A stretch of DNA of 34,668 nucleotides from Chromatiales bacterium (lineage in GTDB: Bacteria > Pseudomonadota > Gammaproteobacteria > Steroidobacterales > GCA-2729495). Positions 1 to 34,668 of this stretch are shown piece after piece. The translations under genes were made by a program, and so were the position numbers. Each line of letters starts with the position of its first letter. The stretch's first letter is position 1. Under the pieces are notes generated by a model. The model made no database searches. It had not been told where the DNA came from and saw only the letters and a list, made by a program, of their open reading frames with translations. Where the stretch lies: the NCBI GenBank assembly GCA_018699155.1, contig JABIQA010000166.1, positions 1-34,668 on the forward strand, read 5' to 3'.

Positions 1-905
1 ACGCCCATTGCTTGCGCGACGCCATGCACGGCTTTCGCCGCCTTTACGCCTTCTACGACTTGCCCGATTTCCTCAGAGATGTCTTCCATGCTCCTTCCCT
101 TTGCCAGAGCCAGTCCCATGCGTCGATTGCGCGACTGGTTGTCCGTGCAGGTAAGGACCAAATCACCCATGCCCGATAAGCCCATAAAGGTGGATTCTTT
201 CGCGCCGAGCGCAATACCGAGGCGCGAGAGCTCCCGTAAACCACGGGTGATTAGCAGCACACGCGTATTGGCGCCGTAACCCAGCCCATCCGATAAACCC
301 GTTGCTATAGCCAATATGTTTTTGATGGCGCCACCCACCTCCACCCCAATGATGTCATTTGAGGTATAGGCTTTAAATGTTTTGCTGGTAAAGGCCCGCG
401 AAAGATCATCGGCAAAGACGTCATCGGTAGCCGCAATAGTCATTGCTGTTGGCAGGCCATTGCCAACCTCAGTTGCGAAAGTAGGCCCGGAAACAACAGC
501 CAGCGGTATCGATGTGCCGAGCACCTCTTCGGCAACCTCGTGAGCCAGCTTGCCGGTGCTCAGTTCAAAGCCTTTTGTTGCCCAGGCGATGCGGGCATCG
601 CTTCGTAACCATGGTTTTATCTTCTGCAGAACTTCACGGAAGACATGGCTGGGCACCACCAAAAGAATGTCGCGATGTGCCCCGATATTTTCCTCAAGGT
701 CTGCCGAGATACGAAGGTTTTTGGGGACCCTGATACCGGGCAGAAACCGATGGTTAACACGGTCAGTGGTGAGCGAGTCGATCACTTCCGGCTCCATGCC
801 CCAGAGGCAAGCATCGGTGCCAGCGCGCGCCAGCTGAATTGCCAGCGCGGTGCCCCAGGAACCGGCGCCAATAACCGCAATTTTGTGTGTGTGCTTGCTG
901 CTCAT
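1..905 (-). CDS. gpsA: Glycerol-3-phosphate dehydrogenase [NAD(P)+], C-terminus cut by window edge
   Basis: GpsA reduces dihydroxyacetone phosphate to sn-glycerol 3-phosphate in the cytoplasm, supplying the phospholipid backbone. I translated this frame by hand. It starts at ATG 905 (MSSKHTHKIAVIGAGSWGTA) and stays open to base 1, giving about 301 residues of the roughly 335 usual for the family. Visible landmarks are the N-terminal dinucleotide-binding GAGSWGTA, the substrate-domain stretch EVGGAIKNILAIATG with the conserved catalytic lysine, and the family signature GDLVLTCTDNQSRNRRMG. The C-terminal end lies outside the window. It is the last visible gene of the rhodanese-grxC-secB-gpsA run, the same order as in Escherichia coli, with 26 bases between secB and gpsA. 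Identification is near certain. Confidence 0.97.
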   Translation of the reverse strand, partial: MSSKHTHKIAVIGAGSWGTALAIQLARAGTDACLWGMEPEVIDSLTTDRVNHRFLPGIRVPKNLRISADLEENIGAHRDILLVVPSHVFREVLQKIKPWLRSDARIAWATKGFELSTGKLAHEVAEEVLGTSIPLAVVSGPTFATEVGNGLPTAMTIAATDDVFADDLSRAFTSKTFKAYTSNDIIGVEVGGAIKNILAIATGLSDGLGYGANTRVLLITRGLRELSRLGIALGAKESTFMGLSGMGDLVLTCTDNQSRNRRMGLALAKGRSMEDISEEIGQVVEGVKAAKAVHGVAQAMG

Positions 906-931
906 ACGCGTCGCCCTAGAAAATATTGCGT

Positions 932-1396
932 TTATGCCTGAGGCTTCCCGTGCTGTATTGATTGAGCGTACAGCGCCTCGAAATTAATGGGCTGCAATAC
1001 CAGCGGCGGAAAGCCTCCGCGGGTCGCTGTCGATGAAATGGTCTCGCGAACATAGGGGAACAATGTGGCAGGGCAATGGGTGCCGATAATCTGACCAAGC
1101 TCTTCCTTATGGAAGCCCCGCATCTCAAATATCCCGGCCTGATCAATTTCAATAAGAAACACGGTTTGATCGCCTCGTTTGGCGTGGACGCTCAGGTGCA
1201 AAATGACTTCAAAGCGGTTATCCCCCAGTTCCCGATGAGAGTTCTTGATGTTGAGCTTGGTCTCCATCTCAGCATCAACCTGCTTAAATACATCCGGGCT
1301 GTTTGGTGATTCAAATGAAAGATCTTTGATGTACATCTGATGAAGTAAAAATTGCTTGCTTGCTGTATTGCTGCTTGCGGTGGCGTTTTCTGTCAT
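932..1396 (-). CDS. secB: Protein-export chaperone SecB
   Basis: SecB is a cytosolic tetrameric chaperone that keeps preproteins unfolded and hands them to SecA for export through SecYEG. The 154-residue product has the usual family length and core sequence: the YIKDLSFESPN stretch near residues 22-32, the beta-strand region around EVILHLSVHAKR, and the conserved C-terminal block GTHCPATLFPYVRE with the following GGFPPLVLQPINFEALYAQ. It lies 11 bases downstream of grxC and 26 bases upstream of gpsA, so the genes are very likely co-transcribed. The alternative start at residue 22 would remove the conserved beginning, so ATG 1396 is preferred. Confidence 0.97.
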   Translation of the reverse strand: MTENATASSNTASKQFLLHQMYIKDLSFESPNSPDVFKQVDAEMETKLNIKNSHRELGDNRFEVILHLSVHAKRGDQTVFLIEIDQAGIFEMRGFHKEELGQIIGTHCPATLFPYVRETISSTATRGGFPPLVLQPINFEALYAQSIQHGKPQA

Positions 1397-1407
1397 GGGT
1401 AATCCTG

Positions 1408-1668
1408 TTAGCGGCCAAGACGCGAATCAAATTCGCCGGCCTCTTCAAGTGCCGCCATATCATCGTAGCCGCCGATATGTTCGTCATTGATGAATATTTG
1501 TGGAACAGTGGAGCGGCCGGAGCGAGCTATCATTTCTTCGCGCAGTGTCGCATTACCGCCGATATTGATTTCGGTATAAGTGACGCCTTTCTTTTTGAAA
1601 AGCGCTTTTGCTGCGGCGCAGAAGCCACAGAACGGCTTGGTGTACATAATGATTTTAGATGCTGGCAT
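1408..1668 (-). CDS. grxC: Glutaredoxin 3 (GrxC)
   Basis: This is a small cytoplasmic glutathione-dependent disulfide reductase of 86 residues, the normal size for GrxC. The redox motif is Cys14-Gly-Phe-Cys17, preceded by the typical YTKPF. The cis-proline motif TVPQIF and the glutathione-binding GGYDD near the C-terminus are both present. The active site is CGFC rather than the CPYC of the E. coli protein; both keep two cysteines, so dithiol chemistry should be possible. It lies 14 bases after the rhodanese gene and 11 bases before secB, matching the conserved gammaproteobacterial cluster. Confidence 0.95.
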   Translation of the reverse strand: MPASKIIMYTKPFCGFCAAAKALFKKKGVTYTEINIGGNATLREEMIARSGRSTVPQIFINDEHIGGYDDMAALEEAGEFDSRLGR

Positions 1669-1682
1669 AGAAAAATCCTCCG

Positions 1683-2096
1683 CTAGCTGCGCTCGGTTGG
1701 CAGGTTATCCTGCTGCCATGCCGCTATACCACCTTTAAGGCTGAAGCTGTTGTCAAACCCGGCTTTGCGCAATTCAGCCAGCGCACGGGCGCTCTTGGTG
1801 CCATTTTCACAGACCAATAATACGCCTTTGTTTGATTTCAGCTTCTTGCTGTTCGCCAGCTCTCTCGGGTTTAGATTGAGCGCTTCAATGAGGTGCCCTT
1901 GTTTAAAGGCATCGGCATCGCGCAGGTCAACCACAGTAGCGCCATTGTTAATAAGCCCGACGGCCTGCGGCGCTGAAATACTGCCCACTGCCTGCGATCT
2001 AAGGCGCAATTCGTTAAAAATAACTGCCAGTAGGGTGCCGACAATGGCTAATGCGAGCCAGATATTAGCGTTCGCAAATTCAATAAGTCTATCCAT
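1683..2096 (-). CDS. yibN: Membrane-anchored rhodanese-domain protein (YibN-like)
   Basis: The product has 137 residues: one N-terminal membrane segment (about residues 11-29) followed by a single rhodanese domain. The putative catalytic cysteine is Cys96 in the loop CENGTKSA, and the domain shows the usual VVDLRDADAFKQGHL and KGGIAAW landmarks. Rhodaneses move sulfane sulfur or carry it as a persulfide; the physiological substrate is unknown. YibN of E. coli has the same architecture and also begins the grxC-secB-gpsA run. Start ATG 2096 gives a short N-terminus directly before the membrane segment. In E. coli the phosphoglycerate mutase gene gpmM lies between yibN and envC; here the two genes are directly divergent. 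Confidence 0.92.
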   Translation of the reverse strand: MDRLIEFANANIWLALAIVGTLLAVIFNELRLRSQAVGSISAPQAVGLINNGATVVDLRDADAFKQGHLIEALNLNPRELANSKKLKSNKGVLLVCENGTKSARALAELRKAGFDNSFSLKGGIAAWQQDNLPTERS

Positions 2097-2136
2097 GGGA
2101 GATTCTGCTTCAGTTTATGCTTAATTAAGGAGGGCA

Positions 2137-2164
2137 ATTATACCCTGCTTCATTTGTTGGTGAA
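2137..2164 (-). promoter_or_regulatory. Candidate sigma-70 promoter for the yibN-grxC-secB-gpsA operon
   Basis: Read on the minus strand, there is a perfect TATAAT -10 box (2137-2142), a 16-base spacer and TTCACC (2159-2164; 4 of 6 matches to TTGACA). The expected transcript start is about 35 bases upstream of the rhodanese ATG. Based on sequence match only. Confidence 0.4.
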
Positions 2165-2167
2165 TGG

Positions 2168-2196
2168 TTGTGAGCGTGTTTCGGTCATCTTGTTAT
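2168..2196 (+). promoter_or_regulatory. Weak candidate promoter for envC
   Basis: TTGTGA (2168-2173) and TGTTAT (2191-2196) are separated by 17 bases, each matching consensus at 4 of 6 positions, about 20 bases before the chosen envC ATG. Placement in the divergent gap between yibN and envC is sensible, but such matches are common by chance. Confidence 0.2.
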
Positions 2197-2216
2197 TGCC
2201 CTACACTCGCTACGTG

Positions 2217-3353
2217 ATGAAACTCCTCTTTAGCACCTTAACAGTGGCGGCCATTTTGTCGGGCTCCGCTCACGCGGAACCGACAGAAGCTGAGGCGCGG
2301 GCTGAACTAGAAGCCGTGCGGCAACAGATTCAGCAGCTGCAGAAGCAACGCAAGCGTGATGGCGAGAAGCTCAGCCGGGTTGAGCGTGACTTAAAAGACA
2401 GTGAAATTGCCGAACAGAAGGCCCGTAACGCACTGAGCACCGTGCGCGCCGACCTGGAGAATGCGCAGAAGGCTAACGCCAAACTATTGGTGGAGCAGCG
2501 CAAGCAGCAAAGCGTGCTCACCAATATGCAGGCCGATCTAGCACTGCAGATGCGCCTTGCTTATATCCAGGGTCAAGAGCAATGGTTGAAGCTGGTTTTA
2601 AGCCAGCAGGATCCGGGAGCGCTGGGGCGACGGCTTACCTGGTATGAGTATCTGACAAGGCAACGCACGGCGCTTATTGGCCAGGTGCAGAAGCAGCTGG
2701 TTGATTTGCAGCGTATTGCCGAAGAGCTTGAGGCTGAAGCGAAACGCTTAAAAGCTCTTGAGTTCAGTCGCACAGCTGCGCTGAATGAAGTAAAGGCGGC
2801 ACGTGCGGAGCGCGAGAAGGCCGTGGCGAAACTAAAAAAAGACGCATCAACCAGCGAAGCTCAGCTCGCATCACTTAACAAACAGGCAAAGGAACTCGAC
2901 AAACTGGTTATTGAGCTAGCCAGTGTATTGCCGGAAATGCCTAGATTGCCTGCGGGTCCGTTCGCCAATCAGAAAGGCAAGCTGTCATGGCCGGTGAAGG
3001 GTCGTGTGTTGAAGAGCTATGGTGAGCTCCGTAGCAGCGGGCAGTTGCGCTGGAATGGCGTGTTAATTGCGGCGCCTTCCGGCAACAATGTTCGTGCGTT
3101 TTTTCATGGGCGGGTGATTTATGCCGACTGGTTGCAGGGCATGGGCTTGTTGATGATTGTTGAACATGGTGATGGCTACCTCAGCCTCTATGGGCACAAT
3201 CAGGAGTTGTTGCACGGTGTCGGCAGCTGGGTTCAGCCCAATGAGGTTATTGCCCGCGTTGGCGATAGTGGCGGTCAGGCGGAGCCGGCTGTGTATTTCG
3301 AGCTGCGTAAAGCCGGCCAGCCTATTAGCCCGACCCCATGGATCAAGAGATAG
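2217..3353 (+). CDS. envC: Murein hydrolase activator EnvC (coiled coil plus degenerate LytM domain)
   Basis: EnvC is a periplasmic division factor that activates N-acetylmuramoyl-L-alanine amidases at the septum under control of FtsEX. The frame is open further upstream, but ATG 2217 is chosen because it starts a clean signal peptide (MKLLFSTLTVAAILSGSAHA). The 378-residue product then has a long charged, Q/K/E/R-rich coiled coil to about residue 235 and a C-terminal LytM/M23-type domain from about residue 250 (GKLSWPVKGRVLKSYG). Where active M23 enzymes have an H-x-G-x-D zinc-binding motif, this protein reads RWNGVLIAAPSG, so zinc ligands are missing and it should be a non-catalytic activator, as in E. 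coli EnvC. The ctpA and yibQ genes follow on the same strand, the usual order. Confidence 0.93.
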   Translation: MKLLFSTLTVAAILSGSAHAEPTEAEARAELEAVRQQIQQLQKQRKRDGEKLSRVERDLKDSEIAEQKARNALSTVRADLENAQKANAKLLVEQRKQQSVLTNMQADLALQMRLAYIQGQEQWLKLVLSQQDPGALGRRLTWYEYLTRQRTALIGQVQKQLVDLQRIAEELEAEAKRLKALEFSRTAALNEVKAARAEREKAVAKLKKDASTSEAQLASLNKQAKELDKLVIELASVLPEMPRLPAGPFANQKGKLSWPVKGRVLKSYGELRSSGQLRWNGVLIAAPSGNNVRAFFHGRVIYADWLQGMGLLMIVEHGDGYLSLYGHNQELLHGVGSWVQPNEVIARVGDSGGQAEPAVYFELRKAGQPISPTPWIKR

Positions 3354-3502
3354 GCATTAAGTCATTAAAAAACATAGATTTTTCGGGTTTAATGAAAAAA
3401 TCTGTAACAGGTTGGGTGTTGGGTTTTGCGACACAGTCGCTGCGGTAATAGGTGTGAAATAGCTATTCTAATAGCCCGTTTCACCATCTGGACCCGCAGC
3501 TT

Positions 3503-4750
3503 ATGCGCACAGGCAAGAAGACCGCTTTAACTTTAATTATTGGCGCAATGCTGGGTTTTGCCCTGTCGTTTGGTTCCGGCGTGCTTGCGCAGCGAGAGCC
3601 TCCCCGTGATTCGCTGCCGTGGGACGAAGCTCGTTTGTTGTCCGAAGTGTTGGAGCGTGTTCGCCAGGAGTACGTTGAGCCGCTTGAGGATCGCGATCTT
3701 ATTGAGGGCGCGGTGCGGGGGTTGGTCACTGAGCTCGATCCTCACTCACAGTTTCTCGACAGCAACCAATACGAAGAAATCCGGATCAATAGCAGTGGCA
3801 ATTATTCAGGCGTCGGCCTGGAGGTTAGTCTCGATAGCGATCGGGTGCGCGTGGTAGCTCCTATTGAGGGGTCACCAGCAGCCTTGGCCGGCATTCGACC
3901 GGGCGATCAAATTTTAAGCATCAACAACTTCGACATGAGCCCGGCCAACGCGAATAAGACGGTTGGCCTCATGCGTGGCAAGCCAGGTACAGAAGTGCAT
4001 ATTCGTATCGCCCGCAATAGTGAAGCAGAGCCCATTAATTTCACTCTGATACGCAGCCATGTTCAGGTCAATAGTGTGAGCGCCAATTTACTAGAGACTG
4101 ATTACGGTTACGTGCGGATCAGCCATTTTAGTGACACCACCTACGCTGATATGCGCGATGCGCTTGATGAATTACGGCATGACAACCATGGCCAGCTTAA
4201 GGGCCTGCTGCTTGATCTTCGTAACAACCCGGGCGGCGTGCTTGATGCTGCGGTTGACGTTTCCGATGCTTTTTTGGACAGCGGCACAATTGTTAGTGCT
4301 AGTGGGCGGGCCGTTGATGCTAGCTTCAGGCACGAAGCGACAGAGGGCGATCTGGTAGACGGCGCCCGGATGGTTGTCCTCGTGAATAAAGGCTCGGCAT
4401 CGGCATCTGAAATTGTGGCCGGTGCTTTGCAGGACAATAACCGCGCATTGATTGCCGGCGTGCGCACCTTTGGCAAGGGCTCCGTACAAACGGTTATTCC
4501 GTTATCCAGCGGCCGAGCGATTAAACTGACCACATCGCTGTACTTCACGCCGTCAGGTGTTTCGATTCACGGAGAAGGTATTTCTCCTGATACACGAATT
4601 GAGGCCGATAAGATAGCCGATAGACAGGCAGGTGTTAACAGCCATTTCACCAACAAAGCATTGGCTTTGTTGCAGACCGATTCGCAGCTGCAAGCTGCGA
4701 TGAATTTGTTGAAAGAGCCCCGTCTTCTGCAAAGTAATGCTGTTCACTGA
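3503..4750 (+). CDS. ctpA: C-terminal processing serine protease, CtpA/Prc family (S41)
   Basis: The 415-residue product has an N-terminal signal or anchor (about residues 6-29), a PDZ domain (about residues 100-185, with the SGVGLEVSL and GSPAALAGIRPGDQI stretches) and an S41 catalytic core. The expected catalytic dyad is Ser300 in KGSASASEI and Lys325 in RTFGKGSVQ, with Gln329 four residues on; the 25-residue Ser-Lys spacing equals that of E. coli Prc. CtpA-type proteases cleave periplasmic proteins from their C-termini, and in several gammaproteobacteria they degrade peptidoglycan hydrolases with a lipoprotein adaptor. No adaptor gene is visible here. The gap of about 150 bases after envC may hold its own promoter. 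The position between envC and yibQ is the standard one. Confidence 0.94.
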   Translation: MRTGKKTALTLIIGAMLGFALSFGSGVLAQREPPRDSLPWDEARLLSEVLERVRQEYVEPLEDRDLIEGAVRGLVTELDPHSQFLDSNQYEEIRINSSGNYSGVGLEVSLDSDRVRVVAPIEGSPAALAGIRPGDQILSINNFDMSPANANKTVGLMRGKPGTEVHIRIARNSEAEPINFTLIRSHVQVNSVSANLLETDYGYVRISHFSDTTYADMRDALDELRHDNHGQLKGLLLDLRNNPGGVLDAAVDVSDAFLDSGTIVSASGRAVDASFRHEATEGDLVDGARMVVLVNKGSASASEIVAGALQDNNRALIAGVRTFGKGSVQTVIPLSSGRAIKLTTSLYFTPSGVSIHGEGISPDTRIEADKIADRQAGVNSHFTNKALALLQTDSQLQAAMNLLKEPRLLQSNAVH

Positions 4751-4826
4751 GGTTTTGTTTGACCTGATCACTGGTATAGCTCTGCCTTACTAGTCGCTAC
4801 CCATAAAACAGCGTAGTCTTTGCGCC

Positions 4827-5639
4827 GTGACCCGACTCAAATATTGCCGTTCTGTATGCGCCCGCCTTGGCGGTTTTTTCGTGTTGGCGTTGAGCGCGGC
4901 TGTCTGCGCAGCGCCCCCTGTTTCGCCGGTCATTGCTATCATCATCGACGACCTCGGCCAGCAACGCGATTACAGTCTTGCCGTTACCCGATTGCCCGGG
5001 CCTGTTGCCTGTTCAGTGCTTCCGCACACGCCCTGGGCCGCGCAAGTTTCCGCGGCTGCCGCAACCTCAGGGAAAGAGGTGCTGCTGCACCTGCCTCTGC
5101 AGGCGATGGAGACAAGTCGCCTCGCCGGTATTGGCGAAATTAGTCTTGATAACAGCCGCGAAGAGTTGCAACAGATTCTCGCGGCCGACCTTGCCTCGGT
5201 ACCGAATGCGGTTGGTATTAATAATCATATGGGCAGCCTGATTACCCGGCACCCAGGCCACATGGATTGGTTGATGGCCGAGATCGCTACGTATCAACAT
5301 TTGTTTTTTGTCGACAGTTACACCACAGCCCAGAGCATTGCTGCTGATATGGCTGCCGAGCATGGGATACCCGTAACCCGCAGAAATATATTTCTGGACA
5401 ATGAGCCTGGCGAAGAAAATTTGAAACATGAGTATCGGCGTCTACTTAACATTGCCCGCAAGCAAGGCTTTGCGGTAGCCATCGGACATCCATACCCTGA
5501 AACCACAGCATTTCTGCAACAGGTTTTGCCGATGTTGCCGGATCAGGGCATACGGTTGGTGTCGGTGGCCGAATTAATTGCTTATCAGCAAAAGCTCCAG
5601 ACCGCCAAGGTCGGCTCTATCGGGCCGACGGAGTTATGA
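4827..5639 (+). CDS. yibQ: Divergent polysaccharide deacetylase family protein (YibQ-like), exported
   Basis: The 270-residue product matches the divergent polysaccharide deacetylase family typified by YibQ. The start is taken as GTG 4827, which begins a basic then hydrophobic signal peptide ending near residue 28. The core shows VIAIIIDDLG with paired aspartates, the GINNHMGS stretch, FFVDSYT and AIGHPYPET, all characteristic of this NodB-like fold. Members are predicted periplasmic, but their substrate has not been settled. The gene follows ctpA by 76 bases and precedes crcB by 31. The GTG start is the main uncertainty about its extent. Confidence 0.9.
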   Translation: MTRLKYCRSVCARLGGFFVLALSAAVCAAPPVSPVIAIIIDDLGQQRDYSLAVTRLPGPVACSVLPHTPWAAQVSAAAATSGKEVLLHLPLQAMETSRLAGIGEISLDNSREELQQILAADLASVPNAVGINNHMGSLITRHPGHMDWLMAEIATYQHLFFVDSYTTAQSIAADMAAEHGIPVTRRNIFLDNEPGEENLKHEYRRLLNIARKQGFAVAIGHPYPETTAFLQQVLPMLPDQGIRLVSVAELIAYQQKLQTAKVGSIGPTEL

Positions 5640-5670
5640 TGCGGCAAGAACGCCATGAGGAACGCCGAAC

Positions 5671-6063
5671 ATGAATGGGATTACATTTGGTCAGGTACTG
5701 ATTGTGGGCATGGGTGGTTTTATCGGCTCTAGTCTTCGTTTTGTGGTGCATCATTGGGTGCAAAAGGCTTGGCTTCCGGGCGTTTTTCCATTCGGCACTT
5801 TAGCGGTGAACATGATCGGCTGTTTATTGATCGGCTTGGTAATTGGGCTAAGCGATGTGCGCGGTCTGCTCGACCAGCAATGGCGTTTGTTTCTTGCTGT
5901 CGGCGTTCTCGGTGGTTTTACCACCTATTCCAGTTTCGCCTATGAAAATTTCAGCCTTCTAAGCAGTGCCGAGTTTTTAAAACTCGGCATCAATATTATT
6001 GTGCAGATTTCTCTTGGTTTGTTGCTCGCTTGGGCGGGGTATCAGGGCGCACGGCTCATTTGA
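5671..6063 (+). CDS. crcB: Fluoride exporter CrcB/Fluc
   Basis: This is a 130-residue inner-membrane protein with four predicted helices, the normal size of Fluc channels, which assemble as antiparallel dimers and let fluoride leave the cell. Seen in the sequence are the helix-2 motif GTLAVNMIGCLLIG with the conserved asparagine, and GGFTTYSSF, which carries the break in helix 3 with the Na+-site threonines and the phenylalanine that lines the fluoride path. The start ATG 5671 follows a GAGGAA ribosome-binding site. It lies 31 bases after yibQ and is closed by a strong terminator. No fluoride riboswitch is visible upstream. Confidence 0.95.
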   Translation: MNGITFGQVLIVGMGGFIGSSLRFVVHHWVQKAWLPGVFPFGTLAVNMIGCLLIGLVIGLSDVRGLLDQQWRLFLAVGVLGGFTTYSSFAYENFSLLSSAEFLKLGINIIVQISLGLLLAWAGYQGARLI

Positions 6064-6093
6064 TTGACGTCTTTGGCGAAGTGATGAGAGTAC

Positions 6094-6121
6094 AAAAAAG
6101 CCCGCGTTAGCGGGCTTTTTT
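6094..6121. terminator. Bidirectional intrinsic terminator between crcB and the HIT gene
   Basis: A-run, stem GCCCGC, loop GTTA-like centre, complementary GCGGGC, then a T-run. Because A and T runs flank both sides, it can serve crcB (plus) and the HIT gene (minus), which converge here. Confidence 0.9.
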
Positions 6122-6140
6122 AGAGGCTATTAAGTAGGGG

Positions 6141-6560
6141 CTATATCAGAGCATCGCGAATTCTTGAAGCGCGCTCCTCGAGAATAACGGGATCAGCCAT
6201 TGCGCCCGAATGTCGCCGTAATGGCACGTCTTCCCAGCGCGGTACCACATGCATATGCACGTGAAAGACGCTTTGCCCGGCAGCCTCATTGTTGAATTGG
6301 CTAATCATGATGCCGTCCGGCTTCATTGCTGAATTCACCGCCCTCGCGATCTTCTGTGTCGTTTGAATAAGCCGTGCGGCCCCTTCTGCAGACAGTTCCA
6401 GCAGATTACAGGCAGCTTCTTTCGGAATGATTAGCGTATGGCCTTCGGCCTGGGGCATAACATCCATAAAGGCGAGGGTATGTTCATCTTCATAGACTTT
6501 GACCGCGGGAATTTCATCCCGAAGGATTTTTGCAAAAAGGTTATTGCTGTCGTATGCCAT
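6141..6560 (-). CDS. HIT-family nucleotide-binding hydrolase
   Basis: The 139-residue product is a histidine-triad protein. The triad is plain in FHVHMHVVPRW near residues 99-109, which provides the nucleophilic histidine for hydrolysis of nucleotide phosphoramidates or related adenylylated compounds. The N-terminal SNNLFAKILRDEIPAVKVYEDE and the following LAFMDVMPQAEGHTLIIPK are standard for the Hint/Fhit superfamily. A very strong ribosome-binding site (AAGGAGG, minus strand, 6566-6572) fixes ATG 6560 as the start. It is transcribed alone, convergent with crcB and divergent from the thioesterase. The native substrate cannot be read from sequence. Confidence 0.93.
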   Translation of the reverse strand: MAYDSNNLFAKILRDEIPAVKVYEDEHTLAFMDVMPQAEGHTLIIPKEAACNLLELSAEGAARLIQTTQKIARAVNSAMKPDGIMISQFNNEAAGQSVFHVHMHVVPRWEDVPLRRHSGAMADPVILEERASRIRDALI

Positions 6561-6632
6561 GTCGGCCTCCTTGGTGTTCTACATCATAACCCTTGTAATA
6601 GAGCGGGCAGAAGATGGTGGTAGCATAGCGCA

Positions 6633-7052
6633 ATGAATACTACCCGCAGTGATGGTTCCCGTTGTTTTGTTTGTGGTCCGGATAATCCGGATGGTCTGCA
6701 ATTAATTTTTTCTCTCGAGAATGATGTGTGTCGAGCAAGCTTTACGCCTGAGGCTCATACGGTGGGATATGATGATCTCGTGCATGGCGGAATTTTATTC
6801 GCCGTGTTGGACGATGTCATGGCCAACTGGCTTTTTCTGAAAGGCGTGCGGGCGCATACCGCGAAATGTGAGATCCGCTACCGCGAGCCAGTGTATCTGG
6901 GCACAACGCTTGCACTCGAAGGGCGTGCGAAGCGGGTTAAGGGGCGTATGGTGATGATGGAAGGCAAGGCGGTTCGCGCTGAAGATGGCGTTGTTGTTGC
7001 CGAAACCATGGCTTCATTCATGATTGTGGATGGCACGCTGCAGCTCGGATAG
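6633..7052 (+). CDS. PaaI-type acyl-CoA thioesterase (hotdog fold)
   Basis: The product is a 139-residue single hotdog-domain protein. The N-terminal motif CFVCGPDNPDGLQL is typical of a PaaI/THEM4-related subgroup. The core has VHGGILFAVLDDVMANW, where the HGG turn and the acidic residue of the following helix form the usual thioesterase active site. It probably hydrolyses an acyl-CoA; chain preference is unknown. It is a single-gene unit ending in a strong terminator and divergent from the HIT gene. Confidence 0.88.
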   Translation: MNTTRSDGSRCFVCGPDNPDGLQLIFSLENDVCRASFTPEAHTVGYDDLVHGGILFAVLDDVMANWLFLKGVRAHTAKCEIRYREPVYLGTTLALEGRAKRVKGRMVMMEGKAVRAEDGVVVAETMASFMIVDGTLQLG

Positions 7053-7107
7053 TCGCGTACGATATAGCTTCGCTTGAATCCACCATAGATTGGTGTACTC
7101 CGAAGTT

Positions 7108-7137
7108 AAAAAAAGGCCGCTTTATGCGGCCTTTTTT
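7108..7137. terminator. Bidirectional intrinsic terminator between the thioesterase and DUF1330 genes
   Basis: AAAAAAA then GGCCGC, loop TTTAT, GCGGCC and TTTTTT. The symmetric A and T tracts allow termination of the thioesterase gene (plus) and of the tat-OPT-DUF1330 transcription unit (minus). Confidence 0.9.
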
Positions 7138-7162
7138 AGTCTGTTAGAGCTCTGACTAATGC

Positions 7163-7453
7163 TCAGCCCTCATAAATAGCAACGTCGTATGTGCCGGTGC
7201 CATCGCGCAAATGCTTAATTGCATTGTATTCTTCGCTCGCCCAGAAAGCCTTCATCTGATCCATGGTTGGGAAAGAGGTTATCAGTACAACTTTACCTTT
7301 CAGGAAATCGCCTTCTTTGATTTCGGCAGCAGGCCCACGAACCAGGTATGAGCCGCCCATGTTGGCGACGATCTTTGCCGATGTTGCTGCATAGGTTTTC
7401 ATTTCGGGTGTAGGGTTGGTGATATGACAAATTGCCACCTGATACGCTGCCAT
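7163..7453 (-). CDS. DUF1330 family protein
   Basis: The 96-residue product belongs to DUF1330, small dimeric alpha-beta barrel-type proteins with no agreed function. Recognisable parts are MAAYQVAICHITNP at the start, the GGSYLVRGP strand, and the central LITSFPTMDQMKAFWAS followed by EEYNAIKHLR. A strong ribosome-binding site (AAGGAGAG) stands just before ATG 7453. It lies 61 bases after the OPT transporter gene on the same strand and just before a terminator, so it may be the last gene of that transcript. No signal peptide or membrane segment is visible. Confidence 0.88.
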   Translation of the reverse strand: MAAYQVAICHITNPTPEMKTYAATSAKIVANMGGSYLVRGPAAEIKEGDFLKGKVVLITSFPTMDQMKAFWASEEYNAIKHLRDGTGTYDVAIYEG

Positions 7454-7514
7454 TGAAACTCTCCTTGAATAGACGAATACGACCGCAGTCGATGTTGGGG
7501 CTTATTGTCTGTGT

Positions 7515-9410
7515 TTAAGACCGTTGCGGCAAGCCGCGATGCTGCGCTGTCCGGAACAGGCACAGCGCGACCAGTGTCAGAACGATAAGGCCGAGCCCGC
7601 TGCCCGCCTGCCACCCTTCCGGTAAAGCAAGAAACCCGGTATTACCGGTGATGACAATAGGAATGGCGAGCAGAATACCGATAAGCGCCTCACCGGTAAT
7701 CAGGCCGGCCGCCAATAACATGCCGTTATTGCCTAATGTGCCTCTTCGGCTGACAAGCCAGTGAATGAGTCCGCCGACAAATATAGGTACGGCCAGTTCC
7801 AGCGGCAGATAAATGCCAATGGCCACCGCCAGCACCGGCGCCCGGAACGATGCTTTGCGCGCGGCCAGCCATTCATCAATGAGAATAATACTGATGCCGA
7901 TTCCGGCGCCAATAGCCACCATGGCCCAGGGCAGGTTGCCGGAAAAAACACCTTCAGCAACCGAAGCCATCAGTGCGGCTTGCGGTGCAAGCAAGGCATC
8001 GGGTTGCTCGGCCGTAGGTAAGCCGATGCCGTAGGCCTTTAGCAGCAGATTAAGAATAGGCGCCATCACCAGCATTGATGAGAGCACGCCAACACATTGC
8101 ATAAGCTGTTGTTTCCAGGGCGTTGCACCCAGCAGGTACCCGGCTTTTAGATCCTGCATATTGTCGCCGGCAATAGCCGCAGCACAACAAACTACCGCAC
8201 CAATAACAATTGCCGCTGTCGGACCAATACCATCGCTGCCCGTGAGCCATAGCAGCAGCAGCGAGGCGAGCAGGATTGTGGAAATGGTAATGCCTGAAAT
8301 GGGGTTGTGCGATGAGCCCACAATGCCGGCCATATAGCCGGCGACTGCCGAAAACAGAAACCCCGCTACAGCCATTACCAGTGTCATTGCCAACGCGATG
8401 CCCACGCTATTAACTATCTGCAGATACAGCAGAAACAACGGCACGGTAAGCACTAATGCGGCGACAATGACCAGGGCCATAGGCGCATCGTCCGCATCCG
8501 CTGCGCCTAATGTTCCTTGACCGGCCTTAAGTCCGCTGCGAATGCCATTGATGATAGAGCTGCGAACCGATATTAAGGCCCAGAGACCGCCGGTTAGCAT
8601 TGCACCAACACCGAGATAACGGATCTTGCTGGTCCAAATCTGAAACGCGACATCTACCGCGCTGGCGCCGTTGTTGAGCATGTCAGCGAGCACAGGATCG
8701 CCAGTGGCAAACCAGGTGCTGTAGATCGGAATTGCTACGTACCAGGAGAGCGCGCCGCCGATCAGAATCAGCGCAGCCACATTAATGCCGACGATATAGC
8801 CGACGCCTAAAAGTGCCGGCGATAAATTAGTGCCCGCATAAACTGCGGTGTTTTGACCTACCCAAGTGCCGCCTGCCGCGCTTGATGGCCAGAGCCTTAG
8901 TCCCGCTTCGCAGAGTTTAACCACTGCGCCAATGACGCCACCCAGCGCCAGAAATTTAAGCCCTGTGCCCGGAGTTTCGCTGGCTCTGAGCACCTCGGCA
9001 GTGGCAGTGCCTTCCGGGTAAATCAGCCCCTGATCAACGATAAATGAGCGCCGCAAGGGCACCGTGAACAGCACCCCGAGCAGTCCGCCGATACCGGCGA
9101 TCATGCACACCCACCAGTAGTCGAAGGTTTCCCAGTAGCCCAGTATGATTAGCGCAGGCAGTGTGAAGATTACGCCGGCTGCCAGCGATTCGCCGGCAGA
9201 TGCGGCAGTTTGCAAAATGTTGTTTTCCAGAATATTACTGTTGCGAAACAGCTTAAGCAGCCCCATTGAGATGACGGCGGCAGGAATTGATGCTGAAACA
9301 GTCATCCCGGCGAACAGCCCTAGGTAGGCGTTGGCCCCAGCAAGCAACATAGCCAATGCAATGCCCAGAGCAACAGCCTTGACGGTGAGTTGCGGCAAAG
9401 GCTGGTTCAT
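7515..9410 (-). CDS. OPT family transporter (oligopeptide/siderophore type)
   Basis: This is a 631-residue, very hydrophobic inner-membrane protein with roughly 14-16 predicted helices, fitting the OPT superfamily. The N-terminal region (GIALAMLLAGANAYLGL, then MTVSASIPAAVISMG and NNILQTAASAGESLAAGVIF) carries the conserved OPT signature, and the SFIVDQGLIYPEGTATAEVL stretch is also typical. The family moves peptides, metal chelates or other small solutes by proton coupling; the bacterial members are poorly characterised, so substrate is left open. It begins 15 bases after the tatC stop, which suggests translation from the tat transcript. No peptidase neighbour is present to support a peptide role. 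Confidence 0.9.
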   Translation of the reverse strand: MNQPLPQLTVKAVALGIALAMLLAGANAYLGLFAGMTVSASIPAAVISMGLLKLFRNSNILENNILQTAASAGESLAAGVIFTLPALIILGYWETFDYWWVCMIAGIGGLLGVLFTVPLRRSFIVDQGLIYPEGTATAEVLRASETPGTGLKFLALGGVIGAVVKLCEAGLRLWPSSAAGGTWVGQNTAVYAGTNLSPALLGVGYIVGINVAALILIGGALSWYVAIPIYSTWFATGDPVLADMLNNGASAVDVAFQIWTSKIRYLGVGAMLTGGLWALISVRSSIINGIRSGLKAGQGTLGAADADDAPMALVIVAALVLTVPLFLLYLQIVNSVGIALAMTLVMAVAGFLFSAVAGYMAGIVGSSHNPISGITISTILLASLLLLWLTGSDGIGPTAAIVIGAVVCCAAAIAGDNMQDLKAGYLLGATPWKQQLMQCVGVLSSMLVMAPILNLLLKAYGIGLPTAEQPDALLAPQAALMASVAEGVFSGNLPWAMVAIGAGIGISIILIDEWLAARKASFRAPVLAVAIGIYLPLELAVPIFVGGLIHWLVSRRGTLGNNGMLLAAGLITGEALIGILLAIPIVITGNTGFLALPEGWQAGSGLGLIVLTLVALCLFRTAQHRGLPQRS

Positions 9411-9425
9411 CGTTTGGCGCCGCGT

Positions 9426-10217
9426 TTAGGCGTCGTCGCTGTCATCATCGGCGGCGGCCTCGGCTTTCTTCTTCACCATAAGCTTCGCCATCAGAATGCC
9501 CACTTCATACAACAGGTATACCGGCACGGCCAGTAAGGTTTGTGAGATGACGTCGGGAGGTGTTAACAGCATACCGAAAACAAACGAACCCAGAAATACA
9601 TAGGCGCGTTTTTGGCCGAGGCTTTTGGTTGTTGTTAGTCCGGACCACACCAGCATCACCGTGGCAATCGGCACCTCAAAGGCGAGTCCAAAGGCAAAGA
9701 AAATAGCCAGGACAAAATCCAGATAACTGTTGATGTCGGTCATTACTGCAACGCCTTCTGGGGCGGCAGCAGTAAAGAAGGCAAACATCAGCGGAAACAC
9801 CACACTGTAGGCAAACAACACGCCCATATAAAACAGCAAAATGCTTGATGCGACCAATGGTATCGCAAAGCGCTTTTCCTGCTTGTAAAGACCAGGGGCA
9901 ACAAATGCCCAGACCTGATAGATCACTACGGGCATGGCAATGAACAACGCAACCCACATGCAGGTTTTGAACGGCACCAGAAACGGAGAGGCCACCTGAG
10001 TGGCAATCATCTGCATCTGGGTTCCGCCAGCGCCGTTTAGGTCCGCCATTTGCGACATCAGCGGGTCGGCAACAATCTTAAAAACCTTGTCGGAGAACGG
10101 CGCCAGACAGGCAAAGATAGCCAGCACTGCAATTGCTGCCCGAATTAAGCGAGTACGCAGTTCAACGAGATGAGAGACAAGGGTGCCTTCTTCGAGCATT
10201 TCCCCGACTTTATTCAT
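9426..10217 (-). CDS. tatC: Sec-independent protein translocase TatC
   Basis: TatC is the six-helix core of the twin-arginine translocase, which exports folded, often cofactor-containing proteins. The 263-residue product has the N-terminal LVSHLVELRTRLIRA motif that helps form the signal-peptide binding site, the TRAP-like periplasmic loop regions between helices, and the C-terminal LLTPPDVISQTLLAVPVYLLYEVGI block. The tail is acidic (AAADDDSDDA). ATG 10217 overlaps the tatB stop by four bases, indicating translational coupling. The OPT transporter gene follows 15 bases downstream. Confidence 0.97.
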   Translation of the reverse strand: MNKVGEMLEEGTLVSHLVELRTRLIRAAIAVLAIFACLAPFSDKVFKIVADPLMSQMADLNGAGGTQMQMIATQVASPFLVPFKTCMWVALFIAMPVVIYQVWAFVAPGLYKQEKRFAIPLVASSILLFYMGVLFAYSVVFPLMFAFFTAAAPEGVAVMTDINSYLDFVLAIFFAFGLAFEVPIATVMLVWSGLTTTKSLGQKRAYVFLGSFVFGMLLTPPDVISQTLLAVPVYLLYEVGILMAKLMVKKKAEAAADDDSDDA

Positions 10218-10609
10218 GACCCGCCCTGGTCGTCAGCTTTTGTTGAGGGTTCTTTGTCGAGCTCGTGCTTTGGATCTTCCGCCGGATCATATTCGCGGTG
10301 GCCGACTTCTTCCGGAATATCGTCTGCTGCCGCCTCTTCTTCACTGGAGTAGCCGGGGCGCAAACCCGCAGAAGTTTGCCAGGCCGGCTTTACTTCCTCA
10401 GGTTCTTTCGATGTGCTGGAAGGCGGATTGATCACGTCTTCAAGATTTATTTCGGCTTGCATTTGGGCTGATAGATTACGGGCCATGCGGCGAGCCTGCC
10501 CGGCCCAATTGCCTACCTGGCTGGCCACTTTAGGCAATTTCTCAGGGCCAAGGACCACAAGCCCAAGGCCGAATAAAATGGCCAGTTCCCAAAAACCGAT
10601 GTCGAACAT
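10214..10609 (-). CDS. tatB: Sec-independent protein translocase TatB
   Basis: The 131-residue product has one N-terminal membrane helix (MFDIGFWELAILFGLGLVVL) with the conserved glutamate at residue 8, the hinge GPEKLP, an amphipathic helix, and a long low-complexity, Pro/Glu-rich cytoplasmic tail. TatB joins TatC to receive twin-arginine signal peptides. It lies 31 bases after tatA and overlaps tatC by four bases. Confidence 0.95.
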   Translation of the reverse strand: MFDIGFWELAILFGLGLVVLGPEKLPKVASQVGNWAGQARRMARNLSAQMQAEINLEDVINPPSSTSKEPEEVKPAWQTSAGLRPGYSSEEEAAADDIPEEVGHREYDPAEDPKHELDKEPSTKADDQGGS

Positions 10610-10640
10610 GTGTGCTTAGGTCGCGTTACCGTGAACAGGC

Positions 10641-10880
10641 TTAAGAAGCCTTATCACCGGCCTTTTCTTCGCTGTTCGCTTCAGAAAACTGTGCGTCCGG
10701 CTGGTCTTTAATCTGTTTGGAGTCTTCACCTTTGTCTGCGTCATCCATAGCACCACGAAAGCTCTTTACTGCACCGCCAAGATCTTTACCCAAACTGCCC
10801 AGACGCTTGGTGCCAAAAATGAGCACGACAATGACCAACACAATCAGTAACTGCCAAATGCTAATTCCGCCGAGTCCCAT
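10641..10880 (-). CDS. tatA: Sec-independent protein translocase TatA
   Basis: This 79-residue protein has a single N-terminal helix ([18 protein letters not shown]), the [20 protein letters not shown] amphipathic segment typical of TatA, and a charged tail. Many copies assemble around TatBC to let folded substrates cross. A GGAG ribosome-binding site precedes ATG 10880. It is the first of tatABC; dtd lies 104 bases upstream on the same strand, so a separate tat promoter in that gap is possible. Confidence 0.96.
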
Positions 10881-10984
10881 AGTCTTTCTCCATATTCGCG
10901 ACTTGTCGGTGCTGCCGTCAAACCGCGTGATTTATTCGTACACAGGCGAACAATAATACGCCATATCGAAGCTTAGGCGTTGAT

Positions 10985-11422
10985 TTATGTCTGTAACCAA
11001 AAGGTAACCGGTCCGTCATTGGTCAGGCTCACCTGCATATCAGCGCCGAAGCATCCGGTTTCAACCCTGCCCAGACGCTTGCGGCACTCTTTAACAAAGT
11101 AATTGAACATCCGCTCAGCGGTTTCCGGATCTGCGCCTTTGGAAAAGCCCGGGCGCGTGCCTTTGCGGGTATCTGCGGGCAGCGTGAACTGGGGTACCAG
11201 CAACATTCCGCCCTGAATATCAAGCAGGCTGCGATTCATTTTTCCCGCTTCATCCGGAAATACTCGATAACTCAGTAGGCGCTCAAGCAGTCGGTCGGCT
11301 TTGGCTTCGGTATCGTCACATTCGATGCCTACCAGCACCATTAGCCCGGTATCGATCGCGCCGATAGTTGTGTCGCGCACCACCACCTGCGCCTGACTTA
11401 CCCGTTGCAGCAATCCAATCAT
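10985..11422 (-). CDS. dtd: D-aminoacyl-tRNA deacylase
   Basis: DTD removes D-amino acids (and glycine from tRNA-Ala) wrongly attached to tRNA. The 145-residue product is full length. It carries both active-site signatures: the [20 protein letters not shown] stretch and the C-terminal [21 protein letters not shown] with the conserved Gly-Pro. The start [15 protein letters not shown] is typical of the family. Downstream on the same strand lie tatABC; upstream is a 145-base gap divergent from the TRAP binding protein gene. Confidence 0.96.
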
Positions 11423-11520
11423 TCAGCGAGTTTGCCTGAGTCGGCGCGTCATGCAAGCGCGGCGCATTATGTCGCAGGGTTTTTTGTGCGCATCTTAATG
11501 CACTACTATGGGAGCCATAC

Positions 11521-11541
11521 TTGTCCGGAGCTATTGTCCGG
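11521..11541 (+). repeat. Tandem TTGTCCGG direct repeat upstream of the TRAP/Opp operon
   Basis: The eight bases TTGTCCGG occur at 11521-11528 and again at 11534-11541, 13 bases apart, 27 bases before the dctP start codon. This could be a regulator site or chance; the gap offers no convincing promoter to anchor it. Confidence 0.3.
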
Positions 11542-11567
11542 CGGCTTACAAATAGAAGAAACGCTTT

Positions 11568-12665
11568 ATGAAACGCAGAGATTTGATAATGGGCGCTGGG
11601 GCGCTCGGCGTAACCGCCTGTGCTCAAAGTGATAACGATAGTGCTCAGGTGTGTGCTGATAGCCAGACTTACAACTGGAAGATGGTGACCACCTGGCCAC
11701 CGAATTTTCCGGGGCTGGGCACGCATGCACAGAAGCTCGCAGATTATATTCAGACCGCCTCGAATGGCCGGATAAAAATCCGCCTGTTTGCGGGTGGTGA
11801 GTTGGTGCCCCCGTTTGAAGTATTCGGTGCGGTATCGCAGGGCATGGCTGAAATGGGTCATGGCGCGGCGTATTACTGGAAGGGCAAGTCCGAAGCCGCG
11901 CAGTTTTTTACTGCGCTGCCGTTTGGCCTAAGTGCCCCGGAACTGAATGGCTGGTTTTACTACGGCGGCGGGCTGGAGTTGTACCGCGAGTTGTATGCCC
12001 CGTTTAATCTGGTGCCCTTTCCTGCGGGCAATACCGGGGTTCAGATGGGTGGCTGGTTTAATAAGGAAATCAATAGCTTGGAAGACCTTGAGGGCCTAAA
12101 AATGCGCATCCCGGGCTTGGGCGGTGAGGTGCTGGCCCGTGCCGGAGGTACGCCGGTGGCGACGCCTGGTTCTGAGATATTTACCGCCCTGCAAACAGGC
12201 GCTATTGATGCGAGTGAGTGGGTGGGGCCATACAACGATATGGCACTCGGCCTGCATCAGGCCGCGCGTTATTACTATTACCCCGGATGGCAAGAGCCCG
12301 GCCCTGCGCTGGAGGCAATTTTTAATAAAGATGCGTTTGATTCTTTGCCACCGGATTTGCAGAAGATTGTTGAGCTGGCTTGCAGCGCAGTGAATGATCA
12401 GATGTTTGCTGAGTACGTGGCGCGTAATGGGCAGTCTTTGGAGCAATTGCTGGAGCTTGAGGCGGAAGGCGAGATCGAAATTCGCAAGTTCCCTGACGAG
12501 GTGCTGATTGAATTGCGACGCATCTCGGATGAGGTTGTTCAGGATATTGTGAATCGTGATCCCGCTGCAGAAAAAATCTATGCATCGTTCGATGCTTATC
12601 GAAAGCGCACGGCGAAGTGGACTGCAATTTCCGAGCAGGCCATGCTGAATGTGCGGAACCTGTAA
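11568..12665 (+). CDS. dctP: TRAP transporter solute-binding protein DctP, TakP-like, probable Tat-exported lipoprotein
   Basis: The 365-residue product is the periplasmic receptor of a tripartite ATP-independent transporter. The N-terminus MKRRDLIMGAGALGVTAC combines a twin-arginine start with a lipobox (V-T-A-Cys18), so export by Tat and lipid attachment are likely. The mature part matches the alpha-keto/carboxylic acid (TakP-like) subgroup: GVQMGGWF with Gln159, KMRIPGLGGEV with Arg180, and DASEWVGPYND with Glu217 and Trp218, positions that bind the carboxylate and a Na+ in that subgroup. The membrane subunits dctQ and dctM lie more than 7 kb away on the other strand. The next gene, a peptide-binding lipoprotein, starts five bases after the stop. 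Confidence 0.92.
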   Translation: MKRRDLIMGAGALGVTACAQSDNDSAQVCADSQTYNWKMVTTWPPNFPGLGTHAQKLADYIQTASNGRIKIRLFAGGELVPPFEVFGAVSQGMAEMGHGAAYYWKGKSEAAQFFTALPFGLSAPELNGWFYYGGGLELYRELYAPFNLVPFPAGNTGVQMGGWFNKEINSLEDLEGLKMRIPGLGGEVLARAGGTPVATPGSEIFTALQTGAIDASEWVGPYNDMALGLHQAARYYYYPGWQEPGPALEAIFNKDAFDSLPPDLQKIVELACSAVNDQMFAEYVARNGQSLEQLLELEAEGEIEIRKFPDEVLIELRRISDEVVQDIVNRDPAAEKIYASFDAYRKRTAKWTAISEQAMLNVRNL

Positions 12666-12670
12666 TCAAG

Positions 12671-14458
12671 ATGTGGCGTCTTATTGCCATAGTAACGCTG
12701 AGCGCATTGCTGCTTGCCTGCAGCGCGTCGGATGATGCTGGCAACAACAAGGCTGATATTAAAGATCAAAAGGTCTTCCGTTATGCGATGAGCGGCTCGC
12801 CTACCAGCCTTGATCCGGTTCAGTCGGGCAACGTTTACGCAAACGTTATTGTCAGCAATGTTTTCGATACGCTCTACAACTACAAGTATCTGGCGCGTCC
12901 GCCCGAGTTGAAGCCAGGGCTGGCCGAGGCAATGCCTGAGGTGTCTGATGACGGTTTGGTTTACACCATTCCCCTTAAGCAGGGCGTGCTGTTTGCCGAT
13001 GACCCGGCATTTCCCGATGGCAAAGGCCGAGAAGTTACAGCAGAGGATTTCGTTTATTCCATTAAGCGCCACTTCGACCCGGCTGCCCGTCCGCAGGGAG
13101 CCTGGCTGTGGCAGGACCGCATTAAAGGCTTGGACGAGTGGAAGGCAGCCGGGTCAGATTATTCGGTTGACGTTGAGGGTGTGCGCGCACTTGACCGTTA
13201 CACCGTCCGTATTGAACTGACCAGACCCTACCCCCAATTGTTGTACACATTAGCAATGGGTTTTTCTGCGGTGGTTCCGGTCGAAGCGGTTGAGGCTTAT
13301 GGGCGCGAGTTTGGTATTCGTCCGGTAGGTTCTGGCGCATTCAGGCTGGAGTCATTTAATACCGCGAAGGCTGTGCTGGTGCCCAACAGCAATTATCGTG
13401 ATGAGCCTTTTAGCCTGAGTGCAGAGGGTTATGACCCGGCCACTCAGGCTTATACACGCGTTGCCGAACTCGAAGGTCTTTCCCCACCTTTCCTTGATCG
13501 ACTCGAAATCGATTTTATTCAGGAAGGGTCGGCATTGTGGAGTTCGTTCACCAAGGGTAATGAAGTGCAAATGGCATCCCTGCCTGATGAGCAGGTTAAG
13601 TTTGTGCTCGACTCTACCCGTCCAGTGATTCTTAAGCCGGAATTTGCGGCAAAGTATCAACTCGCGACTGGTCCTGAAGCCGGTTTTGTGTATAGCAATT
13701 TCAATCTCGACTTTCCCGAGATGGGCTATAACCCAGACCCGGAACGCAATGCGCGCAACAAAGCCTTGCGCTGTGCGGTGATTCGTAGCTTTGATTGGCC
13801 GGCGCGCAATGACAGTTTTTATATGGGTCTCGGCCAGGTGTTTCCGGGGGTCATACCGCCCGGAGTGCCTGAGTTTGATGAGGAAATGCCCCGCGATAGC
13901 GTGACCCGTGATGTTGTCTATGCCAAGCAACTGCTGGCCGATAACGGATGGACTGCCGATAACCTGCCTACGCTGGTGTATGGCACTGTTGCCGGGGTAA
14001 AGAGTCGACTGTTCTTTGAACAGTTCCGGGCGTTTCTGAAAGACATTGGCTACCCATCGGAAAAGGTCGTGCTGAAGCGTTACGCCACCTTCGGCGATAT
14101 TGTTCGCGCCTGGTCGCGCAGCGAGTTGCCATTTGTCAGCAAAGGCTGGGGTTTGGATTACCCGGATGCCGAAAACACCTTGCAGTTGTTTTACGGCCCG
14201 AATGCTTCGCCGGGTTCAAACGATGCGAACTATGCTAATCCCAAATACGATGCATTATTTGAGCAGGCAGCAACGATGGCACCTTCCGATGAGCGTACGG
14301 CAATTTATCGCCGGATGAACCAAATGCTGGTGGATGACTGTGTTGCAGTGACGGGTCTTACCCGTATGAGAATTACTCTGTGGCACAACAATGTCATTGC
14401 CGTGCCCGATTCATCAATTGTCGGTGGCGGTTTTCTGCGTTACGTGGATGTTGATTAG
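12671..14458 (+). CDS. ABC transporter peptide-binding lipoprotein (OppA/DppA family, SBP_bac_5)
   Basis: This is a 595-residue extracytoplasmic solute-binding protein of the family 5 type. ATG 12671 is chosen because it opens a lipoprotein signal peptide (MWRLIAIVTLSALLLAC, with the cysteine at residue 17) followed by a Ser/Asp/Asn linker. The mature protein starts with the family hallmark FRYAMSGSPTSLDPVQSGN and has the TAEDFVYSIKRHFDP domain II segment and PVGSGAFRLESF. The family binds peptides, nickel or other solutes; the downstream permeases and ATPases favour a peptide-like ligand. It begins only five bases after dctP and ends three bases before the first permease gene, so all six genes should share a transcript. 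Confidence 0.93.
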   Translation: MWRLIAIVTLSALLLACSASDDAGNNKADIKDQKVFRYAMSGSPTSLDPVQSGNVYANVIVSNVFDTLYNYKYLARPPELKPGLAEAMPEVSDDGLVYTIPLKQGVLFADDPAFPDGKGREVTAEDFVYSIKRHFDPAARPQGAWLWQDRIKGLDEWKAAGSDYSVDVEGVRALDRYTVRIELTRPYPQLLYTLAMGFSAVVPVEAVEAYGREFGIRPVGSGAFRLESFNTAKAVLVPNSNYRDEPFSLSAEGYDPATQAYTRVAELEGLSPPFLDRLEIDFIQEGSALWSSFTKGNEVQMASLPDEQVKFVLDSTRPVILKPEFAAKYQLATGPEAGFVYSNFNLDFPEMGYNPDPERNARNKALRCAVIRSFDWPARNDSFYMGLGQVFPGVIPPGVPEFDEEMPRDSVTRDVVYAKQLLADNGWTADNLPTLVYGTVAGVKSRLFFEQFRAFLKDIGYPSEKVVLKRYATFGDIVRAWSRSELPFVSKGWGLDYPDAENTLQLFYGPNASPGSNDANYANPKYDALFEQAATMAPSDERTAIYRRMNQMLVDDCVAVTGLTRMRITLWHNNVIAVPDSSIVGGGFLRYVDVD

Positions 14459-14461
14459 TTA

Positions 14462-15415
14462 ATGGAATTGCTTCAATACATATTGCGTAAATTGATTGCG
14501 GGTATTCCGCTGATCTTTGGCGTGACCTTTCTCAGCTTTTTGCTCATGGTGTACTTTGGGCCTGATAAAACGTATGACTTGCTGGGCAAGAATCCGACAG
14601 AGCAGCAGATCGCCGAGATACGCAGTGAGCTAGGCTATGACCAGCCCTTTGTGACGCGATATTTTAGATATGTCACCGAGTTAGCGACTTTGGACTTCGG
14701 TCGTTCTGAGTCCACTGGTGAGAAAGTCAATGATCTGCTTGCACGCACGATTCCTGTGTCGCTTGCGCTGGTAACGCCGGGGTTTATTCTGGGAAACCTT
14801 CTCGGTGTGTTGCTGGCGTTATTTGCTGCGAGTAGACGCGGCAGTTGGGTGGATAAAACCATCATGGGCTGTTCGGCGGTGGGTATGAGCATCAGCTTTC
14901 TAATTGCCATTATCGCGTTTCAATTGGTGTTGTCATCGAGTTATGGATTAGGTTGGTTTCCGGTGCGTGGCTGGAATATCCACAGCCCGCTCGATTACCT
15001 GCGTTACGTGACGGTGCCGACTCTGGCAACAGTGTTTGTGGCACTGGGCTATAACACCCGCTTTTATCGTGCAGTTATTGTCGAGGAGATGTCTCGTGAT
15101 CATATTCGGACGGCAAAAGCCTTTGGAATTTCGCCGGCAAAAATTCTTTCGGTGCATGTACTGAAAAATTGCGCGATTCCAATTATCACTCGTGTCGTTT
15201 TTTCGATTCCCTTCATTGTGATTAGCGGCAGCCTATTGCTCGAAACCTACTTCGGTATTCCCGGCGTGGGCAAAGTGGCATTCGATGCCATCACTACCGG
15301 CAATCAGCCGGTGCTCAAAGCTGTGGTTGGGTGGACAGCGGTGTTGTTTGTGCTGGCACAGATGTTGACCGATATTCTGTATCGCGTGGCCGACCCGCGG
15401 GTGAGTCTTAACTGA
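14462..15415 (+). CDS. ABC peptide transporter permease (OppB/DppB type)
   Basis: The 317-residue inner-membrane permease has about six helices and the N-terminal hallmark ELLQYILRKLIAGIPLIFGV. The first periplasmic loop contains the ALxYDQPFVTRYF type sequence (LGYDQPFVTRYFRYV), and the EAA-like cytoplasmic loop (RTAKAFGISPAKILSVHVLK) that docks on the ATPases is present. The C-terminal GSLLLETYFGIPGVGKVAFDAI is also typical of DppB-like permeases. The stop codon overlaps the start of the next permease by one base. Confidence 0.93.
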   Translation: MELLQYILRKLIAGIPLIFGVTFLSFLLMVYFGPDKTYDLLGKNPTEQQIAEIRSELGYDQPFVTRYFRYVTELATLDFGRSESTGEKVNDLLARTIPVSLALVTPGFILGNLLGVLLALFAASRRGSWVDKTIMGCSAVGMSISFLIAIIAFQLVLSSSYGLGWFPVRGWNIHSPLDYLRYVTVPTLATVFVALGYNTRFYRAVIVEEMSRDHIRTAKAFGISPAKILSVHVLKNCAIPIITRVVFSIPFIVISGSLLLETYFGIPGVGKVAFDAITTGNQPVLKAVVGWTAVLFVLAQMLTDILYRVADPRVSLN

Positions 15416-16305
15416 TGGCTGCGGTACCGGAAACCATCGTGTTTGTCGCCGCGCCACCTCGCCAGGGGCTTTGGTCCAAGGCGTTTCACAAGTTTTGTCG
15501 TGACCGCGCAGGCCTTGTCGGGCTTTGGGTCGTATTGCTTTACGCCATTGTGGCGTTGGGTGTGTGGTTGGGATTCTGGGCAGGCGATTGGGCCGATGTT
15601 ACCGGCCCGAAATGGGGTCCGGTGTCTGCCCAGCACTGGTTCGGTACCAACCTGATTGGTCAGGATATTTTTGCCCGTGCGCTCTACAGCACGCGAACCG
15701 CTTTTGAATTGGGGTTGGTGGTTGCAGTGCTGTCGACATTTGTCGGCGCCGTGTTCGGTGCATTTGCCGGGTTTTTCAGCGGGGGTTGGATCGATGAGCT
15801 GGTGCTCTGGTTTATGGGCGTGATTGATTCGATACCGTTTTATTTGTTGGTGGCAGCGATAGCCTTTTCACTGGGAGACAGTCCCTACGCGATGTATATC
15901 GCAATGATTGCGACCTTCTGGGTCGGCACCAGTCGGTTGGTGCGCGGTGAAGTTATCAAGCTGAAAGAATTTGAGTTTGTTGAGGCGGCACATGCGATTG
16001 GCTTGAGTGAGTTGGCTATTATTTTCCGACATATTCTACCCAATACTTTTCATATTCTATTGGTGCAAGCCACCATTACTTTTGTTGCTGCAATTAAGTC
16101 CGAAGTTATTCTGAGCTTTCTTGGTATCGGTATTCAGGATGGCATGAGCTGGGGATTGATGATTGCGGAAAGCACGATTGAAGTGCTTGCCGGTTTCTTT
16201 AACAACTTTATTGCGGCATCTCTATTGATGTTCGGCCTGGTGATGGCTTTCAACATGTTCTCCGACGCTTTACAGGACGCATTGGATCCGAGGTCAGTCC
16301 GTTGA
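15415..16305 (+). CDS. ABC peptide transporter permease (OppC/DppC type)
   Basis: The 296-residue product has the OppC N-terminal cytoplasmic segment, a first helix (about residues 35-57), a periplasmic loop containing HWFGTNLIGQDIFARALYST, five further helices and the EAA loop VEAAHAIGLSELAIIFRHILP for ATPase contact. The block SEVILSFLGIGIQDGMSWG and the end DALQDALDPRS are diagnostic of the family. The start overlaps the stop of the preceding permease, and the stop overlaps the next gene, a fully coupled arrangement. Confidence 0.94.
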   Translation: MAAVPETIVFVAAPPRQGLWSKAFHKFCRDRAGLVGLWVVLLYAIVALGVWLGFWAGDWADVTGPKWGPVSAQHWFGTNLIGQDIFARALYSTRTAFELGLVVAVLSTFVGAVFGAFAGFFSGGWIDELVLWFMGVIDSIPFYLLVAAIAFSLGDSPYAMYIAMIATFWVGTSRLVRGEVIKLKEFEFVEAAHAIGLSELAIIFRHILPNTFHILLVQATITFVAAIKSEVILSFLGIGIQDGMSWGLMIAESTIEVLAGFFNNFIAASLLMFGLVMAFNMFSDALQDALDPRSVR

Positions 16306-17288
16306 CCCGGCCAGTACTGGAGGTGCGTGATCTTGCCGTCGAGTTCGATACGGAAAATGGTCGTGTACGTGCCGTAAATAACGTGAGCTTCAGTGTAAAT
16401 GCCGGCGAAGTTGTGGGTTTGGTGGGCGAATCGGGCTGCGGCAAGACCGTAACAGGCCTGTCTTTGTTGGGTTTGGTGCCATCGCCACCCGGTGAGGTGG
16501 TAAATGGGGAAATCCTGTTGGACGGCCATGATCTGCTGAAGCTTAACGAAGTTGGCATGCGAAAAATTCGTGGCGGTGAGGTTTCGATGATTTTTCAGGA
16601 GCCGATGACTGCGCTGAACCCCGTGCTAACCGTAGGCTATCAAATGACTGAGGTGCTGCGACTGCATAAATCACTCTCTAAGCGGCAGGCACGTAACGCG
16701 GCAATTGAAATGCTGGGCATTGTGGGCATTCCGGTACCATCGAAGCGAATTGATGAATACCCGCATGAGATGTCTGGTGGAATGCGCCAGCGTGTGATGA
16801 TTGCTATGGCACTCAGCTGCGGACCCAAACTGCTGATTGCGGATGAGCCGACCACGGCGCTGGATGTAACTACGCAGGCACAGGTCTTGGATGAGATAGT
16901 GCGTTTGCAGCATCAGTTTGAGATGGCCGTCATTCTCATTACTCATGACTTGGGTGTGGTGGCACAGACCTGCCAGCGTGCGTTGGTTATGTACTGCGGT
17001 GAATTGGTCGAAGCGGCGCCTATAGACTCTTTGTTTGCGTCTCCTCGTCATCCTTACACGCAGGGGCTCATTCGTTCAATTCCGCGAATTCGCGAACACA
17101 AAATTGATCGTCTGCCGGTTATTGAAGGCATGGTGCCGGACATTGCCGCGTTGCCGGAGGGTTGTCATTTCGCTGATCGTTGCAACAGGGTGCAGGCTGA
17201 TTGCCATGAGCGCAGTCCGGTATTAACGCCCTCGGCAGAAGCCGGCGCGGTTGCCTGTTGGCATCCGCTGGAGCCGCAGCATGACTAA
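16302..17288 (+). CDS. ABC peptide transporter ATPase (OppD/DppD type)
   Basis: The 328-residue product contains Walker A GESGCGKT (residues 42-49), the ABC signature MSGGMRQR (157-164), Walker B LLIADEP (Asp181, Glu182) and the H-loop ITHD. The C-terminal oligopeptide-transporter domain carries Cys288, Cys294, Cys301 and Cys319, the C-x5-C-x6-C-x17-C pattern that in Dpp/Opp ATPases can hold an iron-sulfur cluster. The start is a TTG at 16302, overlapping the previous stop by four bases; no ATG or GTG is available before the conserved PVLEVRDLAVEF. Confidence 0.94.
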   Translation: MTRPVLEVRDLAVEFDTENGRVRAVNNVSFSVNAGEVVGLVGESGCGKTVTGLSLLGLVPSPPGEVVNGEILLDGHDLLKLNEVGMRKIRGGEVSMIFQEPMTALNPVLTVGYQMTEVLRLHKSLSKRQARNAAIEMLGIVGIPVPSKRIDEYPHEMSGGMRQRVMIAMALSCGPKLLIADEPTTALDVTTQAQVLDEIVRLQHQFEMAVILITHDLGVVAQTCQRALVMYCGELVEAAPIDSLFASPRHPYTQGLIRSIPRIREHKIDRLPVIEGMVPDIAALPEGCHFADRCNRVQADCHERSPVLTPSAEAGAVACWHPLEPQHD

Positions 17289-18264
17289 GCCATTGCTGGA
17301 GGTGCGTAATCTGGTTAAACACTTTCCGGTGCGCGGTGGCGGCTTTAGCTTCGTGCGGCAGCAGCTCAAAGCCGTTGATGATGTGAGTTTTACGCTGTTG
17401 CCCGGGCAGACCCTGGGCCTTGTAGGTGAAAGTGGCTGCGGCAAATCAACCTTGGGCAGGGCGCTATTGCGCTTGCAGGAACCCAATTCAGGCCAAGTGT
17501 TTTTTGAAGGCCGCGACATACTGCAAATGAATCGCGCCGAGCTCAAGGCACAACGACGCGATATCCAGATGATCTTTCAGGACCCGTTCGCGTCGTTAAG
17601 CCCTCGTCGAACTGTTGCGCAGACTGTTCGCGAGCCATTGGATGTTCATGACATAGGTACCTCGCTAGAGCGGCGTAAGCGGGTTGAAGAGTTAATCGAA
17701 TTGGTCGGCTTACGCGCGGCGATTTTGAATCGTTATCCGCATGAGTTTTCAGGCGGGCAGCGACAGCGAATTGGTATTGCCCGTGCGTTGGCACTGAACC
17801 CCAAGTTAATCGTTGCCGATGAGCCGGTATCGGCGTTGGATGTCTCGGTGCAGTCTCAGGTGTTAAACCTTATTAAAGATTTACAGCTGCAATTGGGCGT
17901 GTCGTTTGTTTTTATCTCGCACGACCTGGCGGTGATCCAGCACATTAGTGATGTGGTGGCGGTTATGTATCTGGGTCGCATTGTTGAGCAGGCCGAAGTT
18001 AGCAGCCTGTATGCAAGCCCCAAGCACCCTTATACCCAAGCATTGTTATCGGCTGTGCCTGCTGCACACCCGGCCGCCGGAGCAAAGCGAATCATTCTCT
18101 CTGGCGATGTGCCATCGCCAATCTCACCACCGTCCGGTTGTACGTTTCACCCTCGTTGCCCCGCGGCGCAAGCAAAATGCCAAACAACTGAGCCGCGGCA
18201 AACAACGCTTCACAATGGCGATTATCAGCGCCAATTTACTTGTCATTATCCGCTTGGTAGTTAA
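17281..18264 (+). CDS. ABC peptide transporter ATPase (OppF/DppF type)
   Basis: The 327-residue product contains Walker A GESGCGKS (residues 49-56), the signature FSGGQRQR, Walker B LIVADEP and ISHD. The C-terminal domain has the paired cysteines of the family (GCTFHPRCPAAQAKC). ATG 17281 is preferred over the longer open frame because it gives the standard MTKPLLEVRNLVKHFPVRGG opening; it overlaps the OppD stop by eight bases. The gene ends the operon and runs convergent to the MFS gene 42 bases away, with no clear terminator between. Confidence 0.94.
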   Translation: MTKPLLEVRNLVKHFPVRGGGFSFVRQQLKAVDDVSFTLLPGQTLGLVGESGCGKSTLGRALLRLQEPNSGQVFFEGRDILQMNRAELKAQRRDIQMIFQDPFASLSPRRTVAQTVREPLDVHDIGTSLERRKRVEELIELVGLRAAILNRYPHEFSGGQRQRIGIARALALNPKLIVADEPVSALDVSVQSQVLNLIKDLQLQLGVSFVFISHDLAVIQHISDVVAVMYLGRIVEQAEVSSLYASPKHPYTQALLSAVPAAHPAAGAKRIILSGDVPSPISPPSGCTFHPRCPAAQAKCQTTEPRQTTLHNGDYQRQFTCHYPLGS

Positions 18265-18306
18265 CTTTTTATTAAGCATTTGGCTCAGCCCATCTGTGGA
18301 CATCGC

Positions 18307-19686
18307 CTAAATAGCCTCTGCTTCCGATACTTTTGGCTTGTTACGTTTTAAGCCTAGAGAGACCAAAAAAATTACTGCAGCTAGTACGCCAAGCACTAGA
18401 AATGATGCTTGGTAGCCCGCGGTCCCCCCGCCTTTTGACGTTGCCACGGCTCCGACAATAGCCGCACCGGAAAGCTGACCGATAGCTAGAAATATATTCA
18501 ATAAGCCCTGTGCGGAAGCGCGGTCATCTGCGCTTGATTCCTCGATGATGATGTAGCGTAAGGGTGCTCCGAGCAGCGCAGCAATACCGATACCGGCGAT
18601 GAGTCCGGCACCAATAAAGCTGACAAAAGTCGGTGGTATTAAGGCCCAAATCATTACGCCGACGACGACAAAGGCCATCGCCTGCTGAATGATGATGCCA
18701 GCCCCAAGTTTGTCGACAGCTTTGCCGGCGAGAGGCGAGACCAACATCATTACAAACACGCCCGGCAACATCAGCCAGGCGGCAAAGCTCTCTGTTACCC
18801 CGAGGGAAGCGACGGCGAGAGCGGGAAGAAAAACCTGAGCGCATTCGATAGTGCCAACACCTGCAGCAATAATCATGACAAAGCGGATCTGCTTTGCAGC
18901 GAAGAATGAAGGCCGGATGATGGGGTCAGCGGCAGTCTTTTCATTTTTCCAGAAAACCGGCAGCAGCACGATTCCGGTGATAAGAAATGGCCAGACAGCA
19001 AGCGTTTTAAGGCTGGGCAGCAGGTCAGCTGTGTCGAGATTAGTAATGCCGATTGCGAGCCCCAGCAATAACGTCGTTAGCAAAATACCCCCTGTCCAGT
19101 CGAACGGCAGAGCGCTTGATTTGCCTTCTTGGGGAAGCAGTTTCCAGCCGGCTATTATCAACGCAATGGCAATCGGGAGGTTGATGACGAACAACCATTG
19201 CCAGGAGAACTGTAAAAGTATGCCGCCGAGAACGGGGCCGATTAGAAATGCCAGACCAAATACCGCGCCGATAAGACCCAGTGCGCCGCCCTGCTTTTCT
19301 TTTGGGAAGGTGTCGCCGATAACGGCAGCAGCAACGGGGAAAATGCCACTCGCACCGAAGCCCTGAATGGCCCTCCCGATCATTAGCATTTCCTGGCTGC
19401 CCGCAAGGACCAGCATTAGTGAGCCAATTCCGAAGCCCGAGACACAAAGCACATAAATGAGACGTCTGCCATGACGGTCGGACAGTTTTGCCAGCAGCGG
19501 CGTGCCAATAAGTTGAGCCAAGACATAGATATTAAATAGCCAGGACAGTTCGCGGTTATCCAAACCAAACTCGGTTTGGATTGCAGGCAGTGCCGGCCCG
19601 ATGATGGCGAGGTCGAGCGCACCCATTAAAACACCGACAAAAAGCAAAGCCATAATGGCCTTGGAATTAGAGGCTGTGCCTGTCAT
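18307..19686 (-). CDS. MFS drug-type exporter
   Basis: This is a 459-residue major facilitator protein with about 12-14 helices. Visible motifs are the first-helix LMGALDLAIIGPALPAIQ, motif A KLSDRHGRRLIYVL between helices 2 and 3, and the motif C-like LIGPVLGGILLQFSWQWLF of drug/H+ antiporters. Start: an ATG at 19698 is available, but the ATG at 19686 has a well placed GGAG six bases before it, so the shorter form is chosen. It stands 42 bases downstream of dctM on the same strand and may be read from the trkA-trkH-dctQM transcript. The substrate is unknown. Confidence 0.88.
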   Translation of the reverse strand: MTGTASNSKAIMALLFVGVLMGALDLAIIGPALPAIQTEFGLDNRELSWLFNIYVLAQLIGTPLLAKLSDRHGRRLIYVLCVSGFGIGSLMLVLAGSQEMLMIGRAIQGFGASGIFPVAAAVIGDTFPKEKQGGALGLIGAVFGLAFLIGPVLGGILLQFSWQWLFVINLPIAIALIIAGWKLLPQEGKSSALPFDWTGGILLTTLLLGLAIGITNLDTADLLPSLKTLAVWPFLITGIVLLPVFWKNEKTAADPIIRPSFFAAKQIRFVMIIAAGVGTIECAQVFLPALAVASLGVTESFAAWLMLPGVFVMMLVSPLAGKAVDKLGAGIIIQQAMAFVVVGVMIWALIPPTFVSFIGAGLIAGIGIAALLGAPLRYIIIEESSADDRASAQGLLNIFLAIGQLSGAAIVGAVATSKGGGTAGYQASFLVLGVLAAVIFLVSLGLKRNKPKVSEAEAI

Positions 19687-19728
19687 ATACGGCTCCATGT
19701 TTAAGGAAATGCCCTATCGTATGCAGCA

Positions 19729-21105
19729 TCAATTATTGCTGAGCAAGTCCGGTAACCAGCTGACCAATTCAGGCCACATTGCTAACATCCCTAATGCCAG
19801 CAACTGAATCCCAATAAACGGCATAACGCCTTTGTAGATTGCCGAAGTAGGGAGCTCCGGGGGCGCCACGCCGCGTAAATAGAACAGGGCGAAGCCGAAC
19901 GGCGGCGTTAGGAACGAGGTTTGCAAATTGATGGCAATCATTATGCCGAGCCATACCGGGTCGATGCCCATTGCCAGCAGTACCGGCCCAACGATAGGCA
20001 CCACCACAAAAGTGATCTCGATAAAGTCGAGCACAAAGCCCAATAAGAACATCACCAGCATTACCAGCAAAAAGGCGCTGACCTGCCCGCCGGGCAGGGC
20101 GCTTAAAAAATTACGAATGGCGTCGTCACCTTCATAGCCGCGAAATACCAGTGAAAACATCGAGGCGCCGATCAGAATTAGAAACACCATGCTGGTAACG
20201 CGGGTGGTATTGCGGGCTATCTCGCGGAGTCGGTTTAAGTTCAACTGCCTTTTTATTCCAGCGAGCAATAACGCCCCCATCGCGCCCACTGATGCTGCTT
20301 CAGTGGGCGTGGCAACGCCAGCAATGATAGAGCCGAGAACGGCCAGAATAAGCATCAGCGGTGGCAATAGCACCAGCGCCACGCGCTTTAGCAGACGGTC
20401 GGAGTGACTGTCCGTTGCAGCAGCAGGGGGCATGGTTTCGGGCTTAAAAATGGCAAGCAGTGTTAGATAGCCCAAATACAGAGCCACCAAGAGCAGACCG
20501 GGAATAACCGCACCAACAAACAAATCGCCTACGGATACGGTGTCCGGTGCAAAGTTGCCCTGTTCGAGCTGCGCTTGTTGGTATGCCGATGACAGCACGT
20601 CGCCGAGCAACACCAGAATGATAGAGGGCGGAATAATCTGACCAAGCGTGCCTGAGGCACAAATAGTGCCGCAGGCCAGCGCCGGCGAATAGCCGCGCTT
20701 GAGCATAGTGGGTAACGACAATAACCCCATAGTGACCACGGTGGCGCCAACAATGCCGGTACTGGCAGCCAACAGCATGCCAACAATAATGACAGCAAAG
20801 CCGAGACCGCCAGGGCGCGGGCCGATGCATTCGCTCAGCGTGGTCAGCAGATCTTCAGCTATGCGGGCGCGCTCCAGCGTCACCCCCATGAGCACGAACA
20901 GCGGCACCGCAATGAGTGTTTCGTTGTTCATAATGCCGAACAAGCGACTGGGCATGGTTTCGATAAAGGCGATTTCAAAGCCGCCACCGATGACGCCCCC
21001 AAGCGCAAACAGTAGCGCGGTGCCGGCGAGAGTGAACGCCACTGGGTAACCGGCCAACAGCACCAGCACCACGGTAAAAAACATAAGGAGTGCGTAGATG
21101 GCCAT
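19729..21105 (-). CDS. dctM: TRAP transporter large permease DctM
   Basis: DctM is the 12-helix transport subunit of TRAP systems, moving the solute with Na+. The 458-residue product has the NETLIAVPLFVLMG region, the GTLGQIIPPSIILVLLGDV motif, VATPTEAASVGAMGALLLAG, and NLQTSFLTPPFGFALFYLRG near the end, all standard for the family. The frame is open back to 21135, but ATG 21105 starts right before the first helix and lies one base after the dctQ stop, fitting coupled translation. The matching binding protein is probably dctP at 11568-12665. Confidence 0.94.
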   Translation of the reverse strand: MAIYALLMFFTVVLVLLAGYPVAFTLAGTALLFALGGVIGGGFEIAFIETMPSRLFGIMNNETLIAVPLFVLMGVTLERARIAEDLLTTLSECIGPRPGGLGFAVIIVGMLLAASTGIVGATVVTMGLLSLPTMLKRGYSPALACGTICASGTLGQIIPPSIILVLLGDVLSSAYQQAQLEQGNFAPDTVSVGDLFVGAVIPGLLLVALYLGYLTLLAIFKPETMPPAAATDSHSDRLLKRVALVLLPPLMLILAVLGSIIAGVATPTEAASVGAMGALLLAGIKRQLNLNRLREIARNTTRVTSMVFLILIGASMFSLVFRGYEGDDAIRNFLSALPGGQVSAFLLVMLVMFLLGFVLDFIEITFVVVPIVGPVLLAMGIDPVWLGIMIAINLQTSFLTPPFGFALFYLRGVAPPELPTSAIYKGVMPFIGIQLLALGMLAMWPELVSWLPDLLSNN

Positions 21106-21106
21106 A

Positions 21107-21637
21107 TCAGTGGGCAGTTTTCGTGTTGCGGCCACGCCTAATTATTTGCAGCGACCGACCCAGCATCAGCAAGCCTTGTAACAGCAGCAGCAAAGAAGCG
21201 GCCGGAATGAAACTTTTCATTAGTGGTATCCATGGGTACGGCAGCCCGCCGGACTCAAAGCTGGTTTCGCGGATAGCCCAGGAAACCTCGACGTATTGCC
21301 AGCTAATCCAGGTCATGAAGCCGGTAAACGGCAATAGAAAGACCAGCGTGCCAAGCATGTTGACCCAGGCCTTTTGGGAGGCGCTCATGTCTCGATAGAA
21401 AATATCGACGCGCACATGTGCATCGTCAGCAAGGGTGTATGCAGCGCCCAGCATGAACACGGCCGCATGCATCCAGGTAACGCTCTCCTGCATCCAGATC
21501 CAGCCGGTATCGAACCAGTAGCGCAATGCCACCAGCAGGAACATCACGATAACCATTGCCAGCGTGAGCCAGCTGACGATTTCGCCAGTTTTGCGGATAA
21601 GGCCTTCGGTCAACTGCAGTAAGAAGTTGCTGCGCAT
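21107..21637 (-). CDS. dctQ: TRAP transporter small permease DctQ
   Basis: The 176-residue product has four predicted helices and the DctQ pattern: VIVMFLLVALRYWFDTGWIWMQ with the W-x-x-E type motif after helix 1, LADDAHVRVDIFYRDMS between helices 2 and 3, and the SGGLPYPWIPLMKSFIP segment before helix 4. It forms the membrane complex with DctM. It lies ten bases downstream of trkH, so K+ uptake and TRAP genes may share a transcript. No strong ribosome-binding site precedes ATG 21637. Confidence 0.93.
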   Translation of the reverse strand: MRSNFLLQLTEGLIRKTGEIVSWLTLAMVIVMFLLVALRYWFDTGWIWMQESVTWMHAAVFMLGAAYTLADDAHVRVDIFYRDMSASQKAWVNMLGTLVFLLPFTGFMTWISWQYVEVSWAIRETSFESGGLPYPWIPLMKSFIPAASLLLLLQGLLMLGRSLQIIRRGRNTKTAH

Positions 21638-21647
21638 GGATACAGGG

Positions 21648-23099
21648 TTAACGATCCCAGAAACTGCGGGAGACGAGCACTAGCAGCGTAAAAATTTCGA
21701 GGCGGCCTAACAGCATGGCCAGAATGCACACCCATTTGGACAGGTTGCTGAGTCCGCCAAAGCCGTTTGATATTTCACCGAGACCCGGACCAAGGTTGTT
21801 CAATGATGCAGCGATAGCAGAAAATGCAGTGACCTGATCGAGACCGTCGGCCAACAGCACCACCATCATGAAGGCAAACAGCACAACGTAAACTGCAAAA
21901 AACCCCCATACCGATTCGATGACTCTCTGTGCGATAACAATATTGCCCAGTTTCACCGGAATTTCGGCATTTGGATGCACCAGGCGCTTCACTTCACGTA
22001 CGCCCTGCAGATACAGCAGCAACCAGCGGATAACCTTCATGCCGCCCCCAGTAGAGCCGGCGCAGCCGCCAATGAAGCTGCTGAAAATCAGAATTACCGG
22101 CAATGCGCCTGGCCATATCCAGAATTCGTCGGTAGTAAAGCCAGTGGTGGTTGCCACCGAGACCACCTGAAACATGCCGCGGATTAATGTGTCGCCGAGG
22201 TTGTCATAGACGCCGGCAACATAGAGATAGGTCAGCGTGACGGCGCAAATAGAGATGAGCAGTTTTATGTAGGCGCGGAACTCTGGGTCAGCCAAGTAGC
22301 TGCGAAAATTTTTGTCGCGCCAGGCCACAAAGTGCAACGAGAAATTCGCACCAGCGGCAATCATGAAAATAATGGCCACTAAGTCGATTAGGTCTGAATC
22401 AAAGTAGCCTATGCTTTGGTCATGAGTCGAAAACCCGCCGATAGCAATAGTGCTGAAACTGTGACAGATGGCGTCGAATAGCGACATGCCGGCGCCCCAG
22501 TAGGCCAAGGCACAGGCAATGGTTAACCCGAGATAGATGTACCACAACGCTTTGGCCGTTTCGGTAATGCGTGGGGTCAGCTTGCTGTCTTTCATGGGGC
22601 CGGGTGTTTCGGCCTTATACAGCGCCATTCCGCCGACACCCAGCATCGGCAGAATAGCTACGGCCAGCACGATAATGCCCATGCCGCCCAGCCACTGAAG
22701 TTGCTGGCGGTAGTACAGAATAGATCGGGGCAGGTCATCGAGGCCAGTGAGTACGGTGGCCCCGGTGGTTGTAAGCCCCGAAACCGACTCGAATATCGCA
22801 TCGGTAAAGCTCATATCCGGCAGCTGGGCAAAGAACAGCGGCACGCCACCCATGGCACCGAGACCTAGCCAGAATGCGGCAACAATCAAAAAACCGTCGC
22901 GAAGTCGCAGCTCCTCTAGTTGATGACGGACCGGCAGCCACACCAGAGTACCCACACCAAAGGTTACGCCGAAGCCAGAAATAAAAGCCGCCATAGCGCC
23001 GTCGTTATAATACCAGGACACTAAAACAGGGGGCAGCATGCTGAAGCTGAACAGCATTAGCAGAAGACCAAGTATTCGTTGTACTACTGTCAGATGCAT
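21648..23099 (-). CDS. trkH: Potassium uptake channel subunit TrkH
   Basis: The 483-residue product is a K+-translocating membrane protein of the TrkH/Ktr class. Its four pore-loop filters are visible: the TTGATVLTG segment, STIAIGGFSTHDQS, ATTTGFTTDEF and SLNNLGPGLGE, with the glycines that line the K+ path. Lengths and order match gammaproteobacterial TrkH. It acts with the cytoplasmic regulatory ring TrkA, encoded 48 bases upstream, and is followed after ten bases by dctQ. ATG 23099 gives the normal MHLTVVQRILGLLLMLFS start. Confidence 0.96.
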   Translation of the reverse strand: MHLTVVQRILGLLLMLFSFSMLPPVLVSWYYNDGAMAAFISGFGVTFGVGTLVWLPVRHQLEELRLRDGFLIVAAFWLGLGAMGGVPLFFAQLPDMSFTDAIFESVSGLTTTGATVLTGLDDLPRSILYYRQQLQWLGGMGIIVLAVAILPMLGVGGMALYKAETPGPMKDSKLTPRITETAKALWYIYLGLTIACALAYWGAGMSLFDAICHSFSTIAIGGFSTHDQSIGYFDSDLIDLVAIIFMIAAGANFSLHFVAWRDKNFRSYLADPEFRAYIKLLISICAVTLTYLYVAGVYDNLGDTLIRGMFQVVSVATTTGFTTDEFWIWPGALPVILIFSSFIGGCAGSTGGGMKVIRWLLLYLQGVREVKRLVHPNAEIPVKLGNIVIAQRVIESVWGFFAVYVVLFAFMMVVLLADGLDQVTAFSAIAASLNNLGPGLGEISNGFGGLSNLSKWVCILAMLLGRLEIFTLLVLVSRSFWDR

Positions 23100-23147
23100 G
23101 CGTTCGTGCTATTCCGTGTTAACTCAGGTGCCATTGGTAAAGGCGAT

Positions 23148-24512
23148 TTACATCGCAAACAAGCGTTCAACATTGTCGGTTTGACGACGGTCGGTCATGA
23201 ACAGAATAAGGTGATCGTCTTCTTCAACCATCGTGTCGTGGTGCGCCTGCATTATTTTCTCACCACGAATGATCAGACTTATATTGGTGCCGCTGGGCAG
23301 TTTGATGTCTTCAATGGTTTTGCCCACGACTTTTGATTCGCCCGGCTTGCCATGTGCAATGGCCTCAATGGCTTCAGCACGACCGCGGCGTAGCGAGTGC
23401 ACTTTAACTACGTCGCCAAGGCGGATATGTGCCAGCAGCGAGCCAATAGTGATTTGTTGCGGTGAAATCGCCACGTCAATGCCACCACTGTCTTCAACCA
23501 GTTCGGCATACGCCGGACGGTTGATGAGCGCCATAACTTTTTTGCAGCCGAGTTTCTTGGCCAGCATGGAGGATAGAATATTGGCTTCTTCAGCATTGGT
23601 GAGTGCACAGAACACGTCGGCGCTGTCGATGTTTTCTTCAAGTAGCAGGTTTTCATCCGCGGCATCACCGGTTAGCACGATGGTGTTCTCAAGACGTTCG
23701 GAGATAAGCTTGGCACGATCTTTGTCGCGCTCAATAAGTTTAACCTGATTGGTACCTTCCAGCGCTTTGGCCAGGCGGAAACCGATGTTGCCGCCACCGG
23801 CAATAACCACGCTGCGTACCGAGCGTTCCAGCTTGCGCATTTCCGGCATAATACCGTGCAGGTCATTAGCACCGGCGACGAAGAACACTTCATCATCTTC
23901 CTGAATTAGAGTGTCGCCTTCGGGAGGAATGCTTAAACCGTCGCGATAAATGGCAGCCACACGAGCTTCAATGGTGGGTAGGTGATGGTGGAGTTCACGC
24001 AGCTCTTCACCCACCAGACGTCCGTCGCGGCGGGCTTTTACGCCGGCCATTTGGACTTTGCCACCGGCAAATTCGAGCACCTGAAAGGCGCCGGGGAAAA
24101 GAATGAGCTGCTGAATATGCTCGGTAACGAGCTGTTCCGGACTAATCCATACGTCGACGGGCATCGCATTTTGATGGAACAGGTTGGGCGCGTTGCTGTA
24201 TTCGGCCGCACGGATCCGGGCAATTTTAGTTTTGGTGCCAAACATCGTGAAAGCTATCTGGCAGGCGATCATATTCACTTCATCGCTGCGGGTGAGCGCA
24301 ATAATCATGTCCGCATCAGCAACGCCTGCGCGTTGCAGGGTAGAGGGGTAGGCCGCATGACCAATAACCGTGCGTACATCGAGACGATCAGACAGGCTTT
24401 TTAGCGCAGCCGGGTCTTTATCGACAATGGTGACTTCGTTCGCTTCTTCGCGAGCGAGTTGGTAGGCAGCGGTTGAGCCGACCTGCCCGGCTCCGAGGAT
24501 AAGTATCTTCAT
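23148..24512 (-). CDS. trkA: Trk potassium uptake regulator TrkA
   Basis: TrkA is the cytoplasmic NAD(H)/nucleotide-binding ring that gates TrkH. The 454-residue product contains two RCK units, each with a Rossmann start: GAGQVG at residues 7-12 and GGGNIG at 239-244, both followed by acidic residues at the end of the second strand (VDKD and IERDKD). TrkA-C type segments follow each. Length and the MKILILGAGQVGSTAAYQLA start match E. coli TrkA. It is the first gene of a minus-strand run trkA-trkH-dctQ-dctM-MFS. Confidence 0.97.
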   Translation of the reverse strand: MKILILGAGQVGSTAAYQLAREEANEVTIVDKDPAALKSLSDRLDVRTVIGHAAYPSTLQRAGVADADMIIALTRSDEVNMIACQIAFTMFGTKTKIARIRAAEYSNAPNLFHQNAMPVDVWISPEQLVTEHIQQLILFPGAFQVLEFAGGKVQMAGVKARRDGRLVGEELRELHHHLPTIEARVAAIYRDGLSIPPEGDTLIQEDDEVFFVAGANDLHGIMPEMRKLERSVRSVVIAGGGNIGFRLAKALEGTNQVKLIERDKDRAKLISERLENTIVLTGDAADENLLLEENIDSADVFCALTNAEEANILSSMLAKKLGCKKVMALINRPAYAELVEDSGGIDVAISPQQITIGSLLAHIRLGDVVKVHSLRRGRAEAIEAIAHGKPGESKVVGKTIEDIKLPSGTNISLIIRGEKIMQAHHDTMVEEDDHLILFMTDRRQTDNVERLFAM

Positions 24513-24629
24513 TAGTAAATAACTACTGTGAGCTTAAGTGAGAGCTTTAGGCAATTAATGCCTGACGCTAAAACCTGTGCTCACGGAATCCTGCGTTAAC
24601 ACCAGCTTTTGATTCTACAACAGTTAGCG

Positions 24630-26807
24630 CTATAGGAGTTCAAGCTTCGCATAAGACATCACCAGCCACTTCATGCCTTCGTATTCAAAATTCACCTGCA
24701 CCCGAGCATGCGGACCGGCGCCCTCGTAATTCATGACAACACCTTCGCCGAATTTAGCATGGCTGACTCTCTGGCCCAGCTTTATCGGCGCATCGGAACG
24801 GGTGGCAGCATTGGGACGACGGACAGCCTGTCGGTTACTGCTATTAAATGCGGGTGGAGACACTGCAATTTTCGGCCGGATATCTTCAACCAGCTCTGCC
24901 GGTATCTCATTAATGAAGCGCGATGCCTGAGCATAGGTTTCGGAGCCCCACATGCGGCGTTGCTCGGCATGGCTGATATACAGCTGTTGCATTGCGCGGG
25001 TAATGCCCACGTAGCAAAGCCGGCGTTCCTCTTCGAGACCGCTGGGGTCATTAATGGAACGCTTATGCGGGAACAGGCCTTCCTCAACCCCGGCCATAAA
25101 TACCAGCGGAAACTCGAGGCCCTTCGCCGAATGCAGGGTCATCATCTGCACGCAGTCTTCCCACTTGTCGGCCTGATCGTCACCGGCTTCAAGTGCCGCG
25201 TGGGCCAGAAATGCCATGAGGGGAGGCAATTCCAGTTCGGCATCATCGGGTTCAAAACCCTCCGCTGCAGTGACGAGTTCATCTAGATTTTCTATACGGG
25301 CTTCGCCACGCTCGCCTTTCTCTTTTTTATAGTGTGCGATCAAGCCACTTTGGTTGATTGTTCGATTCACCTGCTCGTGCAGGTCGAGCCCTTGTGTGTC
25401 CTCATCAATTTTTTCAATCAGCGCCAGAAACGTCTGTACCGCATTGGCTGCCCGCGCCGACAGTTGCCCGCCTGCAGAGCTAAGTGCCGCATGCCACATA
25501 GGTGTGGCATTGGCGCGTGCGCAGTCACGAATGATGGTGATTGTGGCGGCACCAATACCGCGGGTGGGCAGGTTAATAATGCGTTCAAATGAGGCGTCGT
25601 CATCGCGGTTTTGAATAAGTCGCAGATACCCCATGGCATCTTTAATTTCGGCGCGCTCGAAGAAGCGTAAGCCACCGTAGACCCGGTAGGGCACGCTGTT
25701 TTGAAAGAAGGCTTCTTCAAACACACGCGATTGGGCGTTGGAGCGATACAAAATAGCGATATCGGCGCGGGCATTGCCCTGTGCCACCCAATCCTGAATG
25801 CGGGCGGTAATAAATTCAGCTTCATCGCGCTCGTTGTAGGCGTTGTAGATCCGAATCGGGTCGCCTTCGTTATCGTCTGTCCACAATTTTTTGCCGAGTC
25901 GTCCTGCATTGTTGTCGATGACTGCATTGGCAGCATTCAGAATGTTGGCGGTAGAGCGATAGTTCTGCTCCAGTTTAATAAGGCTAATGCCGGGAAAGTC
26001 AGTTTGCAGCCGCTGCATGTTTTCGCCCCGCGCACCGCGCCAGCCATAAATGGATTGGTCATCATCACCTACCGCAAACGGTATTCCGGTTTTACCAGTA
26101 AGCACCCGCAGCCAGGCATACTGAATGGTGTTGGTGTCCTGAAACTCATCCACCAATACATGCTGAAAGCGACGTTGATAGTGCCCCAGAATGTCGGGGT
26201 TTTTTAGCCACAGTTCGTGAGCCCGCAATAGCAGCTCGGCAAAGTCGACCAAGCCTGAGCGCTCGCAGATATCCTGATAGCTTTGATAGAGCTTAATCAT
26301 CTGCGCGCGGGAGTAGTCACCGCGATCATCCATATTGGCGGCACGGCGGCCTTCATCTTTCTGCGCGTTAATGAAGTACTGCACTTCACGCGGCACCCAG
26401 GCGGTTTCATCGAGTTCCAGGCCTTTAATCATGCGTTTTATAATTCGCAGCTGGTCATCGGAATCAATAATTTGGAAGCCCTGCGGCAGCTGGGCTTCTT
26501 GGTAATGACGGCGGAGCAGCCGGTGTGCCAGACCGTGAAACGTGCCAACCCATAGATTGCCCACCGGCATATTGAGCAGCGTTTCAATGCGTGCCCGCAT
26601 CTCGGCTGAGGCCTTGTTGGTGAAGGTTACGGCCAGAATGCCCAGTGGGGATACCCGCTCAACCTCAATGAGCCACGCAATCCGGTGCACAAGAACCCGG
26701 GTTTTGCCGCTGCCGGCACCGGCCAGCACCAGCATGGGTTCGGCAGCAGCAGTTACTGCCTGTCGTTGCGCATCGTTCAGGCCATCAAGTATTGGCGTTA
26801 CATCCAT
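24630..26807 (-). CDS. uvrD: DNA helicase II UvrD
   Basis: UvrD is the superfamily 1A 3'-5' helicase of nucleotide excision repair and mismatch repair. The 725-residue product, close to the 720 of E. coli UvrD, opens with MDVTPILDGLNDAQRQAV and shows the Q motif, Walker A AGAGSGKT (residues 29-36), motif Ia FTNKASAEMR, WVGTFHGLAHRLLRRH, motif II VDEFQDTN, motif III GDDDQSIYGWRGA, motif IV QNYRS, and motif VI VGITRAMQQL. The C-terminal tail ends in a Tudor-like segment (HAKFGEGVVMNYEG) that in relatives contacts RNA polymerase. These features and the opening favour UvrD over Rep. Confidence 0.97.
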   Translation of the reverse strand: MDVTPILDGLNDAQRQAVTAAAEPMLVLAGAGSGKTRVLVHRIAWLIEVERVSPLGILAVTFTNKASAEMRARIETLLNMPVGNLWVGTFHGLAHRLLRRHYQEAQLPQGFQIIDSDDQLRIIKRMIKGLELDETAWVPREVQYFINAQKDEGRRAANMDDRGDYSRAQMIKLYQSYQDICERSGLVDFAELLLRAHELWLKNPDILGHYQRRFQHVLVDEFQDTNTIQYAWLRVLTGKTGIPFAVGDDDQSIYGWRGARGENMQRLQTDFPGISLIKLEQNYRSTANILNAANAVIDNNAGRLGKKLWTDDNEGDPIRIYNAYNERDEAEFITARIQDWVAQGNARADIAILYRSNAQSRVFEEAFFQNSVPYRVYGGLRFFERAEIKDAMGYLRLIQNRDDDASFERIINLPTRGIGAATITIIRDCARANATPMWHAALSSAGGQLSARAANAVQTFLALIEKIDEDTQGLDLHEQVNRTINQSGLIAHYKKEKGERGEARIENLDELVTAAEGFEPDDAELELPPLMAFLAHAALEAGDDQADKWEDCVQMMTLHSAKGLEFPLVFMAGVEEGLFPHKRSINDPSGLEEERRLCYVGITRAMQQLYISHAEQRRMWGSETYAQASRFINEIPAELVEDIRPKIAVSPPAFNSSNRQAVRRPNAATRSDAPIKLGQRVSHAKFGEGVVMNYEGAGPHARVQVNFEYEGMKWLVMSYAKLELL

Positions 26808-26906
26808 TTAACGGGTTCCGGGGTGATCACGGGTTGGGCGGCAGGCGAACGACCTGCCGCAAACGGCAAATTCTATCGCAAATACTTACTAAAAAACGGC
26901 GTTGCT

Positions 26907-27917
26907 TCAGTCGCAGCGCCATAATGTTTGATTCGGATTAATGAGTCCGGGCACGCTGATTGCGCGGCACATGCTGGTATCGATAATAGGCTGCAGCGAG
27001 GTTTCGCAGGGCAGTACATCGCTAATGCGTGGGGCACTGACAAATAGGGGCGGCGGCTCAGTGGAAAAAACCAGCCTGCCGCGGGAGCGACGTTCTGCCG
27101 CAAGATCGAGCAGCAAACGACTGGCTTTGTCGCAGGCGCGAACCGTGTCGTACTCGCCGAGAGCAGTACTCAGTTTTTTGATATTTTGCGCAAGCTCAGG
27201 CTGCGCTACCGGCAAACCGCCTGCCAGCAGGCCTGTAATAGCCCAGGCCAGCGCATCGCGTTCTATCAGCGGGTTGTTGTTACGGAGTTCTGTGAGTCGT
27301 GCGCTATAAACCGGATCGCTGTTAAATACATCGAGCTGGCGGTTAGCAAATATCTGCAGCAGTTCGCTTAAGCGGAACATGGCGTACACCGAGCCATAAC
27401 TTGCGGCCTGTCGGTACCATTCGATGGCTTCCGGCGGGCTCTTGTTATCGCTGCTCATACTGAGCTCGGCGAGTGCCTGTGCAGCAGCAATGTCGCCGTT
27501 GCCGGCAAGCGTGAGCAAGTCACCTGCGGGGATGGCGGCATAGACGTTCAATAAAGTGCTGTCATCGATGCGACCCAATACCGGCAGCGGGCCAAGATAG
27601 CCTCGTTGCTCATACCAGTCGATGCTGGCGGCTAACAAAGTATTAAGTTCAGCAACGTTGCCGCCCAGCGCCAACTCAAGGTCGGTGCGGGTGCGGATGG
27701 CCGGCGGTACGACGTTGTCCGGCGTATCACCAGTATCCAGCGTGAAGGGCTCCGGGTCGATTGATTGGGCCACCAGGCTCAGCACCACGTACAGCAAAAT
27801 GCCCAGCAGCAGCGTCGCAAGCAATATTGAGACGTTAGTGCGGTTGAAGGTTTTTACTTTTTGTTTCAGGGTGAATCCTGGTTTATTGCTTGCCAGCGGG
27901 CGCGCGTAACACCGCAT
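26907..27917 (-). CDS. Uncharacterised membrane-anchored protein with Sel1-like repeat
   Basis: I do not recognise a named family. The product (336 residues from ATG 27917) has one hydrophobic segment (NVSILLATLLLGILLYVVLS) and then a mostly helical, probably periplasmic domain. A Sel1/TPR-like unit is visible around AAAQALAELSM and PPEAIEWYRQAASYGSVYAMFRLSELL. Four cysteines sit in the mature part, three of them in the last 50 or so residues. ATG 27917 overlaps the end of ctaA by 35 bases. An alternative is CTG 27869, which has AGGA just upstream and would begin KQKVKTFNRTN directly before the membrane segment. It ends the SURF1-SCO-ctaA run, so a role near oxidase assembly is possible but is guesswork. 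Confidence 0.75.
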   Translation of the reverse strand: MRCYARPLASNKPGFTLKQKVKTFNRTNVSILLATLLLGILLYVVLSLVAQSIDPEPFTLDTGDTPDNVVPPAIRTRTDLELALGGNVAELNTLLAASIDWYEQRGYLGPLPVLGRIDDSTLLNVYAAIPAGDLLTLAGNGDIAAAQALAELSMSSDNKSPPEAIEWYRQAASYGSVYAMFRLSELLQIFANRQLDVFNSDPVYSARLTELRNNNPLIERDALAWAITGLLAGGLPVAQPELAQNIKKLSTALGEYDTVRACDKASRLLLDLAAERRSRGRLVFSTEPPPLFVSAPRISDVLPCETSLQPIIDTSMCRAISVPGLINPNQTLWRCD

Positions 27918-28884
27918 GGTTGAGGTTAATAACGGCAAGCAGCAGCAATGCCGCTACCATATTGTGTCCGGTCGCAACCAACAGGGGCAGGCCAAACCAG
28001 ACGGTGGCAATCCCCAAACTTATTTGTGTAATCACTGCCGCAAGTACCAGCATCGATGCAGCACTTACCCGGCGGAACAAACCAGCACGCAGGTATTTGT
28101 GCGCCGCGAATACAATGACTAAAAAGGCAATCAATGCGCCGAGCCGATGAGTGTAGTGAATGGCAACCCTGGCTGGCGCTTCAAGAATGCCGAACTCATA
28201 GTTCACGCCAAGGCCTCGCCACATGACAAAGCCTTCGCTAAAGTCGACCTGATCGGGCCACCATTGACCCTGACAGGTCGGGAGGTCGGGGCAAGCTAAG
28301 GCCGCGTAGTTGGAGCTGGTCCAGCCGCCCAATGCAATCTGGCACATGAGCACCACCAGCGCGAGAATGGCCGCAATAGGCGCCGCAGTTTTTCTGCCGG
28401 AGGCCGGCCAGCGGTTTTCGCAGATACACCAGAATAATAGCCCCAGCGTTGATAGCCCGCCGAGCAAATGCGCCATGACGATTAACGGTTTTAATAACAG
28501 CGTGACCGTCCACATACCGAGCAAACCCTGAAAGCAGACCAGAAAGAACAGCAGTACCGGCACCTTTACCGCCTGCCCGGGATCTTTGCGGTTAAATATC
28601 GCCAGCGCTGCGAGCAACATGATAGAAAAACCCAGCACCGAGGCTGCGTAGCGGTGAATCATTTCGCGCCAGGCTTTTTGTGCTTCGAGCGGTCGTTCGG
28701 GGAAGGCTTCTTCCGCGGCGTCTATAGCCAAGTCTGTTGATGGAACGACTATTGACCCGTAGCAGCCCGGCCAGTCAGGACAACCGAGGCCAGCATCGCT
28801 CAGACGCACCCAGGCGCCCATCACCACTACAACCAATGCCAGCAAACAGGCAAACACACACAATCTTTGATACCAGACTTTCAT
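27883..28884 (-). CDS. ctaA: Heme A synthase (COX15/CtaA family)
   Basis: The 333-residue inner-membrane enzyme oxidises heme O to heme A for aa3-type cytochrome oxidase. About eight helices are present. Visible motifs are VVMGAWVRLSDAGLGCPDWPGCYG near the start, the helix-borne histidines MIHRYAASVLGFSIMLL and VMAHLLGG, CQIALGGWTSSNYAALACPD, and HYTHRLGALIAF and GHNMVAALLL in the second half, giving the four heme-ligand histidines. It lies 87 bases after the SCO-like gene in the same direction. The usual partner ctaB (heme O synthase) is not in the window. Confidence 0.95.
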   Translation of the reverse strand: MKVWYQRLCVFACLLALVVVVMGAWVRLSDAGLGCPDWPGCYGSIVVPSTDLAIDAAEEAFPERPLEAQKAWREMIHRYAASVLGFSIMLLAALAIFNRKDPGQAVKVPVLLFFLVCFQGLLGMWTVTLLLKPLIVMAHLLGGLSTLGLLFWCICENRWPASGRKTAAPIAAILALVVLMCQIALGGWTSSNYAALACPDLPTCQGQWWPDQVDFSEGFVMWRGLGVNYEFGILEAPARVAIHYTHRLGALIAFLVIVFAAHKYLRAGLFRRVSAASMLVLAAVITQISLGIATVWFGLPLLVATGHNMVAALLLLAVINLNHAVLRAPAGKQ

Positions 28885-28971
28885 GTTTCTACTTCGCGTA
28901 AATAATTTGAACGAATTGAGCTATAAATATTGAACCGCGTTAAACAAGCGATTTCGATAGCCGATTAATAG

Positions 28972-29547
28972 TTAACCGATTTGCGACAACTTAAGCAGTT
29001 TCTTAATATCTTTACGCACATCTGCAATGGGCATATCTGACGGGTACTTGAGAATCACATTGCCTTGCGGGTCGACGAGATACAGGTCGCCGGCAGCGTA
29101 TTTTTCCAGCACAGCAAGTTGCGCCCCGGTGTTTTTTTGGTCTACTACTAACAGTGCGGGGTGTTCTGCAGTGATATACGAGCGATCAATAGAACCACTG
29201 TCGGCTAAAAAGACCAGCTGCAGTCGATTCGCATCTTTGCCAAAGGTGAGCCGCATTTGTCGAATATCAACCAAACGATTTTTGCAGTTGTCATCACAAT
29301 CGCCCGGGCCTGTGTAAAGCAGATTCCAAACATTCCGCAGGTGTTTGCGCGGGTTGTTCTCGCTGGCTTCCTGCAAGGTGATGTCAGGAATGGTAACCGG
29401 GGGCCACAGCAACTCGCCATTTTCTGTGCTGCCATTGGGTCGCCAGCCACCCGTTGCGTAGATAAAAACAGCAAGGGCCAGAGGGCCGAAGAATAAAAAG
29501 TTGATCAGCAGAAAGGCGCGCCTTCCTGATTTTTGACGTTTGCTCAT
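28972..29547 (-). CDS. SCO-like membrane-anchored thioredoxin-fold protein
   Basis: The 191-residue product has an N-terminal membrane anchor (about residues 11-30), then a periplasmic domain with a CxxxC pair, Cys84 and Cys88 (GDCDDNCKN), spaced as in SCO1/SenC proteins, and a typical thioredoxin-fold end DLYLVDPQGNVILKYP. SCO proteins deliver copper to, or reduce, the CuA site of cytochrome oxidase subunit II. However, the DHS-type region that supplies the third copper ligand (His) is not seen before YLVDPQGN, so a thiol-reductase role is possible instead. It sits between SURF1 (17 bases) and ctaA, the position of PA0111-like genes in Pseudomonas. Confidence 0.8.
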   Translation of the reverse strand: MSKRQKSGRRAFLLINFLFFGPLALAVFIYATGGWRPNGSTENGELLWPPVTIPDITLQEASENNPRKHLRNVWNLLYTGPGDCDDNCKNRLVDIRQMRLTFGKDANRLQLVFLADSGSIDRSYITAEHPALLVVDQKNTGAQLAVLEKYAAGDLYLVDPQGNVILKYPSDMPIADVRKDIKKLLKLSQIG

Positions 29548-29564
29548 AGGGTGCGGCTTACAGT

Positions 29565-30380
29565 TTAAGTGTTTGTTTCGCGACGCTTGCGGGCGCTACG
29601 AAAATGAAGAAGTGTGTAAATAATGAGGGCTAGCGCCGCAAAAGAAAACCATTGCACGGCATATCCGAGGTGGGTTTCGGGTCTCATGATCTCGGGTTGC
29701 CAGTTACGGCGGTAGCCATCGGGCTGATCGTCATCAAGCAGCAATTGCCATTCGAGCAATGGTTTTTGGAGCAGCGTGCTGATTTGTGCGGTAGTGGGCC
29801 AGGTCATTGGCAATGGCCATTTAATGCTGGTTACGTCGGGCAGCGGTGCGTCCAGCCGAATGCCGGGAGCGGGCAAGTAGGCCAGTCGTCCACGCACTTC
29901 ACGCGCGTTATTGGCGACGTCGACATTCGGCAGTTGCAGCCGATCTGCAGTGCCTTTTGCCCAGCCCCGGTTGACCAGCAAGACCTGGCCACCCAGTTCA
30001 GTATCGAGCTTGAATGGTGTAAGCACCTGATAGCCAACTTCGCCTTCCGACACCATGTTGTCGAGCAACACCTGTCGTTGGGGCAGGTAGTTTCCGCGCA
30101 GGGAGAAACGCCGGTAGAGCATCTCGCCGGCATTGGTATCAACGGGCGCAGAGAGCGCGGGTGTTTGAGTAGCATCATTAAAGCTGGTGATGAATGCCCG
30201 TTTTTGTGCCGCCCGGTCAAGCTGCCAAAAGCCGGCGGATAGGAACAGGGCTAAGCCGGCGGCCAGCAATAAAGTCGACCAGAACAGGCGTTTAATTCCT
30301 GAGTCTTTCAGGTTTTTTGATGCTGTCGGACTGGCTTCGGGTTCACCATCCGGGGTGTCGCTGTTATGATTTGTGTTCAT
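29565..30380 (-). CDS. Cytochrome oxidase assembly protein SURF1
   Basis: SURF1 proteins help place heme a/a3 in cytochrome oxidase. The 271-residue product has two helices flanking a periplasmic domain: an N-terminal one (LLLAAGLALFLSAGFWQLDR) with the family motif FWQLDRAAQKR, and a C-terminal one (AVQWFSFAALALIIYTLL) after HLGYAVQWF. The inner LLVNRGWAKG is also typical. The frame is open up to 30434, but ATG 30380 is preferred; the extra residues would abut the divergent DUF2909 start. Two further genes of the same block follow downstream. Confidence 0.93.
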   Translation of the reverse strand: MNTNHNSDTPDGEPEASPTASKNLKDSGIKRLFWSTLLLAAGLALFLSAGFWQLDRAAQKRAFITSFNDATQTPALSAPVDTNAGEMLYRRFSLRGNYLPQRQVLLDNMVSEGEVGYQVLTPFKLDTELGGQVLLVNRGWAKGTADRLQLPNVDVANNAREVRGRLAYLPAPGIRLDAPLPDVTSIKWPLPMTWPTTAQISTLLQKPLLEWQLLLDDDQPDGYRRNWQPEIMRPETHLGYAVQWFSFAALALIIYTLLHFRSARKRRETNT

Positions 30381-30398
30381 TGTTTTTAGCGGCGTTCC

Positions 30399-30410
30399 AG
30401 CCGCGCGGCT
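30399..30410. promoter_or_regulatory. Perfect 12-base palindrome in the SURF1/DUF2909 divergent gap
   Basis: AGCCGCGCGGCT reads the same on both strands and lies in the 54-base gap between the two divergent starts. It could be a regulator site or the remains of a hairpin, with no independent support. Confidence 0.25.
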
Positions 30411-30434
30411 GCCTTTAGTGCAGCGGAGTTTCAA

Positions 30435-30677
30435 ATGTTGATTAAACTTCTGATTATGGTGGTGCTGCTCGCCATCATTGCCAGCTTGGGTTCAGGCCTG
30501 TTTTTTCTGGTTAAAGACAAACCGGGGAACCGCAAACGTATGGCCAACAGTCTCACCTTGCGCATTGTATTGTCTATTGCGCTGTTTTTGCTGCTTATTC
30601 TCGCTTATCAGCAAGGATTGATTCAGCCGCACTCGGCAATGAGAACCGTTCCGAGTGCTCAACAGCCTGCCCCGTAG
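30435..30677 (+). CDS. DUF2909 family two-helix membrane protein
   Basis: This 80-residue protein has two membrane segments (LIMVVLLAIIASLGSGLFFLV and the region IVLSIALFLLLILAY) with a basic loop KDKPGNRKRMANSLTLR between them. It fits the twin-transmembrane DUF2909 family, which in Pseudomonas lies next to SURF1 among the cytochrome oxidase genes. Function is unknown; a small assembly factor is a fair guess from context. Start ATG 30435 leaves 54 bases to the SURF1 ATG, so promoters must overlap or lie inside the genes. Confidence 0.85.
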   Translation: MLIKLLIMVVLLAIIASLGSGLFFLVKDKPGNRKRMANSLTLRIVLSIALFLLLILAYQQGLIQPHSAMRTVPSAQQPAP

Positions 30678-30681
30678 ACCG

Positions 30682-30705
30682 TTTTTCGGTCAATTGATCG
30701 AAAAA
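30682..30705. repeat. 24-base near-perfect palindrome between convergent genes
   Basis: TTTTTCGGTC, AATT, GATCGAAAAA: a ten-pair stem with one G:T wobble, placed exactly between the stops of DUF2909 (plus) and the methyltransferase (minus). It may act as a weak two-way terminator, although its stem is AT-rich and no separate T tract follows. Confidence 0.5.
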
Positions 30706-31596
30706 TTAATCGTCGTCAGCCGGCTCATCAGTTGTCATTTTACGGGGTCCGCGACCCAGCAGCCGCGATAGCGGAACGCTGTACTCCGCGGGCTCGGCAG
30801 GTTTCGGCGCCTCGCCGCCGCGGGCATGGGTGTAGACGAGCTCTATGGTTACCGGCAGCTTGTCGTCCAGGTTGCGCTGGGTATCGTAGTTGAGCCGGGT
30901 CTGTTGCCAATAGGTTTTGCCCCCTAAACCCTTTCGTCTTCGGTTAATTTGGCGGGTGACGCTTACTGCCCTTAATTCATTAATGAGTTTATCGAAGCTG
31001 CTGTAGGTGATGGTGAGCAGTTCGGTATCCAGTACCGGATCACGGAGCCCGGCTTTTAGCATTTCATCACCGGCATTGTGGAGGTCGGGCAGCGTATCGA
31101 AGTGCTCGTAGTTATCGCGGGCACAACTTTCGCGGAGTTCAGCAAACGAACCATTGCCGCAAAAAGCAGTGAGCAGTAATCCGCCGGGCTTCAGTACTCG
31201 GTTAATTTCATTGAGCACCGATTGCAGGCTGCCCTGTGGGTTGGCGCCATATTGAAGGGTGAGATTAGAAACAATTAAATCCACGCTGTTATCGGCTAAT
31301 GGCAGCTCGAGCATGTCGGCACACAGTGCTTCGCCATGGTGTTGAGCGAGCTCGCTCATGGCTTCTGAGCTATCAATAGAAATGCAACGAGTGGCCGGGT
31401 ATTGCCGGCGCAGCGCTTCGGCAAGCTCACCCCCACCACCACCAAGAACTATGCTCTGCAATGGTTTTAGCCGAAACATCGACAGCCGTTCAAGCAGTTC
31501 GTCGCGCACTATAGCGTGTAGGAAATCGGCTTTGCTAAAGTTTGCGGCTTTGCGGTTAAAGGCGCGTTTCAAGTAGTTTTTATTTTTATCGGCCAT
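30706..31596 (-). CDS. SAM-dependent methyltransferase, BioC/NDUFAF5-like
   Basis: The 296-residue product has a class I Rossmann methyltransferase core: motif I VLGGGGGELAEAL, an acidic end of strand 2 (CISIDSS), LPLADNSVDLIVSNLTLQYG, and RVLKPGGLLLTAFCG. The N-terminal FNRKAANFSKADFL and the later ELRESC and TYSSFDKLINELRAVS match the BioC / NDUFAF5 pattern. BioC methylates malonyl-ACP for biotin synthesis; NDUFAF5-like proteins act in complex I assembly. Here no bio genes are nearby, and a charged C-terminal extension of about 40 residues is unusual for BioC. I therefore leave the gene unnamed. It starts 12 bases after apbE, so both are probably co-transcribed. Confidence 0.82.
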   Translation of the reverse strand: MADKNKNYLKRAFNRKAANFSKADFLHAIVRDELLERLSMFRLKPLQSIVLGGGGGELAEALRRQYPATRCISIDSSEAMSELAQHHGEALCADMLELPLADNSVDLIVSNLTLQYGANPQGSLQSVLNEINRVLKPGGLLLTAFCGNGSFAELRESCARDNYEHFDTLPDLHNAGDEMLKAGLRDPVLDTELLTITYSSFDKLINELRAVSVTRQINRRRKGLGGKTYWQQTRLNYDTQRNLDDKLPVTIELVYTHARGGEAPKPAEPAEYSVPLSRLLGRGPRKMTTDEPADDD

Positions 31597-31608
31597 TGCT
31601 TGTCGGGT

Positions 31609-32622
31609 TTAGTCGTTTAGTAATGCGGCAAATGCCGGCGACAGTTGTTCAGTAAGTTTACCGCCGGCGCCGCGCTGAATAATACTAATGGCAAGATTAT
31701 TTGCTTCTGCCAGTTGCAGCGCTTCATCTGACCCTTTAACTAACAACGCGGTGGCCCAGGCATCTGCTGTCATGGCATCGTTGGCAATAACACTTACTGA
31801 TCCGATGTTGTCCGGAACAGGCCAGCCCGTCAATGGGTTAATGCTGTGTGAATAACGTACGCCATTAAATTCGAAGAAGTTGCGGTAGTCGCCCGAGGTG
31901 GCGATAGCGGCATTGCGAAGAGAGATAACTCTTTGGGCGCTGCGTTCATTGGCAATGGGTTTTTCTATGCCTACCTGCCATGGCTGCCCTGTCGTTTTGC
32001 TGCCGCGTGTGCGCAGCTCTCCTCCGACCTCAATCAGCCAGGCATCAACCCCGGCATTATCCAGCAGCTCCGCAAGCTGATCTACGGCATAGCCTTTGGC
32101 AATGGCCGAAAGATCGATGGCCGTCGCCCGGTAGCTTTTGCGTAATGCCGGCGGATAGTTTCGCACTGAAATGTTTTGATAGCCCACGTGGCTGAGTCGC
32201 TCGCGGATGAGTTCGGCAGGCGGGGGTTCGCTTTTAAACGGTCCGCTGCCGAATCCCCAGAGATCAACCAGCGGTCCGATGGTAATGTCGAAAGCGCCGT
32301 CGCTGCGTAAGCTTATCGACTGCGCCAGGGCCACTATTTCCGCAGTTGAGGCACTTACCGGAAACCACTGGTTTGCCTTGGATGCGTTGAAAAGACTCAC
32401 TTCCGAGCCGGTTTTGTAGGTTGACAGGCTGGCATCCAGCTGTTGCAGCCGGTTATCGATGGCAGCATCCAGCGCCAAACGTGTCGGCCCGAAATACTTT
32501 ACGCTGTAGAAAGTGCCCATGGTTTCGCCGCGGACGCTGTGGTCTTGCTCCTGAGGTGCGCAGCCACTGAGAGCAGCAAGAGCAATAAAACACCCCAAAA
32601 GCCAAATGCTTATGGTTTTCAT
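31609..32622 (-). CDS. apbE: FAD:protein FMN transferase ApbE, lipoprotein
   Basis: ApbE attaches FMN covalently to Thr/Ser of proteins such as NqrB, NqrC and RnfG/D in the periplasm. ATG 32622 is chosen since it opens a lipoprotein signal peptide (MKTISIWLLGCFIALAALSGC) with the lipobox cysteine at residue 21; a TTG seven codons earlier seems unnecessary. The 337-residue product shows GETMGTFYSVKYFG, DLSAIAKGYAVDQLAELL, the EVGGELRTRG strand, YSHSINPLTGWPV and the Mg-site region MTADAWATALLVKG. No nqr or rnf genes lie in the window. A methyltransferase gene follows after 12 bases. Confidence 0.95.
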   Translation of the reverse strand: MKTISIWLLGCFIALAALSGCAPQEQDHSVRGETMGTFYSVKYFGPTRLALDAAIDNRLQQLDASLSTYKTGSEVSLFNASKANQWFPVSASTAEIVALAQSISLRSDGAFDITIGPLVDLWGFGSGPFKSEPPPAELIRERLSHVGYQNISVRNYPPALRKSYRATAIDLSAIAKGYAVDQLAELLDNAGVDAWLIEVGGELRTRGSKTTGQPWQVGIEKPIANERSAQRVISLRNAAIATSGDYRNFFEFNGVRYSHSINPLTGWPVPDNIGSVSVIANDAMTADAWATALLVKGSDEALQLAEANNLAISIIQRGAGGKLTEQLSPAFAALLND

Positions 32623-33054
32623 GTGATGCTGCCCAGACCGCAATCACCCCGGAGTTTGCCGGCCCGCAGCGACATCGGCTGAAAATGCGGGAAGCCGAGC
32701 GCATGGATTGCCGGTGTGAGAAACCCAAGGCCGAAAATTGGCCCGATAATTTGCCGCCGCCGTTCTGTCGATAGTGTCAGCATTTGGAATTCCGGAGATA
32801 GACCCTATTTCTCTTCGGCCGCAGAAGTAACTTGTGACACTGCAATACCTTATTATTCGCGATAATCTCTGACAATAACGACTTGCTCTGTGTCAGTCCA
32901 TCCGCATCTTGCCTTCGCAGGGCTGGCTAAATGTGCTGCATGCTATATAGAAACTCCGTTAGACTCTATTTGCAGGAATGTTGTAAATTTTCCTACCAAA
33001 ACAAATCATTTTGATTCCTTTACACAGTGTTTTCGCAAGGATGCAGTAAAAATA
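32623..33054. other. 432-base divergent intergenic region between apbE and the conserved 436-residue protein
   Basis: No gene is supported here. A plus-strand frame joined to the downstream gene is open from a GTG at 32890 but lacks family-like sequence. An extended -10-like TGCTATATA stands at 32941-32949 and an AT-rich ATTAT(N5)ATAAT inverted repeat at 32852-32866; either could belong to a promoter for the downstream gene. No hairpin terminator or RNA gene is recognisable. Confidence 0.4.
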
Positions 33055-34365
33055 ATGAGCGCCGCCAAACTCAGTACTCACCAGAAAGCATTGGCCATTA
33101 ACCTCGACCGCCACCTTTATGGTGCTATAGCAGAAATCGGCGCAGGTCAGGAAGTGGCCCGTTGGTTCTTCAGGGTTGGCGGTGCGGCAGGTTCCGTCGC
33201 TAAAACCATCTCCGCCTATGACATGAAAGTATCGGACGAGGTTTATGGCAAAGCTGGCCGGTATGTTTCGCGAGAGCGTGTGGAGGCAATGCTCGATAAA
33301 GAGTATTCGCTGCTTATTTCACGCCTGGGTAATGACCGTTCGGCCGACACCCGGTTTTTTGCATTTGCCAACACCGTATCTGCCCGGAATTTTGATGGCA
33401 CCAACGAGTGTCATGGTTGGGTGGGGCTGCGATTTCAGCACGAGCCTGGTGCCGAGCCCAGCACCGCTATCATGCACGTTAATATGCTCGACCCCACCAA
33501 CCTGCAGCAGCAAGAAGCGCTGGGTGTTCTTGGGGTAAACCTCATTCACAGCGTGTTTCTTGCGGGTGATGGCGCGGTAGATGGCCTGAAGTTTGTGTCT
33601 GACAACATTGATGATCACCATATTGAGGTCGATGTGGCCGCTTTATTCGGTCCTGCGTTTGAATCGGTCGATGCAGCTCACACCGGCATGAGCATGCTCG
33701 CGAGCGGCCTTGCAAAAGTAGTTCTGTTCGACAAAGAAGGTCAGATGCGCCCGCCATCAGAAGTATTGCGCCAGCGTCCGTTGATTATTCGTCGTGTTGC
33801 GATGAGTCAACCGTTGGTTGCGAATGAGCGCGTCATGGAAATGGCGAGCCAAAAATTCTTAAGTGAAAACGGTGCGCATGAAAAACCGTTGTGTACGGTC
33901 GACTTTTCTTTCTCGACGGTGCATGCCGATAAGCCCAAGAAGATTGAAGAGTTCGCACAAAAGGTGCGTGAGAGTCTGGCCCAGGGCGAGTGGGTGATGG
34001 TGAGTAGCCTGCGACATAACTACGCGTTTACTGACTATCTGCGACGGTATTCGAATCAGCCATTGCGTTTTGTTGTAGGCACATCGGCATTTGCGATGCT
34101 GCTTAACGAAGGCTACTACCGAGATCTTTCCGGCGGTATTTTGGAAGCCACAGGTCGGTTGTTTACTGACGATGTGAAGCTTTATGTGCATCCGATGAAG
34201 AGAGAAAACTTCTACAAGCACATTGAGTCCTCAGAGATAGACCCTAATTGGATATCGGTTGGCGGGAATGCGCTGATCTCGCTTGGCGACCTGGAGTTTC
34301 GTCCTCCTACTAACCTACTTTACGAGTATGTGCGCGAAGCAGGCTGGGTGTTTGAGGTTCGTTAG
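33055..34365 (+). CDS. Large conserved cytoplasmic protein of unknown function
   Basis: The 436-residue product starts MSAAKLSTHQKALAINLD and continues with YGAIAEIGAGQEVARWFFRVGG, AKTISAYDMKVSDEVYG and RFFAFANTVSARNF, stretches I recall as strongly conserved in an orphan family of proteobacteria and other phyla. From memory, databases have labelled members as TonB-dependent receptor or nicotinate-nucleotide adenylyltransferase; neither is supported here, as there is no signal peptide, plug or nucleotidyltransferase HxGH motif. No membrane helix is obvious. ATG 33055 is chosen because the conserved region begins just after it; the open frame reaches back to GTG 32890. It appears as a single-gene unit. 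The conserved GAGQE loop suggests a binding site, but the function is unknown. Confidence 0.85.
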   Translation: MSAAKLSTHQKALAINLDRHLYGAIAEIGAGQEVARWFFRVGGAAGSVAKTISAYDMKVSDEVYGKAGRYVSRERVEAMLDKEYSLLISRLGNDRSADTRFFAFANTVSARNFDGTNECHGWVGLRFQHEPGAEPSTAIMHVNMLDPTNLQQQEALGVLGVNLIHSVFLAGDGAVDGLKFVSDNIDDHHIEVDVAALFGPAFESVDAAHTGMSMLASGLAKVVLFDKEGQMRPPSEVLRQRPLIIRRVAMSQPLVANERVMEMASQKFLSENGAHEKPLCTVDFSFSTVHADKPKKIEEFAQKVRESLAQGEWVMVSSLRHNYAFTDYLRRYSNQPLRFVVGTSAFAMLLNEGYYRDLSGGILEATGRLFTDDVKLYVHPMKRENFYKHIESSEIDPNWISVGGNALISLGDLEFRPPTNLLYEYVREAGWVFEVR

Positions 34366-34407
34366 TCAGGCTCCTATCCCATTAGTTTGACAAGGAGTTA
34401 CGTCTAT

Positions 34408-34479
34408 ATGAAAAGGATGATTCAATACCTATTAGTATCAACTTTATTTGTGGCGCATTCAGTCGCCGGACTAGCCTAA
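34408..34479 (+). CDS. Tiny signal-peptide-like ORF (23 codons), possibly remnant or small protein
   Basis: An AAGGAG ribosome-binding site (34392-34397) stands ten bases before ATG 34408. The ORF encodes MKRMIQYLLVSTLFVAHSVAGLA and then a TAA. It looks like a signal peptide with a possible S-V-A cleavage site, but little would remain after cleavage. Past the stop, the same frame continues open for another 38 codons with three cysteines before a TGA at 34594. It may be a true micro-ORF, a gene broken by a nonsense change, or chance. Confidence 0.3.
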   Translation: MKRMIQYLLVSTLFVAHSVAGLA

Positions 34480-34668
34480 CGGCCAGTCGCTGCCACGGGC
34501 GTTACATTGAGCTGTGATCAGCGCAGAAAGATAATGTCGGCAGCAGGCGGTCACGTTCGCAGGGACCAATGCGCAAAGTGCACCTTTATTAGTTGAATTT
34601 GCCAGAGATAAGCGCGGCAGCAAGCAGATTTGTTCTATACTTTTACCGGCGAACTGACACGTAAGGCC
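34480..34668 (+). other. Window tail, possible promoter of the next gene
   Basis: No full gene is visible. A TATACT -10-like hexamer (34636-34641; 5 of 6 matches) lies about 30 bases before the window end and may belong to a gene starting beyond it. No convincing -35 box was found at the right spacing. Confidence 0.25.

Follow-up and report, generated by a model that had tools for sequence, protein, structure and literature searches.

The gene described here lies within the window, the whole 34,668-nucleotide stretch of contig JABIQA010000166.1 from a Chromatiales bacterium. It very probably encodes a protein of two domains, the first resembling the NMN deamidase PncC and the second the NaMN adenylyltransferase NadD. 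Our best reading overall, at a probability of roughly 0.55, is that the N-terminal domain binds a pyridine mononucleotide and has been repurposed, with changed chemistry. In this clade, the C-terminal domain would serve as a structural or nucleotide-binding platform, and in the window protein itself it would be structural.

The open frame runs from 32890 to 34365 on the forward strand, with an ATG at 33055 and a stop codon ending at 34365. This ATG is the likely start of the gene, because in L003, a locus from the same genus, just 13 codons of open frame precede it. The own genome gave one match to the window protein, which is 98 and 96% identical in two genomes of the same genus. Whole-gene dN/dS was 0.054 against L003 and 0.051 against L002, both same-genus loci, and values for the two halves of the gene ranged from 0.044 to 0.064 in the same comparisons. 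Both halves have a low dN/dS, and 33055-34365 is therefore a functional gene under real constraint. The first-pass annotation had quoted five peptide stretches, all of which are present in the translation, and had called the protein strongly constrained. The dN/dS of about 0.05 confirmed this, as did 17 residues that are invariant in the 53 complete members of the family (I28, G29, A30, Q32, S53, Y55, D56, S60, Y64, G65, R69, Y70, R75, E83, W122, H141 and N162; fragments L021 and L067 were excluded from counts and trees). An earlier set of 47 rows had 47 columns that were invariant or nearly so, and 44 of these fell in residues 1-239. The features of the gene are listed in Table 1.

Table 1. 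Features of the two-domain gene, in window coordinates.
Feature	Position	Strand	Basis
Whole gene, 436 aa, predicted two-domain PncC-like and NadD-like protein (short form)	33055..34365	+	ORF, translation, dN/dS
N-domain, approximately residues 1-175, predicted CinA/PncC fold	33055..33579	+	Transferred from modelled L010 N-domain
E27-I-G-A-G-Q32 loop, aligned with the PncC catalytic E-S-C-T-G-G loop	33133..33150	+	Alignment
Y55 to S60; Y55 aligned with Tyr58 and S60 with Lys63 of A. tumefaciens CinA	33217..33234	+	Alignment
Conserved connector, approximately residues 176-238 (E191, D193, G199)	33580..33768	+	Conserved columns
C-domain, residues 239-436, predicted NaMN/NMN adenylyltransferase fold without its motifs	33769..34362	+	Model, structure search
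Degenerate motif I, residues 247-258 (RVAMSQPLVANE); R247 invariant in 53/53	33793..33828	+	Alignment

By sequence, the protein is an orphan, as had been proposed. Searches with the window protein returned nothing significant from Pfam (best E 0.17), NCBIfam (best E 0.12) or the PDB sequences (best E 1.4); the best PHROG match had an E of 0.17, and PADLOC gave zero families. Family profiles and single members likewise produced no meaningful match in Pfam or NCBIfam. Sub-threshold matches of single members, such as DUF87 for the Bacteroidales relative L010 (E 0.0028, 18.2 bits, cut-off 23.2), were dismissed as chance. Relatives were absent from the plasmid and phage records of the annotated collections searched, and no paper recognisable as dealing with the family or with a PncC-NadD fusion turned up in the open-access literature searched. 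A TonB-dependent receptor, a label that the first-pass annotation gave for relatives and rightly distrusted, has a negligible probability. Apart from that label nothing points to it; no TonB, plug or barrel model was listed by Pfam or NCBIfam at E up to 10, and the predicted folds are alpha/beta. No signal peptide was seen by eye at the protein start.

The fold of the N-domain was assigned through a relative. In the full-length model, built from an alignment of 10 rows, the window's own N-domain was poorly modelled (block pLDDT 38-59 over residues 1-210). The N-domain of L010, 44% identical to the window protein over residues 1-239, was modelled alone as residues 1-241 from an alignment of 11 rows, with a pLDDT of 80.2 and a pTM of 0.83. 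Four of the five models had a pLDDT of at least 76.7 and the fifth of 43.0; residues 41-55 were under 50. The best 10 of 50 listed PDB entries were all CinA/PncC (PF02464; PDB 2a9s, 6l19, 4uux), at Z 12.7-15.1 and an rmsd of 2.3-3.2 A over 137-150 residues. Next came HcgF of FeGP cofactor biosynthesis (PDB 3wva), which shares the CinA-like fold, scored lower than CinA (Z 9.3) and handles a pyridinol nucleotide, and then YjjX/Maf at Z 6.6 or below. Foldseek against the PDB placed CinA in its top two rows, with E values of 0.0026 and 0.019 and no row below 0.001, and the second row of the viral list was a 'competence-damaged protein' (E 0.041). A CinA/PncC fold for the N-domain, to which a connector and a C-domain are added here, is well supported by this modelling. 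In BFVD, the L010 N-domain best matched A0A3G4ZJY5, a Terrestrivirus protein of 278 aa that is uncharacterised (E 5.4e-6, 18% identity over 244 alignment columns); the N-domain may therefore exist alone, with no C-domain, in a giant virus.

Sequence similarity between the N-domain and PncC did not rise above controls. The hhalign score against a PncC profile, from which 5 of 30 PncC loci lacking the cutting motif pattern were omitted, was 12.7; the best of 200 control ORFs, drawn at random from a larger set, reached 29.6, shuffles at most 25.5 and the reversed profile 18.5. When 25 PncC sequences were compared singly with the N-domain, they ranked 54 to 221 of 225. PF02464 was not listed for any member, whether 13 were searched with an E limit of 1 or 35 with a limit of 5. 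This result would suit an alpha/beta protein with a different ligand that merely resembles PncC and NadD through common arrangements of the fold, a reading that we consider improbable: the Z of 12.7-15.1 for the N-domain is well above that of the first unrelated fold (6.6), and the C-domain, discussed below, has separate profile and motif support in the long members.

The residues that differ from PncC are those of its catalytic centre. In A. tumefaciens CinA, according to PMC5384747, S31 and K63 form the catalytic dyad, with Lys63 as general base, and Y58, S48 and R145 hold the phosphate, with Tyr58 contacting phosphate/nicotinamide. In our alignment S31 corresponds to Ile28, K63 to Ser60, Y58 to Tyr55 and E30 to Glu27, each in 53/53 members, so that the nucleotide-site Glu and Tyr of PncC would be kept and the catalytic Ser and Lys replaced. 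No gap interrupts the alignment between the AE(S) loop and the glycine that follows the helix, and the Glu-to-Tyr spacing is 28, as in PncC. The mapping of the dyad to I28 and S60 is likely; it rests on secondary structure and spacing, partly in the stretch 41-55 where pLDDT is under 50. When scored without gaps, the AE(S) register ranked second of 129 offsets, with a score no better than that of shuffles. The motif window did no better than shuffles even at its best offset (0.387), and the best window of the ungapped profile test (residue 114 on) had a p of 0.017 in 300 shuffles. Since Ile28 and Ser60 replace the Ser/Lys dyad in 53/53 members, the N-domain is not expected to deamidate NMN through the known mechanism.

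Thirteen polar residues of the N-domain are identical in 53/53 members (E27, Q32, S53, Y55, D56, S60, Y64, R69, Y70, R75, E83, H141 and N162). Because the nucleotide-contacting Tyr55 is kept and many invariant polar residues lie near EIGAGQ and SAYDxxxSD, the proposed ligand of the N-domain is NMN, NaMN or another pyridine mononucleotide, or something closely analogous; we put this ligand class at even odds. Given such a ligand, catalysis is somewhat favoured over sensing. The first-pass annotation had pointed to the GAGQE loop as a possible ligand site, which is still plausible. The loop follows the first strand of the N-domain model and sits at the PncC catalytic loop in the best alignment, which is low-scoring. 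A more specific and tentative proposal is that the CinA-fold site has been rebuilt around EIGAGQ, SxYDxxxSD, His141 and Arg69/Arg75 for a new reaction on an NMN-like nucleotide.

The preferred reading, changed chemistry in the N-domain, has to be weighed against one in which that domain would only sense its ligand, and both domains would be pseudoenzymes binding NMN, NaMN or NAD and regulating something else, as a dead sensor or scaffold. We regard this as doubtful. Both catalytic sets are altered, and E. coli has two inactive paralogues of PncC, YdeJ and YfaY (PMC3855486); the protein also stayed while its adenylyltransferase tail was lost twice, as described below. Against this, the 13 identical polar residues are more than a mere binding fold would be expected to need, and no regulatory partner recurs beside the gene.

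The full-length model was confident only in its second half, with block pLDDT of 61-89 from residue 231. With residues 239-436, the best 18 of 50 listed PDB entries were all NadD/NMNAT (TIGR00482, TIGR01527; PDB 4wso, 1nup), at Z 7.3-9.9, followed by ATP sulfurylase at Z 6.4. These values are near the Z of 7 to 8 that models with no clear match typically reach, a second point in favour of mere resemblance. Foldseek with the full-length model returned no PDB row at E 0.001 or better; the first row was triosephosphate isomerase, and human NMNAT stood at ranks 2 and 10.

Motif remnants in the longer relatives bear on the same assignment. In NadD/NMNAT, which have a Rossmann fold, the motif is GxFxPxHxGH / (H/T)xxH, and the superfamily form is GSFxPxTxxH. 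The window protein reads RVAMSQPLVANE and has lost the motif, whereas longer relatives mostly read RGSFRPVTxxN at the matching place (RGSFRPVTxxNxDM with the residues that follow). Their C-terminal tail resembles the ISSTxxR region and the end of NadD. Among the 40 long members, motif I retains Arg in 40, Gly in 39, Phe in 38, Pro in 40 and Thr in 39, keeping GSFRPxT; at the final position of HxGH, 32 members have Asn, four Thr and one Gly, and His itself occurs in three (L043, L050 and L065). Profile alignment of the longer relatives to NadD gave 201 collinear columns with both motifs paired, at a score of 29.7 and a probability of 20%, against at most 18.3 for 59 column-shuffled NadD profiles and 15.5 for the reversed one. 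The NadD profile omitted 8 of 30 NadD loci lacking the cutting motif pattern, and 22 NadD sequences were tested singly against 222 other ORFs. Four of them took ranks 1-4 of 244 (best control 22.7), aligning mainly by the tail over 32-53 columns; the other 18 fell between rank 7 and rank 196.

With an E limit of 10, a 35-member profile retrieved three PDB sequences, of which the best two were phosphopantetheine adenylyltransferase, a member of that superfamily (E 0.013 and 0.029). Both matches contained both motifs in order, with no single stretch significant, and the aligned PDB sequence shows the motif as GSFDPITYGH. Single-member HMM matches to nucleotidyltransferases (6, 4, 2 and 1 of 35) were no better than those to unrelated families (best E 0.0043). 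TIGR00482 and PF01467 gave nothing over cut-off (best PF01467 E 0.22, in 1/35), and the short-clade C-domain alone had no signal against NadD (score 12.8).

Taken with the models, these data indicate that the C-domain has a predicted NadD/NMNAT fold, from which the residues for adenylyl transfer are lost in the window's clade; nucleotide binding by this domain may persist in the longer relatives. The first-pass annotation had noted the missing HxGH, and an intact one is indeed missing from the window protein. It had also called the adenylyltransferase label misleading. This is partly wrong, as the C-terminal half has that predicted fold and the longer relatives retain remnants of the motifs. 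The idea of an undescribed activity may still hold. By predicted fold, the protein matches two characterised enzyme families; by sequence, the match is weak for the C-domain and nil for the N-domain, and both catalytic residue sets are altered.

The NadD-like tail, altered in the long members, is lacking in 13/53 members: nine rows from the window's clade and four, L117-L120, from a lineage of Bacteroidota. Eleven of the 13 have no motif I, and an RGLY/RGLF remnant persists in the other two, L008 and L009. The N-domain tree requires two changes to explain tail loss, as its well-supported branches dictate, and a single change suffices in 0% of 200 bootstrap trees; the tail was lost independently in the two groups. 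When 7 short members were compared with 38 long ones, identity averaged 44% over the N-domain and 23% over the C-domain. The best reading is that the invariant N-domain, including the GAGQE loop, is the working part of the protein.

Genome sampling for the family covered Pseudomonadota and Bacteroidota, the latter being the phylum of the Bacteroidales locus L010. The genome-contig scan found nine loci, and 12/40 near relatives carry the gene, own genome included. Matches occurred in 5/299 sampled Pseudomonadota genomes, again including the own genome, and in 36/198 sampled Bacteroidota genomes, including the centre genome; the family is therefore patchily distributed in Gammaproteobacteria and commoner in Bacteroidota. 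One Bacteroidota copy is split over two frames (G522:C13:971043-972280; main match 1.1e-138, second piece 2.5e-8), a frameshift or assembly error. Two IMG/VR contigs hold a family gene. On one of them, classed as viral (L026, IMGVR_UViG_3300011873_000028, 58105 bp), a long member lies at 4992-6416, close to the contig end, and groups with the Bacteroidota genomes G352 and G435 at branches of 0 to 0.043. This contig is probably bacterial DNA, perhaps beside a prophage.

According to PMC3855486 and PMC3680494, enzymes with the PncC and NadD folds, which here came from separate predictions, catalyse consecutive steps, from NMN to NaMN and from NaMN to NaAD. A genuine PncC-NadD fusion, acting as both NMN deamidase and NaMN adenylyltransferase, would account for a fold order that matches the pathway order, and the three long members with His at the last HxGH position fit it as well. 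We nevertheless find it very unlikely: by the alignment used, the dyad Ser and Lys are absent from 53/53 members, 13/53 have no adenylyltransferase tail, and carriers keep the ordinary enzymes. The own genome has an ordinary NadD with HxGH intact (G000:C48) and an ordinary PncC with AESCTGG and Lys intact (G000:C29), and both families are matched over cut-off in 36/36 carriers from the Bacteroidota. The protein is therefore an addition to ordinary PncC and NadD, not a replacement. Three Bacteroidota genomes, G352, G435 and G361, have three, four and three CinA-domain matches, some of them weaker and in short frames.

The gene neighbourhood did not reveal a conserved operon across the surveyed loci, and no NAD-related genes stood beside the gene in them. 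In the window, the neighbours are ApbE (opposite strand), a methyltransferase, SURF1 and COX15-CtaA, and the contig ends 303 bases downstream of the gene. A 23-residue ORF, signal-peptide-like by eye, lies directly downstream at 34408-34479, and its shortness precludes any interpretation. Neighbours differ among Gammaproteobacteria, with ApbE in the window and a PNPOx-like gene in L009. In the short-form Gammaproteobacteria L008 (7401-7955) and L009 (1640-2194), related genes lie directly upstream on the same strand, that of L009 being the PNPOx-like one. With mechanically called ORFs, a same-strand neighbour within 60 bases was found upstream in 7/43 loci and downstream in 11/43. A divergent gene of metallo-beta-lactamase fold recurs in 11/43 loci, and AhpC/TSA, HhH-GPD and sigma-factor genes recur in 6, 6 and 8 of 43, one representative of each having been scanned. 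This recurrence resembles synteny within a single Bacteroidota subgroup rather than an NAD operon.

The closest precedent for the architecture is CinA/YfaY, in which a PncC fold is fused to a second NAD-recycling fold, as here, the partner being the COG1058 ADP-ribose pyrophosphatase (PMC3855486, PMC3680494). In that protein, of which inactive versions exist, the COG1058 partner is N-terminal, whereas the partner here is NadD-like and C-terminal. CinA is occasionally fused with other domains (PMC3855486), and known fusions described in PMC3680494 and PMC3855486 are PncC with COG1058 and NadM with Nudix. Among the open-access literature searched, a fusion of PncC and NadD folds would be new relative to known architectures. 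It is possible, at less than even odds, that the family represents an undescribed enzyme class, in which, in the long forms, a NadD-like domain that binds nucleotide is coupled to the rebuilt N-domain; its hosts, Gammaproteobacteria and Bacteroidota, already possess normal PncC and NadD. Bacterial NAD recycling is regarded as well mapped. If the assignment is true, a family with no Pfam or NCBIfam model would add a new pyridine-nucleotide reaction or a sensor of NAD precursors. A protein that was otherwise unassignable would thereby gain a concrete and cheap test: which pyridine nucleotide it binds or converts.
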